DNA of 64,000 nt from an uncultured Bacteroidales bacterium (GTDB lineage: Bacteria; Bacteroidota; Bacteroidia; Bacteroidales; Bacteroidaceae). The stretch spans positions 32,173-96,172 of the forward strand of contig CACYHW010000010.1 of NCBI GenBank assembly GCA_902774335.1, read 5' to 3'. The notes under the pieces are model-generated. The model was not told the DNA's origin and did not search any database. It saw nothing but the letters and a program-made list of their open reading frames with translations. Shown piece after piece: positions 1 to 64,000 of this stretch. The translations under genes were made by a program, and so were the position numbers. How positions within the stretch are numbered: position 1 is the stretch's first letter; the number at the start of each line of letters is the position of its first letter.

Positions 1-639
1 TATTTCCTGGACGGTCATGTTCCTTCCGATGACAACTGGCCTTTAAAGGATCCAAAAATGAAACGGATTATCTGGGCACCACATCACTCCATTCTTCCCG
101 ACGACTGGTTGGACTACTCGACTTTCCTGGATGTGGCTGACGATATGCTTGATATTGCACGTAAATATCAGGACCGCGTGCAGTTTGTCTTCAAGCCGCA
201 CCCCATGCTCAAGGAAAAACTTTACAGACTTGAATCATGGGGCCCCGAGAAGACAGACCGTTATTACGACGCCTGGAAGACAATGCCCAACTGCAGTTTT
301 GCCAACGGAGGTTTTGTTGACCTTTTCATGACATCCGACGCAATGATACATGACTGCAGTTCATTCACTGCTGAGTATCTTTACGTAAATAAACCTGTAT
401 TGTTCCTTACCCGCAAAGAGAGCATCGGTTCCTTCAACGAATTTGCAGATTCCTGTTTCCGGGTACATTATCATGGAGCATCAATACAGGATATTGAATC
501 TTTCATAGACAATATAATAAACGGTGTGGATCCGCTACTGGATAAAAGAACCCGCTTCATCAGCGACACGCTTATGCCAAGTGGTAAGTCATCAACTGCA
601 GAGAACATATATATGGAACTGTGCAAAATATTTGATTAA
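1..639 (+). CDS. CDP-glycerol/ribitol phosphotransferase-like protein, 5' partial
   Basis: The frame is open from base 1, so the gene begins upstream of the window; the ATG at 58 is internal. The visible C-terminal part has the motif FKPHP (about 43 residues after that ATG) followed by HDCSSF and EYLYVNKPVLFL. This pattern is typical of the C-terminal domain of CDP-glycerol glycerophosphotransferases (TagB/TagF family), which move a polyol phosphate from a CDP carrier to a growing glycan at the inner membrane face. The stop codon is directly followed by the ATG of the flippase gene, so the two are translationally adjacent. The fused CDP-ribitol-type enzyme downstream makes a polyol-phosphate donor plausible; the exact substrate is inference. 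Confidence 0.75.
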   Translation, partial: YFLDGHVPSDDNWPLKDPKMKRIIWAPHHSILPDDWLDYSTFLDVADDMLDIARKYQDRVQFVFKPHPMLKEKLYRLESWGPEKTDRYYDAWKTMPNCSFANGGFVDLFMTSDAMIHDCSSFTAEYLYVNKPVLFLTRKESIGSFNEFADSCFRVHYHGASIQDIESFIDNIINGVDPLLDKRTRFISDTLMPSGKSSTAENIYMELCKIFD

Positions 640-2130
640 ATGGCCGAAAACCTGAAAACCCAAACCGTAAGAGGAGTATGGTGGAGTTTCCTTGAGAAGT
701 ATTCTACGCAGGGAGTTGCCTTCCTGGTTACCATCATTATGGCCAGGCACGTTACTCCCGGTGAGTACGGTCTGATAGGTATGCTGGCCATTTTTATGGC
801 TTTGGCACAGGTTTTCATTGACGGAGGCTTTGCCAACGCGCTCATACAAAAAGAGGTCAGGACAGAAACCGACTTCTCGACGGTATTCTGGATTAATGTG
901 AGCATAGGAGTGTTGTCTTATATTCTGCTGTTTGTTGGTGCACCGGCTATCGCTGCTTTCTACAATCAGGATATACTTGTTCCCATTACAAGAATATACG
1001 GTCTTAACCTTATTCTCTCATCACTTTCGGCCGTCAACAAAGTCAAGCTTACCGTTGACATAAATTTCAAGACACAACTCAAGATATCTCTTATTGCAGC
1101 CTTGACATCGGGCATAGCCGGTATTACCTGTGCTCTGAATGACTGCGGAGTATGGTCTATCGTGGTCCAGTCCAACGTAGCGGCTGCCATGAACGCTATC
1201 CTGTGTTTTATATTTGTAAAATGGAGGCCTGCACTTGTCTTTTCAGTAGAGTCTTTCCATTCGCTCTTCAGATTCGGATCAAAACTGCTGGCGGCACAGA
1301 TCATCAGTACGGTCTATGTCAATCTCTACAATCTGGTTATCGGTAAGAAATATAGCAAGGAAGAAGTCGGATTGTATTCAAAAGCCGGTTTGTTTGTACA
1401 GATGGTAAGCACCCATCTGACTGCGGTCATGACAAGAGTTTCATTCCCTGTCTTAAGCAGAGTCCAGAACCAGGATGACAAACTGATGGGAGCATACAGG
1501 ACATTCATCGGAATGGTTGCATTCATAGTCTTTCCCGTAGCACTTGGGTTTTGCGGAGTGGCACGGCCTCTGATAGTCTCCCTGATTACAGACAAATGGC
1601 TGGGATGCGTACCTTTCATCCAGATTCTAGTATTTGCATACCTGTGTGACGGTATTACAATAGTAAACCTGAACCTATTGTATGTTAAGGGCAAATCTGA
1701 TATTGTGCTGCGCCTGGAGATCATCAAGAAAACTATAGCAGTAATACTCCTTTTCATTGCTCTCAGATTTGGAGTCAAGGCTATCTGCTTGAGCCAGCTC
1801 CTTTATGCTGTCATAGCATTGATTCTCAACACAAGGAACACAAAGAGACTGTTGAAGTACGGTTTCCTTAGTCAGATAAGGGACCTTTTTCCGTACTTTA
1901 TCTGTTCATTGGTCATGATGTCAGCGGCATTTGGTCTGGATCATATAATAGACAACAATTGGGTAGTATTGGTGCTGAGCCTTATTATCTGTCCTGTCAT
2001 CTATCTGCTTCTATGTTTCCTCTTTAAGTTGAATGCATTGAACGAGATGGCACTGATTGTAGTATCCAACAAATATTGTCCGCAGTGGTTGAATAAACTG
2101 TTATCAAACCTGCTTCTCAAAAAGTCATGA
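640..2130 (+). CDS. Wzx-type lipopolysaccharide/O-antigen flippase (MOP superfamily)
   Basis: A 496-residue polytopic membrane protein. The N-terminus (TVRGVWWSFLEKYS, then an EYGLIGM motif) is typical of the WzxC/RfbX branch of polysaccharide transporters, and hydrophobic stretches recur through the whole length, in keeping with 12 to 14 helices. Family members flip undecaprenyl-linked oligosaccharide across the inner membrane. The start codon touches the preceding stop codon and the end overlaps the next glycosyltransferase by four bases (ATGA), so it belongs to the same operon. Its presence argues for Wzx/Wzy-type assembly of the glycan. No Wzy polymerase is visible in the window; it may lie upstream. 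Confidence 0.9.
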   Translation: MAENLKTQTVRGVWWSFLEKYSTQGVAFLVTIIMARHVTPGEYGLIGMLAIFMALAQVFIDGGFANALIQKEVRTETDFSTVFWINVSIGVLSYILLFVGAPAIAAFYNQDILVPITRIYGLNLILSSLSAVNKVKLTVDINFKTQLKISLIAALTSGIAGITCALNDCGVWSIVVQSNVAAAMNAILCFIFVKWRPALVFSVESFHSLFRFGSKLLAAQIISTVYVNLYNLVIGKKYSKEEVGLYSKAGLFVQMVSTHLTAVMTRVSFPVLSRVQNQDDKLMGAYRTFIGMVAFIVFPVALGFCGVARPLIVSLITDKWLGCVPFIQILVFAYLCDGITIVNLNLLYVKGKSDIVLRLEIIKKTIAVILLFIALRFGVKAICLSQLLYAVIALILNTRNTKRLLKYGFLSQIRDLFPYFICSLVMMSAAFGLDHIIDNNWVVLVLSLIICPVIYLLLCFLFKLNALNEMALIVVSNKYCPQWLNKLLSNLLLKKS

Positions 2131-3092
2131 GCATGAGCAATCCTAGAATATCAGTCATAGTAGCCATCTATAATGCGGAAAAGACTCTCCAACGTCTGTT
2201 GGACAGCCTGAAGGCCCAGACCATGCAGGATTTTGAGGTGCTGCTGATTGATGACGGCAGTACAGACTCATCGGGTTCCATATGTGACGGGATTGCGGCT
2301 TCTGACAGCAGGTTCAAGGTCTTTCACAAACCCAATGAAGGCATAGGTGCAACCCGCCAGTTCGGTATAGAACATGCAGAGGGGGTATATACAATCCATG
2401 CGGACTCTGATGATTGGGTGGAGCCGGATTATCTGGAGTTGCTCTATGACAAGGCCGTTGCAACTGGAGCAGACATGGTTATGTGTGATTTCCTGTATGA
2501 GAACGGAAAGAAAGCGGTTTACAGGAAACAGGAGCCCAAAGGATTTGACAAGGATACTCTGCTTTATGACCTGCTCTGCCGCCTCACCAACGGTCCATGT
2601 GACAAACTTCTCAAGAGATCTGTCTACATGGATTACGGAATACACTTCAATCAGGACCTGAATGACGGTGAGGACCAGTTGTTCAACCTACAGCTTGTAA
2701 TGAAGGGAGTCAGTGTTGCATACGTTCCCAAGGCTCTGTATCATTATGACATCATTTCTAACCCTGAATCTGCAGCACGCAGCGGATCCCTTAAAAGGAT
2801 ACAGCATGAAGAGAAGTTCATAGAAGAGCTCCGCAAACTGTTACCTGAGAATCTTGGATACGCCATAGACATCAAGAACCTGAATGTTGTGTATATTGCC
2901 ATAAGATCCAAGGCGTTCACGGCAAAAGAGTTCAGAGAAAGGTATTCTTTCCTTTCACGCGTAAAGTGGAAGGATTACAGAAAGACCTCATTCTCTATCA
3001 ATCTCATTACATGGGTCTCTCTTAATGTGTCATACAGACTGGCAAGGTTCTTGTACGGCATCAAGAAAACAAAAGGACGTTTGGGGTTGTAA
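2127..3092 (+). CDS. Glycosyltransferase family 2
   Basis: A 321-residue GT-A glycosyltransferase. The N-terminus SVIVAIYNAEKTL, the nucleotide-binding IDDGSTD (residues 41-47) and the metal-binding acidic motif HADSDDW (91-97) are the standard GT2 signature. The C-terminal third lacks long hydrophobic segments, so it is probably a peripheral cytoplasmic enzyme that adds one sugar to the lipid-linked repeat unit. The start overlaps the flippase stop by four bases; an ATG two codons later (2133) is an alternative. The sugar donor and acceptor cannot be read from the sequence. Confidence 0.9.
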   Translation: MSMSNPRISVIVAIYNAEKTLQRLLDSLKAQTMQDFEVLLIDDGSTDSSGSICDGIAASDSRFKVFHKPNEGIGATRQFGIEHAEGVYTIHADSDDWVEPDYLELLYDKAVATGADMVMCDFLYENGKKAVYRKQEPKGFDKDTLLYDLLCRLTNGPCDKLLKRSVYMDYGIHFNQDLNDGEDQLFNLQLVMKGVSVAYVPKALYHYDIISNPESAARSGSLKRIQHEEKFIEELRKLLPENLGYAIDIKNLNVVYIAIRSKAFTAKEFRERYSFLSRVKWKDYRKTSFSINLITWVSLNVSYRLARFLYGIKKTKGRLGL

Positions 3093-3116
3093 CAAGGATT
3101 TATTGTGTTAATTTTG
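3087..3116 (+). promoter_or_regulatory. Candidate Bacteroidales promoter inside the glycan operon
   Basis: TTG at 3087-3089 followed after 19 bases by TAATTTTG at 3109-3116 matches the Bacteroidales -33/-7 pattern (TTTG...TAnnTTTG). It lies in the only gap (60 bp) of this otherwise overlapping gene set and would give a leader of about 30 bases for the cytidylyltransferase-reductase gene. Promoter use is inferred. Confidence 0.45.
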
Positions 3117-3152
3117 AATTGAAAATATCCATACCCGATAATAGGCTGACAT

Positions 3153-4523
3153 ATGAGTAAGAACATAGCGGTAATACTTGCAGGAGGAGTGGGCTCACGT
3201 TCAGGGCTGGGCACTCCCAAGCAGTTTTTCAAAGTAGCGGGAAAGACTGTCATTGAGCATACTGTCAATGTCTTTGACAACAACAGTCTCATTGACGAGA
3301 TTGCAATCGTAACCAATCCTCTGTATAATCGTGAGATAGAGCAGATGGTTATACGCAACAAATGGAAAAAGGTCAAGAAGATACTGTCCGGCGGTAAGGA
3401 GAGGTATGAATCCAGCCTGGCTGCCATAGATGCCTACTCTTCTGATCCCGACTGCTGTCTTATATTTCATGATGCCGTACGTCCGCTCATCAGCAATGAG
3501 ATCATTGAAGGTATAGTTAAGGCACTCAAGACATACAATGCCGTTGATGTTGCCGTTCCGGCTACCGATACAATCATTCAGGTGGATGTCAAGGGTGAGG
3601 TTATTGAGAGGATCCCGGACCGCCGGTTCCTGCGCCGCGGACAGACCCCGCAGGCATTCCGCCAGAGTGTAATACGCAAGGCGTATGACATTGCACTCAA
3701 GGATCCGGATTTTACATCGTCCGATGACTGCGGAACCGTAGTCAAATACCTGCCTCAGGAGAAGGTGTTCGTGGTTCCGGGTGAGGAGGTCAACATGAAA
3801 CTGACATACAAGGAGGATTCATACCTTCTTGACAAACTGTTCCAGCTGCGCTCCACCACTGTTCATGACGAAGCTGATTTTCACGAACTCAAAGGAAAGG
3901 TACTGGTGGTGTTTGGAGGAAACTCCGGCATAGGCGAACAGATAGTATCCATGGCCGGCAAGTACGGAGCAAAGGTATACTCGTTCTCCCGCAGTACAAC
4001 CGGAACGGACATTGCCCAGAGGGATGCCGTAAAGAAATGCTTTGCCCAGGTCTATGAAAAGGAGGGTCGTATTGACTACGCCGTCAACTGCGCCGCCATC
4101 CTGGTTAAGGAACCGCTTGTGACCATGAACCCCGATGTGATTGACTCCATCATACGCACCAACTATGACGGAATGGTGAATATAGCAGTAGAGAGTTTCA
4201 ACTACCTGCGTCAGACACACGGACAGATTCTGCTCTACACCTCCAGCTCATATACCCGCGGAAGGGCCATGTACAGCCTTTACTCATCTACAAAGGCCGC
4301 TGTGGTGAACTTTATGCAGGCATTGGCACAGGAGTGGGAGGCCGATGGCATCAGGATCAATGTCATGAACCCTGAAAGGACCAAGACTCCCATGCGTGTA
4401 AGGAATTTCGGCAACGAGCCCGAAGGTACGCTGCTGGATGCATCGGTCGTAGCTGAGGCTTCACTCAAGACTCTTATATCGGATGTAACGGGACAGGTTT
4501 TTGATGTCCGTATTAAAAAGTGA
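3153..4523 (+). CDS. Bifunctional cytidylyltransferase/SDR reductase, CDP-ribitol synthase-like
   Basis: A 456-residue fusion. The N-terminal half is an IspD/TarI-type cytidylyltransferase (LAGGVGSR at 9-16, TPKQF at 21-25, HDAVRP at 106-111). The C-terminal half from about residue 247 is a short-chain dehydrogenase with GGNSGIG (255-261) and the catalytic YSSTK (377-381). This domain order is that of Haemophilus Bcs1, which reduces ribulose 5-phosphate to ribitol 5-phosphate and couples it to CTP, giving CDP-ribitol. That role fits the two CDP-polyol phosphotransferase-like genes on either side. The MEP-pathway IspD reaction is unlikely because of the fusion and context. Product identity (CDP-ribitol or another CDP-polyol) is inference from family and neighbourhood. 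Confidence 0.85.
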   Translation: MSKNIAVILAGGVGSRSGLGTPKQFFKVAGKTVIEHTVNVFDNNSLIDEIAIVTNPLYNREIEQMVIRNKWKKVKKILSGGKERYESSLAAIDAYSSDPDCCLIFHDAVRPLISNEIIEGIVKALKTYNAVDVAVPATDTIIQVDVKGEVIERIPDRRFLRRGQTPQAFRQSVIRKAYDIALKDPDFTSSDDCGTVVKYLPQEKVFVVPGEEVNMKLTYKEDSYLLDKLFQLRSTTVHDEADFHELKGKVLVVFGGNSGIGEQIVSMAGKYGAKVYSFSRSTTGTDIAQRDAVKKCFAQVYEKEGRIDYAVNCAAILVKEPLVTMNPDVIDSIIRTNYDGMVNIAVESFNYLRQTHGQILLYTSSSYTRGRAMYSLYSSTKAAVVNFMQALAQEWEADGIRINVMNPERTKTPMRVRNFGNEPEGTLLDASVVAEASLKTLISDVTGQVFDVRIKK

Positions 4524-4527
4524 CAGC

Positions 4528-5730
4528 ATGAAATATCTCAAGTACCTGGCATTCCTGATATGCTACATCATATATCCGTTCTCGTTCCTGTTCCCGCGCA
4601 GCAGGAAAAAGTATGTGTTTGGCAGTTTCCGCAGTTCATTCAATGACAACGCCCGATATCTGTTCATCCATGCCAACGAGACGGAAAAGGATGTAAAGTG
4701 CATATGGCTTTCACTCCGTCCCGGATGTGTCAGGCAGGTGCGCAGTCTGGGATTCAGGGCTTACTGCATACTCAGTCCTCTGGGCGTTTGGCATGCGCTG
4801 ACAGCCAGGTACTGGTTCTTTAACTCGTACACATCGGACATAATGTTCTGCCTGTCGGGCGGAGCGGTGTGCGTGAACCTCTGGCACGGTGTGGGTCTTA
4901 AGAGAATTGAGTTCAACGTGCTCTCCGGTCCTATGCTGGACAGGTTCTCCAAGAAGAACAAGATGGATGTGTTTACACACCCCGAGTCATTCAGACGCCC
5001 CGACTGGCTGCTTACTTCTACACCTTTCCAGACCGTGATGTTTGCCAAGGCTTTCCGGGTTCCCGAATCAAGATGCCTGGAACTTGGATACCCGCGCAAC
5101 TGGATACTTACCACTACTGAGCAGCAACGCACCGCTTTCATAAACAGATATGAGCCGCAGGAGACTGCCAGCATGATTGAGAAGTTCCGGAAATATGACA
5201 AGGTGTACGTATACATGCCCACGTGGCGTGATTCACAGCGCAACATCTTTACTCAGAGCATGGACCTGAACCGCCTGAATGACATCATGGTGAGCCAGAA
5301 TGCTCTGCTTGTGCTCAAACCGCATGCAAACGTGATACTCACGCAGGATATAGAACAGCTGTCAAACGTGATACTCACAGGCATTCGTCTGGATATATAT
5401 CCCATGCTGCCTTATGCCGATGTGCTTATCACGGATTACTCATCCATTCTGTATGACTGGCTGCTCATGAAGGATAAGGATGTAATACTCTATCTGTATG
5501 ACTATGACTCATATGTAAAGGAGCGTGACTTCTATTATCCTTATATGGAGAATGTGGCCGGACGCATAGTAAACAGTTTTGACCAGTTGTGTGACTGCCT
5601 CAGTTCAGGCGACTACACAATGGATCCGAACAAACGCGATATGATAGTTGCGAAGTTTTGGGGTGAGACTGCCGGATATGACTCTTCGCAGAAAATACTT
5701 GATTTTATCAGACAATCGTCACAAAAATGA
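4528..5730 (+). CDS. CDP-glycerol glycerophosphotransferase family protein
   Basis: About 400 residues. It begins with one hydrophobic segment (YLAFLICYIIYPFSFLF) and then shows family motifs: NLWHGVGLKRIEF, YMPTWRD, LVLKPH and TDYSSILYDWLLM. TagB/TagF/TarL-type enzymes carrying these motifs transfer glycerol- or ribitol-phosphate from the CDP form to a membrane-bound acceptor. The ATG at 4528, four bases after the preceding stop, is chosen as start; ATG 4504 and TTG 4501 lie in frame inside the upstream gene and are possible. With the preceding CDP-polyol synthase it forms a donor-plus-transferase pair. Ribitol-phosphate as the substrate is inferred. Confidence 0.85.
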   Translation: MKYLKYLAFLICYIIYPFSFLFPRSRKKYVFGSFRSSFNDNARYLFIHANETEKDVKCIWLSLRPGCVRQVRSLGFRAYCILSPLGVWHALTARYWFFNSYTSDIMFCLSGGAVCVNLWHGVGLKRIEFNVLSGPMLDRFSKKNKMDVFTHPESFRRPDWLLTSTPFQTVMFAKAFRVPESRCLELGYPRNWILTTTEQQRTAFINRYEPQETASMIEKFRKYDKVYVYMPTWRDSQRNIFTQSMDLNRLNDIMVSQNALLVLKPHANVILTQDIEQLSNVILTGIRLDIYPMLPYADVLITDYSSILYDWLLMKDKDVILYLYDYDSYVKERDFYYPYMENVAGRIVNSFDQLCDCLSSGDYTMDPNKRDMIVAKFWGETAGYDSSQKILDFIRQSSQK

Positions 5731-6635
5731 TATCGGTCATTATCTGTACATACAACCGTGACAAGTACATCTACAATGTGCTTAAGAGTCTGGCTCAGGG
5801 AACTCTCTCTTGCGCAGAGTATGAGATTGTGCTGGTGGACAACAACTGTACAGACCGTACCCGTGAGGAGGTTGAAAGGTTCTGTGCCGATTTCCCGGAT
5901 GTGACTCTGAGATACTTTGTTGAGACCAGACAGGGTCTTTCAAATGCCCGTAACCGCGGTATCACCGAATCCAAGGGTGACATTCTGGTTTATGTGGATG
6001 ATGACGCAACCGTAAATGACGGATACCTTAGCTGCTACCGGGACTGGTTTGCAGCCCACCCGGAGATAGATGCGGCAGGAGGCCCCATCATACCCCATTA
6101 CGAGACCGGGGCTGAGCCGGCTTGGATGACCTATTTCATAAAGAGGCTCCTTACCGGTTATCTCTATTTTGGAGAGAAACCCGGACCGTTCCCCGGTGAG
6201 AACTACCCCGGCGGAGGCAATGCCGCATACCGCAAGAGCGTATTTGACAAGGTAGGTCTCTACAATACGGAACTGGGACGTAACGGTGACAGCCTGGCCG
6301 GTGGAGAGGAGAAGGACATATTCAACAAGATGAAGAAGGAGGGCATGAAGTTTGCCTATCTTCCGGGGGCCATCCTGTACCACAGCATTCCAGCATATAA
6401 ACTGGAGCCGGACTATTTTAACAGGCTCACCGTAAGCATAGGCCAGAGTGAAAGGGCCCGTACCAAACGTCTGGGAGGGAGAGCATACAACAAAAGGCTG
6501 CTTTCCGAGGCCAACAAATGGATAGCCACCATTGCATTGTGGTGCTTTTATCTCGTTACCCTGCGCCCCCAATGCGGAAAGATGCTGGTGAGGTTCCGCT
6601 CAAATGTTACCCGCGGGCTTGTAGGAAAGGCCTAA
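5727..6635 (+). CDS. Glycosyltransferase family 2
   Basis: A 302-residue GT-A enzyme with N-terminal SVIICTYNRDKYI, VDNNCTD near residue 38, the ARNRG signature at 74-78 and the acidic metal site YVDDDAT (89-95). GGEEKD near residue 190 is the usual ED acid/base region of GT2 enzymes. A hydrophobic segment close to the C-terminus (IATIALWCFYLVTL) may attach it to the membrane. It overlaps the previous gene by four bases (ATGA). It probably adds one sugar of the repeat unit; the sugar is unknown. Confidence 0.9.
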   Translation: MISVIICTYNRDKYIYNVLKSLAQGTLSCAEYEIVLVDNNCTDRTREEVERFCADFPDVTLRYFVETRQGLSNARNRGITESKGDILVYVDDDATVNDGYLSCYRDWFAAHPEIDAAGGPIIPHYETGAEPAWMTYFIKRLLTGYLYFGEKPGPFPGENYPGGGNAAYRKSVFDKVGLYNTELGRNGDSLAGGEEKDIFNKMKKEGMKFAYLPGAILYHSIPAYKLEPDYFNRLTVSIGQSERARTKRLGGRAYNKRLLSEANKWIATIALWCFYLVTLRPQCGKMLVRFRSNVTRGLVGKA

Positions 6636-6643
6636 AGAAAAGA

Positions 6644-7510
6644 ATGAAACAGATGGAAAAGATCAAGATATTCACAAGATCATTTGACCTCAAGCTCTAT
6701 CTCCTTTCCAGGAGACTTTATGAAGACCTTGGCGTGCCTACGGTAAGACTTACTGACCAGAGCGCCGACGGTTATTTCTATACCATGCTCAAGGACACGG
6801 ACTGCGACATAGCCATTAATATTGATGAGGATGCCTTCCTTGTGGACCCGGATGCATTGTTCAGACTGGTTGATTATGTGGTCAGCAACGGCTATGCCAA
6901 TGCCGGTTGCCCCGACGGAGGCGGATTCTGCCCGCGCGGTGCCAACCCTATTGTCACCAATCCGTTCTTTAACATATTCAATCTCAAGCTTATACGTACC
7001 AAGTTTGACCGCAAGGCCATACGTGATTTCCGTTATGCCGATCATAAGGACCGGATGATAGCTGCATATCCCAAGGAGAGGCTTGAGAACAAATATGATT
7101 TTGAAAAGACTGACCAGGAGCCCTATTATCCGTTCTTCCTGTGGCTGGCAAATAACTTCAAGACACTGTATCTGCCATCGGCACGTCATGAAGACGGGAT
7201 TACAACCATTCTGCTGGATCCGGAGGGCAAACCCATTTGTCTGCATACCTGGTTCGCAAGATTCTACACCACTCCCACCTGGATAGTCAAGCTGTTTGAC
7301 TCGCGCAAGCGCGGCATGCAGAAGTTAAGGATAGATGCCGTAATAGACCAGGCATATGCATCCAGGGGTATTGAGAGACCTGAGTTCGGATTCGGGGACA
7401 GACTCTCATTCCTGGGAAACAAGATTGTAAGATGGATTATCAAGGTGCCGCAGAGAGTATCCCGCTGGCCATATAAGATCAGGAAAAAACTACAGCGCAG
7501 AGCGTCATAA
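6644..7510 (+). CDS. Putative glycosyltransferase of unassigned family
   Basis: About 288 residues with no transmembrane segment. The acidic motif NIDEDAF (59-65) sits where GT-A enzymes carry their DxD metal site and is preceded by the hydrophobic beta strand CDIAI, so a nucleotide-sugar transferase fold is likely. I do not recognise the family. ATG 6644 (eight bases after the preceding stop) is taken as start; ATG 6653 is an alternative, and the longer frame from 6518 would overlap the GT2 gene by 118 bases and is unlikely. Position in the operon supports a role in the same glycan. Other distinctive segments are CPDGGGFCPRG and a strongly basic C-terminus. Confidence 0.7.
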   Translation: MKQMEKIKIFTRSFDLKLYLLSRRLYEDLGVPTVRLTDQSADGYFYTMLKDTDCDIAINIDEDAFLVDPDALFRLVDYVVSNGYANAGCPDGGGFCPRGANPIVTNPFFNIFNLKLIRTKFDRKAIRDFRYADHKDRMIAAYPKERLENKYDFEKTDQEPYYPFFLWLANNFKTLYLPSARHEDGITTILLDPEGKPICLHTWFARFYTTPTWIVKLFDSRKRGMQKLRIDAVIDQAYASRGIERPEFGFGDRLSFLGNKIVRWIIKVPQRVSRWPYKIRKKLQRRAS

Positions 7511-7514
7511 GAGT

Positions 7515-8477
7515 ATGGCAAAGAAAGGTATTTTCATATTTCATGTGCTGGCGGTCATGACCATGGCGTTGTGGGGGGTTACTTTCATATCCACCAAGAC
7601 ACTCATAAACTATGGTTTGACTCCCGCTCAGATCTTTACCATAAGATTCATAATAGCATACATAGGATTGCTCACAGTCTGCCTTTTCCGCGGCGGACGT
7701 GATAAGAGGGCTTATTCCGGCTCACTCAGAGACGAGATAATCTTTGTTATTATGGGAATAAGCGGCGGTTCACTATATTTCTTTACGGAGAATACCGCCC
7801 TTCGATACACTCAGGCCTGCAATGTATCATTCATAGTATGCATCGCACCTTTGCTTACTCTCCTTATGACTCTGGCCATAAAGAGACTGTTCAAAGGCCC
7901 CTTGATAGACGGGCTGGAGGACGTAAAGGTTGGATTCCCGCTTCTGGGAGGTACGGTTATAGCTATCATAGGCATGATTCTGGTCATATTTGACGGAAAC
8001 AGCCTCAGCCTGTCACCCAAGGGTGATATCCTGGCATTCATGGCAGCCTTATGCTGGGCATTCTACAGCCAGTTCATGGGACAGATGACAGACCGATACG
8101 GCACACTGTTCGCCACAAGGAAGGTCTTTTTCTACGGCCTTGTAACCATTGTACCGGTACTTCTCATTTCCGATAACTCCAATCTGGCCACAGTAGATTT
8201 TTACCGCGTACAGGTATGGGGCAACCTGCTGTTCCTTTCAACCGTAGCATCCCTGTTCTGCTTTGTTCTCTGGAACAGGATAATGCTGGCCATAGGCAAT
8301 GTGACAGCAACAAACTACGTATATCTGAACCCCGTTTTCACACTCATAGGTGCCATGATCATACTTGACGAGAGAATGACCATGTCATCGGGATTGGGAT
8401 CGGCCATGATTCTGGGAGGTGTGATACTGGCCGGTGCCAAATTCCATAAAAGGACTGAATTAAAACAAACTATATGA
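7515..8477 (+). CDS. DMT superfamily (EamA) transporter
   Basis: A 320-residue membrane protein with about ten hydrophobic helices in two homologous halves, beginning ALWGVTFISTKTLI. The second repeat holds LAFMAALCWAFYS and ends YLNPVFTLIGAMIILDE, which is characteristic of EamA/RhaT-like carriers. Such proteins move metabolites or nucleotide-linked compounds across the inner membrane; the substrate cannot be told. It starts four bases after the preceding gene and its end overlaps the M49 peptidase gene by four bases, so it links the glycan cluster to the peptidase at the translational level. Confidence 0.88.
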   Translation: MAKKGIFIFHVLAVMTMALWGVTFISTKTLINYGLTPAQIFTIRFIIAYIGLLTVCLFRGGRDKRAYSGSLRDEIIFVIMGISGGSLYFFTENTALRYTQACNVSFIVCIAPLLTLLMTLAIKRLFKGPLIDGLEDVKVGFPLLGGTVIAIIGMILVIFDGNSLSLSPKGDILAFMAALCWAFYSQFMGQMTDRYGTLFATRKVFFYGLVTIVPVLLISDNSNLATVDFYRVQVWGNLLFLSTVASLFCFVLWNRIMLAIGNVTATNYVYLNPVFTLIGAMIILDERMTMSSGLGSAMILGGVILAGAKFHKRTELKQTI

Positions 8478-10471
8478 AATCCGTTATTAAGATTATGATG
8501 ATCTCAGGAGTGCTGGCTATTACAGCCGGTTGCACAAAGAATGAAAACAATAATTTCAAGTATCTGCTTGATGAGTTTGCCGACCTTAAGGTCATGCGCT
8601 ATACCATTCCCGGATGGGAGGAGCTCAGCCTGCAGCAGAAAGAGTACGCATACCATCTGGCCGAGGCAGCCAAGTGGGGCCGCGATATCCACTGGGACCA
8701 AAACTGCAAGTGGAACCTGCCCATCCGTCACGTTGTTGAGAACATTATCGAAAACTACAAGGGCGACCGCGAGACAAAGGAATTCTCACAATTCATTGTC
8801 TATGCAAAGCGTCTTTTCTTTGCCAACGGCATACACCATCACTATGCCGAGGACAAGTTCTTCCCCGAGTGCTCACAGGAGTATTTCAAGTCTCTGATGG
8901 AGGCCGTGGGCGAGGGTGACAAGTGCGCCCGGCTGCTACCTGTAATCTATGATCCCAATACCCTGCAGCAGCGCCGCTCAACATCTACCGACGGTGACAT
9001 CGTTGTCCTGTCGGCCGGAAACTTCTATGAGGGCGTGACCCGTGCCGAGGTTGAGAAATACTACGCTTCCATCGAAGACAAAACCGATGAGACTCCCATC
9101 GCATACGGCCTGAACACCAAGGTTACCAAGGATGACAAGGGCAATATCGTTGAGATACCCTGGAAGATAGACGGCATGTACGGACCTGCCATCGCCAAGA
9201 TCTGTGGGGAACTCAAGCTGGCTGCCGCCTGCGCCGAGAACGATATCCAGAAACGTGCACTGGGCCTGCTGGTCAAGTATTACGAGACCGGTGACCTCAA
9301 GGTATGGGATGAGTTCAACATCGAGTGGGTAAAGGATACCATCGGAACCGTCGATTTCATCAACGGATTCATCGAGGATTACAACGACCCGCTGGGACGC
9401 AAGGGCGCCTGGGAGGGTTACGTAAACATAAAGGACCACAAGGCATCGGAGCGCTCAGTCATCCTGAGTGCCAACGCACAGTGGTTTGAGGACAATTCAC
9501 CTGTTGATCCGCGCTTCAAGAAGAAGGAGTGCAAGGGCATATCAGCCAAGGTCATCAACGCTGTCTGCCTGGCCGGCGACGCCTACCCCTCAACACCTAT
9601 AGGCATCAACCTGCCCAACGCCGACTGGATCCGCAAGATGTACGGAAGCAAGTCAGTGACCATTGCCAATATCACCCACGCATACGACTATGCCGCACAG
9701 GAATCACCCACCAGCACTCTTGACGAGTTTGCATGGGACGAGGCCGAGAAGGCATTCTACCGCGAGTGGGGTTCATGGGCCGATGAGATCCATACCGACC
9801 TGCACGAGTGCCTGGGTCACGGTTCAGGCCAGCTGCTGCCCGGTGTCTCAAGCACAGCCATGGGTGAGTACGCATCGGCCCTGGAGGAGGCCCGCGCCGA
9901 CCTGTTCGGACTCTATTTCACAGCCGATCCCAAGATGGTTGAGTTGGGTATCATGCCCAACAAGGATGCCTACAAGGCCGAGTACGCCAACTACATCCGC
10001 AACGGTCTGATGGTTCAGTTCACCCGCGTGGAGCTGGGACGTCCCAACACCGAGGCCCACATGCAGAACCGCAAGCTCATTGCCGAGTGGTGCTACGAGA
10101 AGGGTGCCAAGGACAACGTCATCGAAAAGAAGGTACGCGACGGCAAGACCTACTTTGTGGTCAACGACTATGTAAAGCTGCGCGCCCTCTTTGCCGAACT
10201 CCTGGCCGAGATTCAGCGCATCAAGTCCGAGGGTGACTACGAGGCAGGCAAGAACCTGATTGAGAACTACGCCGTAAACATCGACCCTGCCCTCCACAAG
10301 GAGGTCAAGCAGCGTTACGAGGCTCTGAACCTGAAGCCTTACGGCGGATTCATCAACCCCGACATCGTTCCCGTTGAAAAGGACGGCAAGATTGTCGACT
10401 ACCAGGTTGTCTACAACGACAACTACCTGCAGCAGCAGCTTGATTACGGTAAAAAATACGGCGCACTTTAA
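8474..10471 (+). CDS. M49 family dipeptidyl peptidase III lipoprotein
   Basis: A 665-residue zinc metallopeptidase. The motif HECLGH (444-449) matches the M49 HEXXGH zinc site, and EEARAD about 25 residues later supplies the third ligand and its surroundings. Positions are close to those of the Bacteroides thetaiotaomicron DPP III. Family members cut dipeptides from the N-terminus of short peptides. The N-terminus is hydrophobic and ends in TAGC at residue 20, a plausible lipobox, so the enzyme is probably anchored in the cell envelope. It overlaps the upstream transporter gene by four bases. In some annotations this family was mislabelled dihydrofolate reductase; nothing here supports that. 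Confidence 0.9.
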   Translation: MKSVIKIMMISGVLAITAGCTKNENNNFKYLLDEFADLKVMRYTIPGWEELSLQQKEYAYHLAEAAKWGRDIHWDQNCKWNLPIRHVVENIIENYKGDRETKEFSQFIVYAKRLFFANGIHHHYAEDKFFPECSQEYFKSLMEAVGEGDKCARLLPVIYDPNTLQQRRSTSTDGDIVVLSAGNFYEGVTRAEVEKYYASIEDKTDETPIAYGLNTKVTKDDKGNIVEIPWKIDGMYGPAIAKICGELKLAAACAENDIQKRALGLLVKYYETGDLKVWDEFNIEWVKDTIGTVDFINGFIEDYNDPLGRKGAWEGYVNIKDHKASERSVILSANAQWFEDNSPVDPRFKKKECKGISAKVINAVCLAGDAYPSTPIGINLPNADWIRKMYGSKSVTIANITHAYDYAAQESPTSTLDEFAWDEAEKAFYREWGSWADEIHTDLHECLGHGSGQLLPGVSSTAMGEYASALEEARADLFGLYFTADPKMVELGIMPNKDAYKAEYANYIRNGLMVQFTRVELGRPNTEAHMQNRKLIAEWCYEKGAKDNVIEKKVRDGKTYFVVNDYVKLRALFAELLAEIQRIKSEGDYEAGKNLIENYAVNIDPALHKEVKQRYEALNLKPYGGFINPDIVPVEKDGKIVDYQVVYNDNYLQQQLDYGKKYGAL

Positions 10472-10481
10472 AAAAAAGTTG

Positions 10482-10489
10482 TACCTTTG
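10482..10489 (+). promoter_or_regulatory. Candidate -7 promoter box of metK
   Basis: TACCTTTG matches TAnnTTTG and lies 10 bases after the M49 stop codon. A transcript starting near 10496 would begin at the first helix of the riboswitch, which supports this box. No clear -33 box is visible. Confidence 0.6.
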
Positions 10490-10498
10490 CAGCGGACA

Positions 10499-10568
10499 AT
10501 GTGGAAAGATTTGAGAACCATAAGGTTCCTGACAGCTTGCAACCACACAAAAAAATGCTAAAAGTCAC
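10499..10568 (+). promoter_or_regulatory. SAM-II-type riboswitch upstream of metK
   Basis: The core pattern of the SAM-II (SAM_alpha) aptamer is visible. Helix P1 pairs TGTGG (10500-10504) with CCACA (10543-10547). GATTTG follows at 10508-10513, GCTTGCAA at 10535-10542, and the A-rich strand runs into TGCTAAAAG at 10556-10564. A small extra hairpin (GAACC/GGTTC, 10515-10528) sits in the loop. TGACAGC (10530-10536) can pair with GCT and GTCA of the 3' strand to make the pseudoknot. SAM-II aptamers bind S-adenosylmethionine and repress methionine and SAM synthesis genes, which matches the downstream SAM synthetase gene. The pairing was found by eye; a covariance-model search would be decisive. 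Confidence 0.85.
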
Positions 10569-10598
10569 ACTTACTGACAGCATATAATTTGAATTGCA

Positions 10599-10637
10599 GC
10601 CCCATTGTCCCAAAAGACAGTGGGGCAATATTTTTAT
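10599..10637 (+). terminator. Terminator-like hairpin in the metK leader
   Basis: GCCCCATTGTC (10599-10609) pairs with GACAGTGGGGC (10616-10626), an 11-bp stem with one G-U pair and a six-base loop, followed by AATATTTTTAT. It lies between the SAM-II aptamer and the metK ATG, so transcription attenuation is possible. The hairpin also ends only 18 bases before the start codon and could affect translation initiation. Confidence 0.65.
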
Positions 10638-10644
10638 ACTTAAT

Positions 10645-11940
10645 ATGTCATACTTATTCACATCCGAATCGGTGTCCGAGGGACACCCTGACAAGGTAGC
10701 GGATCAGATATCCGATGCCGTCGTAGACGAACTGTTGGCTTTTGACCCTGAGTCAAAGGTAGCATGTGAGACACTTGTAACCACCGGACAGGTGGTGCTT
10801 GCCGGTGAGGTTAAGTCCAAGGCCTACATAGACCTTCAGGAGACAGCCCGCCGAGTGATTAACCGTATCGGCTATACCCGTTCCGAGTACAAGTTTGACG
10901 GTGACTCTTGCGGCGTATTCAGCGCCATACATGAGCAGAGCGCCGATATCAACCGCGGCGTGGAGCGTGAGGACCCCGAGAACCAGGGTGCCGGCGACCA
11001 GGGTATGATGTTCGGTTATGCCACAAACGAGACCGAGGAGTACATGCCCGTCTCACTGGCACTTTCACACCGTATACTGCGCGTTCTTGCCGATATACGC
11101 CGTGAGGGTAAGGTCATGAAATACCTGCGTCCCGACTCCAAGAGCCAGGTGACCGTAGAGTATGATGACAACGGTAAACCCGCACGCATCGATACCATCG
11201 TGGTTTCAACACAGCACGACGAGTTCATCGCTCCCGACAGTTATACCGTCCAGGCTCAGCTCGATGCCGACAGCAGGATGCTGGCACAGATTGAGGCCGA
11301 TGTAAAGAACATCCTTATTCCCCGCGTAATAGGCACCATCACCTCACAGAAGGTGAAGGACCTTTTCAAGGGTGATATCAAATACTTTGTAAACCCCACA
11401 GGCAAGTTCGTGATTGGCGGACCCCACGGTGACACCGGACTGACCGGCCGTAAGATCATTGTCGATACCTACGGCGGCAAGGGAGCCCACGGCGGCGGTG
11501 CATTCAGCGGCAAGGACCCCTCCAAGGTGGACCGCAGCGCTGCATACGCCACACGTCATATCGCAAAGAACCTGGTTGCCGCAGGTGTGGCCGATGAAGT
11601 TCTGGTTCAGGTTTCATACGCCATCGGCGTAGCCAAACCCATAAACATCTTTGTGAACACCTATGGCACAAGCCATGTGAACATGCCGGATTCAGAGATT
11701 GCAAAGGTAGTGGACCGTCTGTTTGACATGCGCCCCAAGGCAATAGAGAACCGACTCAAACTGCGCAACCCCATATACAGCGAGACTGCAGCATACGGTC
11801 ATATGGGTCGTAACCCCGAGACCGTAACCAAAGTATTTACCTCACATTACCAGCCTGCCAGAACCGTTACGGTTGAACTCTTTACATGGGAGAAACTGGA
11901 CTATGTAGATAAGATTAAGGAGGCTTTTGGCTTAAAATAA
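10645..11940 (+). CDS. metK: S-adenosylmethionine synthetase
   Basis: A 431-residue enzyme making S-adenosylmethionine from methionine and ATP in the cytoplasm. Family signatures are [14 protein letters not shown] at the N-terminus, [12 protein letters not shown] (the ATP-binding hexapeptide region) and [15 protein letters not shown] (phosphate-binding loop). The start ATG at 10645 gives the canonical N-terminus [17 protein letters not shown]; an in-frame ATG at 10594 lies inside the leader and terminator-like hairpin and is not used. It is monocistronic by context: a SAM-II-type riboswitch precedes it and a strong terminator follows at 12134. Regulation by its own product is therefore likely. 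Confidence 0.98.
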
Positions 11941-12013
11941 CTATAGCAACGTTAATTAGAGTGAAATTTCGGACCCCATAATTAACTTTCTCCGAAAAAA
12001 CAACTCATATTAG

Positions 12014-12109
12014 CGTTCAGAAGCCGAGAATTGACTTCAGGTAAATCTGAACGAGTCTCGTAACAAACATACTTTATAAATAGGACTCGGTTAATAAACC
12101 GTATAAAGT
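12014..12109 (+). ncRNA. Candidate structured RNA between metK and the transglycosylase gene
   Basis: Two strong hairpins lie in the 250-bp gap after metK. CGTTCAGA (12014-12021) pairs perfectly with TCTGAACG (12046-12053). ACTTTATA (12071-12078) pairs perfectly with TATAAAGT (12102-12109) around an inner CGGTT/AACCG hairpin with an AATA loop (12088-12101). A terminator follows at 12134-12164. The arrangement could be an independent small RNA or a structured metK 3' UTR. TAACTTTC at 11983-11990 is only a weak -7 box. No known RNA family was recognised. Confidence 0.45.
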
Positions 12110-12120
12110 GATTTAGTTGG

Positions 12121-12180
12121 AAAAAACAGGTGGAAAAAGACTGACCGGGAGGTTAGTCTTTTTTATTTTGTCCTGTTTGG
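12121..12180 (+). terminator. Rho-independent terminator, probably bidirectional
   Basis: AAAAAGACTGACC (12134-12146) pairs with GGTTAGTCTTTTT (12151-12163) around a GGGA loop, with one G-U pair. A-rich sequence on one side and T-rich sequence on the other allow termination of metK and of the opposing transglycosylase gene. An outer AAACAGG/CCTGTTT pair (12124-12130 and 12172-12178) extends the stem. Confidence 0.8.
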
Positions 12181-12190
12181 GTTCCGGAAA

Positions 12191-13120
12191 TCACTTAACC
12201 CAAGCCTCGCTGTGAGCCTTGGTCTTGGAGGGATTGTAGTGTTCGGCTTTGACGTCGGGGATGTCCACGTAGTAGGTACGGTGAGACTTGTTGTTGAGTT
12301 TGGACTCCCTGAGCCACAGGTTGGCGCGCTTAAGGTCGGCATAGGTAACACCGTTCTTCTCGGCAAAGTCCACAAGGTCCTCAACCGGGTCGGTAACCTT
12401 TATCTGTTTCCTGGCGGGAATATAGGGATAGAGATCCTCGCTCTTGAAGCTGAATCCGAACAGTGAAGGATCTTCAAACATCATCTTTACGGCAAGCAGA
12501 CGGAACATGTAACGTGAGGTCTCGTCAACCAGCCACATGTTAAGTGCATCGGTCTGATGCTGAGCCTCAATACGGCGGTCCATACCCTGCTGTCCTCCGT
12601 TATAGCTGGCGGCTACCGTCATCCAGTTGCCGTACTTGCTATAGGCCTCCATGAGAAAACGGCATGCTGCCTCGGTAGCCTTGACGGTATTGAAACGCTC
12701 GTCGATATTGGCGTTCACCTCAAGTCCGTAGGCTCTGCCGGTAGACTGCGTAAACTGCCACAGGCCTGCGGCACCGGCACCCGACTGTGCCTGAGGATCA
12801 AGATTGCTCTCAATGACCATAAGGTATTTAAGGTCATCGGGTACACCCATACGCTTAAGTATAGGTTCAATCTGGGGGAAATACTTGTTGGCCCTCTTGA
12901 TCATAAGGGTGGACATGTTATGGGAGTATGTAAAGGCTATCAGCTCGCGGTCCATACGCTCCCTAAGGTCGGCACGGTCCAGCTTTATGGTCTGTCCCGC
13001 AAAAGTAACCTGGTCAGGTACGGGAATAACACTGTTCACGACAACATTCTGGGCCTGTATGTTCAGGGATATGCCCTGAAAGAGCAGCAATGCGGCAAAT
13101 ATGGTAGTCTTGACTTTCAT
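12191..13120 (-). CDS. Lytic murein transglycosylase (GH23, MltD-like)
   Basis: A 309-residue secreted enzyme that cleaves peptidoglycan glycan strands and leaves 1,6-anhydromuramic ends. A signal peptide (IFAALLLFQGISLNIQAQ) precedes the SLT domain. The catalytic glutamate is E104 in MVIESNLDP, followed by the GAAGLWQFTQSTG motif and AASYNGG. The C-terminal segment around residues 245-285 (ARKQIKVTDPVEDLVDFAEKN) resembles a LysM-like module, but no clear LysM repeat is visible. The gene converges on metK across a structured 250-bp gap and is divergent from the GH31 pair. Confidence 0.9.
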   Translation of the reverse strand: MKVKTTIFAALLLFQGISLNIQAQNVVVNSVIPVPDQVTFAGQTIKLDRADLRERMDRELIAFTYSHNMSTLMIKRANKYFPQIEPILKRMGVPDDLKYLMVIESNLDPQAQSGAGAAGLWQFTQSTGRAYGLEVNANIDERFNTVKATEAACRFLMEAYSKYGNWMTVAASYNGGQQGMDRRIEAQHQTDALNMWLVDETSRYMFRLLAVKMMFEDPSLFGFSFKSEDLYPYIPARKQIKVTDPVEDLVDFAEKNGVTYADLKRANLWLRESKLNNKSHRTYYVDIPDVKAEHYNPSKTKAHSEAWVK

Positions 13121-13146
13121 AAAACAATAAGTTCAGTTTTGAAGCG

Positions 13147-13154
13147 CAAAAATA
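13147..13154 (-). promoter_or_regulatory. Candidate -7 promoter box of the transglycosylase gene
   Basis: On the minus strand this reads TATTTTTG, a match to TAnnTTTG, 26 bases upstream of the start codon. It forms a divergent pair with the box at 13201-13208. Confidence 0.5.
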
Positions 13155-13200
13155 CATGCTTTTTTTCAAATAAAACAGATGACTTTACAACTATACATGG

Positions 13201-13208
13201 TATATTTG
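13201..13208 (+). promoter_or_regulatory. Candidate -7 promoter box of the GH31 operon
   Basis: TATATTTG followed by CG matches TAnnTTTG. A start near 13215 would give a leader of about 47 bases before the ATG at 13262. No convincing -33 box is visible. Confidence 0.6.
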
Positions 13209-13261
13209 CGCGTGCAATTAAACCATAAAAATTTTTCCAACTATCAACTGATCATTTGCTT

Positions 13262-15625
13262 ATGAGTATGAAAAAAGCATTGGGCAGATTATGTGTCTGC
13301 GCTTCCGTATTGCTCACAGGTACCACCGGATGCCATTCCTCATACCTGGAGCCGTCAAACGGAATATCCGTTTCCACCCCACAGGGAGAGTTGTCCGTAC
13401 AGGTCCTTCAAACCGGAGCCATACGTGTGCAATGCGTTCCGCAGGATATAGAACTTCCCACACTTGAGGAACTGACCTATGCAGGTAACAACACCCCTGA
13501 CTGTAAGGTCTATGTCAGGAAAAAAGGCAATATCTTATTCTTGAATACCGACAAGGGCAATCTTGGAGTCAGGATAGACACCCGCACCGGACACCTGACA
13601 TTCACCGACCGCAAGGGAAAGGTGCTGCTTGATGAGGTTCAGGGTTCACGCACCATAAAGGCCGATACCCAATCATTTGACGGATATAACTGCCTTGACG
13701 TGAGTCAGTCCTTCAAGACCGGGTCCGATGAGTTCCTGTTCGGTACCGGCCAGTTCCAGGACGGCTATCTGAACATACGCGGTCTTACCCGACGCCTGAC
13801 CCAGGTGAACACTCAGATATCCATCCCCATGATCATATCCAACAAGGGTTACGGAATCCTGTGGAACAACTACGGACTTACCGATTTCAACCCGTCGGAG
13901 ACCATCATAGCATTGAATCAGGAGGGTTCAGACGGAACATCAGTGACAGTCAACGCCACCGGAACGGCAGGTAACGTACGTGAACGCCGCTTCTTTAACG
14001 ATTTTGGCGGAGAGTTCAGTGTGGATGCCGATGCAGATTACTCCATCCTTCTGGATGTAGGCCAGACCATGGCACGCAAGCAGCTGCTCCTTATAGACGG
14101 TGACACTGTAATCAACGCCAACAACACCTGGCTCCCGCCCACCACATCGGCCATAACCCATCTTACCAAGGGTACGCATAAGGTATTTGTTAGCGGTTCA
14201 CGTGGTGACAAGCCCACCGTGGGCATAAGAAAGGTGACCGATGTCACCACATTCAGTTCACCCGTAGCCGTTGCCCTGGACTACACGGTATTTGCCGGAA
14301 CGGCCGATGAGATAATAGGAACCTACCGCGACCTGACAGGAACGGTTCCCTCCATGCCGGAGTGGGCTTTCGGTTACATTCACTGCCGCGAACGCTATGA
14401 CAGCCAGAAGGAACTACTGGAGAACGCTCACCGCCTTAAGGACGAGGGCTACCGCACCAGCGTTATTGTCCAGGACTGGCAGTGGTGGGGCAAGTACGGC
14501 TGGAACGCCATGCAGTTTGACGAGGACAAGTACCCCGATCCCAAGGCCATGACCGACGAACTGCACTCCATGGATATGAAACTCATGCTCTCCGTATGGT
14601 CCAAGATTGACAAGAACAGTGAGGTGGGCCGACAGATGAACGCCGCCGGTTATTACATAGACGGAACCGACTGGATAGACTTCTTTAACCCCGATGCAGC
14701 CACAGCCTACTGGAAGAACTTCAGCCAGAGGCTTCTGCCCACAGGTATAGACGCATGGTGGCAGGATGCTACCGAGCCTGAGAACGATGACCTTAAGGGC
14801 CGTAAGGTTGCAGGCGGCAAGATACCGGGTGAGTTCTACCGCAACGCTTATCCCAACAAGGTAAATGAGACTGTCTACAACGGTCTGAAAAATGACCAGC
14901 CCGACCGTGACCCCATGATCCTGACCCGCAGCGGATTCATCGGCATACAGCGTTACGGTGCCATCAACTGGTCAGGTGACGTAGGCAATGACTGGGAAAC
15001 TTTGAAACGCCAAATAGCAGGTGGTCTGAATCTTATGGCAACGGGCCAGCCCTGGTGGACATATGATGCAGGCGGATTCTTCCGTCCCAACAACCAATAC
15101 ACCGACCCCGATTATCAGGAGCGTATGCTGCGCTGGATACAGGTTTCAGTATTCCTGCCCTTCATGCGCGTTCATGGCTACATGAGCCGCACCGAGCCCT
15201 GGAACTACTCCGAGGAGACACAGGAGAACTTCCGCAAGCAGATTGAACTGCGCTACCTGCTCCAGCCCTACATTCTGGAATGTGCCCGCAGAGTAAGTCA
15301 GGAGAACTACACCATGATGCGTCCGCTGGTCTTTGACTTCCCCAAAGACAAGGAAGCACTTAAACAGCAGACTGAATTCATGTTCGGTCCTTCACTTCTG
15401 GTATGCCCTGTCACCGAGCCTGGTGTTACCAAAATGCGTATTTACCTGCCAAAAAACGAGCACGGATGGATTGAATTTGACTCTAAGTTAATTACAAACA
15501 AGGACGACTTAATGTTCAGAGTCAGCCCTCTCGACGGAGGTACATATGTAGATATTGACGTCACAAAAGACGAAATACCCGTATTTATTAACATGGACAG
15601 CGATATTAGCGTATTACTACAATGA
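13262..15625 (+). CDS. Glycoside hydrolase family 31, alpha-xylosidase-like, with PA14-like insert
   Basis: About 787 residues. The N-terminus is hydrophobic and reaches a cysteine at residue 24 (GTTGC), so it is secreted and possibly lipid-anchored, though the lipobox is imperfect. The GH31 nucleophile is D502 in WWQDATEPE and the acid/base is D573 in NWSGDVG. An insert at about residues 235-330, starting near FFNDFGGEFSVDADADY, looks like the PA14-type domain of xyloglucan alpha-xylosidases. These enzymes remove alpha-linked xylose or glucose from oligosaccharides in the periplasm. It overlaps the second GH31 gene by four bases. ATG 13262 is preferred; ATG 13268 and an in-frame TTG at 13256 are alternatives. 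Confidence 0.9.
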   Translation: MSMKKALGRLCVCASVLLTGTTGCHSSYLEPSNGISVSTPQGELSVQVLQTGAIRVQCVPQDIELPTLEELTYAGNNTPDCKVYVRKKGNILFLNTDKGNLGVRIDTRTGHLTFTDRKGKVLLDEVQGSRTIKADTQSFDGYNCLDVSQSFKTGSDEFLFGTGQFQDGYLNIRGLTRRLTQVNTQISIPMIISNKGYGILWNNYGLTDFNPSETIIALNQEGSDGTSVTVNATGTAGNVRERRFFNDFGGEFSVDADADYSILLDVGQTMARKQLLLIDGDTVINANNTWLPPTTSAITHLTKGTHKVFVSGSRGDKPTVGIRKVTDVTTFSSPVAVALDYTVFAGTADEIIGTYRDLTGTVPSMPEWAFGYIHCRERYDSQKELLENAHRLKDEGYRTSVIVQDWQWWGKYGWNAMQFDEDKYPDPKAMTDELHSMDMKLMLSVWSKIDKNSEVGRQMNAAGYYIDGTDWIDFFNPDAATAYWKNFSQRLLPTGIDAWWQDATEPENDDLKGRKVAGGKIPGEFYRNAYPNKVNETVYNGLKNDQPDRDPMILTRSGFIGIQRYGAINWSGDVGNDWETLKRQIAGGLNLMATGQPWWTYDAGGFFRPNNQYTDPDYQERMLRWIQVSVFLPFMRVHGYMSRTEPWNYSEETQENFRKQIELRYLLQPYILECARRVSQENYTMMRPLVFDFPKDKEALKQQTEFMFGPSLLVCPVTEPGVTKMRIYLPKNEHGWIEFDSKLITNKDDLMFRVSPLDGGTYVDIDVTKDEIPVFINMDSDISVLLQ

Positions 15626-17976
15626 AAAGATTACTGACCCTTTGCCTTGCACTGACAGGTATATTAGCCGTTTGCAGTGCACAAACCGTTGATAACAGAG
15701 TGGAGGTAACATTCTACACCCCCTCTATAGTACGTATTTATAAGGCTCCGGACCTGAATTTCAGTCCCAAACAGAGCCTTTCAGTAACAATGCAGCCGCA
15801 ACAGGTCAAGGTATCCCGCTCTCAGGAGAAACTTGACAAAAACACTGTAATTGACGTTTATAAGACCGATAAGCTTACCGTGACCGTCTTTGAGGGCGGT
15901 GTAATGTTCAAGGACAACAAGGGCAATACCCTGTTGGCCGAGCGGACATCGGATAAACTGCGTCAGACATTCAACATTGACAAGGATGAGCCCATCTACG
16001 GACTGGGCATACTCCAGGAGGGCCGCATGGATATGCGCGGAACAAACCGCCGCATGATTCAGGGCAACACCGATGACTACTGCAACATTATCCAGTCCAT
16101 CAAGGGTTACGGCCTCTTCTGGGACAACTACTCGCCCACCACATTCATTGCAAACGAGGATAATTTCGGTTTTACCTCCGAGAACGGAGACGGCATTGAC
16201 TACTACTTTATCTACGGAGGCGATGCCGACGGTGTGATTGCAGGCATACGCCAGCTTACCGGAACTGTTCCCATGCAGCCGCTCTGGAGCTACGGATTCA
16301 TGCAGAGCCGCGAGCGCTACAAGTCATCACGCGAACTTACCGAGGTTCTGGACCGCTACCGTGCCGACGGAGTGCCCATTGACGTGATGATTCAGGACTG
16401 GCAGTACTGGGGTGACAACTATCTGTGGAACGCCATGGAGTTCAACAACCCCGATTTCAGCAATCCCGAACGCTGGATCAAACATATCCATGACAGTAAC
16501 GCCAAGCTGATGATCTCCATATGGTCATCTTTCGGCCCCATGACCAAACCCTACCGCGAACTGCAGCCCAAGGGTATGCTGCTGGATTTCCAGACATGGC
16601 CTCAGAGCGGTCTTTCGGACTGGCCTCCCAGAATGGATTATCCTTCGGGCGTACGTCCGTATGACCCCTTCAGCAAGGAGGCACGTGACATCTACTGGAA
16701 CCATCTGACCCGCCTGTACAATCTGGATATTGACGGCTGGTGGATGGACTCTACCGAGCCCGACCATCTGGATTTCAAGGAGGAGGATCTGGATGTGCCC
16801 ACCGCAATGGGACCCTTCCGCAATGTTCGCAACGCATTCCCGCTGATGGCTGTGGGCGGTGTCTATGACAACCAGCGCGCCATGGAGGACGGCAACCGCA
16901 AACGTGTGCTTATACTGACCCGCTCCGTATTTGCAGGCCAGCAGCGCTACGGCTCCAACACATGGTCCGGCGACCTCCAGTCCAACTGGAACAGTCTGCG
17001 CAACCAGGTACCTGCCGGACTGAACTTTGCTCTCACGGGTAACCCCAACTTCAACAGTGATCTGGGCGGTTTCTTTGCCAACAGCTACAATGAGCGTTCA
17101 CAGGACGGCAGTGCCACAAAGAACCCGCTCTATCAGGAGCTCTACGTACGCTGGATGCAGTACGGTGTTTTCTGCCCCATGATGCGCAGCCACGGCACCG
17201 AGGTTCCGCGTGAGCTCTACTATTACGGCAAGGCCGGCGAGCCCGTATACGATGCCCTGCTGAGTGCCGTCAAACTCCGTTACAGCCTGCTCCCCTACAT
17301 CTATTCACTGGCACACGACGTAAATGCCAATAACGGAACCTTCCAGCGTGCCCTTATAATGGATTTCAGGGATGACCGTAACGTATGGAACATGGGCAAT
17401 GAGTTCATGTTCGGCCGCTCACTGCTGGTTGCCCCCGTGCTTGAGGCCAAATATACCCCCGAGAGAGCCATGAGCAAGAGCCGCGCCGGCATAGGCGACG
17501 TGGACTTTACCGCACCCAAGAGCACCAAGGTCTATCTGCCCGCAGGTACACGCTGGTATGATTATGAGACTCTCAAACTTTATGACGGCGGACAGGAGAT
17601 AGAGCGTACGGTTGACATAAGCAGCATTCCTCTGTTTGTCAGGGAGGGATCCATACTGCCTGTCGGTCCCGATGTCCAGTACTCAACCGAGAAGCCTTGG
17701 GATGATCTGGAGATCCTGGTCTTTGCAGGAAAGGACGGCAAGTTCACCCTGTACGAGGATGAGTTTGACAACTACAACTACGAGAACGGAGCCTTCTCCA
17801 CCATAGAGTTCAGTTACAACAACAAGAGCCGCATCCTGACCATAGGAGCCCGCAAAGGATCATTTGACGGAATGATAAACAATCGCAGGTTCCGCGTAAT
17901 TCTCATTAAGAACGGCAATAAGAGCCAGGCCAAGACGGTCAGTTACTCCGGTAAGAAGGTTTCGGTATCGCTTTAA
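15622..17976 (+). CDS. Glycoside hydrolase family 31, alpha-xylosidase/alpha-glucosidase-like
   Basis: A 784-residue secreted enzyme with a signal peptide ending near CSAQ at residues 18-21. The nucleophile is D376 in WWMDSTEPD and the acid/base is D451 in TWSGDLQ. The C-terminal DUF5110-type beta region (EILVFAGKDGKFTLYEDE) is present. Unlike its upstream partner it has no PA14-like insert, and the two are divergent in sequence, so they may act on different linkages of one substrate. Translation is coupled by an ATGA overlap. No SusCD-like transport genes are next to the pair, so it is not a complete polysaccharide utilisation locus. The exact substrate is unknown. Confidence 0.9.
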   Translation: MKRLLTLCLALTGILAVCSAQTVDNRVEVTFYTPSIVRIYKAPDLNFSPKQSLSVTMQPQQVKVSRSQEKLDKNTVIDVYKTDKLTVTVFEGGVMFKDNKGNTLLAERTSDKLRQTFNIDKDEPIYGLGILQEGRMDMRGTNRRMIQGNTDDYCNIIQSIKGYGLFWDNYSPTTFIANEDNFGFTSENGDGIDYYFIYGGDADGVIAGIRQLTGTVPMQPLWSYGFMQSRERYKSSRELTEVLDRYRADGVPIDVMIQDWQYWGDNYLWNAMEFNNPDFSNPERWIKHIHDSNAKLMISIWSSFGPMTKPYRELQPKGMLLDFQTWPQSGLSDWPPRMDYPSGVRPYDPFSKEARDIYWNHLTRLYNLDIDGWWMDSTEPDHLDFKEEDLDVPTAMGPFRNVRNAFPLMAVGGVYDNQRAMEDGNRKRVLILTRSVFAGQQRYGSNTWSGDLQSNWNSLRNQVPAGLNFALTGNPNFNSDLGGFFANSYNERSQDGSATKNPLYQELYVRWMQYGVFCPMMRSHGTEVPRELYYYGKAGEPVYDALLSAVKLRYSLLPYIYSLAHDVNANNGTFQRALIMDFRDDRNVWNMGNEFMFGRSLLVAPVLEAKYTPERAMSKSRAGIGDVDFTAPKSTKVYLPAGTRWYDYETLKLYDGGQEIERTVDISSIPLFVREGSILPVGPDVQYSTEKPWDDLEILVFAGKDGKFTLYEDEFDNYNYENGAFSTIEFSYNNKSRILTIGARKGSFDGMINNRRFRVILIKNGNKSQAKTVSYSGKKVSVSL

Positions 17977-17978
17977 GG

Positions 17979-18069
17979 AATTGAGAATTGAAAATTGAGA
18001 ATTGAATACAGTGCACCTGCGTAAAAGGAGACGTACCGGATGGCAATTCTCAATTTTCAATTCTCAATT
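17979..18069. repeat. Perfect 26-bp inverted repeat built from AATTGAGAATTG units
   Basis: The arm 17979-18004 is the exact reverse complement of 18044-18069, separated by 39 bases of ordinary composition. Each arm consists of repeats of ATTGAGA/ATTGAAA, and a further half unit (CTCAATTTT) follows the right arm up to 18078. It lies directly after the GH31 stop codon, where it could serve as a terminator or 3' end stabiliser, and just before the promoter of the next gene. Simple AATTCTCAATT-type repeats of this kind are often seen between Bacteroidales genes. Confidence 0.85.
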
Positions 18070-18084
18070 CTCAATTTTAATCCG

Positions 18085-18092
18085 TATCTTTG
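18085..18092 (+). promoter_or_regulatory. Candidate -7 promoter box of the methyltransferase-purD operon
   Basis: TATCTTTG followed by CA is a perfect TAnnTTTG box. A start near 18099 leaves a leader of about 18 bases to the ATG at 18117 and excludes the longer reading frame from 18090. Confidence 0.75.
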
Positions 18093-18116
18093 CAGGCTGA
18101 AATCATCCCGTTTCTG

Positions 18117-19610
18117 ATGACCGAATTTGAAATGATAGCCAAGACCTTCCAGGGGCTGGAAGAGATTCTTGCAAAAGAACTTATTGATCTTGGAGCCAAT
18201 GGAGTGGCCATTGGCAACCGAATGGTATCCTTCAAGGGCGACAAGGCCCTTATGTACAAGGCAAATTTTCACCTGCGTACCGCAATCCGAATCCTCAAAC
18301 CTTTCCTTCACTTCAAGGCCGACAGCGCCGATGAGGTATATGATATCTGCCGTAAGGTGGATTGGGAAAAGTACATGTCGCTGAGCGACAGTTTTGCCGT
18401 AGACTCCGTTGTCTACAGCGAGGATTTCCGTCATTCAAAGTTTGTGGCATACAGGGTTAAGGACGCCATTGCCGACTATTTCCGCGACAAGTACGGCAAG
18501 CGCCCCAATGTAAGCGTATCGAACCCCGACCTTACATTCCATATCCATATCTCGCACGATGACTGCTCACTCTCACTTGACAGCTCGGGCGAGTCACTTC
18601 ACAAGCGCGGCTACCGTCAGGAGGCCATGGAGGCTCCTCTGAACGAGGTTCTGGCTGCCGGCATGATACTCATGTCGGGCTGGGACGGCAAGTCCGATTT
18701 TGTGGACCCCATGTGCGGATCTGGCACAATTCCCATCGAGGCCGCACTCATAGCCAAGAACATGGCACCGGGTCTGTTCCGCAGCCATTTTGCATTCGAG
18801 AAGTGGAAGGATTTTGACCGTGACCTGTTTGAAGAGATATACAATGATGACTCACAGGAGCGTGAGTTTGAGTTCACCATCAAGGGATATGACAAGGATC
18901 CCAAGGCCATCCTGACAGCCAAGCGCAACGCCAAGGCTGCCGGCCTGCTGGACACGATACAGTTCGAGCAGCGCGACTTCAAGGATTTTGAGCCTGTCAA
19001 GGAGCGCACCGTGATCATCACCAACCCGCCTTACGGCGAGCGTCTGGTCGAGGAGAACCTGTTGGGACTCTACGAGATGATCGGAGAGCGCCTCAAGCAC
19101 GCCCTGATTGGCGGCGAGGCGTGGATTATCAGTTATCACTACGAGTGCTTTGACAAGATAGGTCTCAAGCCTTCGGCCAAGATTCCTCTCTTTAATGGTG
19201 CCCTGCCCTGCGAACTCAGGAAATACGAGATCTTTGACGGACGCTACAACGACTTCCGCGGCGGCGACCGCAGTCTCAAGAAGGATGATCTTCCCACCCG
19301 CCGCAGCAGCACCCTGCGTCACAAGGCCCGTCTGGCCGAGAAGCAGGAGGCACGCAAGGACGAAAAACCTTTCCGCAAATCATCGGAGGAAAGAAAGCCC
19401 TTCCACAAATCATCGGAGGAAAGAAAGCCCTTCCACAAGAGCGAGGCAGGCAAGCCCTTCCGAAAGAGTGAAGGCGGCAAGCCTTTCCACAAGAGTGAAG
19501 GCGGCAAGCCTTTCCACAAGAGTGAGGCAGGCAAGCCTTTCCACAAGAGTGAGGGAAAGAAACCTTTTCGTAAAACTGAAAACAAACCGTTCAGAAACAA
19601 TAAGAAATGA
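18117..19610 (+). CDS. THUMP-domain rRNA N2-guanine methyltransferase (RlmL-like) with repetitive basic tail
   Basis: A 497-residue enzyme. A THUMP RNA-binding region covers about residues 40-155, and a Rossmann methyltransferase follows with DPMCGSGT (197-204) and the catalytic NPPYGER (303-309). This is the layout of the N-terminal half of RlmL, which makes N2-methylguanosine at 23S rRNA position 2445. The second (RlmK) half is absent, as is usual in this phylum. From about residue 405 the protein turns into nine KPF-led units (KPFHKSEGG and variants), giving a basic, disordered tail likely to hold RNA. The start at 18117 is set by the upstream promoter. It overlaps purD by four bases. Confidence 0.88.
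19369..19602 (+). repeat. In-frame tandem repeats coding KPFHKS-type units
   Basis: Units of 27 to 30 bases encode repeats of KPF[HR]KS[SE]. Two successive 30-base copies starting at 19381 and 19411 are nearly identical, while later 27-base units (KSEGGKPFH) vary at a few positions. All unit lengths are multiples of three, so copy-number change would keep the frame. Confidence 0.9.
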
Positions 19611-20878
19611 AGATTCTGTTACTTGGAAGCGGAGGCCGTGAGCATGCTCTGGCCTGGAAGATTGCCCAGAGCCCGCAGCTGGAGAAGCTTTACATAGCAC
19701 CGGGCAACGCCGGTACTGCAAACGCAGGTGAGAACGTAGCCATCAAGGCTAATGACTTTGAAGCCATCAAGGCCTTTGTCCTGGACAAGAAGATCGACAT
19801 GGTGGTTGTAGGCCCCGAGGATCCTCTGGTAAACGGCATCTACGACTACTTCAAGAACGACGCGCAGCTGAACGCCATCCCTGTCATCGGTCCCTCAAAG
19901 GAGGCTGCACAGATGGAGGGCAGCAAGGATTTTGCCAAGCGTTTCATGCAGCGTCATAATATCCCCACCGCAGCATATCAGACCTTTACAGGCGAGAACC
20001 TGGAGGAGGGACTCAAGTTCCTGGAGACCCTCAAGGCTCCCTATGTACTTAAGGCCGACGGTCTTTGCGCAGGCAAGGGCGTACTGATCCTTCCCTCTCT
20101 GGAGGAGGCCAAGAAAGAGCTCAAGGAGATGCTGGGCGGTATGTTCGGCAACGCCTCTTCACGCGTGGTGATCGAGGAGTTCATGAGCGGTATAGAGTGC
20201 TCTGTATTTGTGCTTACCGACGGCAAGCACTACAAGATACTTCCCGAGGCAAAGGACTACAAGCGTGTAGGCGAGCATGACACCGGCCTGAACACAGGTG
20301 GCATGGGTTCGGTTTCACCTGTTCCGTTCGCCACCAAGGAGTGGATGAAGAAGGTCGAGGACCGCATTATCCGTCCTACTGTGGAGGGTCTGGCCCAGGA
20401 GGGTCTGGAGTACAAGGGATTCATATTCTTCGGCCTCATCAACGTGGACGGCGAGCCCAAGGTGATTGAGTACAACTGCCGTATGGGTGACCCCGAGACC
20501 GAGACCGTGATGCTGCGTCTCAAGAGCGACATAGTTGAACTGTTCAAGGGTGTGGCACAGGGCAACCTGGACACCAAGGTTCTGGAGCAGGATCCCCGCT
20601 CGGCCGTCTGCGTAATGCTGGTATCGGGCGGATACCCCCAGCACTATGACAAGGGTTTCGTGATAAGCGGAATCGACAAGGTCAAGGACAGCATCGTATT
20701 CCATGCAGGTACCGCTTTCAATGACAAGGGAGAGGTTGTTACAGCCGGAGGCCGCGTAATAGCAGTCAGCTCTTACGGTAAGGACAAGGCCGAGGCCCTG
20801 GCTCTCTCGTTCAAGGGCGCACACCTGATAGATTTTGAAAAGAAACACTTCCGTGGCGACATCGGACAGGATCTTTGA
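19607..20878 (+). CDS. purD: Phosphoribosylamine-glycine ligase
   Basis: A 423-residue ATP-grasp enzyme for the second step of purine synthesis, joining 5-phosphoribosylamine and glycine with ATP. The N-terminus [17 protein letters not shown], the ATP-grasp segments [11 protein letters not shown] and [15 protein letters not shown], and [11 protein letters not shown] near residue 287 are diagnostic. The length is typical. Translation is coupled to the upstream rRNA methyltransferase by a four-base overlap, an arrangement with no obvious functional link. A weak terminator overlaps the stop codon. Confidence 0.97.
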
Positions 20879-20888
20879 GACCTTTTTT
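20868..20888 (+). terminator. Possible short terminator overlapping the purD stop codon
   Basis: AGG and TCT (20868-20874) can pair with AGA and CCT (20878-20883), with one bulged A and a TTG loop, followed by TTTTT. The stem is short, so the call is weak. Confidence 0.35.
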
Positions 20889-20936
20889 GCTAACAATTAA
20901 TAACTGAATGTTGACTGCCTTTAACCATTAAAGAAC

Positions 20937-20944
20937 TAACTTTG
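20937..20944 (+). promoter_or_regulatory. Candidate -7 promoter box of the DUF2723 gene
   Basis: TAACTTTG followed by AG matches TAnnTTTG and lies 36 bases upstream of the ATG at 20981. TTG at 20911-20913 could be a -33 box with slightly long spacing. Confidence 0.6.
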
Positions 20945-20980
20945 AGGCTTTCAACTGACACTTAACTCAATTAGAGAGTG

Positions 20981-23900
20981 ATGAATTACAAAAGACTTAA
21001 CACCATCATCGGATGGCTGGTGTTTGCTATAGCTGCAGTAACATACTGCATGACTATCGAGCCCACCGCCAGCTTCTGGGATTGTCCTGAGTTCATAACC
21101 ACCGGCTACAAGCTGGAAGTAGGTCACCCGCCCGGGGCACCTATCTTTATGCTTACCGCCAACCTGTTCTCACAGTTTGCAAGTGATCCCGGCCAGGTTT
21201 CCATGATGGTCAACATCATGTCGGCCCTGCTCAGTGCGCTCTGCATACTGTTCCTTTTCTGGAGCATAACAATGCTCGTAAAGAAACTGCTGGCCGGCGC
21301 AGGCGAGCCCGACCTGTGGCAGATGATAGTTATATTCGGTGCAGGAGCCGTAGGCGCTCTGGCCTACACCTGGAGCGATACCTTCTGGTACAGCGCAGTC
21401 GAAGGCGAGGTCTATGCATATTCATCTTTCTGCACCGCAGTAACCTTCTGGCTTATACTCAAGTGGGAGGAGAACTGTGATCAGCCCCACAGCGCACGCT
21501 GGCTGGTGCTCATTGCCTATCTGATCGGCGTATCGGTTGGTGTGCACCTTCTGAACCTGCTCTGCATCACGGGCATTGTTCTGGTTTACTACTTCAAGAA
21601 GTCCGAGAATCCTACCCTTAAGGGTGGAATTCTGGCATTCATACTCTCAGGCGTAATCATTGCCGCCGTTCTGTACGGTATCGTTCCCGGTATCGTAAAG
21701 GTGGGCGGATGGTTCGAGCTGCTGTTCGTGAACGGTCTGGGCCTGCCCTTCAACACAGGTCTCATCATCTACGTCATACTTCTTTCGGCCATCATCATCT
21801 GGAGTGTCTACGAGACACAGCGCGGTGACCGCAAGTCGCTGATGTACCTCTCGTTCCTGCTCACCGTAGCGTTTGCCGGAATACCCTTCTACGGACACAC
21901 TGCTGCCGGAGTTGTACTGGGTATCATAATCCTGGGTGCAGCCGCCTACTATCTCTACTCCGAGAAGGTGGCCCAGAAGTACAAGCCGTCGGCCAGCCTG
22001 CTGAACACCATCATGCTCTGCGTGATGATGATCACAATCGGCTACTCATCATATGCAGTGATAGTGATCCGCTCTACCGCCAATCCTCCCATGGACGAGA
22101 ACTCTCCCGAGGATATATTCTCACTGGGCGACTATCTTGCACGCGAGCAGTACGGTTCACGTCCCCTGCTCTACGGACAGGCTTACAGCTCTGAACTCAA
22201 ATATGTTCTGAGCAAGGACAGTCAGGGCAGTTTCTACACTCCTGCAACCAAGGTTACGGGAAAGACCCACATCCGCAAGATTAAGACATCGGAGGCCGAG
22301 AAAGACAGCTACGTATCGGACGACAAGACCGCATACATATATGCACAGAACATGTTGTTCCCCCGCATGTACAGTGCCGACACCGACCATATCAAGGACT
22401 ACAACCTCTGGGTTGGAGGAATTAAGGGCCGTGAAATCAACTACAACATGCACGGCGAGAAGGTTAAGGTTATCATGCCCACTCAGATAGAGAACCTCAA
22501 GTTCTTTATCCGCTACCAGGTCAACTTCATGTACTGGAGATACTTCCTCTGGAACTTTGCCGGACGTCAGAACGACATTCAGAACCGTTTTGGCGAGAAG
22601 GAGAACGGAAACTGGATTACAGGTATCAACTTCATAGACAGCGCCCTTCTGGGTCATTCCGATGTAAACCTTATGCCTGAGGCATTCAAAGGCAAGGGTC
22701 GCAACGTCTTCTACTGCCTGCCTCTGCTGCTCGGTCTTATCGGACTGTTCTGGCAGTACAACAAGAGCAGGGAGGGAAGCCAGCAGTTCTTTGTAGTGCT
22801 GTCTCTCTTCTTCATGACAGGTCTTGCCATCGTGGTATACCTTAACCAGACTCCTGAGCAGCCGCGTGAGCGTGACTATGCATATGCTGGTTCTTTCTAT
22901 GCGTTTGCCATATGGATTGGTATGGGTGTGGCTGCCATTGCCGACATGCTCAAGGGTTTGGCCGGCAAGAAACTGTCGGCAGTCATTGCAACCGTGGTTT
23001 GTCTGCTGGTACCCGTTCAGATGGTAAGCCAGACATGGGATGATCATGACCGCAGCGACCGATATGCATGCCGCGACTTTGGTCAGAACTACCTGACATC
23101 ACTCCAAGAGACAGGTTACCCCGTAATCTTTACCAACGGCGACAACGATACATTCCCCCTCTGGTACAACTTTGAGACCGAAGGATTCCGTACCGATGCA
23201 CGCTGCTGCAACCTGAGCTACCTGATGACCGACTGGTACATCGACCAGATGAAGCGTCCGGCATATGAATCGCCGGCACTGCCCATCTCACTGGATAGGA
23301 TCGACTATCTGGCCGGCACCAATGACTTTGTGACCTTACGTCCCCAGGACAAGCAGAAACTTCTGCGTAACAACAGCAAGGAGACGGTCGAAAAGTCATT
23401 CGAACTCAAGACAGCGCTCAACTACTGGGTTAAGCAGAATCATTTCATTCCCTCCGACACCCTTTGGATGACCATTGACAAGGATGCAGTGCTCAGGTCA
23501 GGTATGAAGATTCCCGAGCAGTACATCGGCGCTACCGACCAGGAGACCAAGGCCAACATGCCTGACCGTCTGATCATCTCGCTCAAGGGAAAGAAGTATA
23601 TCTCCAAGAGCGAACTCATGATGCTTGACATGCTTGCTCACAGCAATTGGGAGAGACCTCTATACATTGCCACCACAGTAGGCAAGAACGGCTATCTCAA
23701 CATGAGTGACTACTTCCTCCTGGAGGGTCTGGCATACCGCCTCACCCCGTTCAACTGGAAGCAGCTGGGTGACGGCAGCATGACCTACGGTGACCTTGAT
23801 TCCGAGACCATGTTCAGGAACTGCATGAACTTCAAGTTCGGAGGTCTGGACAATCCCGACCTCTATCTGGACGAGACAATACGCCGCATGTGCGACTCAC

Positions 23901-24322
23901 ACCGCCGTATCTTTGCCCAACTCGCCTCCAAACTCTATAACGAGGGCAAGAAGGACAAGGCTGCACAGGTTATGGCCAAGATAGAAGCCGGTATATCACA
24001 GGAACTGCTGCCTCTCAACGACGGTATGTTCGGTGCGGCTCCCGAATCGGCCGAGGTCTACTACGCACTGGGACAGAAGGAGAAGGCACAAAAGATTATC
24101 ATGGACTGTGCCGACAACTACCTCCAGCAGATGAGGTGGTTCCTGAGCATGAGCAACCGCAGTCTCAGATTCTCCAGAGACTCGTTCCAGACCGCTGTCT
24201 CCATCATGTACCACAATGTATTGCCGGTACTGAGGGAGTGCGGAACCGAGGACCAGTTTAACAGCGTTGCCGCACAGTGGTCAGCCATGTGCGACGAATT
24301 CGACAAACGTGTAAACGGATAA
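20981..24322 (+). CDS. DUF2723 / GT117-like polytopic membrane glycosyltransferase
   Basis: An 1113-residue protein. The N-terminal 350 residues and a second block around 570-680 are strongly hydrophobic, with the DUF2723 hallmark SFWDCPEFITTGYKLEVGHPPGAP in the first loop (residues 31-54), similar to GT-C protein O-mannosyltransferase-type enzymes. PEQPRERDYAYAGSFY lies in the second half and a soluble C-terminal region ends the protein. In Bacteroidota this family is placed in GT117 and is suspected to glycosylate proteins or envelope glycans using lipid-linked donors. ATG 20981 is chosen over the in-frame GTG at 20978. It overlaps the CE4 deacetylase gene by one base. Confidence 0.88.
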   Translation: MNYKRLNTIIGWLVFAIAAVTYCMTIEPTASFWDCPEFITTGYKLEVGHPPGAPIFMLTANLFSQFASDPGQVSMMVNIMSALLSALCILFLFWSITMLVKKLLAGAGEPDLWQMIVIFGAGAVGALAYTWSDTFWYSAVEGEVYAYSSFCTAVTFWLILKWEENCDQPHSARWLVLIAYLIGVSVGVHLLNLLCITGIVLVYYFKKSENPTLKGGILAFILSGVIIAAVLYGIVPGIVKVGGWFELLFVNGLGLPFNTGLIIYVILLSAIIIWSVYETQRGDRKSLMYLSFLLTVAFAGIPFYGHTAAGVVLGIIILGAAAYYLYSEKVAQKYKPSASLLNTIMLCVMMITIGYSSYAVIVIRSTANPPMDENSPEDIFSLGDYLAREQYGSRPLLYGQAYSSELKYVLSKDSQGSFYTPATKVTGKTHIRKIKTSEAEKDSYVSDDKTAYIYAQNMLFPRMYSADTDHIKDYNLWVGGIKGREINYNMHGEKVKVIMPTQIENLKFFIRYQVNFMYWRYFLWNFAGRQNDIQNRFGEKENGNWITGINFIDSALLGHSDVNLMPEAFKGKGRNVFYCLPLLLGLIGLFWQYNKSREGSQQFFVVLSLFFMTGLAIVVYLNQTPEQPRERDYAYAGSFYAFAIWIGMGVAAIADMLKGLAGKKLSAVIATVVCLLVPVQMVSQTWDDHDRSDRYACRDFGQNYLTSLQETGYPVIFTNGDNDTFPLWYNFETEGFRTDARCCNLSYLMTDWYIDQMKRPAYESPALPISLDRIDYLAGTNDFVTLRPQDKQKLLRNNSKETVEKSFELKTALNYWVKQNHFIPSDTLWMTIDKDAVLRSGMKIPEQYIGATDQETKANMPDRLIISLKGKKYISKSELMMLDMLAHSNWERPLYIATTVGKNGYLNMSDYFLLEGLAYRLTPFNWKQLGDGSMTYGDLDSETMFRNCMNFKFGGLDNPDLYLDETIRRMCDSHRRIFAQLASKLYNEGKKDKAAQVMAKIEAGISQELLPLNDGMFGAAPESAEVYYALGQKEKAQKIIMDCADNYLQQMRWFLSMSNRSLRFSRDSFQTAVSIMYHNVLPVLRECGTEDQFNSVAAQWSAMCDEFDKRVNG

Positions 24323-24930
24323 TGCTTTTAGAACAACCTACACCTATACTGAGTAAGATATATCCGAATGGTGTCTTCCGGAAGAATCCGGAAGAGCATT
24401 CGGTATACCTTACATTCGATGACGGTCCCATACCCGAGGTAACCCCGTGGGTCCTCGACATACTGGACCAGTACGGTATCAAAGCCACTTTCTTTGTGGT
24501 GGGCGATAACGTACGCAAGCATCCCGACGTATACAAGATGGTTGTGGAGCGCGGTCACCACATAGGTAACCACACCTTCAATCATGTACGCGGAATGCGC
24601 ATGAGAAACCATGATTACATAGACAACGTAAAGAAATGTGACGGATTCATCTCAACGCGTCTGTTCCGTCCGCCGCACGGAGTGCTGCGCCGCTGGACAT
24701 ACCGTTATATGAAGGGTGACTACGACATTGTCTTTTACGATGTCATTACACGTGACTACAACAGCAAACTCAAACCTGAAAAGGTTCTGGATATAGTAAA
24801 GAAGTATACCAGGAACGGCTCAATCATTGTTTTCCATGACTCACTGCGCAGCCAGAACAATCTGCGCTGGGCTCTCCCCCGCGCCATAGAGTGGCTCAAG
24901 GAGCAGGGTTACGAATTCAAACAGCTTTAA
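24322..24930 (+). CDS. Polysaccharide deacetylase (CE4) family protein
   Basis: A 202-residue NodB-type domain. Motif 1 TFDDGP (31-36) gives the catalytic and metal-binding aspartates, motif 2 HHIGNHTFNH gives metal ligands H84 and H88, and motif 3 RPPHG (116-120) follows. The enzyme should remove acetyl groups from N- or O-acetylated glycans. No signal peptide is visible, so it may act in the cytoplasm or the start may be further upstream (an in-frame start at 24277 overlaps the previous gene). The ATG shares its A with the DUF2723 stop codon, indicating coupling. It converges on dacB with a four-base overlap of stop codons. Confidence 0.88.
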   Translation: MLLEQPTPILSKIYPNGVFRKNPEEHSVYLTFDDGPIPEVTPWVLDILDQYGIKATFFVVGDNVRKHPDVYKMVVERGHHIGNHTFNHVRGMRMRNHDYIDNVKKCDGFISTRLFRPPHGVLRRWTYRYMKGDYDIVFYDVITRDYNSKLKPEKVLDIVKKYTRNGSIIVFHDSLRSQNNLRWALPRAIEWLKEQGYEFKQL

Positions 24931-26342
24931 AGACCAAGTTCACACAGGACCTTACAGATCTGGTCCTGAACCTTTCTTGAGGGTGCCATCTTAACGGCGC
25001 CCTCATTCATTATGCAGAACGCCAGGTCACGACCGTCGGCTGTGCGTATGTAGCCGGCCAGGGTGCAGGAACCGGTTACCGAACCTGTCTTGGCGTGAAC
25101 CTTGTTAAGAGTGGTCTTGTCGTTCATACGGGTCTTAAGGGTACCGTCCACACCCGATATGGGAAGACTCTTGTAGAGTATCGTATAGAGATCGCGGTCC
25201 CTGTAAATGTATGTGAGCATGTCCACCATGAACTGCGGTGAGCAGAGGTCGTACATAGAGAGTCCGCATCCGTCCACTATGTTGAACGATGCCGAGAACA
25301 TGCCGAACTTACGCTCCACAAAGTTCTGGAGAAACTTGGAGGCCGACTTGAACGATACCTCCTTGGGCTGCTGGATACGGCCTGTCTGAAGGAACATGGC
25401 CTCGGCAAAAAGGTTGTTGCTCTCCTTGAGAGCCTCCTTGATTATTGCGGGCAGGTCATGTGATACGACCGACAGTTCACGGGCCATGACAGGGCAGGTT
25501 CCCAGTCCGTATTTGCCGTAGCTGATGCCGGCCTCGTCCAGATACTGGCGGAACAGCGAGAAGGTGAAATCGGCCGATCCCACCACGCTCAGGTCAGTTG
25601 ACTGGCGGCGCTTGCAGTTACCCTCCACAACTATGGTGTTGTCGTTGTTCATCCAGTCGCGGGTGATGGTCAGGGGACCTAAGGTGTTATCCTGCGTCCT
25701 GGCCTTGTTTATCACCTTTACGTATGTGTTTGAGGGGTAAATGTTCACAATGGGAGCCTCACCCTTGGAGGTGGGCTTGACCTCAATGCCCACAAATCCC
25801 TGATGAACCATCAGAGGAGATATGTAAGGCTGGAAACTGGCAGGTGCGTCATCCCAGCACCAGCCCGATGCCCAGTATGTGGAATCCATGATGGAGACAT
25901 CGGCATAGACCGTTCCGTTTATGCGCTTGACTCCCGCTTTCCTGAGGTCGCTCACCATGCTGCGCAGCTCATGCTCGTTAAGCGACGGATCCAGTCCTCC
26001 CACAAGGTACAGGTTACCGTTCAGCACGCTGTCCTTGGTGATCTCACCCTGTGTCCTGAGGGTGGTCTTGAACTTGTAGCCGGCACCCAGTGAAGAGAGT
26101 GCGGTGACAGAGGTGATTACCTTCTGGACCGATGCCGGGCGGCACATTATCTTTTCGCGGTAGGCGTAAAGCGTAGTATCGTTGGTAAGGTCATAGACCA
26201 TCAGGGCTATATCCGTTCCTTCGGGCAACCCCTCGTATATGATCTGGTCGATGGACTCGGTAAGCGAATCCATATCGGCACTGTAGGCTGCAGGGCCGAA
26301 TGTCGTGAGAATGGTCAGTAAAAGATATCTGAAAGTTTTCAT
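24927..26342 (-). CDS. dacB: D-alanyl-D-alanine carboxypeptidase/endopeptidase, PBP4 type (S13)
   Basis: A 471-residue secreted enzyme with a signal peptide ending near AYSAD. The active-site serine lies in SVQK (71-74), the second motif SNN is in KESNNLFAE, and the third is KTG in VHAKTGSV; together they define peptidase family S13. It trims or hydrolyses peptidoglycan cross-links in the periplasm. The ATG at 26342 is chosen; the in-frame TTG at 26348 would overlap the upstream gene. It starts two bases after the radical SAM gene ends, so the two form an operon. Its 3' end overlaps the opposing CE4 gene by four bases. Confidence 0.93.
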   Translation of the reverse strand: MKTFRYLLLTILTTFGPAAYSADMDSLTESIDQIIYEGLPEGTDIALMVYDLTNDTTLYAYREKIMCRPASVQKVITSVTALSSLGAGYKFKTTLRTQGEITKDSVLNGNLYLVGGLDPSLNEHELRSMVSDLRKAGVKRINGTVYADVSIMDSTYWASGWCWDDAPASFQPYISPLMVHQGFVGIEVKPTSKGEAPIVNIYPSNTYVKVINKARTQDNTLGPLTITRDWMNNDNTIVVEGNCKRRQSTDLSVVGSADFTFSLFRQYLDEAGISYGKYGLGTCPVMARELSVVSHDLPAIIKEALKESNNLFAEAMFLQTGRIQQPKEVSFKSASKFLQNFVERKFGMFSASFNIVDGCGLSMYDLCSPQFMVDMLTYIYRDRDLYTILYKSLPISGVDGTLKTRMNDKTTLNKVHAKTGSVTGSCTLAGYIRTADGRDLAFCIMNEGAVKMAPSRKVQDQICKVLCELGL

Positions 26343-26344
26343 GT

Positions 26345-27121
26345 TCAATAGGATACCGATGTTTCAATTCCGTTTGCCCTGAGCATTCCGGCTATGCGGT
26401 CAAGTTGCTCACGGCTGGCTTTCTTCAGGGTGCTGACAGGTGTCTCGCGGTCCACGGTGTAGATCATAACCTGGCTGGGGGCTATCTTCTTTACCGTCTC
26501 AATCCACGGAAGTACATACCTGTCGGTGGTGTTGTCCATGTCACGTCCGTCAAGTGTGCCTGTCAGGAACATGGTCTGTATAATGACATGTCCCTTGAAA
26601 TCACACAGAGCCTTTATTATGGCATCCAGGTCGTAATGGCCCACCGGGCAGTCTATGAGCCGGATGTAATCCATATCCACGGTGTCCAGCTTCTGGATGT
26701 TGTTATCCAGCTTGAGCAGTGCCTTGAATATGGCGGGATCGGTCACGCGGGTTCCGTTGCTCAGCACGCTCACCTTGGCCTGCGGGAAGAACTCGTCACG
26801 CAGTGCCACCACATCGTCCACAATACCGGGAAACTCCGGATTGGCGGTGGGCTCGCCGTTGCCGGCAAAGGTAAGAACATTGGGCTCGGGACCGTTGGCC
26901 TTCATATCCTCCAGGGTGGCACGAAGCACATCATAGACCTCCTTCCTGGTGGGACGGTGATGCTTGGGATGATGGGTGCCGTTACGTCCGCACTCGCAAT
27001 AGATGCAGTCAAAAGTACATATCTTACCGTCGGCAGGCATAAGGTTGATACCTAACGACACTCCCAGACGACGGCTGTGAACGGGTCCGAAAACCGGTGA
27101 ACTGTATAGCACTGTTGACAT
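26345..27121 (-). CDS. Radical SAM protein
   Basis: A 258-residue protein. The [4Fe-4S] cluster motif CTFDCIYC has cysteines at 35, 39 and 42, in CxxxCxxC spacing, followed by TFAGNGEPTANPEF, the GGEP-like SAM-binding motif. The layout FGPVHSRRLGVSLGIN at the N-terminus resembles the group of uncharacterised radical SAM proteins conserved in Bacteroidota. The reaction is unknown. It is the first gene of a two-gene operon with dacB, with no obvious biochemical link. Confidence 0.88.
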   Translation of the reverse strand: MSTVLYSSPVFGPVHSRRLGVSLGINLMPADGKICTFDCIYCECGRNGTHHPKHHRPTRKEVYDVLRATLEDMKANGPEPNVLTFAGNGEPTANPEFPGIVDDVVALRDEFFPQAKVSVLSNGTRVTDPAIFKALLKLDNNIQKLDTVDMDYIRLIDCPVGHYDLDAIIKALCDFKGHVIIQTMFLTGTLDGRDMDNTTDRYVLPWIETVKKIAPSQVMIYTVDRETPVSTLKKASREQLDRIAGMLRANGIETSVSY

Positions 27122-27147
27122 GACTTCTACCCTTTTTTAATCAACCG

Positions 27148-27183
27148 CAAAATTAGTCAATCGGCACGTACTTTGCAAAGATA
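27148..27183 (-). promoter_or_regulatory. Two candidate -7 boxes for the radical SAM-dacB operon
   Basis: On the minus strand TAATTTTG lies at 27155-27148 and TATCTTTG at 27183-27176, both matching TAnnTTTG. Either could drive the operon. The second is part of the palindrome CTTTGCAAAG at 27171-27180. Confidence 0.5.
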
Positions 27184-27193
27184 TTTTTAGCTC

Positions 27194-29203
27194 TCAGAAC
27201 TTGTGTATCAACTGCACTGAGATATCCTCCTTATGGCAGGCCTCTATGCGCTGCTGGGAGGAACTAATCTCATCGCGGTCGGTATAGAACAGGGAGCCTG
27301 CCTTGAGGTTGAACTGCATCCCGCCGCCCGTCCTCCACCTGAGTGTCAGGGCCAACCGCGCCCCCTTGCCCGAAAGCGTCATGTATCCGTACGAGTAACG
27401 CAGTCCGCTCTCATAGACCGATACGCTGCTGTCATGGCTGTCCGTATGGAAGACCGATGCGCTCACGTCAATATCCATCCTCTCCGACAGAAGACTGCGC
27501 GAGTAGCTGCCCGTAAGAGCCAGACCGTCAGATATGGGCTCCGCGATGAAATCATATCTGGAGAACTGCAGCAGCGTTTTGAGTTGGGCGCCCGATCGGC
27601 ACCGGTGTGTCCAGCGCACCCTGTACCTTCCGGTCCAGCAGTACTCCAGCTGCCCTGTGTACTTGCAGTCCTTCTGCTTGGATTTGAAGCGGGCCGTGGC
27701 ATAGAGCACATCACGACGGCCGGCGTTCCACTCCGTCTCCAAACGCAGCTCCATGCCGTTGCTGGGCTCCGATGCTCCGTATCTGGGCTCGGGATGCATA
27801 AAGAGGTCGGCATAGCCGCTCATCTTCAGGGCACGCCCGCTGTAGCTGAATCCCGTGAGCAGGCCTGTCTCATTCTGCACGCTTCCCTCGGCTACGGCAC
27901 TTGAGTGAAAGGCAAAATAACCGGGACTGTAGCATCGGAACAGCGAGGTGAGAGCCCACCCCTGCCCCAGCCTGAAGGTCTGCGAGCAGATAAGGGCAGG
28001 CCTGCTGTCGGCAACCGCCACCTCGGCGGCCAGCGCATACCGCCTGCGTCCCAGGGATATGTCGGCCGATGCTCCCCAGTAACGATCCTTTCCCTTGTAT
28101 GGCAGTGACAGGTGCTCATAGAGTGCCGTCCCTCCCAGACGCAAACCCCGGTAGCTGTAACGTACATTGGCCAACCATGTATCCATCCTCACGTTCCCTT
28201 TCTTGGACCACTCCAGCCCGGTGCGGTGCATGCCGTCCTGCTTGAAGGACCCTATCACGCTGTCTCCCTTGAGGGTGGCGTCCAGAGGAGTGTATGCCGC
28301 AGCCGCCGTGAAGGTCAGTCGCCCCTTACCCAACGCTATGCCGGCACCTCTCAGATAACCATACTCCTGGGTCGATGAATGAGGCCTGAGTCCCTGCGTG
28401 CTGCGTTGCATATCGGACAAGGCCATGCTCTTGCCCGTAGTGAACCCTCCGCCCATGAGCAGTCCGTATCCGAACTGCGCCTTGAAGATGCCCAATGCCA
28501 GTTCCCTGACCGCTCCAATATCCTTGAGGAACAGATAGGGCGACAGGAAATCATATCCTTTCACGTTTTTGCCACCGAACGGTTCGCCCGCGTCCTTATC
28601 GGCACACAACCCCGCCCTTATGCGGTTATGCCAGTTGAACGAGTAACGTACGGAGTGTGACAGACGGCTGCCCATATAGGCCCTGTTGGGATAACGCTCC
28701 AACTCCTGGGCCGAGTGGCTTCGGAACCCGTCCCTCAGGTAGAGCGGGATGTCCATGCGGAGCATCAGTTCGTTGCGTCCGTTCTGCAGTATCCTGTCCA
28801 GTTTGAACACCTCCTTTTGGGGTGGAGGATCACCTGCGTAGACAAACTGACGCAGCATGCGGCGCGTCTCATAGTCAAGGCTTCCCGTGAGCTGGAGCTC
28901 GCCTAAGGTCTTCATGGGGTCATGCATGTAGACATAGGCATGGATATCCTCTATCTGACTGTCGGTCAGGAAAGGGATACGGCGCAGTTCCTCCCTTGTG
29001 GCGGTGTTGATGTTAAGGGGTTCGCTGTGCAGCGACTCGTACATGATGAGTTGTTCCTCGCGGGCATCGGAGGAGATTTCTTCGTCGGCTGAGAGCAGCG
29101 TTTCAAGTACGCTCTCCCACTCCTGATCGGCCGAAAACTGGGGATAGGCCCGTACCGGACAGAGCGGCAGCACAAGCCAGGGGATTAACAATCTGGTCTT
29201 CAT
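27194..29203 (-). CDS. Secreted helix-hairpin-helix protein with predicted outer-membrane beta-barrel
   Basis: A 669-residue protein. A signal peptide (LLIPWLVLPLCPVRAYP) is followed by a ComEA-like helix-hairpin-helix region (LNINTATREELRRIPFLT, starting near residue 58). The rest, from about residue 150, alternates short amphipathic strands rich in Y, R, G and S and ends in VQLIHKF, a typical beta-barrel C-terminus. A DNA-binding-type motif at the periplasmic side of a barrel is unusual. The family is common in Bacteroidota but I know no proven function; DNA uptake or attachment is speculation. It is monocistronic. Confidence 0.8.
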   Translation of the reverse strand: MKTRLLIPWLVLPLCPVRAYPQFSADQEWESVLETLLSADEEISSDAREEQLIMYESLHSEPLNINTATREELRRIPFLTDSQIEDIHAYVYMHDPMKTLGELQLTGSLDYETRRMLRQFVYAGDPPPQKEVFKLDRILQNGRNELMLRMDIPLYLRDGFRSHSAQELERYPNRAYMGSRLSHSVRYSFNWHNRIRAGLCADKDAGEPFGGKNVKGYDFLSPYLFLKDIGAVRELALGIFKAQFGYGLLMGGGFTTGKSMALSDMQRSTQGLRPHSSTQEYGYLRGAGIALGKGRLTFTAAAAYTPLDATLKGDSVIGSFKQDGMHRTGLEWSKKGNVRMDTWLANVRYSYRGLRLGGTALYEHLSLPYKGKDRYWGASADISLGRRRYALAAEVAVADSRPALICSQTFRLGQGWALTSLFRCYSPGYFAFHSSAVAEGSVQNETGLLTGFSYSGRALKMSGYADLFMHPEPRYGASEPSNGMELRLETEWNAGRRDVLYATARFKSKQKDCKYTGQLEYCWTGRYRVRWTHRCRSGAQLKTLLQFSRYDFIAEPISDGLALTGSYSRSLLSERMDIDVSASVFHTDSHDSSVSVYESGLRYSYGYMTLSGKGARLALTLRWRTGGGMQFNLKAGSLFYTDRDEISSSQQRIEACHKEDISVQLIHKF

Positions 29204-29255
29204 AGTATATCATAAATGAATGGTATTAAATGGTGTTTTTCCGTAAACGGTTGTC

Positions 29256-29263
29256 CAAATATA
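29256..29263 (-). promoter_or_regulatory. Candidate -7 promoter box of the helix-hairpin-helix gene
   Basis: The minus strand reads TATATTTG, 52 bases upstream of the start codon, divergent from the box at 29285-29292. Confidence 0.55.
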
Positions 29264-29284
29264 CCACTAATTTGGCAGAATTGA

Positions 29285-29292
29285 TAATTTTG
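29285..29292 (+). promoter_or_regulatory. Candidate -7 promoter box of the DUF4294 gene
   Basis: TAATTTTG followed by CA matches TAnnTTTG. It ends only five bases before the ATG at 29298, so a transcript from it would be leaderless or nearly so. Confidence 0.5.
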
Positions 29293-29297
29293 CAGTC

Positions 29298-29909
29298 ATG
29301 AAACGTATCGTCATACTGTTGCTGGCCGTCATAGTGTGCATTCCCTCACTGTGCGCAGCGTCCGATAAGGACGACGACAAGCAGAAGCGGGTGAACATAG
29401 CACTCGCCACCATCGTCAACGGCGATACCATTCCCTCCTTTGAACTTATGGAGGTGACCATCTACGGCCGACGCACATTCTCCAACGCCCGCAAGCAGCG
29501 CAAATACGACAAGCTGACCCGCAACGTGATGAAGATGTATCCCATTGCGCTCGAGGTCAAGGCCATACTGGTGGAGACCTATCTCTACCTCCAGACGCTG
29601 CCCGATGACAAAGCCCGTGACGAACATCTTGAGAAGGTGGAGAAGGGAGTGTGGGACCAGTACTACCCCGTGATGCGCCGATGCACCCTGGCCCAGGGCA
29701 AGCTGCTCATAAAACTGATTGACCGCGAGTGCAACCAGACCAGCTTTGAGCTTATCCAGGCTTTCATCGGCGGATTCAAAGCCAAGTTCTACCAGACCTT
29801 TGCCGCACTCTTTGGTGCCTCACTCAAAAAACAGTATGATCCGGAGCATGACGAGGAGGATGCAATGATCGAAGAGATCATCTGGATGATAGACAACGAT
29901 ATGCTTTGA
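29298..29909 (+). CDS. DUF4294 domain protein, secreted
   Basis: A 203-residue protein with a clear signal peptide (IVILLLAVIVCIPSLCAAS). The mature part begins with NIALATIVNGDTIPSF and contains VTIYGRRTFSNARKQRKYDKL followed by a helical region rich in charged residues, which is the DUF4294 pattern found across Bacteroidota. The function is unknown; export to the periplasm is the only firm statement. It is followed closely by a promoter and ychF. The promoter box lies almost directly upstream of the ATG. Confidence 0.85.
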   Translation: MKRIVILLLAVIVCIPSLCAASDKDDDKQKRVNIALATIVNGDTIPSFELMEVTIYGRRTFSNARKQRKYDKLTRNVMKMYPIALEVKAILVETYLYLQTLPDDKARDEHLEKVEKGVWDQYYPVMRRCTLAQGKLLIKLIDRECNQTSFELIQAFIGGFKAKFYQTFAALFGASLKKQYDPEHDEEDAMIEEIIWMIDNDML

Positions 29910-29923
29910 ACGCGAAAAATCGC

Positions 29924-29931
29924 TATCTTTG
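29924..29931 (+). promoter_or_regulatory. Candidate -7 promoter box of ychF-lgt
   Basis: TATCTTTG followed by CA is a perfect TAnnTTTG box 28 bases upstream of the ychF ATG. TTTG at 29905-29908 might be the -33 box but the spacing of 15 is short. Confidence 0.65.
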
Positions 29932-29959
29932 CAACCGCTTATAAAAAATCTGATATAAA

Positions 29960-31060
29960 ATGGCATTGCAATGCGGCATAGTGGGCCTGCCCAACGTAGG
30001 TAAATCCACTCTTTTCAACTGTCTGTCCAGCGCCAAGGCGCAGGCAGCAAACTTCCCTTTCTGCACTATTGAACCCAACGTAGGTACCATCACCGTACCC
30101 GACGAGCGTCTGACCAAACTGGCCGAGTTGGTACATCCGGGACGTATCGTTCCCGCCACAGTCGAGATAGTCGACATAGCCGGACTGGTAAAGGGTGCCA
30201 GCAAGGGCGAGGGTCTGGGAAACAAGTTCCTGGGCAATATCCGTGAGTGCGATGCAATAATCCATGTGCTCCGCTGCTTTGACGACGAGAACGTGACACA
30301 TGTGGACGGTACCGTCAACCCCGTCCGTGACAAGGAGATAATAGACACCGAACTTCAGATAAAGGACCTGGAGACTATCGACCAGCGTCTGCAGAAGGTT
30401 GCCAAGCAGGCAGCAGTCGGTGACAAGCAGGCCAAGATTGTATGTGACGTGCTTAACGCATACCGCGATGTGCTGCTGCAGGGCAAATCGGCCCGCACCG
30501 TAACCTTTGACTCCAAGGACGAGGAGAAGATTGCGCATGACCTTTTCCTGCTCACCTCAAAACCCGTGCTCTATGTATGCAACGTGGACGAGGGCAGCGT
30601 AAAGACTGGCAACGCATATGTGGAGCAGGTTCGTCAGGCCATCAAGGACGAGAACGCACAGCTTCTGGTGATAGCTGCCAAGACCGAGAGTGAGATAGCC
30701 GAGCTGGAGAGCTACGAGGACCGCCAGATGTTCCTCGAGGAGCTGGGTCTGGAGGAGTCGGGTGTTAACCGTCTGGTAAAATCGGCTTTCAGCCTGCTCA
30801 ATCTGGAGACATTCATCACCGCCGGACCTATGGAGGTCAAGGCATGGACATACCGCAAGGGTTGGAAGGCACCGCAGTGCGCAGGTGTTATCCACACCGA
30901 CTTTGAGAAGGGATTCATCCGCGCCGAGGTCATCAAGTACAACGACTACGTGGAGCTGGGTTCCGAGGCAGCCGTACGCGATGCCGGCAAACTCTATGTC
31001 GAGGGTAAGGACTATGTTGTTGAGGACGGTGACATAATGCACTTCCGATTCAACGTATAA
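29960..31060 (+). CDS. ychF: Redox-regulated ATPase YchF (OLA1 family)
   Basis: A 366-residue Obg-like P-loop protein. The Walker A motif is GLPNVGKST (9-17), switch region PFCTIEPNVG follows, and the G4-like position reads CNVDEG, consistent with the relaxed nucleotide specificity that lets YchF prefer ATP. The C-terminal TGS domain (AWTYRKGWKAPQCAG, HTDFEKGFIRAE) is intact. The protein associates with ribosomes and modulates translation and stress responses. It is followed after 12 bases by lgt, so the two are cotranscribed. Confidence 0.96.
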   Translation: MALQCGIVGLPNVGKSTLFNCLSSAKAQAANFPFCTIEPNVGTITVPDERLTKLAELVHPGRIVPATVEIVDIAGLVKGASKGEGLGNKFLGNIRECDAIIHVLRCFDDENVTHVDGTVNPVRDKEIIDTELQIKDLETIDQRLQKVAKQAAVGDKQAKIVCDVLNAYRDVLLQGKSARTVTFDSKDEEKIAHDLFLLTSKPVLYVCNVDEGSVKTGNAYVEQVRQAIKDENAQLLVIAAKTESEIAELESYEDRQMFLEELGLEESGVNRLVKSAFSLLNLETFITAGPMEVKAWTYRKGWKAPQCAGVIHTDFEKGFIRAEVIKYNDYVELGSEAAVRDAGKLYVEGKDYVVEDGDIMHFRFNV

Positions 31061-31072
31061 AACCTTTCCGCT

Positions 31073-31936
31073 ATGGATACCTTTCTTGCAGTAATCTGGA
31101 ATCCCGACACCGAACTGTGCCGTCTGTTCGGCTGGCTCCCCATCCGATACTACTCCCTCTGCTGGATCATCGGACTGGTTGCCGCCTACCTCATTGTGAG
31201 GAAACTCTACAGGAACCGCGGCATCAAGGACGAGATTTACGAGCCTCTGTTCCTCTACTGCTTCATAGGTATTCTGGCCGGGGCCCGTCTTGGTCACTGT
31301 ATCTTCTATGAGCCGGAAAACTATCTGACCAGCTTCAAGGGAATAGTCGAGATGCTTCTCCCCATAAGATTCCTGCCCCAGGGCGGCTGGCAACTGTCAG
31401 GCTACAGCGGTCTGGCCAGTCACGGCGGCACCATTGGAATCATCATAGCCATGATTCTCTATTGCCGCAAGTACAAGGTCAAGATTCTGGAGTGCATCGA
31501 CATGGTCTGCGTGGCTACCCCGCTTACCGCAGCCTGCATCCGTCTGGGCAACCTGATGAACTCCGAGATTGTGGGTAAAGCCACCGGAACCGACTGGGGA
31601 TTCATATTTGTCCAGAACTACTACCTGAACGGTAACAACGTATATGTACCGGAGGATTTTCCGCGTCATCCGGCACAGCTCTACGAGGCAATAGCATACA
31701 TCATAATCTTTATAGCCATCCTCCTTATCTACCGCCGTCACAAGGAGAAGATTGGAACGGGATTCTACTTTGGATTCTGCATAGCCGCCATCTTTGCATT
31801 CCGTTTCTTCATTGAGTTCTGCAAGGAGGTACAGGTGGACTTTGAAGAGGGCATGGCCCTTGACATGGGACAGCTGCTGAGCATTCCGTTTGTGGTGGCC
31901 GGTGTATGGCTCATACTCCGTTCGTATAAAAAATAA
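31073..31936 (+). CDS. lgt: Prolipoprotein diacylglyceryl transferase
   Basis: A 287-residue inner-membrane enzyme with about seven hydrophobic helices. It transfers a diacylglyceryl group from phosphatidylglycerol to the lipobox cysteine of prolipoproteins. The family signature CIRLGNLMNSEIVG holds the essential arginine and asparagine, and GLASHGGTIG carries the conserved histidine. HPAQLYEA near residue 202 is also diagnostic. It supplies the modification needed by lipoproteins such as the M49 peptidase in this window. Confidence 0.95.
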   Translation: MDTFLAVIWNPDTELCRLFGWLPIRYYSLCWIIGLVAAYLIVRKLYRNRGIKDEIYEPLFLYCFIGILAGARLGHCIFYEPENYLTSFKGIVEMLLPIRFLPQGGWQLSGYSGLASHGGTIGIIIAMILYCRKYKVKILECIDMVCVATPLTAACIRLGNLMNSEIVGKATGTDWGFIFVQNYYLNGNNVYVPEDFPRHPAQLYEAIAYIIIFIAILLIYRRHKEKIGTGFYFGFCIAAIFAFRFFIEFCKEVQVDFEEGMALDMGQLLSIPFVVAGVWLILRSYKK

Positions 31937-31947
31937 ACGGGGTTTAT

Positions 31948-31978
31948 TTTGTTCTCCTCTCGGCTTGCATTATCTTTA
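31948..31978 (+). promoter_or_regulatory. Candidate promoter of the glutamate symporter gene
   Basis: TTTG at 31948-31951 and TATCTTTA at 31971-31978, 19 bases apart, fit the Bacteroidales -33/-7 layout with one deviation in the last base. Confidence 0.5.
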
Positions 31979-32004
31979 CGAGTCTATTGGAAAAAACGTA
32001 GGTT

Positions 32005-33420
32005 ATGATACTATCTTCAAACGGTATAGCAGTGACCTCTTTCGCTGCGCCTGAGGTTTGGGCTACTCTCATACAGGTCTTTATCGTGGCTCTGGCAGTC
32101 CTTGCCGGTAATGTGCTGCGCCGCAAAGTAAAACTGCTGCGCCGCAGTCTTATCCCCACAGCACTCCTGGGCGGTCTTATCATACTGCTCTTCAAACTGT
32201 GGCCCGCCTTCAACGGAATCATAGACAAGAGGTTCATGGAGACCGTGACCTATCACGCCCTTGCACTGGGCTTCATAGCCATGTCGCTCCGCCAGTCAAA
32301 GGAGACCGACCGCGCCAACACAAGGACGGTGATCGACACCGGTACCCTTACGGTTGCCACATATATGGTGCAGGGTATCATCGGACTCCTTATAACAATC
32401 CCCATGTTCCTTTGGTGGAGGAATCCCGAAGCCGGACGTGACATATTCTACTCCAGCGGACTGCTGCTTCCCATGGGTTACGGACAGGGTCCCGGCCAGG
32501 CACTTAACTTCGGTACCATCTACCAGCTTGGCGCTGCCGACCAGGGAATCAACTTCCACGGCATTGACTTCGGACTCTCCATCGCTACCATAGGTTTCCT
32601 GGTAGGAAGCATTGTGGGAGTCGTATACATGAATATCCTGAACAGCCGCAAGAAACTCTCCATACATGAGAATGCGTCCGAATCAAAGCACACCCTCAAG
32701 GATTACGAGCAGAAGGATGACCTGCCCCATTCCGAGTCGGTGGACAAGCTCACAATCGTGGTAAGCATAGTGCTGCTCACATATTTCCTGGTCTATCTGC
32801 TTATGTCGTTCATTGGCGGTCTTGACCTGGGCAACTTCGGTGAGAAGACACTCAAGCCTCTGGTTTACGGATTCAATTTCTTCTGGGGCATCCTGTTCGG
32901 ATCGCTTGTCAAGATAGTTATCCGTGCTCTGCGCAAGAGAGGATGGATGACCCGCGAGTATCTGAACGAGTTCCTGCTCAACCGCGTGAGCGGCATCTGT
33001 TTTGACGTTATGATAGTGGCCGGTACAGCTGCCATCAGCTTTGAGAACCTCAAGGCAATATGGCTGCCCCTGACCATCATCTGCATACTGGGCGCCATGA
33101 TATCATTCTTCTATATAAGATGGGTAGCGCTCCGCATCTATCCGGGCTACGGATACGAGGGATTCTTCTCCATGTTCGGAATGCTTACCGGTACCGCCAG
33201 CAACGGTATGATACTGCTGCGCGAGATCGATCCGCGATACGAGACTCCCGCCGCCAACAACCTGGTACTCCAGAACATACCGGCCATGGCAATGGGATTC
33301 CCCATACTGCTTCTGCTGGGCTTTGCCCCCAAGAGCCTTAACGCCACACTGATAACACTGGGAATCCTGGTTGTACTGTTTGTGATGGCAACCCTATTCC
33401 TTTTCCGTAAACGCAAATAA
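32005..33420 (+). CDS. Sodium/glutamate symporter (GltS/ESS family)
   Basis: A 471-residue membrane protein with about 11 to 12 helices in two inverted halves. Features are VLAGNVLRRKVKLLRRSLIPTALLGG-like text near the N-terminus, the re-entrant loop LLPMGYGQGPGQALNFG in the first half and MFGMLTGTASNGMILL in the second, typical of the ESS family that imports glutamate with sodium. Glutamate as substrate follows from the family; related members may carry other anions. It ends 15 bases before mutS, so readthrough into mutS is likely. Confidence 0.85.
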   Translation: MILSSNGIAVTSFAAPEVWATLIQVFIVALAVLAGNVLRRKVKLLRRSLIPTALLGGLIILLFKLWPAFNGIIDKRFMETVTYHALALGFIAMSLRQSKETDRANTRTVIDTGTLTVATYMVQGIIGLLITIPMFLWWRNPEAGRDIFYSSGLLLPMGYGQGPGQALNFGTIYQLGAADQGINFHGIDFGLSIATIGFLVGSIVGVVYMNILNSRKKLSIHENASESKHTLKDYEQKDDLPHSESVDKLTIVVSIVLLTYFLVYLLMSFIGGLDLGNFGEKTLKPLVYGFNFFWGILFGSLVKIVIRALRKRGWMTREYLNEFLLNRVSGICFDVMIVAGTAAISFENLKAIWLPLTIICILGAMISFFYIRWVALRIYPGYGYEGFFSMFGMLTGTASNGMILLREIDPRYETPAANNLVLQNIPAMAMGFPILLLLGFAPKSLNATLITLGILVVLFVMATLFLFRKRK

Positions 33421-33435
33421 CTATTTCCGCACAGA

Positions 33436-36057
33436 ATGGCACAGAACAAGTCCGAAGAGACTCCCATGATGAGGCAGTTCTACAGCCTCAAGGAGAAACA
33501 TCCAGATGCTGTACTGCTGTTCCGTTGCGGTGACTTTTACGAGACATACGCGCAGGATGCCGTCGAGGCCAGCCAGATCCTGGGCATCACCCTTACACGC
33601 CGTAACAACGGCAAGAACGGGGCTGCCGCACTGGAGATGGCCGGATTCCCGCATCACGCACTCGACGCATATCTTCCCAAACTGATACGTGCCGGCCGCA
33701 GGGTAGCCATCTGCGACCAGCTGGAGGATCCCAAACTGACCAAGACGCTTGTCAAGCGCGGCATCACCGAGCTTGTAACCCCGGGTGTGGCCATGAGTGA
33801 CAACGTTCTCCAGAACAAGGAGAACAACTTCCTTGCCGCAGTCCACTTTGGCAAGGGCGCATGGGGACTCTCCTTCCTGGATATCTCCACCGGTGAGTAT
33901 CTGATAGCCGAAGGTCCTGCCGACCATATCGACAAGCTGCTTGCCAACTTTGCACCCAAGGAGGTACTTATAGAACGCGGCCGACGCCAGCAGTTCGGTC
34001 TCTCCTTTGGAAACCGTTACTGCCTGCGTGAACTTGACGACTGGGTCTTCACCGAGGAGTTTGCACGTGAGCAGCTCAACCGCCACTTCAAGGTGCGTAA
34101 CCTGAAAGGATTCGGAGTAGACCATCTGCATAACGGCAAGGTGGCCGCCGGAGCCATACTGGAATATCTGGCAGAGACACTGCACAACAACATAAGCCAT
34201 ATCTCATCCATCCGCATGATTGATGAGGAGCGCTACGTCCGTCTGGACAAGTTCACGGTGCGCAACCTGGAACTGGTATCGGCCAACAGCGAGGACGGAA
34301 CCTCACTGCTTGACGTTATAGATCATACCTGCTCTCCCATGGGAGCCCGTCTGCTGCGCCGATGGATGCTCTTCCCGCTCAAGGATACTGCCGCCATCAA
34401 CCGCCGTCTGGATGTGGTGGACCACCTGTTCCGCTATCCCGATACGGGTCAGGATCTCACCGAGTCCCTGCAACGAATGGGTGATGTGGAAAGACTTATC
34501 TCAAAGGCTGCCGTGGGACGTATCAACCCGCGTGAGGTTCTGAGTCTGGGTCAGGCTCTGCGTCTTATGGAACCCATCAAGAATATCTGTTCCCAGGCCG
34601 ATAACCAGCAGCTGCAGGAGATAGGAAACGGTATAGACCTGTGTGCCGAACTCCGCGAGGAGATACTGCGCACCCTGCGTCCCGACACACCCATGCTGGT
34701 GAGCAAGGGAGGTGTAATTGCCCAAGGCGTCAATGACGAGCTTGACGAGCTGCGCAGCATAGCCTACAGCGGCAAGGACTACCTGATGCAGATCCAGCAG
34801 CGCGAGGCTGAGGAGACAGGAATCTCAAGCCTCAAGATAGCCTACAACAATGTGTTCGGCTACTACCTGGAGGTTCGCAACACCTTCAAGGACAAGGTGC
34901 CCGAGACATGGATCCGCAAACAGACCCTGGTCAATGCTGAGCGTTACATCACTCCCGAACTCAAGGAGTACGAAGAGAAGATACTTGGAGCCGAGGACAA
35001 GATACTGGCTCTTGAGACCCGTCTGTTCGGAGAACTGGCGCAGTCTATAATCAAGTATGTGCCGGCCATCCAGAACAACGCCATGCTGGTGAGCCGTCTG
35101 GACTGCCTGCTCTCATTCTCACAGGTGGCCCGTGAACGCAAGTATGTGCGCCCCGTGGTGGACGACAGCAACATAATCGATATTCACGAGGGACGTCATC
35201 CCGTCATCGAGACACAGATGGCTCCCGGCGACAGCTACATATCCAACAACGTATTCATTGACAGCGACAGCCAGCAGATACTTATCATAACCGGTCCCAA
35301 CATGGCCGGTAAGTCCGCACTGCTGCGTCAGACCGCCCTCATCACCCTGATGGCCCAGATGGGCTGTTACGTACCGGCCGAGAGCGCACGCATCGGCATG
35401 GTGGACAGGATATTCACGCGTGTGGGCGCCAGCGACAACATATCGGCCGGCGAATCCACATTCATGGTCGAGATGACCGAGGCTGCCAGCATCCTGAACA
35501 ACCTCACGCCGCGCAGTCTGGTGCTGTTCGACGAGCTGGGCCGCGGTACATCCACATACGACGGTATCTCCATTGCCTGGGCTATTGTGGAGTACATTCA
35601 CGAACACCCGCAGGCCCACGCACGCACCCTCTTTGCAACCCATTACCACGAGCTTAACGAGATGGCGCAGTCATTCTCCCGCATCCGCAACTACAACGTA
35701 TCGGTACGCGAGGTTGACGGCAAGGTGCTGTTCCTGCGCAAGCTGGTGCCGGGCGGCAGCGAGCACTCATTCGGTATCCATGTGGCCGAGATGGCCGGCA
35801 TGCCGCGCAGCATAGTAAAGCGCGCCGGAGCCATACTCAAGGAGATGGAGGAGAGCGGAAGCGGCAAGAGCATATCACGTCCCAGCGTCGAAACAGGACA
35901 GCACCGTGAAGGACTCCAGATGAGTTTCTTCCAGCTTGACGATCCTGTTCTCTGCCAGATACGTGACCAGCTCCTCTCAATCGACGTAAACAACCTTACT
36001 CCGATTGAGGCCCTGAACAAGCTCAACGATATCAAGAAAATCCTTAAAGGAAAATAA
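33436..36057 (+). CDS. mutS: DNA mismatch repair protein MutS
   Basis: An 873-residue mismatch-binding ATPase. The N-terminal mismatch-recognition motif [10 protein letters not shown] holds the Phe-x-Glu pattern of MutS1 that stacks on the mismatched base. The Walker A motif is GPNMAGKS (620-627), followed by [19 protein letters not shown] (Walker B) and ATHYHEL. The C-terminal dimerisation region ends the protein. The length is normal. The stop codon lies in a perfect 9-bp hairpin shared with the converging permease gene. Confidence 0.97.
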
Positions 36058-36078
36058 GAGCGATTTTACTCGCTCTTA
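36055..36078. terminator. Perfect 9-bp hairpin spanning two converging stop codons
   Basis: TAAGAGCGA (36055-36063) pairs exactly with TCGCTCTTA (36070-36078) over a six-base loop. It contains the mutS TAA and the stop and last codons of the opposing permease. No U-tract follows on either strand, so termination is possible but not certain. Confidence 0.5.
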
Positions 36079-38408
36079 ATTACATCGGCAGGGTTCTCAC
36101 ATGCAATCCTGCGAATCCGGCTTCCAATTGTCAGAACAACAAACAACACCATGAACACAATCACCGCCAGATAGATAAGGATGATGGGAACACACTTCTT
36201 ATCCGATGGAACATCAAACATAAAAAGTTTGATAAAAGGAATACTTATTACCGTCGAGACTAATGACGAAATAATGAAGAGTTTTATGTAGAGTCTTGTG
36301 AATATCATTGCTATCTGTCCGGTTCTTGCCCCGTTGATCTTACGCAACGCCATCTCCTTGCGGCGGTTGGAGGTATCGACTGTTATGGCCGAATAGATTC
36401 CAAGCATGGTGACAAGCAGAGCTATCACGGCAATCATCCAGACAATGAATCCCATGCTTTCCCAGATAGTGTTCCTGGTGCTGAGGTTATCGTAAAGTGA
36501 CCTGGTCAATTCCATAAAGATAGGATTGTCCTGATCCATTTCCGGGAAATGCATTTTGCCTAAGACAACCTTGGTATCCTCCTGTTTGCCGGGAAGACAG
36601 CGTACAATCACGGATGCGTTCTCCAACTGGTCAACAGAGTTGAAATATACGGCCGATGACAAGCTGGTACCGCTCTGAGCCAACAGGTTGTCTACCTGTC
36701 CCACCACCTTCAGTATGACGTTACTCATCAAACCGTTTCGGATATAGGCATCTTCAGGCAGATCAACTATAAAGTTATTGAACATTATCACATCTCCTAC
36801 CGACACGCCGTACTCCCGGGCAAAAAGGTCATCAATCATAATCTCATCCCATTTGGAAGGAAAACGGCCGTTACTGATTTCCACACCTATTACATCCAGG
36901 TAATCTCTTTCCAGAATCACGTACGGACATTCCTGCTCATCGGAACCGTTCATGAAGGACATCCTGCCTGATTCACAGAGGAAGGCACTCGGCATAACGG
37001 ATACATGGGTAATGAACGGAATGGTTTTGAGATATTTTTTTGCTTCCTGGATATGTGACTTGCCGTCCATTGTCACCATGTCACTGATGATGCAGCTCTT
37101 GTCCTCTCTGGAGAGCCACGGATAGGGATTATCGATATTGGATCTGGTCTTGTAACAGAGGGTTACCAAAAGCAGCAGCGACAGCTGGGCCACCGTGAGC
37201 TGTATGCCAAGCATGGTGTTGCGCACACCGTGACGCATAGTCGTAACACGGTTCATCTGCATACGTCTGATCCTGTTTACGGCGATCCACGCCATCAGGA
37301 ATCCTCCGGCCATAAGCAGTATTGAATACTGGGCAGTATGTCTGAGCATGGTTCCCGTATCTATTGAGAGTTTTACCACTCCGTCCAGGAAACCGAAGCT
37401 TTCCTTATATGTGATCAAAGGTGTCACATAGATGGTAATGAGCATGCTCAGCAGAGCGGTAATGAACGTTGTAACCACTATCTGGACGCTTACCATCATC
37501 CATATGTCAAACGTACGGGCTCCGTGAATCCTGCGGAGCAGGTAGCCCTTGCTGCCGGTAAGAATGCTGTTCAGAAGCAGGTGGAAGTAGCTGAAAAGCG
37601 ACACCACGAGAATCATCAATCCGGGCAGCGACAGCAACAGCATGAGCAAACCCTGTTTGAAAATAGAATCCGGTTGTACTATCACCGGAGGTAGAGTAAC
37701 GGCATCCACAAAATGACTGTTGTTTTTGGGCAGACCCGATACAAAAAGGTCGGGGTCAACACCGTCATGCAGTCTGGCCAGAGCCTTTGTAACGTCCGGC
37801 ATCTTGGGATCCCTGCTTACCAGCCAACCGGCATTGGGAGCCAACTCAGTAATGGAATTGGCATATGGAAGATCCTCCAGCACGGCCCGGACGGTGTAGT
37901 CGGTCTCGTACAATCCTATCTTTATCACGTGACCCAGGGCGTCCTGTGCCGACCCCCAATGTTTCTTGGCAAACCATTTGGAAACAGCCAGAGAGTTCTC
38001 ACCTTCACATACATCCTTCCAGCTTCCGGCCAAGACCTTGAGCCTGAGGACATCGGCCATACTTGTATCCGTATGGACAAAGTAGTCTATCTGACCACCT
38101 GTAACGCTCTTGTCACTGGCCGGCCACCACTGTAAGCTCTCATTGTAAATACGGCATACGGACCGGACTTCGGGTCTCTCTTTTGCAAACCTTTCCAGGT
38201 CATTTCTGTTTACCTGGTACTCATTTTTTCCGGAAAGATAGACAACCTGACTGTCCATCCAATTGTCCACACTGAACAGGAACCTTGAGAAATAGAGGTT
38301 CAGACTGAAGCAAAACAAGGCTATGGCAAGGCAGATGACAGAAATGATATTCTGCATCCTGTACCTTCCGATGCTACGGAACGCCATTTTGAGATAATGT
38401 AAAATCAT
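36066..38408 (-). CDS. ABC transporter permease, FtsX/MacB-like, without adjacent ATPase
   Basis: About 780 residues. An N-terminal helix (IISVICLAIALFCFSLNLYF) is followed by a periplasmic MacB-type core, a three-helix FtsX block near residues 270-390, a further helix, a second periplasmic core and a C-terminal FtsX block (MGFIVWMIAVIALLVTMLGIYSA onward) with the RKEMALRKINGA coupling motif. Such proteins form export or signalling complexes with an ABC ATPase, which is absent here. The start ATG 38408 (MILHYLKMAFRS) is the family-typical N-terminus; an in-frame ATG at 38444 adds 12 unlikely residues. The substrate is unknown. Confidence 0.88.
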   Translation of the reverse strand: MILHYLKMAFRSIGRYRMQNIISVICLAIALFCFSLNLYFSRFLFSVDNWMDSQVVYLSGKNEYQVNRNDLERFAKERPEVRSVCRIYNESLQWWPASDKSVTGGQIDYFVHTDTSMADVLRLKVLAGSWKDVCEGENSLAVSKWFAKKHWGSAQDALGHVIKIGLYETDYTVRAVLEDLPYANSITELAPNAGWLVSRDPKMPDVTKALARLHDGVDPDLFVSGLPKNNSHFVDAVTLPPVIVQPDSIFKQGLLMLLLSLPGLMILVVSLFSYFHLLLNSILTGSKGYLLRRIHGARTFDIWMMVSVQIVVTTFITALLSMLITIYVTPLITYKESFGFLDGVVKLSIDTGTMLRHTAQYSILLMAGGFLMAWIAVNRIRRMQMNRVTTMRHGVRNTMLGIQLTVAQLSLLLLVTLCYKTRSNIDNPYPWLSREDKSCIISDMVTMDGKSHIQEAKKYLKTIPFITHVSVMPSAFLCESGRMSFMNGSDEQECPYVILERDYLDVIGVEISNGRFPSKWDEIMIDDLFAREYGVSVGDVIMFNNFIVDLPEDAYIRNGLMSNVILKVVGQVDNLLAQSGTSLSSAVYFNSVDQLENASVIVRCLPGKQEDTKVVLGKMHFPEMDQDNPIFMELTRSLYDNLSTRNTIWESMGFIVWMIAVIALLVTMLGIYSAITVDTSNRRKEMALRKINGARTGQIAMIFTRLYIKLFIISSLVSTVISIPFIKLFMFDVPSDKKCVPIILIYLAVIVFMVLFVVLTIGSRIRRIACENPADVIKSE

Positions 38409-38578
38409 AATGTTTCTGATGGTTGAGGACCCAAATTTACCCATCTGCCCAACCTATATCCAAACAAATCAGGACCAAAATGGTTTTTTACGCCAAAATT
38501 GTCCAATTATTTGACACTTTTATCCGTCGGCAAGAAAAACACATGGGGTTACAAAACACGTTTTTGCCTGAAATTGTG

Positions 38579-38586
38579 TAATTTCG
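38579..38586 (+). promoter_or_regulatory. Candidate -7 promoter box of leuS
   Basis: TAATTTCG resembles TAnnTTTG with one change and lies 29 bases before the leuS ATG. The 207-bp gap between the divergent permease and leuS genes shows no other clear box and no structured RNA. Confidence 0.4.
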
Positions 38587-38615
38587 CGGGTTGAAAAAGA
38601 ATTAGAAAAGCAATA

Positions 38616-41450
38616 ATGGAATACGATTTCAGAGCTATTGAGAAAAAGTGGCAGGAAAAGTGGGCCAAAGAGGGTACTTATAAGGTTGTTGAGAACCCTG
38701 CAAAGCCCAAGTTTTACGTACTTAACATGTTCCCCTACCCGTCAGGCGCAGGCCTGCACGTGGGTCATCCGCTGGGATACATAGCATCCGATATCTACGC
38801 ACGCTACAAGCGTCAGTGCGGCTTCAACGTACTGAACCCCATGGGTTACGATGCATACGGCCTGCCCGCCGAGCAGTATGCCATTCAGACCGGACAGCAT
38901 CCGGCCATTACAACCGAAAAGAATATCAACCGCTACCGCGAGCAGCTGGACAAGATAGGATTCTCTTTCGACTGGGACCGCGAGGTTCGCACCTGCGAGC
39001 CCGGCTACTACCACTGGACTCAGTGGGCCTTCCAGAAGATGTTCAACTCATTCTACTGCAACAAGTGCCAGAGCGCACAGCCCATAGAAAAACTCATTGA
39101 GCGCTTTGAGCAGAAGGGTACCGAGGGTCTGGACGTAGCCCAGAGCGAGGAGCTCAACTTCACTGCAGCCGAGTGGAAGGCCATGGACGACAAACAGAAG
39201 TCCGATGTCCTGATGAACTACCGCATAGCCTACCTTGGCGAGACCATGGTAAACTGGTGCGCCGGACTGGGCACAGTACTTGCCAACGACGAGGTCGTAG
39301 AGGGCGTATCGGTACGCGGCGGTTTCCCCGTAGAGCAGAAGAAGATGCGTCAGTGGTGCCTCCGTGTATCAGCCTACGCACAGCGCCTGCTTGACGGCCT
39401 GGACACCATAGACTGGTCCGATTCCATCAAGGAGACCCAGCGCAACTGGATTGGCCGCTCCGAGGGTACCGAGATGCAGTTCCACGTTAAGGACAGCGAC
39501 ATAGAATTCACCATATTCACCACCCGCGCCGATACTATTTTCGGTGTAACATTCATGGTTCTTGCTCCTGAGAGCGAGCTGGTGGCACAGCTCACCACAC
39601 CCGCACAGAAGAAGGAGGTGGATGCCTACGTTGCAGCCGTTAAGAAGCGCACCGAGCGCGAGCGTATCGCGGACCGCCGTGTTACCGGCGTATTCAGCGG
39701 CTCATACGCAATCAACCCCCTGACCGGCGAGGATGTACCCGTATGGATCAGTGATTACGTACTGGCCGGCTACGGTACAGGCGCCATCATGGCCGTTCCT
39801 GCTCACGACAGCCGTGACTACGCATTCGCCAAGCACTTCGGCCTTGAGATCCGTCCGCTCATCGAGGGCTGCGACGTATCCGAGGAGAGCTTCGACGCCA
39901 AGGAGGGTACAATGATGAACTCACCCCGTCCCGACCAGATCCGCGAGGGTGGTCTCAACCTGAACGGTCTGTCAGTCAAGGAGGCTATCGCAGCCACCAA
40001 GAAATATGTACAGGAGAACAAGCTGGGTAAGGTAAAGGTCAACTACCGTCTGCGTGACGCAATATTCAGCCGTCAGCGTTACTGGGGTGAGCCGTTCCCC
40101 GTTTACTACAAGAACGGAATACCCACAATGGTACCTGAGCAGTGCCTGCCGCTGGAGCTCCCTGAGATCAGTGAGTACAAGCCCACCGAGACCGGTGAAC
40201 CCCCTCTGGGTCACGCCAAGGTATGGGCCTTTGACGAGGTTAACAACAAGGTGGTTGACAAGTCACTCATCGACAACAAGACCGTATTCCCGCTGGAACT
40301 CAACACCATGCCCGGATTTGCAGGCTCATCGGCCTACTACCTGCGTTACATGGATCCCCATAATGGCAAGGCTCTGGTAAGCAAGGAGGCCGATAACTAC
40401 TGGAAGTGCGTTGACCTCTATCTGGGAGGCTCGGAGCACGCTACCGGTCACCTGATCTACTCACGTTTCTGGAACAAGTTCCTCAAGGACCTGGGCGTAA
40501 GCGAGGTTGAGGAGCCGTTCAGCAAGCTTATAAACCAGGGTATGATACAGGGCCGCAGTAACTTTGTATATCGTATTAAAGACACTAACAAGTTCGTATC
40601 ACTGGGCCTTAAGGATCAGTATGACACCACTCCTATCCACGTTGATGTAAATATAGTAAGTGCCGATGTACTGGACGTTGAGGCATTCAAGGCATGGCGC
40701 CCCGAGTACAACAACGCCGAGTTCATCCTGGAGAACGGCAAGTACATCTGCGGATGGGCCGTTGAGAAGATGAGTAAGTCAATGTTCAACGTGGTCAATC
40801 CCGATGACATCATTGAGAAATACGGTGCCGACACACTGCGTATGTACGAGATGTTCCTTGGACCGCTCGAGCAGTCAAAGCCCTGGGATACCAACGGTAT
40901 TGACGGCTGCCACCGCTTTATCCGCAAGATGTGGGCTCTCTACTTTGACCGCAACGGACAGCTGGCAGTAAGCGACGAGGCCTCCACCAAGGATGAGCTC
41001 AAGTCAATCCACAAGCTTATAAAGAAGGTTACCGAAGATATCGAGAACTTCTCGTTCAACACTTCGGTTTCCGCATTCATGATATGCGTTAACGAGCTGT
41101 CAGGACTCAAGTGCAACAAGCGCTCAGTACTGGCCGACCTGGCAAAGGTTATCGCTCCCTTTGCACCTCACACAGCCGAGGAACTCTGGTCATCACTTGG
41201 TAACACAGGTTCCGTATGTGATGCCCAGTGGCCCAAGTTCAACGAGGAGTACCTCAAGGAGGACAGTATAACCTACTCCATCTCATTCAACGGTAAGACC
41301 CGCTTTACAATGGACTTTGCCGCCGATGCCACACAGCAGGAGATTCAGGAGGCTGTTCTGGCCAACGAGAAGGCTCAGAGCTATATTGAGGGCAAGCCTA
41401 TCCGTAAGGTGATTGTGGTTCCGCGTAAGATCGTGAACATCGTACTCTGA
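38616..41450 (+). CDS. leuS: Leucyl-tRNA synthetase
   Basis: A 944-residue class Ia synthetase charging tRNA-Leu. The HIGH motif reads HVGH (48-51) in [15 protein letters not shown], the connective peptide editing domain spans about residues 230-430, and KMSKS is intact (718-722). The anticodon-binding domain ends the protein. The length is a little above the usual 860 to 880, which is common in this phylum. It is five bases from rdgB, so leuS, rdgB and the PorZ-like gene form an operon. Confidence 0.98.
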
Positions 41451-41455
41451 TAATA

Positions 41456-42031
41456 ATGGAGCTGGTTTTTGCCACAAACAACGCACATAAGCTGGATGAG
41501 GTACGCCAGATTCTGGGTGACGGTTTCAAGGTACTGTCTCTGAATGACATAAACTGTCATGATGATATCCCTGAGACAGGCGACACCTTCCAGGACAACG
41601 CCCTCCAGAAGGCCCGTTACGTCAAGGAGCATTACGGTTATGACTGTTTTGCCGATGACACTGGACTGGAGGTCAAAGCCCTTAACGGAGCCCCCGGAGT
41701 GCACTCAGCACGCTACGCAGGCGACCATGACTCGGAGGCCAATATGACCAAGCTGCTCGGTGAACTTGAAAAAAAATCGGACCGCAGCGCACAATTCCGC
41801 ACTGTTGTTGCGTTAATACTTAACGGACAGGAAGTTCTGTTTGAGGGAATCGTTACGGGAAAGATAGCGACGGAGCGTCATTACGGTGACGGAGGATTCG
41901 GTTACGATCCCATATTCATACCCGACGGTTATACCGAAACATTCTCTCAGATGAGTGCCCAGGGCAAGAACCAGATAAGCCACAGGGGACGCGCCGTAAG
42001 AAAACTGGCAGATTATCTGAAACAATTATGA
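41456..42031 (+). CDS. rdgB: Non-canonical purine NTP pyrophosphatase (RdgB/HAM1)
   Basis: A 191-residue housecleaning enzyme that hydrolyses ITP, dITP and XTP to the monophosphate so they are not built into nucleic acids. Motifs are [12 protein letters not shown] at the N-terminus, [24 protein letters not shown] in the middle (residues 66-89) and [13 protein letters not shown] near the C-terminus, ending in SHRGRA. It starts five bases after leuS and overlaps the next gene by four bases. Confidence 0.96.
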
Positions 42032-44355
42032 TAAAGAAACTGACAAGAGGAGCCATTATCGCAATCGCTGCGGTAATGCTCCTTTTGCCTTTTAATAAGG
42101 CCCAGGCAGGAATACCCGTAGGAACTTGGAGGGCACATCCTGCATACAATGACGCAACTTATTCAATATATGCATTCGGCAGGGTATATGTACTCAGTGA
42201 CGGTGCAATATACTACTATGACCAGGCCGACAATGCCCTCTACACGATCGACAAGACCGGAGGACTGGGTGACACCGATATCGCAGCAATAGCCTATTGC
42301 AGTTCACAGAAGGCAATAGTTCTGATCTACTCCAACGGTAACATTGACCTCCTGTACGAGGACGATACAATATACAATTTCACAGATATCAAGAACTACT
42401 CATCTGGTCAGATATCGGTCAACGAAGTCAAGGTGTACGGTGACATTGCTTATATCTCCGCAAGCATCGGTCTTGTGGAGTTCGATGTAAAGAACCGTCT
42501 TATAAAGAACCTCTACAAGTTTGATTCGGACGTAAACACATCGGTCATACTGGGTGACTCGCTCATATGCACTACCGGCTCCGCCATCTATATCGGACTT
42601 CTGGGCAATAACCTTCTGGATTCATCAAACTGGAAGCTTTTCCGTAATATAACATTCAGGACACTCTTTGAGTTTGACGGTCAGTTGAGCGGTTATTCAT
42701 TCGACAAAAAGGTATACACCATTAACCGTTCCAATGCATCCATTACCAAGGTGATGGATGGTGTTACAGGAGTATCGTTCCTTTCGGACAACCGTCTGGC
42801 ACTTATCCAGGATACGGTCGTTACGGTATACACTGACTACGCAACCTCAAGCAAATACATATTTGACGGTCATGTGAACCATGTTACATACCATAACAGT
42901 GATGTATGGGTGAGCCATGGTGTATCGGGATTGTGCCTATATAATATAAGTTCCGAAGGCAATCCGGTTCTCAGAATATCAGGTATCAAACCCAACAGTC
43001 CCAGACGCAACTGGTTCCATTCAGTATCATGGCCTCAGTCCGGCAGACTGCTTGCTGTGGGAGGTTGTCATAACTATCAGGGAATGACATATGCCGGAAC
43101 GGTAATGACATATGAGAATGACCGATGGAGCTATCTGCAGGATAATGTAAGTGAACTGACAGGACTCAAATATGAGAACCTTACCGAGGCCGTTCAGGAT
43201 CCTGATGATAATAGTCACTTCTTTGTAGGATCAACAGGACAGGGTCTATATGAATTCAAAAACGGACTGTTTGCCAAGCTGCATACCTGGAACAACAGCG
43301 GTCTGTCAAGCATTCTCAATGACACTGAATTCAACAGGAACAACTATGTACGTGTAAGTGCACTGCAGTATGACCGTGAAGGTAACCTGTGGATGGCAAA
43401 TAACGAGACAGATACCATAATAAAAGTAATGCAGCCTGACGGCAGCTGGTTCGGTCTCTATTATAACGAACTCAAAGGACTTCCTACCTTCAAGCAGATA
43501 ATGTTTGACAAGAATAACCGTATATGGATCAACTCATCCAGATATATTCCCGGACTGGCATGCATTGACCTGAACGGTACACTCAAGAACAACAGTGATG
43601 ACAAAATAAGGTTCTCAGGTCCAAAATTCAAGAACCAGGATGATAATATTGAGGAGATTGATGATATATACCGTTATGATTTTGATCAGGACGGTTCAAT
43701 CTGGCTTGCTACCAATAAGGGTATATTTGTTCTAAGGGATCCTGATAACTTCATAAACAATCCAAATCCTGTTTTTGAAAGGATCAAGATATCCAGAAAC
43801 GACGGATCAGGACTGGCTGACTATCTGTTCAGCGGAGTTGTGACCACGTACATATTCATTGACCAGGGAAACCGTAAATGGATAGGTACCCTTGATGACG
43901 GTGTATTCCTGATGAGTGAAGACGGAACAGAGACTCTGGAGCATTTTACAACAAGCAATTCACCGCTTCCTTCGAACAATATACTGACCATTACAGATGA
44001 TGGCCGTAACGGCTCTGTTTTCTTTGGTACAAGCCTTGGAATGATGGAGTATGGAGGTCAGGCCAGAGACCCTGAAAAAAGCCTCTCAGAGTCAAATATA
44101 CTGGTTTACCCGAATCCTGTAAAACCTCACTTTGACGGATATGTTACAATAACCGGCCTTACCGAACGCAGTACAATCAGAATAATGTCAAATTCAGGCA
44201 GACTTATTCATCAGGCTACATCGAACGGAGGTTCATACAGCTGGAACCTTACTGATATGAACGGCAATCAGGTTCCTTCGGGTGTCTATCATGCCATTAT
44301 CACCAATCTTGAAAACAACAAAAGTGAGAGTACATCGATCACTGTAATCAGATGA
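42028..44355 (+). CDS. porZ: PorZ-like beta-propeller protein of the type IX secretion system
   Basis: A 775-residue secreted protein. A signal peptide ends near AQAG, then [37 protein letters not shown] and [13 protein letters not shown] follow the PorZ pattern closely. Two-component-regulator-type propeller repeats ([37 protein letters not shown]) fill the middle. The C-terminus from ILVYPNPV is a type A sorting domain of about 85 residues. PorZ is a surface component of the type IX secretion attachment complex. Other por genes are not in this window, so the call rests on sequence alone. Codon use is more A/T-rich than in leuS. Confidence 0.82.
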
Positions 44356-44800
44356 CATAATCATATATGTATGTTATCTTTTATTTTTAATTGATTTGAT
44401 GTATTTATTAGGGTGTTGAAACTGTTGATATCTTTCAGCATCCTTGAACCGTGTTTTTTAATCAACCGTACCATGTTTTTTATCACAGTAATATTCACAG
44501 GTCAAACTGTTGTGTTTCAGTACGTAATAAAGTAATCAACATGCGGTTTATATATTGCTTTCGATATTGTTGCAAACATTATGCAAAGTGAAAATGTTTA
44601 TTCCCTGTTGGTAAAAAATCAAATAAAAATCTGTTCTCAACAGCTGTTTTTCAAATATTATTCCATAGCGGAACCAAAAATTAAAAAGCAACTTTTAAGT
44701 TCACTTTTTATCTTATTTTTTTGAACACTTATTTACACCGTTTTCAACAGCATTAGTCACATAAATCAACTAATTTTACACCGCAATAATTAAAGATGGT
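44356..44800. other. AT-rich 445-bp intergenic region with hairpin, direct repeat and DnaA-box-like sites
   Basis: No convincing gene is present. GGGTGTTGAAA (44411-44421) pairs with TTTCAGCATCC (44433-44443) with two G-U pairs, which favours a plus-strand RNA hairpin. An imperfect 16 to 17-base direct repeat follows (44448-44464 and 44470-44485, ACCRTGTTTTTT core). One-mismatch matches to TTATNCACA occur at 44491-44499, 44579-44587 and 44729-44737. A weak -7 box for the next gene is at the right end. The region may be a long regulatory gap or a replication-related site; neither is proven. Confidence 0.5.
44771..44778 (+). promoter_or_regulatory. Weak -7 promoter box of the SPOUT methyltransferase gene
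   Basis: TAATTTTA deviates from TAnnTTTG in the last base and lies 22 bases before the ATG at 44801. Confidence 0.4.
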
Positions 44801-45343
44801 ATGAGAAAACTTGCCGTAACAGAACTTGGAAGAATTGATGTTGAGCAGTTCAAAAGCAGCCGTAAACTGCCTCTTACCATTATATTGGACGATGTACGCA
44901 GCCTCTATAACGTAGGTTCTGTATTCCGTACGTCCGATGCGTTCAGGGTAGAGCGTATCATACTTTGCGGTATAACAGCCACTCCGCAGAACTCGTTGGT
45001 TGAGATTCACAAGACAGCATTGGGAGCCGAGGAGAGTGTTGAATGGTTATACTCCGATGACTGCGTGAGCGTTGTCAAGGAACTGAATGAAAAAGGTTAT
45101 GTAACCGTTGCCGTTGAGCAGGTTGAAGGTAGTGATAAACTTGACAGTTTCAGTGTTGAACCAGGACGCAGTTATGCACTTGTTTTGGGCAACGAGGTAA
45201 AGGGAGTTAACCAGAAGGTTGTTGATATCTGTCAAAAGTGCCTTGAGATACCGCAGTACGGCACCAAACATTCACTGAATGTGTCGGTAACCGCAGGACT
45301 CGTAATATGGGAGTTCTACAAGCAGCTTAAGGATCTGCTCTGA
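44801..45343 (+). CDS. TrmH/SpoU family RNA 2'-O-methyltransferase
   Basis: A 180-residue SPOUT-fold enzyme. Motif 1 is DVRSLYNVGSVFRTSDA, holding the catalytic arginine; motif 2 is ALVLGNEVKGV; motif 3 is IPQYGTKHSLNVSVTAG, forming the knotted SAM site. No substrate-binding L30-like N-terminal domain is present, so it is a minimal member like TrmL or TrmH. It should methylate a ribose 2'-OH in tRNA or rRNA; the site is not determinable. It converges on polA with a three-base gap. Confidence 0.92.
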   Translation: MRKLAVTELGRIDVEQFKSSRKLPLTIILDDVRSLYNVGSVFRTSDAFRVERIILCGITATPQNSLVEIHKTALGAEESVEWLYSDDCVSVVKELNEKGYVTVAVEQVEGSDKLDSFSVEPGRSYALVLGNEVKGVNQKVVDICQKCLEIPQYGTKHSLNVSVTAGLVIWEFYKQLKDLL

Positions 45344-45346
45344 AAA

Positions 45347-48181
45347 TCAGTGAGCCTCCAGCCAGTTGTTGCCCCATCCGCAGTCGGCAATAAGGGGAAC
45401 TGACATAGGCCATGCCTTCTGCATCTCTTCAATAACAATCGTTTCGACTTTCTGTTCCTCACCCGGAACAACATTGAAGTTGAGTTCATCATGAACCTGC
45501 AGTATCATTGTTGACTTTATGTTCTCCTGACGGAAGCGGCGGTAGATGGCAATCATGGCAATCTTGATTATATCGGCCGCACTTCCCTGAATGGGAGCGT
45601 TGATTGCGTTGCGCTCGGCAAAGCCGCGTACGGTTGCATTGTGTGAATTGATGTCTGGCAGATAACGCTTGCGCTTGAGTATGGTTTCGATATAGCCTTT
45701 GGCACGTGCATCCTCTATGGATTTGTCCATATAGTTCTTGATGCCGCTGTATGTCTTGAAATAGTTTTCAATCAGCTCCTTGGCCTCGGTACGGCTTACT
45801 CCCATACGCTGTGCCAGACCGAATGCCGATATTCCGTATATGATACCGAAGTTTGCTGTCTTGGCCTTGCTGCGCTCACTCTTGGTTACCTCATCAATGG
45901 TCTTGTGGAATACCTTAGCTGCTGTTGCTGCATGGATGTCATGTCCAAGTTTAAAGTCCTCAATCATGTTCTGATCCTGACTCAGATGGGCCATGATACG
46001 GAGCTCGATCTGTGAATAGTCGGCACTGAAGAACTTGCATCCGGGTTCGGGAATGAATGCTTTGCGCACCTCCTTGCCGTCCTCGTCACGTACCGGTATG
46101 TTCTGCAGGTTGGGATTGCTTGAACTGAGTCGGCCGGTAGCGGTTACGGTCTGGTTGAATGATGTATGTATCTTGCCTGTAGCGGGATTGACCAGCTGAG
46201 GCAGTGCATCCACATATGTTCCAAGCAGTTTCTTGAGTCCGCGGTACTTGAGGATAAGGTCCACTATGGTGTGCTCGGCCCTGAGTGATTCCAGGACATC
46301 CTCGGATGTGACGTACTGGCCTGTCTTGGTCTTCTTGGGCTTGTCCACTATCTTCATCCTCTCAAAGAGTATCTCACCTACCTGCTTGGGTGAAAGGATA
46401 TTGAACTGAATTCCTCCTGCCTCCTGGAAGATCTGACCCTCAAGGGCTTTCATCCTCTCGGTGAACAGACGTGATGTCTCTGACAGGGCGGCCGGATCAA
46501 TCATGGCTCCGTTACGTTCCATGTATGCCAACACCTGTACAAGCGGCATCTCCACATCGCGGAACAGCGGTGCGGTACCGTCCTTGTCCAGCTCCTTTTC
46601 AAGTATGTTCTTGAGTTGGAGGGTAACATCGGCATCCTCGCATGCATATTCATAGACACGCTGCGGATCAAGGTCGGCCATGTTCTTCTGGTTCTTTCCC
46701 TTCTCTCCTATCAGTTCCTCTATATGGACGGTCTTATATCCAAGATAGATTTCGGCCAGATAGTCCATGTTATGACGGAGCTCGGGCTGAATCAGGTAGT
46801 GGGCAATCATGGTGTCGAAAAGATTGCCTTCCACCCGGATTCCGTAGTTGCCCAAAATCAGGATGTCATATTTTATGTTCTGTCCGATCTTAAGTGTCGA
46901 AGGATTTTCAAAGACGGGACGGAAAATTTCGAGCATGCGCTGCTTTCCCTCCTTTTCCTTAGGCATTGCCACGTACCAGGCCTCATGTTCCTTAAGTGCT
47001 ATGCTCAAACCTACAATCTGTGCCGAAATTGCATCGGTTCCGGTGGTTTCGGTGTCAAAACAGAAGAAATCCTGTGCAGCGATTTTGTGGGCTAACGATT
47101 TAGCTTCTGTCTCATTATCAATAAGATGATATGAGTGTTGCGTGGTTTTTATGTCCTTGAGATTTGAAAATTCCTGCACGGGCTGTATGTCGGGCTGGAA
47201 TAAATCAAAGAGATCGCCGTGAAAACCGTCGTTTGCGGCGGGTTTTGGAGAAGCAGCCGGTTGGCTTGCCGGTTGGGGAGTAGACTCCTGGTCCGATGCC
47301 GGAACGGATACGTTGCGACTCTTGAACTTTACCATGAGAGTCCGGAATTCCAGATCTTCAAATAGAGCGGTAAGTTTTGCGGCGTCGGGTTGGGTGAACT
47401 TGAGCTGTTCCATGTCAAGGTCGATGGGGACATCGGTCCTGATGGTTGCAAGCAGTCGGCTGAACCTGATCTGCTCGACGTTGTTCTCCACCTTCTCCTT
47501 GAGTGCTCCCTTGAGCTGAGCGGTGTTGGCCAGAAGTCCGTCTATTCCTCCGAACTCGTTGATAAGCTTGACTGCCGTTTTTTCACCGATTCCCGGACAG
47601 CCCGGAATATTGTCGGAGCTGTCGCCCATAAGGCCGAGCATGTCGATTACCTGAAGCGTGTTCTGCAGTCCGTACTTTTCCAGGACCTGGGCGGGACCCA
47701 TAACCTCATAGCCGTTGTTGCCGTATTTGGGACGGTATATAAGGGCTTTGTCGGTCACCAGCTGGCAATAGTCCTTATCGGGGGTCATCATATAGGTGGT
47801 TATGCCCTTTTCATCGGCTTTATGGGCAAGCGTTCCTATTACGTCATCGGCCTCGAATCCTGCAACTTCCAGAATAGGAATGCGGTATGCTTCGAGTATC
47901 TGTTTGATTACCGGTACAGACTCGCGTATCACCTCGGGTGTCTCCTCGCGCTGTGCCTTGTACTCCTTGTAGAGTTCGTGGCGGAAGGTGCCGCCCTTGG
48001 GATCGAACGCTACGCCAATGTGAGTGGGCTGCTCCTTGGTCAGAATCTCCTCAAGCGTGTTTACAAAGCCAAGTACGGCCGATGTGTTGAAGCCCTTGGA
48101 ATTGATTCTGGGTGCCTTGAGGAAGGCATAGTAAGCCCTGTATATCAGGGCGTAAGCGTCGAGAAGAAAGAGTTTGTCCAT
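45347..48181 (-). CDS. polA: DNA polymerase I
   Basis: A 944-residue three-domain enzyme. The N-terminal 5'-3' exonuclease begins MDKLFLLDAYALIYRAYYAF. The 3'-5' proofreading domain looks active: FCFDTETTGTD, QNIKYD and YACEDADV carry the exo I, II and III acids. The polymerase domain has motif A DYSQIELRIMAH, motif B RSKAKTANFGIIYG and motif C VHDELNF. It fills gaps and removes RNA primers. ATG 48181 is the true start; a 30-residue extension to 48271 has no family similarity and would overlap the divergent gene's promoter. Confidence 0.97.
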   Translation of the reverse strand: MDKLFLLDAYALIYRAYYAFLKAPRINSKGFNTSAVLGFVNTLEEILTKEQPTHIGVAFDPKGGTFRHELYKEYKAQREETPEVIRESVPVIKQILEAYRIPILEVAGFEADDVIGTLAHKADEKGITTYMMTPDKDYCQLVTDKALIYRPKYGNNGYEVMGPAQVLEKYGLQNTLQVIDMLGLMGDSSDNIPGCPGIGEKTAVKLINEFGGIDGLLANTAQLKGALKEKVENNVEQIRFSRLLATIRTDVPIDLDMEQLKFTQPDAAKLTALFEDLEFRTLMVKFKSRNVSVPASDQESTPQPASQPAASPKPAANDGFHGDLFDLFQPDIQPVQEFSNLKDIKTTQHSYHLIDNETEAKSLAHKIAAQDFFCFDTETTGTDAISAQIVGLSIALKEHEAWYVAMPKEKEGKQRMLEIFRPVFENPSTLKIGQNIKYDILILGNYGIRVEGNLFDTMIAHYLIQPELRHNMDYLAEIYLGYKTVHIEELIGEKGKNQKNMADLDPQRVYEYACEDADVTLQLKNILEKELDKDGTAPLFRDVEMPLVQVLAYMERNGAMIDPAALSETSRLFTERMKALEGQIFQEAGGIQFNILSPKQVGEILFERMKIVDKPKKTKTGQYVTSEDVLESLRAEHTIVDLILKYRGLKKLLGTYVDALPQLVNPATGKIHTSFNQTVTATGRLSSSNPNLQNIPVRDEDGKEVRKAFIPEPGCKFFSADYSQIELRIMAHLSQDQNMIEDFKLGHDIHAATAAKVFHKTIDEVTKSERSKAKTANFGIIYGISAFGLAQRMGVSRTEAKELIENYFKTYSGIKNYMDKSIEDARAKGYIETILKRKRYLPDINSHNATVRGFAERNAINAPIQGSAADIIKIAMIAIYRRFRQENIKSTMILQVHDELNFNVVPGEEQKVETIVIEEMQKAWPMSVPLIADCGWGNNWLEAH

Positions 48182-48198
48182 ATGCCGATATTGATATG

Positions 48199-48230
48199 TA
48201 AAAATACTAATTAATTCTATAATCGGCCAA
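48199..48230 (-). promoter_or_regulatory. Candidate promoter of polA
   Basis: On the minus strand TTGG (48230-48227) and TATTTTTA (48206-48199) are 20 bases apart, close to the -33/-7 pattern with one deviation. Confidence 0.4.
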
Positions 48231-48237
48231 TTATTAC

Positions 48238-48245
48238 TACTTTTG
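48238..48245 (+). promoter_or_regulatory. Candidate -7 promoter box of the polyprenyl synthase gene
   Basis: TACTTTTG followed by CC matches TAnnTTTG. It lies only eight bases before the ATG at 48254, so the leader would be extremely short, or the ATG at 48263 is used. Confidence 0.55.
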
Positions 48246-48253
48246 CCTTGGAA

Positions 48254-49225
48254 ATGGATTACATGAAGCACATATGTGAGCCTGTAAAGGTTGAGTTTGA
48301 TGAGTTCCGTACAAGGTATTCATCGCTCTTTTCATGCCCCAATCCTTCGGTGGATCTGCTGCTTAAGTTCCTGTCCCGCCGTAACGGCAAGATGATGCGT
48401 CCAATCCTGGTGCTTCTGGTGTCCAAATGTTACGGTGAAATCCCCGAAAGTGCATATCATCTGGCAGCTGCTGTAGAGCTGTTGCATCAGGGCAGTCTGA
48501 TCCATGACGATGTGGTTGACGAGAGCGAGCAGCGTCGCGGTCGCCGTTCGGCAAATGCGGCCTTTGACAACCGTATGGCCGTGCTTTTGGGCGATTATGT
48601 GGTCTCTATGGCCTTGCAGCAGATAACCGCTACCGCCGATATCAGGTCGGTGGACATGCTTTCCAAACTGATTGGAACCCTGTCGGAGGGTGAGATCAAC
48701 CAGCTTAACGCACTTGATTATGACACCCTTTCGGAGGATGTCTACTTTGATATCATATCCAAGAAGACTGCTATACTCTTCTCCTCATGTACTGAGCTTT
48801 CGGCCCTTTTGAGCGGTGCTTCCAGCCAGGAGACCCAGGCGTTCAGAGAGTTCGGACATGTGGCAGGTCTCTGTTTCCAGATAATGGATGATATCCTGGA
48901 TTACCACTCCAGCCAGGAGACCGGAAAACCGTCGGGCAACGATATGAAGGAGGGTAAGTTTACTCTTCCCGCCATTTATGCCCTGAATAACAGCTGTCTT
49001 GACTGGTCAGGCCATATCAAAGCCATCCGTTCCCTTTCGGCCACTCCCGAGCAGATTAAGGAGGTTACTGATTATACCGTTTCCAACGGCGGAATTGAGT
49101 ATGCCGTCCGTAAGATGGAGGAACTGAAAAAGCAGGCAATCCAGGGACTGCCCGCTTTCATATCTCCAGCTATCCGAGAGGCTTTTGTAAGCTATCTGGA
49201 GCTTATCACCAACCGAGCACGTTAA
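48254..49225 (+). CDS. Polyprenyl diphosphate synthase (trans-type)
   Basis: About 323 residues. The first aspartate-rich motif is HDDVVDE (84-90) and the second is DDILD in QIMDDILDYHS, typical of trans-isoprenyl diphosphate synthases; GKMMRP near residue 45 is the usual IPP-binding GKxxRP. Enzymes of this length in Bacteroidales make the C35 to C40 side chain of menaquinone. Product length is inferred. ATG 48254 is taken as start; ATG 48263 is equally likely given the promoter at 48238. The stop codon abuts the stop codon of deoC on the other strand. Confidence 0.92.
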   Translation: MDYMKHICEPVKVEFDEFRTRYSSLFSCPNPSVDLLLKFLSRRNGKMMRPILVLLVSKCYGEIPESAYHLAAAVELLHQGSLIHDDVVDESEQRRGRRSANAAFDNRMAVLLGDYVVSMALQQITATADIRSVDMLSKLIGTLSEGEINQLNALDYDTLSEDVYFDIISKKTAILFSSCTELSALLSGASSQETQAFREFGHVAGLCFQIMDDILDYHSSQETGKPSGNDMKEGKFTLPAIYALNNSCLDWSGHIKAIRSLSATPEQIKEVTDYTVSNGGIEYAVRKMEELKKQAIQGLPAFISPAIREAFVSYLELITNRAR

Positions 49226-50152
49226 TCAGAAGTGCTTTGTTTCCTGTCCCAGGATCTCTGACAGCAGGTTGTTTGCCAGTCTGCTGGCTCCTATGCGGAA
49301 CATCTTGTTGTTAAGCCACTCGTTTCCAAGCACGTTCTTTACTATTGTCCAGTACAGAAGAGCCTCGGCAGGAGTACTTATTCCTCCGGCTGCCTTGACA
49401 CCTACCTTTCGGCCGGTTTCATCGGCATATTCCCTTATTGTCTTGCACATTACGCAGAACGATTCGGGATCGGCTCCCGGAACCTCCTTTCCGGTTGAGG
49501 TCTTGATGAAATCGGCTCCTGAGTACATGGCCAGCAGGGATGCCTTCTTTACGTTGTCCAGTGAACCCAGTGCTCCTGTTTCCAGTATTACCTTAAGGGT
49601 CTTGTCGGCGCAGAGTGACTTGAGCTCGTCGGTCTCATCGGCCAGAGTCTCATAGTCGCCGTTGAGTATGTGTCCGGCATTCTGTACTATGTCTATCTCG
49701 TCGGCTCCGTCGTGGAGTGCAAGCGATGTCTCTGCAACCTTTACCTCAAAGAATGTCTGGGATGAGGGGAAACCTGCTGATACACAGCATGTCTTGACGC
49801 TCTCAACCTCCAGTGAGCGGCTTACGGTCGATGCGTAGAGCGGCCAGGTGCAGATGGATGCTACCGATGGCAGGTCGGGATATTTGTCCTCGAACTGGTT
49901 CACCTTCTCTACAAATGCCAGTACGGTATCCTCGTTGTCGGTAGGTTTGAGGGTGGTCAGGTCTATGCAGCTGAAGATCTTTTTCATAGTCTCCTTGTCA
50001 TGTACTCCTGCGGCATCTTTTCCTGCCTTTTCAACGGCCGATTTTACCCAAGCCGCATCAACTTTCATGTTGTACTTGCCGAAAGCCTCGTTAAATCTGT
50101 CAGTAGTAGGCTGATTTACTGACTGTTCCTCCATTTCATCGTAGATTTCCAT
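49226..50152 (-). CDS. deoC: Deoxyribose-phosphate aldolase
   Basis: A 308-residue class I aldolase converting 2-deoxyribose 5-phosphate to glyceraldehyde 3-phosphate and acetaldehyde. The Schiff-base lysine lies in ADFIKTSTGK and the second catalytic lysine in VGVKAAGGI; CIDLTTLKPTD is the N-terminal signature. It is about 50 residues longer than the enteric enzyme owing to an N-terminal helical extension (residues 1-55, QPTTDRFNEAF and following), as in DeoC proteins of this phylum. It follows dtd by four bases in the mnmG-apt-uvrC-dtd-deoC run and abuts the opposing polyprenyl synthase gene. Confidence 0.94.
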   Translation of the reverse strand: MEIYDEMEEQSVNQPTTDRFNEAFGKYNMKVDAAWVKSAVEKAGKDAAGVHDKETMKKIFSCIDLTTLKPTDNEDTVLAFVEKVNQFEDKYPDLPSVASICTWPLYASTVSRSLEVESVKTCCVSAGFPSSQTFFEVKVAETSLALHDGADEIDIVQNAGHILNGDYETLADETDELKSLCADKTLKVILETGALGSLDNVKKASLLAMYSGADFIKTSTGKEVPGADPESFCVMCKTIREYADETGRKVGVKAAGGISTPAEALLYWTIVKNVLGNEWLNNKMFRIGASRLANNLLSEILGQETKHF

Positions 50153-50156
50153 ATTC

Positions 50157-50609
50157 TTATTCTTTGTTTTTTGTATCCATTATTATTGTTGTGGGGCCGT
50201 CGTTCAGGAGTGACACCTTCATGTCGGCTCCAAAGATACCTCTTTCAACTTTCTTGCCGGACTCTTTTTCCAGTGCAAGGCAAAACTTCATGTACATGGG
50301 CTCGGCGTAGTCGCCCTTGGAAGCCCTTATATATGAGGGACGGTTTCCCTTCTTGGTGCTGGCCATCAGGGTGAACTGGCTTACTGCAAGCAGACCACCT
50401 CCAACATCCTGCACGGAAAGGTTCATAACGCCGTTTTCATCGTTGAATATCCGCATGCCTACAATCTTCTTTGCAAGCCAGTCTATATCCTCCTGTGAAT
50501 CGGCATCCTCAACCCCTACAAGTATGAGCAGACCCTCCTTGATGGCTCCTGTCACCTTGCCGTCAACCTTGACGCTAGCCTCCGTAACTCTCTGTATTAC
50601 AGCTCTCAT
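50157..50609 (-). CDS. dtd: D-aminoacyl-tRNA deacylase
   Basis: A 150-residue proofreading enzyme that hydrolyses D-amino acids (and glycine) wrongly attached to tRNA. The N-terminus MRAVIQRVTEASV, the catalytic motif SQFTLMA and the C-terminal NDGPTTI, corresponding to the NxGPxT motif, are all present. The start codon overlaps the uvrC stop by four bases and the end lies four bases before deoC, so it is part of a tightly packed operon. Confidence 0.95.
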   Translation of the reverse strand: MRAVIQRVTEASVKVDGKVTGAIKEGLLILVGVEDADSQEDIDWLAKKIVGMRIFNDENGVMNLSVQDVGGGLLAVSQFTLMASTKKGNRPSYIRASKGDYAEPMYMKFCLALEKESGKKVERGIFGADMKVSLLNDGPTTIIMDTKNKE

Positions 50610-52420
50610 TTATGAAACCAGTTATATACCGTTTGTGCCTTTGCCTTGCCTATCTCGGCAGCCAGTTCTTCCAGTCCTGCCTCCGATATTCTCTTGACGC
50701 TCTTGAACTTCTTGATCAGGGCTGTAGCTGTATTCTCTCCAATTCCCTTTATATCAGTGAGTTCTGAGTGCGTCTGACGTTTGCTTCGCTTATTCTTGTG
50801 GAAGGATATGGCAACCCTGTGCACCTCCTCCTGCATCTGCTCCAGCAATCGGAACAGCTCGCTGTCCGGCTTTATTCCCACCTGCATCTGGGGGAATCCG
50901 TAAAGCAGCCCCTCGGTCCTATGTCTTGCGTTCTTTACAAGACCTGCTATGTTTATGCTAATGCTCAGATTGTCAATCACTTCCTTTGCTACTGACATCT
51001 GTCCTTTGCCACCGTCCACTATCACCAGGTCAGGCATGGGAGAACCCTCCTCCTGAGCTCTCATCCATCGGCGCATCATGACCTCGTACATGGATCCGTA
51101 GTCATCGCCTCCCGCTCCGCTCTTTATATTGTAGAGCCTGTAGTCTTTCCTGCAGGGTTTACCGTTCTCATAGACCACGCAGGCGGCAACGGCGTCAGTC
51201 CCGGAAATATGGGAATTGTCAAAACACTCAATTCTGATGGGTATTTTGTCAAGTCCCAGCAGCGTGCCCAGTTCCTTCATGAGCCTGGTATGTTTCTGCT
51301 CGGGATTGAGCTTATCGCTGCGTTTCAGGCGGTCGGCGCGGTACTGTTTAACGTTCAGGGCCGACAGTTCCAGCAGTTTCTTTTTCTCGCCCTTTTGCGG
51401 AACCGTCCATGTTATACCTTCATATTCGGTTTCGGGCATGAAAGGCACGATTATCTCGCGGGCCGTGCTCTTGTAGCGGTTGCGCATCTCGACTATGGCC
51501 AGCAGGAGCATCTCCTCCAGTGGCTCGTCCATCTTGCGCTTGTATTCGAAAGTGAAGGCCTGGTTGATGCATCCGTCTGCCACGTGCAGGTAGTTTACAA
51601 ACACCACATCTTCATCATTATCAATGTTATAGACGTCGACATTGTCAAGTCCCGTATCCACTACCCTGCTCTTTTCGCGGAACTCCATTATGGTGTCGTA
51701 TTTGATCTTTACGGCCTGTGCCTCCTCAAACCGCAGATCCTTGGCCAGACTCTTGATCTCCTGCATGAGTTCTCGGGTCAGTTCATGACTGTTTCCCTTC
51801 AGGATCTGGCGTATCTCGGAAATCTGCTCATTGTAATCCTCTCGGCTTATGAGTCCTATGCACGGAGCCGGGCAGTTCTTGATGTGGTATTCCAGGCAGT
51901 CCTTGAACTTGCCTGCCTTGATGTTCTGCATATTGAGTGGCAGATGGCAGGTGCGGACCTTATATGCCTGCGATATTATCTGCAAAAGTCCGTTCAGAGT
52001 ACCTACATGGCTGTACGGGCCGTAATACTCGGAACCGTTGCGTATTATCTTGCGGGTCTTGAAAACCCTTGGGAACTCCTCGCGGGTTATGCAGATGGAC
52101 GGATATGTCTTGTCATCCTTGAGGAGTATGTTATATCGGGGTTTGTACCTTTTTATCAGGTTGTTCTCCAACAGGAACGCATCCCACTCCGTCTCAACAA
52201 CTATGTACTTGATGTCGGAGATCTTGCTTACCAGCATCCGGGTCTTATCGGTCTGGTTCTCCTTTATGAAGTACGATGATACCCTGCGCTTAAGGTTTTT
52301 GGCCTTTCCTACGTATATGACGGTACCCTGCTCGTCCAGATACTGATAGCATCCCGGTTTTTCGGGAAGGTTCTGGACAATCAGTTTAAGCCGTTTCTCG
52401 TATGCCTCTTTACCTTTCAA
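50606..52420 (-). CDS. uvrC: Excinuclease ABC subunit C, TTG start
   Basis: A 604-residue nucleotide-excision nuclease. The GIY-YIG nuclease (GCYQYLDEQGTVIYVGKAKN) makes the 3' cut, a UVR motif (KDLRFEEAQAVKIKYD) binds UvrB, the RNase H-like domain (ECFDNSHISGTDAV) makes the 5' cut, and helix-hairpin-helix motifs (DIKGIGENTATALIKKF) end the protein. The GIY-YIG domain starts so close to the 5' end that initiation must be at or near the TTG codon at 52420-52418, which directly follows the apt TGA in the same frame. No ATG occurs in the first 60 codons. Translation is thus likely coupled to apt. Confidence 0.95.
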   Translation of the reverse strand: MKGKEAYEKRLKLIVQNLPEKPGCYQYLDEQGTVIYVGKAKNLKRRVSSYFIKENQTDKTRMLVSKISDIKYIVVETEWDAFLLENNLIKRYKPRYNILLKDDKTYPSICITREEFPRVFKTRKIIRNGSEYYGPYSHVGTLNGLLQIISQAYKVRTCHLPLNMQNIKAGKFKDCLEYHIKNCPAPCIGLISREDYNEQISEIRQILKGNSHELTRELMQEIKSLAKDLRFEEAQAVKIKYDTIMEFREKSRVVDTGLDNVDVYNIDNDEDVVFVNYLHVADGCINQAFTFEYKRKMDEPLEEMLLLAIVEMRNRYKSTAREIIVPFMPETEYEGITWTVPQKGEKKKLLELSALNVKQYRADRLKRSDKLNPEQKHTRLMKELGTLLGLDKIPIRIECFDNSHISGTDAVAACVVYENGKPCRKDYRLYNIKSGAGGDDYGSMYEVMMRRWMRAQEEGSPMPDLVIVDGGKGQMSVAKEVIDNLSISINIAGLVKNARHRTEGLLYGFPQMQVGIKPDSELFRLLEQMQEEVHRVAISFHKNKRSKRQTHSELTDIKGIGENTATALIKKFKSVKRISEAGLEELAAEIGKAKAQTVYNWFHK

Positions 52421-52966
52421 TCAGTTTACTCCTTCAAATTCGTCTATTGCGATAAAGCTGTCAACCTGACAATCCTGCGGGAATTTATCCTTGGCGTGGA
52501 AGTTGGTGAGCTCAATAATGCAGTTGATCATGATCTTTTTGGGATCGAAAGTCTTTACCAGCTGATATGATGCAATCAGAGTACCGCCTGTAGCCAGAAG
52601 GTCGTCATGGATAAGTACCACATCGTTTTTGCTTATTGAGTCCTTGTGCATCTCTACGCGGTCAAAGCCATACTCCTTCTTATACTCGATGCTAACTTTC
52701 TCATAAGGAAGCTTGCCCGGCTTACGGATTGGAATAAAGCCTGCGCCCAGTCTGTAGGCAAGTGCAGCACCTACTATGAAACCTCTTGATTCCACACCGC
52801 ACACCTTTGTAATACCCTTATCCTTGTACATCTCGTAAAGGGAGTCTACAATCTCTTTCAGGTCGTCGGGATTCATGAGCCATGATGTTACATCCTTGAA
52901 CTGAACGCCCTCCATGGGATAGTCAGGGATGTTGCGCAGATGGCTGATAAGCGTTTTTTTACTCAT
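52421..52966 (-). CDS. apt: Adenine phosphoribosyltransferase
   Basis: A 181-residue purine-salvage enzyme making AMP from adenine and PRPP. The PRPP-binding motif is VLIHDDLLATGGTL, preceded by GVESRGFIVGAALAYRLGAGF (two segments of the type I PRTase core) and IRKPGKLP, the adenine-specific flexible loop. The length is normal. The gene lies 35 bases downstream of mnmG, with a parS-like site in the gap, and ends in TGA directly followed in frame by the TTG start of uvrC. Confidence 0.96.
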   Translation of the reverse strand: MSKKTLISHLRNIPDYPMEGVQFKDVTSWLMNPDDLKEIVDSLYEMYKDKGITKVCGVESRGFIVGAALAYRLGAGFIPIRKPGKLPYEKVSIEYKKEYGFDRVEMHKDSISKNDVVLIHDDLLATGGTLIASYQLVKTFDPKKIMINCIIELTNFHAKDKFPQDCQVDSFIAIDEFEGVN

Positions 52967-52977
52967 ATATCTAAAAT

Positions 52978-52993
52978 TGTTTCACGTGGAACA
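52978..52993. other. parS: parS-like centromere site (ParB binding site)
   Basis: TGTTTCACGTGGAACA; its reverse complement TGTTCCACGTGAAACA equals the 16-bp parS consensus known from Bacillus subtilis. It fills nearly half of the 35-bp gap between mnmG and apt and is not expected there as a terminator or operator. parS sites load ParB (Spo0J) for segregation of the replication origin and usually lie near oriC. The match is exact; function is inferred. Confidence 0.8.
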
Positions 52994-53001
52994 TTTTTAT
53001 C

Positions 53002-54876
53002 CTATCTGTTTAATAATACCAGTAATACGTTGATGTCGCTGGGCGAAACACCCGGTATACGGCTGGCCTCGGCAAGCGTTTCGGGGTCATGTTTTATTAA
53101 TTTCTGGCGGCATTCCGTTGAGAGGGATTGAAGTGAGTTGTAGTCAAAACGTCCCTTGATGCGGATATCCTCCAGCCGTTTCATCTTGTCGGCTATAAGT
53201 CTTTCGCGGCTTATGTAACCGCTGTATTTCATCAGAATCTCGGCTGCCTCGATAATCTCCTCCTTGCGCTCTGCGGGAGTCTTGTCAAGTTCGGTTTTAA
53301 GGCCCTTGATATGTTCTGACAGGTTCTGGAGTGTAAGCTGAGGTCTCTCTATCAGGTCGGCCAGCTTACATCCCTCACGCAGCGGAGTGGTTCCCAACTG
53401 CTCCAGGGCACCGTTTATCAGAGTGGGCTTTACGGAGAAGTTCTTTGCAAAATCCACTATGCGGTTTATCTCGTCACGCTTGGAGCACATCAGGTCGTAG
53501 CGCTCCTTTGTGGCAAGTCCTATCTCATATGCGCGTCCGGTAAGGCGCAGGTCGGCATCGTCCTGACGGAGCAGTATGCGGTACTCGGCTCTGGAGGTGA
53601 ACATGCGGTAAGGCTCGTCCACGCCCTTTGTTATAAGGTCGTCCACAAGCACTCCTATGTAGGCCTCGTCACGTGCAAGTGTGAACGGAACGCCTCCATG
53701 GCAGCTTATGTGTGCGTTTATTCCGGCCAGTATGCCCTGTCCTCCCGCCTCCTCGTAACCGGTGGTTCCGTTTACCTGTCCGGCCATAAAGAGTCCAGAC
53801 ACAACCTTTGATTCAAGGGTGTGCTTGAGCTGGGTGGGATCAAAGTAGTCATATTCTATGGCGTATCCGGGACGGTAAATCACCAGGTCGCGGAATGCGG
53901 GAATCTCCTTGAGTGCCTTTATCTGGATATCCATGGGCATTGATGATGAGAATCCGTTCAGGTACATCTCGTTGGTGTTCTCGCCCTCGGGTTCCAGAAA
54001 GAGCTGATGCTGGTCACGGTCGGGGAATGTCACCAGTTTGGTCTCGATGCTGGGACAGTAACGGGGACCGATGCTCTTGATCTGTCCGTTAAAAAGCGGT
54101 GAATCCTTAAGGCCCGACTTGAGAACTTCGTGTACACGCTCGTTGGTATAGGTAGTCCAGCAGCACATCTGCTTGAGGTGACGCTGGGAACCCATGAACG
54201 AGAAACGGTGGAAATCGTTTTCGCCGTCCTGTCGCTCCATCTCCTCAAAGTGTACGCTGCGGCTGTCTATACGCACGGGTGTTCCGGTCTTCATGCGGCC
54301 GGTACGTATTCCGTTACGGGTTATGGATTCGGTAAGCAGGTATGATGCAGGTTCCGATATGCGTCCGCCGGGCATGGTCACGCGGCCAATGTGCATCAGG
54401 CCGTTCAGGAATGTTCCGGCGGTCAGAACTACGCACTTGCAACTGAACTCTGCGCCTTCAAGTGTCTTTAAACCAACTACTTGATCATCTTTTACCATCA
54501 GTTCAGTCACGGTGTCCTGCCAGATGTTCAGGTTGGGCTGGTTCTCCAGGACGCAGCGCCAGGCCCAGATGAATTTGGCCCGGTCACACTGTGCTCGCGG
54601 GCTCCACATGGCGGGGCCTTTTGAACGGTTCAGTATACGGAATTGTATGGCTGTTGAGTCAGTGACTAATCCCATGTGGCCGCCAAGAGCATCTATTTCT
54701 CTGACAATCTGTCCTTTAGCTATACCTCCGACGGCAGGATTGCAGCTCATTTGCCCAATCTTGTTCATATCCATGGTAATGAGACAGGTCTTGGAACCCA
54801 TCTGAGCGGCAGCGGCGGCGGCTTCACAACCCGCGTGTCCCGCGCCTATAACTATCACATCATACTTAAAGTCCAT
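53002..54876 (-). CDS. mnmG: tRNA uridine 5-carboxymethylaminomethyl modification enzyme MnmG (GidA)
   Basis: A 624-residue FAD enzyme that with MnmE installs the cmnm5 group at wobble uridine 34. The FAD-binding motif is VIVIGAGHAGCEAA (7-20), with DMNKIGQMSCNPAVGG and GTFLNGLMHIG in the middle and LFMAGQVNGTTGYEEAGGQG near residue 360. The C-terminal helical MnmE-binding domain is complete. A minus-strand promoter box lies right before the start codon. Location of mnmG next to a parS-like site recalls the classical gidA-oriC neighbourhood, though no dnaA or dnaN gene is visible here. Confidence 0.97.
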   Translation of the reverse strand: MDFKYDVIVIGAGHAGCEAAAAAAQMGSKTCLITMDMNKIGQMSCNPAVGGIAKGQIVREIDALGGHMGLVTDSTAIQFRILNRSKGPAMWSPRAQCDRAKFIWAWRCVLENQPNLNIWQDTVTELMVKDDQVVGLKTLEGAEFSCKCVVLTAGTFLNGLMHIGRVTMPGGRISEPASYLLTESITRNGIRTGRMKTGTPVRIDSRSVHFEEMERQDGENDFHRFSFMGSQRHLKQMCCWTTYTNERVHEVLKSGLKDSPLFNGQIKSIGPRYCPSIETKLVTFPDRDQHQLFLEPEGENTNEMYLNGFSSSMPMDIQIKALKEIPAFRDLVIYRPGYAIEYDYFDPTQLKHTLESKVVSGLFMAGQVNGTTGYEEAGGQGILAGINAHISCHGGVPFTLARDEAYIGVLVDDLITKGVDEPYRMFTSRAEYRILLRQDDADLRLTGRAYEIGLATKERYDLMCSKRDEINRIVDFAKNFSVKPTLINGALEQLGTTPLREGCKLADLIERPQLTLQNLSEHIKGLKTELDKTPAERKEEIIEAAEILMKYSGYISRERLIADKMKRLEDIRIKGRFDYNSLQSLSTECRQKLIKHDPETLAEASRIPGVSPSDINVLLVLLNR

Positions 54877-54884
54877 ACAAGCTA

Positions 54885-54892
54885 CAAAATTA
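54885..54892 (-). promoter_or_regulatory. Candidate -7 promoter box of mnmG
   Basis: The minus strand reads TAATTTTG, a TAnnTTTG match that ends eight bases before the mnmG ATG. It sits outside the large inverted-repeat element, so the element is not part of the mnmG leader if this box is used. Confidence 0.55.
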
Positions 54893-54906
54893 CTTTAAAT
54901 TCTTGG

Positions 54907-55202
54907 AATGGAAGACAATAGGGGTGCTTCTCTTTGTATACTCTTTCCCATTGCAGGAGCAGAGTATCCGGTTTGAGGACCATCAGTGCAGAGGCGTTAA
55001 GCGGAGGGCCTTGGAGGATCCCGTTAAGAACGGCGCTTGTTCGAGGAACGTTAGACCCCGTAGGGGGCTATAAGGACGAGTTCGCCGTTTAGGGTCCGGA
55101 GAGGTCCGGAGTAGCCTCGGAACGTTGTGTCCTCAAACCGGATACTCTGCGTAGTTTCAAACTAAGAGCATACAAAGAGAAACAGTCCTATTATCTTCCA
55201 TT
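54907..55202. repeat. 296-bp nested inverted-repeat element of unknown nature
   Basis: Outer 39-bp arms (54907-54945 and 55164-55202) match at 34 positions. Inner 22-bp arms (54959-54980 and 55129-55150) are perfect reverse complements. The core, 54981-55128, is GC-richer than its surroundings and has small hairpins: CCGTT/AACGG at 55021-55033, GTTC/GAAC at 55039-55049, CCCC/GGGG at 55056-55066. GGTCCGGAG occurs twice in tandem (55093-55101, 55103-55111), and AACGGCG (55029-55035) can pair with CGCCGTT (55083-55089). No ORF or target-site duplication is seen. It could be a non-autonomous mobile element or a structured RNA. I recognise no known family. Confidence 0.85.
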
Positions 55203-55215
55203 GGTGCATTTGTTG

Positions 55216-55223
55216 TACTTTTG
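55216..55223 (+). promoter_or_regulatory. Candidate -7 promoter box of the GNAT-TauE operon
   Basis: TACTTTTG followed by CG matches TAnnTTTG, 17 bases before the ATG at 55241 and 13 bases after the end of the inverted-repeat element. Confidence 0.65.
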
Positions 55224-55240
55224 CGCAAAACATTTGGTAA

Positions 55241-55759
55241 ATGGTTATAGAGATTAAACGCGCTGGCAACGCTGACTTACAGGTTATTCATGAGATGGCG
55301 GAGATTGTTTTCCGTCAGACTTACAAGTCAATACTGTCACCTGAGCAGATGGATTATATGATGGAATGGATGTATTCCTTACCTAATCTGGAGGATCAGG
55401 TGCTACGCGGACATGTCTATTATATTGCTTGGGCTGGTGATGAACCGCAAGGGTATGTGTCGGTCAGAAAAGATTCTGTGGATGCAGACGGTACAGAGGT
55501 TTGGCACCTGGAAAAGATTTATGTCATGCCATCAGCGCAGGGTATCGGGCTGGGTAACAGGCTTTTGGAAACTGTAAAGCAGCATGTGCGTGACAATAAG
55601 ATGTCTGTCAAGGCCAGGATTGAGTTGAACGTGAACCGTAACAATCCGGCGGTAGGATTCTACCGTAACCAGGGACTCTCTATACTCAGACAGGGTGATT
55701 TCCCCATCGGAAACGGATTTTACATGAATGACTACATAATGGGTACAGATATCAGATGA
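55241..55759 (+). CDS. GNAT family N-acetyltransferase
   Basis: A 172-residue acetyl-CoA-dependent transferase. The central strand WHLEKIYVMPSAQGIGLGNRLLE holds the Q/RxxGxG/A motif (QGIGLG) that binds the acetyl-CoA pyrophosphate, and ELNVNRNNPAVGFYRNQG is the usual C-terminal motif B. It may acetylate a small molecule or a protein terminus; the acceptor is unknown. It overlaps the TauE/SafE-like transporter by four bases, and the pair has its own promoter and terminator. Confidence 0.9.
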   Translation: MVIEIKRAGNADLQVIHEMAEIVFRQTYKSILSPEQMDYMMEWMYSLPNLEDQVLRGHVYYIAWAGDEPQGYVSVRKDSVDADGTEVWHLEKIYVMPSAQGIGLGNRLLETVKQHVRDNKMSVKARIELNVNRNNPAVGFYRNQGLSILRQGDFPIGNGFYMNDYIMGTDIR

Positions 55760-56484
55760 CAGATTATCTTCTCATAGCGTTGCTTGCCGTAGGAGCCAGT
55801 TTCGTGGAGCGTACCACAGGATTCGGGTTCGGGATATTCATCATGACGGTCCTGCCGTTCCTGATGCCGTCATACGGTGAGGCTACGACACTGTCCGGAT
55901 TGTTGGCACTCACTACAACCCTGATCATATGCAGCAGGATGTGGAAACTGATTATCTGGAAGCATCTATGGCCCATTCTGATAACATTCATCGTGGTTTC
56001 TGGCGGTGCGGTCTACATGCTGTCCCGCATGCAGCTCAGGTCCCTTACCGTGTCGCTTGGCATCATCCTTATCCTGATAAGCATATATTTCCTCACTCTG
56101 GGAGGCAAGATTCGCATAAAACCTACGGTGAAAGCGCAGATAATCACCGGTAGCCTGAGCGGACTCATGGGAGGTTTCTTTGGCATGCAGGGACCGCCGG
56201 CAGTGCTTTATTTCATATCCTCCGAGAAGGATAAGGACCATTACATGGCCATAATCTCCATGTATTTCTGCCTGGGCAATCTGGCTATGACCTTTTTCCG
56301 CGCAGGTAGCGGATTCCTTACCATGTCCGTTTGCAAGGCCTACGTAGCTGGTATTGCGGGAGTCTTTCTAGGCACTTACATCGGAACCAAGGTCTTTGAA
56401 CGTATTCCCGCTCAGGTATTCCGTTACGTGGTTTATGCCTATATTGGAATCTGCGGCATTATTATCCTTTCAACTCTCAAGTAG
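55756..56484 (+). CDS. TauE/SafE family membrane transporter
   Basis: A 242-residue protein with about eight hydrophobic segments. GASFVERTTGFGFGIF in the first helix and SGLMGGFFGMQGPPAVLYF in the second half are the two repeated re-entrant motifs of the TauE/SafE (sulfite or organosulfur exporter) family. The family exports sulfur-containing anions in several bacteria; the substrate here is unknown. It is translationally coupled to the GNAT gene, so export of an acetylated compound is imaginable but unsupported. Confidence 0.85.
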   Translation: MTDYLLIALLAVGASFVERTTGFGFGIFIMTVLPFLMPSYGEATTLSGLLALTTTLIICSRMWKLIIWKHLWPILITFIVVSGGAVYMLSRMQLRSLTVSLGIILILISIYFLTLGGKIRIKPTVKAQIITGSLSGLMGGFFGMQGPPAVLYFISSEKDKDHYMAIISMYFCLGNLAMTFFRAGSGFLTMSVCKAYVAGIAGVFLGTYIGTKVFERIPAQVFRYVVYAYIGICGIIILSTLK

Positions 56485-56503
56485 CTCGAAACAAAATATT
56501 AAG

Positions 56504-56537
56504 AAAGGCAGGTCTTTCATTCAGGCCTGCCTTTTTA
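56504..56537 (+). terminator. Rho-independent terminator after the GNAT-TauE operon
   Basis: AAAGGCAGGTCT (56504-56515) pairs with AGGCCTGCCTTT (56523-56534), with one G-U pair, followed by TT and A. The A-rich left and T-rich right flanks make it bidirectional, serving also the opposing PAP2 gene. Confidence 0.85.
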
Positions 56538-56552
56538 TCGGTAAATAGGTTT

Positions 56553-57956
56553 TTATTTCTTTTTCTTCTTGCCTTTGGTGGGCGGGTTGAGTTCATCCTT
56601 GGCGGCCTGCAGGAGTTTTTGGAATTCAGGAACAGTGTGCAAGTGAGCCAGTGTGGCCGATGCCCACAGGCGGGCGGTCTGTACGTCGCTGGGGTAGTTG
56701 TAACCGGCAATGACGCGGCTGCGGCCATACTCGAATCCGCGGTTCAGGATATCGTTGGCGGCCTCACGCGGACCTATTTCTACAAGCAGAAGGGCAAGTC
56801 CCCATCCAATTTCTGAATGTGTTGAAGGATAACTGGTTGTAGTTTTTAAAGAATCCTCATTTTCACTGATCAAAGTCTTGTTCCTGCGGGGATTAAGCTT
56901 TACATAGGGGCGCTCGCGGAATGTGGTACCGCCCAATTCACCGGCTGTTTTGATAAGGTTATCCCTTGTATAATCCATAAGAGCCGCAATGGCGGGATTG
57001 GACTCGCGGCTTATTTCAAACGCAGGTGTGCTGAAAGCCTTCATGATGGCCTCAACGCTGTTGTCGGCATCGGCCTTGGCCTGCTCTCCACGCTCGGTCT
57101 CCCTTTCGGGCAGTGTCTCGTAGTACTTGATTATATCTCCGTAGAAACGGTGGCTGTCCTCTGTAACGGGACCGTCAAAAACCTTGCTTCCATCGGGAAA
57201 TCCCTCTGTCTGGCTTACGTTCTTGATTCCCTTTATCTTGCAGTATTCCTTACGGGCAGCAGCAAGGTCTTTCTGGAAATACTCACTGGCGTGCATTACA
57301 GCAACTGCAGTACTTCCGCACAGGTAACCGGCATCAACATCACTCTGATAGTGGGCACCTACAATCACGCGGCTCTCACCGTACTGGAATCCGGTGCGCA
57401 ACAGTGTATCCTGAAGTTCGGGAACCATCTCTGATAGTACCAGAGCGGTTGCCCAACCAAGGGCTGTATGTCCCGATGGATACGAGCCGTTAAAGCGTAA
57501 CTCACGCTCATTGTCAAAACGTCCCCATGTGTGCTCGTTGTACTGTGCAAACGGGCGGGTGCGCATATATTTGCGCTTGGCGTTGTGTGTGCTCAGATTC
57601 TCCGTCCAAAGCACGTTGTAAAGCAACTTGTATATGGCAGGGGTCTTTTCTTTGGTGATCTCAAATCCTAGGGTCTCCTGATGTACCCTTATCATTCCTT
57701 TTATACCCCACTGAGAATCGTCATTGGCCTGCTGACCGCGGTCTGTGGGACGTACTGTCTTACCCCACTGCCACTGAGCAAAGTCATCGGCATATTGCGG
57801 ACTGAGCATATCGGGTGGTGGAGGAAGGTATATGCCGGCATCAGGCATATCGTTAAGGAATACGTAGACGGTGTCTTTTTCCGTCTGGGCATAGCTCCTG
57901 CCGGCAAACAGAACAAGTGTGACGGCAGTGAACAATCGTGAAAAACTTCTCATCAT
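56553..57956 (-). CDS. Secreted tandem PAP2 phosphatase with degenerate second domain
   Basis: A 467-residue protein with signal peptide (to about SYAQ). The first domain has the full class A acid-phosphatase signature: KX6RP (K127, R134, P135), YPSGH (159-163) and SRX5HX3D with nucleophile H202. A second, homologous copy follows at about residues 310-455: RP at 349-350 without the lysine (G342), YPSTH (376-380) and SRVIAGYNYPSD, in which N420 replaces the nucleophilic histidine. The first half should hydrolyse phosphomonoesters in the periplasm; the second half is probably inactive and structural or regulatory. The C-terminus is a lysine-rich tail (KGKKKKK). Confidence 0.9.
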   Translation of the reverse strand: MMRSFSRLFTAVTLVLFAGRSYAQTEKDTVYVFLNDMPDAGIYLPPPPDMLSPQYADDFAQWQWGKTVRPTDRGQQANDDSQWGIKGMIRVHQETLGFEITKEKTPAIYKLLYNVLWTENLSTHNAKRKYMRTRPFAQYNEHTWGRFDNERELRFNGSYPSGHTALGWATALVLSEMVPELQDTLLRTGFQYGESRVIVGAHYQSDVDAGYLCGSTAVAVMHASEYFQKDLAAARKEYCKIKGIKNVSQTEGFPDGSKVFDGPVTEDSHRFYGDIIKYYETLPERETERGEQAKADADNSVEAIMKAFSTPAFEISRESNPAIAALMDYTRDNLIKTAGELGGTTFRERPYVKLNPRRNKTLISENEDSLKTTTSYPSTHSEIGWGLALLLVEIGPREAANDILNRGFEYGRSRVIAGYNYPSDVQTARLWASATLAHLHTVPEFQKLLQAAKDELNPPTKGKKKKK

Positions 57957-58005
57957 ATAATTTAGGTTAACAATAAAGTCATTATGCGGAACTTTCGTGT
58001 CGAGG

Positions 58006-58013
58006 CAAAGATA
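58006..58013 (-). promoter_or_regulatory. Candidate -7 promoter box of the PAP2 gene
   Basis: The minus strand reads TATCTTTG followed by CC, a perfect TAnnTTTG box 49 bases upstream of the start codon. Confidence 0.6.
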
Positions 58014-58032
58014 ATGAATTTACTTGCACCGC

Positions 58033-58065
58033 TTTGCATATGTGACGCAGTTTTCATTATATTTG
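58033..58065 (+). promoter_or_regulatory. Complete -33/-7 promoter of the secreted TIM-barrel-like gene
   Basis: TTTG at 58033-58036 and TATATTTG at 58058-58065, 21 bases apart, match both boxes of the Bacteroidales primary sigma factor. A small CCGG-stem hairpin (CCGG 58078-58081 with CCGG 58093-58096) lies in the leader. Confidence 0.7.
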
Positions 58066-58122
58066 CCGCAGATGATACCGGTTTGAGAAAGCCGGAATAA
58101 TGCTAACCTAATTAATTACCCT

Positions 58123-60003
58123 ATGAAATCAATCAGAACAATCCTGGCCTTTTCACTACTGTGTTTGCCGTTTATGACAACAAAGGCTGCCGATCCCGGC
58201 AAAAAAAGCAATTACGACAACTTCAAGGTTTCAATCTACACCCGCGCCTATGAGGTACAGAGCATGACCGATCCGGCATGGCTGGATTCCACCTGGAACA
58301 TCATCTCATCACAGATGAAGGTGGACAAGATCTATCTGGAGACACATCGTGACCTCAACATTGTCAAGGCCGATGACATGAAACGTATCATCAAGTTCTT
58401 CAAGGACCGCGGCATCGAGGTGGCCGGAGGTATTACCTACACCATCAGTGAAGCCAATAACTTCCAGACATTCTGTTACAAGAACCCCGAGGAGCGTGCC
58501 AAGGCAAAGGAAATCATCGAACTCACCGCAAGTCTGTTCGACGAGATCATACTTGATGACTTTTTCTTTACCGATTGCAAATGCGACTACTGCGTAGAGG
58601 CCAAGGGAAACCGTACATGGACCGATTACCGTCTGGAGCTGATGGATGACGCCGCCATGAACGTGATCCTGGGTCCCGCAAAGAAGGTCAACAAGAATGT
58701 CAAGGTGGTAATCAAATACCCCAACTGGTATGACCATTTCCCCGCATTGGGATTTGACCTGGATTTCGGCCCCAAGCACTTTGACGGCATATACACCGGA
58801 ACCGAGACCCGTGACGCCGTACGCAGCAACCAGCACTTGCAGCCCTATGAGAGCTATCTGATATGGAGGTATTTTGACAACCTGAACCCCGGTCACAACG
58901 GCGGCGGTTGGGTTGATACCGGAGGTATGCGTTACATGGAGCGTTACGCTGAGCAACTCTGGCTGACCGTTTTTGCCAAGGCCCCCGAGATGACATTCTT
59001 TGACTACCGTCAGATGCTTGGCGGACTGCGCAGTTCATACCGCGGTCCCTGGCAGGATGCCGGCGGTACCAGTTTCAACTACGATGATATGATGAAACCG
59101 GTAAATATCAACGGAAAGGAGGTGACCCCCACCACTATGGCCAGGGCAGCCGGCTATACCATGGAGCAGGTGGACCGTACCATCGGCCTGCTTGGTAATC
59201 CCATAGGAGTAAAGAGTTACAAGCCCTACCAGTCTACCGGCGAGGAGTTCCTGCAGAACTATTTCGGTATGATTGGTATCCCCATGGACATTGTTCCCGA
59301 GTTCCCTACCGATGCCAACATGGTTATACTGACCGAACAGGCTGCGGCCGATGCCGATATCATAAAGAAGATGGACAGGCACCTTCGTTCAGGCAAGGAC
59401 ATCACCATCACTGCCGGTTTCCTTCGTGCCATGAAGGGTAAAGGCATAGAGAGTATCGTGGATCTGGAATATACTGACCGCAAGGCCCTTGTATCGGGCT
59501 TTATGACGGGAGGCCAGATAGTGAATGTTTCCAAACCCATACTGATGCAGCAGGTCATGTACAAGACCAATGACTCATGGGAGATAGTATCCGGAATGGA
59601 CAGCGGACTTGGATGGCCCCTGCTGCACCGTGACGCCTATTCCAAGGGTAACGTCTATCTGCTGGTGGTACCGGATAATTTTGCCGATCTCTACAACCTG
59701 CCCGTACAGGTACTCAACAGCATCCGTCAGAACCTGACTCAGAAGGCTGTGCCGGTACGTCTCCAGGGACCCGCAAACGTGTCACTGTTTATATATGACA
59801 ATAACACCTTCATCGTCGAGTCATTCTCAGATGAAGATGTTGATATTACTGTTCAGTGTCAGACCGAAGGAGCTTTGAAGGATCTGCTCTCGGGCGAGGA
59901 TGTAAACGGATCCCGTGTTATGCAGTGGGGCCGCAGCACCTCAAACGAGAGGTCTTTCCGCGTTCATCTCAAGCCCCACTCATACAGGGTGTTCAAATTT
60001 TAG
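58123..60003 (+). CDS. Secreted TIM-barrel glycoside-hydrolase-like protein, function unknown
   Basis: A 626-residue protein with signal peptide (AFSLLCLPFMTTKAA). Residues 35-320 look like a (beta/alpha)8 barrel of the glycoside hydrolase type: VSIYTRAYEV at strand 1, GIEVAGGITY near strand 3 and EIILDDFFFTDCKCDYC (141-157) at strand 4, where related enzymes carry catalytic acids and a small cysteine cluster (CKCDYC). The part from about 360 (NYFGMIGIPMDIVPEF, ANMVILTEQAA) resembles the glutamine-amidotransferase-like domain of GH42-type enzymes, and a small beta domain ends the protein. I cannot place it in a numbered family; carbohydrate hydrolysis is inference. It has its own complete promoter. 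Confidence 0.7.
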   Translation: MKSIRTILAFSLLCLPFMTTKAADPGKKSNYDNFKVSIYTRAYEVQSMTDPAWLDSTWNIISSQMKVDKIYLETHRDLNIVKADDMKRIIKFFKDRGIEVAGGITYTISEANNFQTFCYKNPEERAKAKEIIELTASLFDEIILDDFFFTDCKCDYCVEAKGNRTWTDYRLELMDDAAMNVILGPAKKVNKNVKVVIKYPNWYDHFPALGFDLDFGPKHFDGIYTGTETRDAVRSNQHLQPYESYLIWRYFDNLNPGHNGGGWVDTGGMRYMERYAEQLWLTVFAKAPEMTFFDYRQMLGGLRSSYRGPWQDAGGTSFNYDDMMKPVNINGKEVTPTTMARAAGYTMEQVDRTIGLLGNPIGVKSYKPYQSTGEEFLQNYFGMIGIPMDIVPEFPTDANMVILTEQAAADADIIKKMDRHLRSGKDITITAGFLRAMKGKGIESIVDLEYTDRKALVSGFMTGGQIVNVSKPILMQQVMYKTNDSWEIVSGMDSGLGWPLLHRDAYSKGNVYLLVVPDNFADLYNLPVQVLNSIRQNLTQKAVPVRLQGPANVSLFIYDNNTFIVESFSDEDVDITVQCQTEGALKDLLSGEDVNGSRVMQWGRSTSNERSFRVHLKPHSYRVFKF

Positions 60004-60005
60004 GA

Positions 60006-61079
60006 TTACTGCATATCACGCAGCAGGACTTTAGTATCCGGAAGCAGACCGGGCAGTCCTGATAAGTCTGTCTGACTGAAATGATAAGGAATGAGGATCT
60101 CAGGCTTTATCATTTCAGTTGCTTTTACGCACTGCTCAACCGTCATGGTGTAGGGTTGGTTCACAGGCAGGAAGGCTACGGTTACCCTGTGCTGATAGTT
60201 TTTGCGTATATCGGCAAACTCCGGAATATCCTCGGTATCACCTGCCACATATGCGTTCATATCACCCCAGAACAGCAGATGATATCCGTTTCCGTTCCCT
60301 TTGGGATGGAACTGTTCACGGCCCGGAGTGGTGTTGTATGCGGGATAGACTTCAACACAGATGCCGATGGGATCCAAAGAGGTTCTCTGTCCGTTGGCCA
60401 GAACCTCTCCTATTCCTGTCTGCTGGTGCGCTTTCTCGTTCATGATTACTCTGGTTCCCTTTCTTGAAAGAGCCTGAATGGCATTCTTGTCAAGGTGATC
60501 GCCGTGCTCATGTGTAATCAGGATGGCATCGGCTTTGGGGAATTCGGTTGCATAATCCGTAGTTTTGCCATAACCTGAAACAGGATCGATCTGGATTGAC
60601 GAACCCTTGTATGAGAATTCCAGTGAGCCGTGCTTTATGAGCGTTACCAGCAACGGGTCACCTTTACCATGGTCGGCGATGCATTCCACCTGGTAGCTGT
60701 TGGTCATCTTGCCTGCCTCAGACCAGGCGTTGTAACCGCCTGTCATGTTAAGAACCTTGTATCCGGCATCCGATAGAGCCTGCGCTGCTGCAGCACTGCG
60801 TTTGCCGCTGCGGCAGTATATGGCCAAGGTCATATCTTTGTGGAAAAGACTGCTGATTTCATCGATGAAACCGTCCTTTTGCCAGTCAATATTGATGGCG
60901 TGATAGAGGTGTCCTTGGGAATACTCGTCGGCAGTACGGACATCTATGGTTACGGTACCCCCGGCAATGTATGCCTTTTCAAACTCATCGGGAGTAAGGT
61001 CCGTCCAGTTGTTGCTGTTGCATGAATTAAAGCTGACCAATGACATAAGCGTTGACAGAATCAGTAGTTTGGTTTTCAT
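60006..61079 (-). CDS. Rhodanese and UlaG-like metallo-beta-lactamase fusion, exported
   Basis: A 357-residue protein. The N-terminus is hydrophobic up to a cysteine at residue 20 (FNSC), so it may be a lipoprotein, although the lipobox is weak. A rhodanese domain follows with active-site C89 in YCRSGKRS. From about residue 140 a metallo-beta-lactamase-fold domain starts, with THEHGDH (189-195), GDTEDIPEF and IPYHFS as metal motifs, closest in style to UlaG/L-ascorbate-6-phosphate lactonase-like hydrolases. Fusions of these two folds occur in sulfur metabolism (persulfide dioxygenase types), but there the order is reversed. The substrate is unknown. It converges on the preceding gene with a two-base gap. 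Confidence 0.88.
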   Translation of the reverse strand: MKTKLLILSTLMSLVSFNSCNSNNWTDLTPDEFEKAYIAGGTVTIDVRTADEYSQGHLYHAINIDWQKDGFIDEISSLFHKDMTLAIYCRSGKRSAAAAQALSDAGYKVLNMTGGYNAWSEAGKMTNSYQVECIADHGKGDPLLVTLIKHGSLEFSYKGSSIQIDPVSGYGKTTDYATEFPKADAILITHEHGDHLDKNAIQALSRKGTRVIMNEKAHQQTGIGEVLANGQRTSLDPIGICVEVYPAYNTTPGREQFHPKGNGNGYHLLFWGDMNAYVAGDTEDIPEFADIRKNYQHRVTVAFLPVNQPYTMTVEQCVKATEMIKPEILIPYHFSQTDLSGLPGLLPDTKVLLRDMQ

Positions 61080-61113
61080 TTTCAGTTAAGGTTTTGGATG
61101 TTGTTAGCGATTG

Positions 61114-61121
61114 CAAATATA
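61114..61121 (-). promoter_or_regulatory. Candidate -7 promoter box of the rhodanese fusion gene
   Basis: The minus strand reads TATATTTG followed by CA, a perfect match 34 bases upstream of the start codon. Confidence 0.6.
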
Positions 61122-61164
61122 AAGAATCGGACGTATAGTTATAGGATAAATACACATTAATGAG

Positions 61165-61172
61165 TATATTTG
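61165..61172 (+). promoter_or_regulatory. Candidate -7 promoter box of the sdhCAB operon
   Basis: TATATTTG followed by CA matches TAnnTTTG; a start near 61179 gives a leader of about 50 bases before the sdhC ATG. Confidence 0.65.
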
Positions 61173-61229
61173 CAGTCTATTTCGCACGAGCACAAACTAA
61201 AACATTCATAATCAAAAAACTAAACTTTT

Positions 61230-61910
61230 ATGTGGTTAATCGATTCTTCAATCGGACGTAAGGTTGTGATGAGCGTCACCGGTGCCGCTCTGATCCTGTT
61301 CCTGACATTCCACATGGCAATGAACTGCGTAGCCCTTATTTCGGGCGAGGCTTACAATGTCATCTGCGAATTTCTGGGAGCTAACTGGTATGCACTGGTA
61401 GGTACTGTGGGACTGGCCGTACTTATGGTTCTCCACTTTGTCTTTGCATTCTGGCTGACAATCCAGAACCGCAAGGCACGCGGAAACGTCAGATACGCCG
61501 TTTCTGAAAGGCCCAAATCAGTTGAGTGGGCTTCACAAAACATGCTGGTGCTGGGTATCATCGTGTTTGTAGGTCTGCTGGTGCATTTTGCCAACTTCTG
61601 GTCAAAGATGCAGCTTCAGGAAATCATTCATGGTACTAACTTCGTTTCTGGACAGAACGGTCCTACCGATGGTGCTTTCCTGATTCAGTACACATTCTCA
61701 CAGTGGTACTATGTTGTAGTTTACACCGTTTGGCTTGCAGCTCTCTGGTTCCATCTTTCACACGGATTCTGGAGCATGTTCCAGACTGTAGGTTGGAGTG
61801 GTACCAAATGGCAGCGCCGCTGGCAGGTTATCGGTAACATCTTTGTTACTCTGGTAATCCTTGGTTTCCTGAGCGTGGTTTATTACTACTTCTTCAAGAG
61901 CCTTTGTTAA
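61230..61910 (+). CDS. sdhC: Succinate dehydrogenase/fumarate reductase cytochrome b subunit
   Basis: A 226-residue membrane anchor with five hydrophobic helices, beginning SSIGRKVVMSVTGAALILF. Histidines in FHMAMN (H28), LHFVFAF, VHFANFW and FHLSHGF are spaced as in the di-heme B-type anchors of Bacteroides and Wolinella, which bind two hemes and menaquinone. It passes electrons between the quinone pool and the flavoprotein pair. In anaerobic Bacteroidales the complex mainly reduces fumarate to make succinate. It is first in the operon with sdhA and sdhB. Confidence 0.94.
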   Translation: MWLIDSSIGRKVVMSVTGAALILFLTFHMAMNCVALISGEAYNVICEFLGANWYALVGTVGLAVLMVLHFVFAFWLTIQNRKARGNVRYAVSERPKSVEWASQNMLVLGIIVFVGLLVHFANFWSKMQLQEIIHGTNFVSGQNGPTDGAFLIQYTFSQWYYVVVYTVWLAALWFHLSHGFWSMFQTVGWSGTKWQRRWQVIGNIFVTLVILGFLSVVYYYFFKSLC

Positions 61911-61929
61911 ACCGTAAAAGTATTTGAAT

Positions 61930-63888
61930 ATGGCTACTATAGATTCAAAAATTCCCGAAGGCCCGTTGGCTGAAAAATGGTCCAACTATAAGGCTCATCA
62001 GAAACTTGTCAACCCCGCTAACAAGCGTAAGCTTGACATCATCGTTGTAGGTTCAGGTCTGGCAGGCGCATCAGCAGCCGCTACACTTGGCGATCTGGGC
62101 TTCAAGGTAAAGTGCTTCTGCATCCAGGATTCACCCCGTCGTGCTCACTCAATCGCTGCACAGGGTGGTATCAACGCAGCCAAGAACTACCAGAACGACG
62201 GTGACTCAGTATATCGTCTTTTCTACGATACCATCAAGGGCGGTGACTACCGTTCACGTGAGGCCAACGTTTACCGTCTGGCTGAGGTATCAAACAATAT
62301 CATCGACCAGTGCGTTGCACAGGGCGTTCCTTTTGCACGTGAGTACGGCGGCACACTTGCCAACCGTTCTTTCGGCGGTGCTCAGGTATCGCGTACGTTC
62401 TACGCCCGCGGTCAAACCGGTCAGCAGCTGCTTCTGGGTGCTTACTCAGCACTGAGCTATCAGGTACAGCAGGGTAATGTAGAGTTGTTCACCCGTTGCG
62501 AGATGCTTGATCTGGTTATGATCAAGGACGACGAGGGTAAGGAGCGTGCCCGCGGTATCATCTACCGTGACCTTGTTACCGGTGAGATCAAGCGTTGCTC
62601 AGCCCACGCCGTTGTTATCGGCACAGGCGGTTACGGAAACACCTATTTCCTGTCAACCAACGCTATGGGCAGTAACGGTTCGGCCGCTATGCAGTGCTAT
62701 CGTAAGGGTGCATGGTTTGCCAACCCCGCATTTGCTCAGATCCACCCCACCTGTATTCCCGTACACGGTGACAAGCAGTCCAAGCTGACACTGATGTCAG
62801 AGTCTCTGCGTAACGACGGTCGTATCTGGGTTCCCAAGAAGCTTGAGGATGCCAAGAAACTCCAGAAGGGAGAGCTCAACCCCAACGATATACCCGATGA
62901 GGATCGCGACTTCTACCTGGAGCGCCGTTATCCCGCATTCGGTAACCTGGTTCCCCGTGACGTTGCTTCACGTGCTGCCAAGGAGCGTTGCGACAAGGGC
63001 TTTGGTGTAAACAACACCGGTCTGGCTGTATTCCTTGATTTCAAGTACGCTATCCAGCGTCTTGGCAAGAAGGCCGTAGCCGACAAGTACGGTAACCTGT
63101 TCGACATGTACGAGGAGATTACCGACGTTAATCCGTACGAGAATCCTATGATGATATTCCCCGCCATCCACTACACAATGGGTGGTATCTGGGTTGACTA
63201 CGAGCTGCAGACCTCTATCCCCGGTCTGTTCGCTATCGGTGAGTGCAACTTCTCAGACCACGGAGCTAACCGTCTTGGTGCTTCTGCTCTTATGCAGGGT
63301 CTTGCCGACGGTTACTTTGTTCTCCCCTACACCATCCAGAACTATCTGGCCGACCAGATCCAGGTTCCGCGCTTCAGCACTGACCTGCCTGAGTTCGATG
63401 CTGCCGAGAAGGCTGTCAAGGAGAAGATTGCCAAGATCATGAGCATCGGCGGAAAGCGTTCTGTTGATTCTATCCATAAGGAGCTCGGTCACATTATGTG
63501 GGAGTATGTAGGTATGGGTCGTACAGAGGAGTCTCTTAAGACTGCCCTCAAGAAGCTGGACGAGGTAGAGAAGACCTTCTGGTCCGATCTGCGTGTACCC
63601 GGCGATGCCCAGACACTCAACGTTGAGCTTGAAAAGGCTCTGCGTCTGCTTGACTTCATCGAGATTGGCAAGCTCATGGCTTACGACGGTCTTAACCGTG
63701 AAGAGTCATGCGGCGGTCACTTCCGCGAGGAGCATCAGACACCCGAGGGCGAGGCACTGCGTCATGACGACAAGTTCTCATACGTAGCCTGCTGGAACTA
63801 TCAGGGTGAGGGCAAGGCACCTGAGTTGCTCAAGGAGCCTCTCAACTATGAGTATATTAAGGTACAGACCCGTAATTACAAGAACTGA
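61930..63888 (+). CDS. sdhA: Succinate dehydrogenase/fumarate reductase flavoprotein subunit
   Basis: A 652-residue catalytic subunit interconverting fumarate and succinate at the cytoplasmic membrane face. The dinucleotide-binding motif is [12 protein letters not shown] (39-50). [12 protein letters not shown] (73-84) includes the histidine (H73) that binds FAD covalently in the family. [14 protein letters not shown] near residue 440 is the second FAD motif. ATG 61930 is taken as start; an in-frame TTG at 61924 is unlikely. It lies 19 bases after sdhC and 14 before sdhB. Codon use changes to T-ending forms in many positions relative to leuS, as seen in highly expressed genes. Confidence 0.97.
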
Positions 63889-63902
63889 TAAAAAGCATCA
63901 AT

Positions 63903-64000
63903 ATGGAAAAGAATATAAGCTTCAAACTGAAAATATGGCGCCAGAGAGGTCCTAAGGAGAAGGGCCAGTTCAAGGTGTATGAAATGAAGGATATCCCCAC
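63903..64000 (+). CDS. sdhB: Succinate dehydrogenase/fumarate reductase iron-sulfur subunit, 3' partial
   Basis: Only the first 32 codons are inside the window (MEKNISFKLKIWRQRGP and following). The beta-strand pattern FKLKIWRQ at the N-terminus and the position 14 bases after sdhA are typical of the SdhB ferredoxin-like domain. Its three iron-sulfur clusters would carry electrons between the flavin and the cytochrome subunit. Cysteine motifs lie beyond the window edge and could not be checked. Confidence 0.9.
   Translation, partial: MEKNISFKLKIWRQRGPKEKGQFKVYEMKDIP

Follow-up and report, generated by a model that had tools for sequence, protein, structure and literature searches.

A dispersed palindromic element of Bacteroidales genomes with a conserved single-strand fold, most likely of RNA

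Introduction

In MITEs, a parent transposase recognises ends of fixed sequence. REP sequences are described as being 20-40 bp long (PMC3733652) and as serving as landing sites for IS110-family elements (PMC1525189). Double-hairpin and other repetitive hairpin-forming elements of mitochondria are described as invading intergenic DNA (PMC2800124). Within Bacteroides, FopS is presented as an expressed multicopy sRNA that represses translation of SusC and is also found in a phage (PMC11697453). A collection of palindromic candidate RNAs from the human microbiome includes, for example, the 132-bp HMP2_4205 of Bacteroidetes, and 230 of its 250 palindromic candidates are predicted there to form terminators (PMC8040213).

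Here we describe an element that spreads like a REP or a MITE, yet fails some of the tests that define them. It was recognised in a 64,000-nt stretch of the genome of an uncultured Bacteroidales bacterium (contig CACYHW010000010.1, positions 32,173 to 96,172; hereafter, the window), where an earlier note had pointed to a nested inverted repeat between two divergent genes and had suggested a non-autonomous mobile element, a large structured RNA or a DNA structure used in chromosome maintenance. We think it likely that this palindrome belongs to a dispersed, non-autonomous mobile element, of which it is one copy and whose plus strand folds into a conserved single-strand structure, RNA being the likeliest form. 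Mobility and the fold are both well supported. Dispersed palindromic repeats and covarying structured RNAs, usually kept apart, are thus joined in one element.

Results and Discussion

The palindrome between mnmG and the GNAT gene

The flanking genes encode MnmG/GidA and a GNAT acetyltransferase. The geometry given in the earlier note was reproduced throughout. The outer arms of 39 nt are paired at 34 of 39 positions (87% complementary), and the perfect 22-bp inner repeat is the outermost part of the inner arms, which we called as 54959-54995 and 55114-55150. The core is indeed GC-richer, with 58% G+C in the part matched by the covariance model R1, and the tandem GGTCCGGAG lies at 55093-55101 and 55103-55111. 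The TAnnTTTG boxes, which we take to represent the promoter consensus, are located where they had been claimed, at 54892-54885 on the minus strand and at 55216-55223 on the plus strand. The features of the window copy are as follows.

54907..54945, no strand assigned: outer left arm, from arm complementarity; also seen by eye at the locus in three relatives without the core
54944..54958, plus strand: 5' border motif, family form TTTCCATTTGCAGNA; in most of the recent copy pairs inspected, identity starts at about TTTGCAG
54959..54980, plus strand: 5' strand of the inner stem, hypervariable among copies and paired inside each
54981..55128, plus strand: conserved core (about 148 nt), its helices covarying in the alignment; the R1 match is 54973-55136 (R1 includes the window copy)
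54979..55135, plus strand: match to the model R2 at E 2.6e-12; R2 derives from other genera alone
54994..55003, plus strand: conserved box GCGTTAAGCG, facing GGAGTAGC, from the alignment
55022..55031, plus strand: conserved box CGTTAAGAAC, facing TTTAG, from the alignment
55042..55047, plus strand: 5' strand of a double tandem G.A/A.G motif (C-G, G.A, A.G, G-C, G.A, A.G), from alignment A1
55050..55058, plus strand: GTTAGACCC, the spot where an inserted element splits the core in other copies of the same genome
55075..55080, plus strand: 3' strand of the tandem G.A motif, from alignment A1
55088..55092, plus strand: conserved TTTAG, from the alignment
55108..55116, plus strand: conserved GGAGTAGCC, from the alignment
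55129..55150, plus strand: 3' strand of the inner stem, partner of 54959..54980
55164..55202, no strand assigned: outer right arm, from arm complementarity; its mismatches have no strand bias

The predicted folding energy of the plus strand is -150.3 kcal/mol, compared with -90.8 +/- 5.2 for shuffled sequences (z -11.5), and the minus strand, too, folds far beyond its shuffles (z -12.7); none of 200 shuffles was as good in either case. Energy by itself therefore cannot pick the strand.

Copies at unrelated sites and element-free sites

A search of the palindrome's own genome with the 296-bp sequence gave 12 alignments at 10 places, two being the palindrome against itself. Of the 37 genus genomes, 25 have a DNA match, the own genome included, and plain DNA similarity is confined to this genus (seven of 201 family genomes; one of 30 genera). 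The conserved pattern occurs in at least 117 stretches from named records, which are Bacteroidales, Bacteroidaceae or Prevotellaceae MAGs, several of them naming ruminants. In total, 145 distinct copies were collected; up to 20, 9 or 8 copies were scored per genome, and the copy numbers are lower bounds.

The highest identities between copies with unrelated flanks are 96.7% for a pair from two genomes (L067/L179) and 96.1% for a pair within the genome G007 (L054/L131). Forty non-orthologous pairs were listed as the best. In 35 of them the shared stretch measures 201-248 nt; in the alignments inspected it starts at TTTGCAG(N)AGC or slightly before it and stops close to the GCG closing the inner stem.

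Among 1,256 pairs of orthologous sites, 96 have flanks with no element between them; the mnmG locus, counted repeatedly, makes up many of the 96, of which 13 were inspected. Seven sites of the genome G028 were compared fully in G029 and G003. At these sites G029 has an element filled by an IS110 insertion (L310), an element with another core (L309) and, in two cases, no element (L306, L307). At the one closely aligned element-free site (L236 compared with L307, flanks 87-97% identical), the right junction is visible and no clear target duplication is seen. The copy search against Bacteroidales proposed in the earlier note has thus yielded near-identical copies whose loci are unrelated as well as orthologous sites that have no element. 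Together these argue for mobility and support the first of its three suggestions.

The copies lie between tandem genes in 63 cases, convergent genes in 33 and divergent genes in 30, while 19 more are at locus edges. Relative to tandem genes, 34 have the same and 29 the opposite orientation, and only one of 126 is inside an open reading frame of at least 100 amino acids. This context is the one expected from blind intergenic insertion and gives no sign of a host function. A role in chromosome maintenance is unlikely, since copies are numerous, occupy gaps between genes of whatever orientation and vary in presence from one relative to another. At six loci (L034, L037, L061, L067, L217 and L219) a full unit is fused to a fragment of a second copy, several of the fusions lying near AGCC.

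The core covaries and the plus strand is the folded one

Alignment A1 holds 55 copies, from 71 picked, chosen for less than about 90% identity, and was described by a fold of 41 pairs. Over these pairs, 95.1% of the cells are paired, compared with 34.5-52.5% when the alignment is slid by 1-3 columns. Both sides have changed in 28 of the 41 pairs. There are 252 double-change cells, against 73 in shuffles, which ignore the relatedness of the copies. The compensatory changes that the earlier note had named as the mark of an RNA are thus present in the core as covariation for one fold on one strand, and its suggestion of a large structured fold holds, probably as RNA.

In A1, G-U pairs exceed A-C pairs by 223 to 21 in favour of the plus strand, and by 86 to 21 (p 1.6e-10) when pairs with a G-U majority are excluded. 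The set A2 from other genera likewise favours the plus strand (42:6 overall; 23:6, p 0.002, without the majority-G-U pairs). These counts supersede a previous tally of 339:53 (66 of 69 copies), which rested on two separately optimised folds. Because the copies are related, the p values overstate independence. The excess in both sets identifies the plus strand as the folded one. A minus-strand RNA, at which the earlier note had hinted, is thereby ruled out for the core and, by its own bias (below), for the inner stem; the counts behind the hint, three minus-strand and one plus-strand G-U among the arm mismatches, are correct but too few for choosing a strand.

A covarying C-G/G-C pair has a tandem G.A/A.G step on either side (55042-55047 with 55075-55080). 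Over the 55 sequences of A1, the first step is GA in 44 and AC in 10, and the following ones are AG in 50, GA in 45 and AG in 46. Double tandem G.A motifs are more usual in RNA. G-T wobbles are tolerated in single-stranded DNA too, so the plus-strand bias is not proof of RNA. Judged from the alignments, the plus strand most likely folds as a conserved single-strand structure, for which RNA is the most likely form and single-stranded DNA is also compatible.

The inner stem is paired in each copy and has no fixed sequence

Stems were delimited in 127 of 145 copies, and 123 were counted. They average 22.5 bp, with 84 distinct 12-mers. Of 2,770 ungapped positions, 2,675 are Watson-Crick pairs; the remainder comprises 53 plus-strand against 13 minus-strand G-U (p 7e-7 for 53:13) and 29 others.

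Sister copies were compared in 24 pairs, each of mutual nearest copies whose stems are equally long and whose core identity is at least 0.85. Their cores differ at 155 of 3,660 positions, and among 544 stem pairs 45 have changed on both sides and 32 on one. The window copy differs from its counterpart in L013 at five of 148 core positions, and nine of the 22 stem pairs have changed on both arms. At the orthologous site L034/L309, the stems agree and the flanks are near identical while the cores differ. All of these data fit movement of cores between stems, combined with slow compensatory change. A core swap in which the stem stays is directly seen at this one site; elsewhere it is suggested by the sequence comparisons, with recombination as the probable route.

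Outer arms and the fate of the mnmG locus

Outer arms were found in 45 of 123 copies, compared with 30 of 400 mismatched controls. Their mismatches over the 45 copies comprise 37 plus-strand and 32 minus-strand G-U (p 0.63), hence no strand bias. By eye, the GNAT gene adjoins mnmG in 14 genomes, of which ten have a full element, three have the arms without the core and one has a single arm. Three of the ten full elements have the orientation of the window copy and seven are inverted.

The window copy may be viewed as lodged within a 39-nt palindrome that is perhaps an older element; the arms of the latter would let the insert flip and would survive loss of the core. On the other hand, five of the 40 best non-orthologous pairs listed extend to 263-368 nt, some reaching the outer arms, and some element-free orthologous sites also have no outer arms. 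Both observations indicate that the arms can come or go with the unit and speak against their separateness. The evidence on whether they travel with it is mixed.

Recurrence in other genera, at phylum level and in viral-collection sequences

Of 301 family genomes, 27 were matched by R1, the covariance model of the core, and 11 of these belong to seven other genera. Twenty distant loci were aligned and seven were omitted: L329 and L331 as near duplicates, and L335 and L339-L342 as doubtful, which makes the R1 matches in G022 and G024 doubtful too. The remaining 13 loci form the set A2 and the model R2, which contains no copy from the window's genus. In the 64-kb window, the palindrome is the sole R2 match up to E 1. 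At order level, R2 matched 48 of 393 genomes, from 36 of 207 genera; at phylum level it matched 34 of 395, from 21 of 171 genera. The E-values are rough, and the two counts overlap by five genomes, the window's own included. The aligned distant relatives keep the boxes GCGTTAAGCG, GCGTTAARAA, TGTTTGAGCGNAGCGAGTT, TTTAG and GGAGTAGC, with variations, and the helices between them vary.

In IMG/VR, the order-wide pattern occurs in seven stretches, all R2-positive, and the genus pattern has no match. The contigs of two of these viral-collection copies (L398:5432-5559 and L403:2257-2385) have a gene family in common, and the L398 copy sits among phage genes of the portal and head maturation protease families. 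No match to the element was found in plasmids or in named phages. Rfam gave no relevant match for the window copy, for the loci with family 2 or for six distant relatives; matches to miRNA and DUF805b families were far below the gathering scores and were taken as chance. Our literature search met no published description of the element. It gives Bacteroidota genomes a further conserved fold, one for which Rfam has no match.

Nine similar copies of the order-wide type lie within about 24 kb of the genome G067 (L355 and L356, G067:C2:303103-326484), with genes for AAA ATPase, Fic and amidase proteins between them; short tandem repeats precede most of the copies. In two single-contig genomes, R2 matches are spaced about 290-320 nt apart as in a tandem array (G760:C1:1414762-1415487 and G913:C1:3518119-3518912), those of G760 being weak (E 3e-4 to 5e-4).

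Candidate mobilising enzymes and IS110 insertions

Among the 37 genus genomes, RVT_1 proteins were found in seven, Y1 in 23 and IS110 in six. The genome G007 (97% complete) has the most first-look candidates in the genus (54, of which 20 were scored), and no Y1, RVT_1 or IS110 match was found in it; RVT_1 was not found in G000 (87% complete) either. The reverse transcriptase that a retron or group II intron requires in the genome was thus not found in these two. None of 60 fetched Y1 loci (30 of 42 from the genus and 30 of 54 from R2-positive genomes) has a copy within about 1.5 kb, and none of 13 fetched reverse transcriptase loci adjoins one. From G007 and the fetched loci, mobility driven by any of the three families is considered unlikely. 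With the 25 largest clusters considered, no gene was recognised as a common neighbour of 69 copies except at orthologous loci. The mobilising enzyme could sit in missing sequence or belong to another family.

Two different IS110-family elements insert into the core (at L005, L007, L008, L250, L251, L177 and L185, and at L310 compared with L014). The first is inserted near GTTAGRCCC, and its gene is seen only in L005, the other copies ending at contig ends; the second lies between GGTGGGCA and AAAG, where L310 and L014 form a precise filled/empty pair. Of eight fetched PF02371 loci, only L298 and L301 have a split core; the other six have no copy, so the core is not the only target of IS110. 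For an IS110 derivative one would look for the DEDD/Transposase_20 gene; that gene is in six of the 37 genomes and, where it coincides with the element, splits the core as an insertion.

Alternative explanations

On the reading we favour, an enzyme encoded elsewhere and acting in trans would spread the unit as a folded single strand, always of one polarity, by recognising its shape and not its stem sequence. The strand could instead be DNA: an ssDNA hairpin element, related to REP/BIME or to palindrome-associated IS200/IS605 derivatives but large, would be moved in trans by an HUH nuclease (Y1, RAYT/IS200-like), and the bias would mark the plus strand as the one recognised as ssDNA. In agreement with this, the element is palindromic, intergenic and multicopy, and no clear target duplication was seen at one site. 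Moreover, Y1 proteins are present in 13 of 15 R2-positive genomes tested as well as in much of the genus, and REP-like palindromes with GGGACGGTTC lie near several copies. We nevertheless regard it as unlikely: G007, G067 and G602 (97-99% complete) gave no Y1 match despite at least 21, at least nine and at least eight matches, the fetched Y1 loci have no copy nearby, and the double tandem G.A motif is of a kind more familiar from RNA. The orientation of copies relative to local GC skew (18:29, p 0.14) is not significant, in a weak test of 47 loci. A bolder proposal retains RNA and takes the element as a phylum-wide selfish structured RNA lineage, a retroposon counterpart in which a gene-less core spreads, the near-perfectly paired, copy-specific 22-bp stem serves as an identity tag or RNase III-type duplex, and cores are exchanged between stems; we consider this rather unlikely.

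A conserved structured RNA with a host function, either a trans-acting sRNA or a cis element, duplicated by chance like the multicopy sRNAs of Bacteroides, would account for the wide conservation of the fold and for the core being kept in ten of the 14 genomes with the mnmG-GNAT gene order. Multicopy sRNAs do exist in Bacteroidaceae, such as FopS with 14 members (PMC11697453). This explanation seems improbable, however, in view of a gene context like that of random intergenic insertion, the loss of the core in three of those 14 genomes and absence of the element in one, the 12 of 37 genus genomes without a DNA match, and the observed core swap and IS110-interrupted copies. Least probable is a purely DNA palindrome that is kept perfect by template-switch correction and has no single-stranded function. 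The long perfect arms, the unbiased outer-arm mismatches (37:32) and the inversion of the core between species at the mnmG locus agree with it, but the mismatches of stem and core are strongly plus-biased and the core helices covary. It may apply to the outer arms alone.

Relation to known systems

Like REP/BIME with RAYT (TnpA-REP), the element is dispersed, intergenic, palindromic and non-coding, and its core shares with REPs the role of an IS110 landing site described for them (PMC1525189). In contrast to the 20-40 bp given for REPs (PMC3733652), it measures about 200-250 bp and has a conserved multi-helix core of about 148 nt, and no RAYT was found tied to the copies; a Y1 gene was found neither in every copy-bearing genome nor, over the 60 fetched Y1 loci, beside a copy. 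With MITEs it has in common that it is non-autonomous, dispersed and bounded by inverted repeats. It differs from them in its hypervariable stem: instead of fixed terminal inverted repeats in all copies, we find the 84 distinct 12-mers among 123 stems and outer arms in only some of them. No parent element was recognised beside 69 copies, and no clear target duplication was seen at one closely aligned site. The mitochondrial elements are also repetitive hairpins in intergenic DNA, but are organellar and described as diverging in structure and composition among sponge groups (PMC2800124), whereas the present fold and boxes recur over many genera. FopS, compared here by its description, is likewise a multicopy non-coding family of Bacteroidaceae that is also phage-borne (PMC11697453). 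The palindromes of the human microbiome set, again compared by description, are structured and include Bacteroidetes members (PMC8040213), and they could overlap the order-wide branch of the element. The integron attC site was considered because GTTAAGC fits GTTRRRY, presumably the form of the attC R box.

In a genus of mostly rumen-derived genomes, the element explains many of the palindromes between genes and some of the sites where IS110 lands. It raises the question of how, and by what, a structure closed by a stem of no constant sequence is moved or used.

Other palindromic repeats near the element

Short REP-like palindromes with GGGACGGTTC or GAACCGTCCC lie near copies in L004, L041, L068, L175 and other loci and form a separate repeat family. 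A second palindromic family has the core GGGAGGGGCCCGC...GGGAGGG, and several of its members have outer arms resembling those of the element; it was found at L172:4540-4760, L164:2621-2771, L174:825-956, L100:3867-4128, L114:558-728 and L013:1983-2140. At three orthologous sites (L172, L164 and L174), a different palindromic core, GGGAGGGGCCCGC...GGGAGGGATAG, replaces the core of the element. This core is reversed in L174, and at the L029 and L205 sites it shares a similar right arm with the element.
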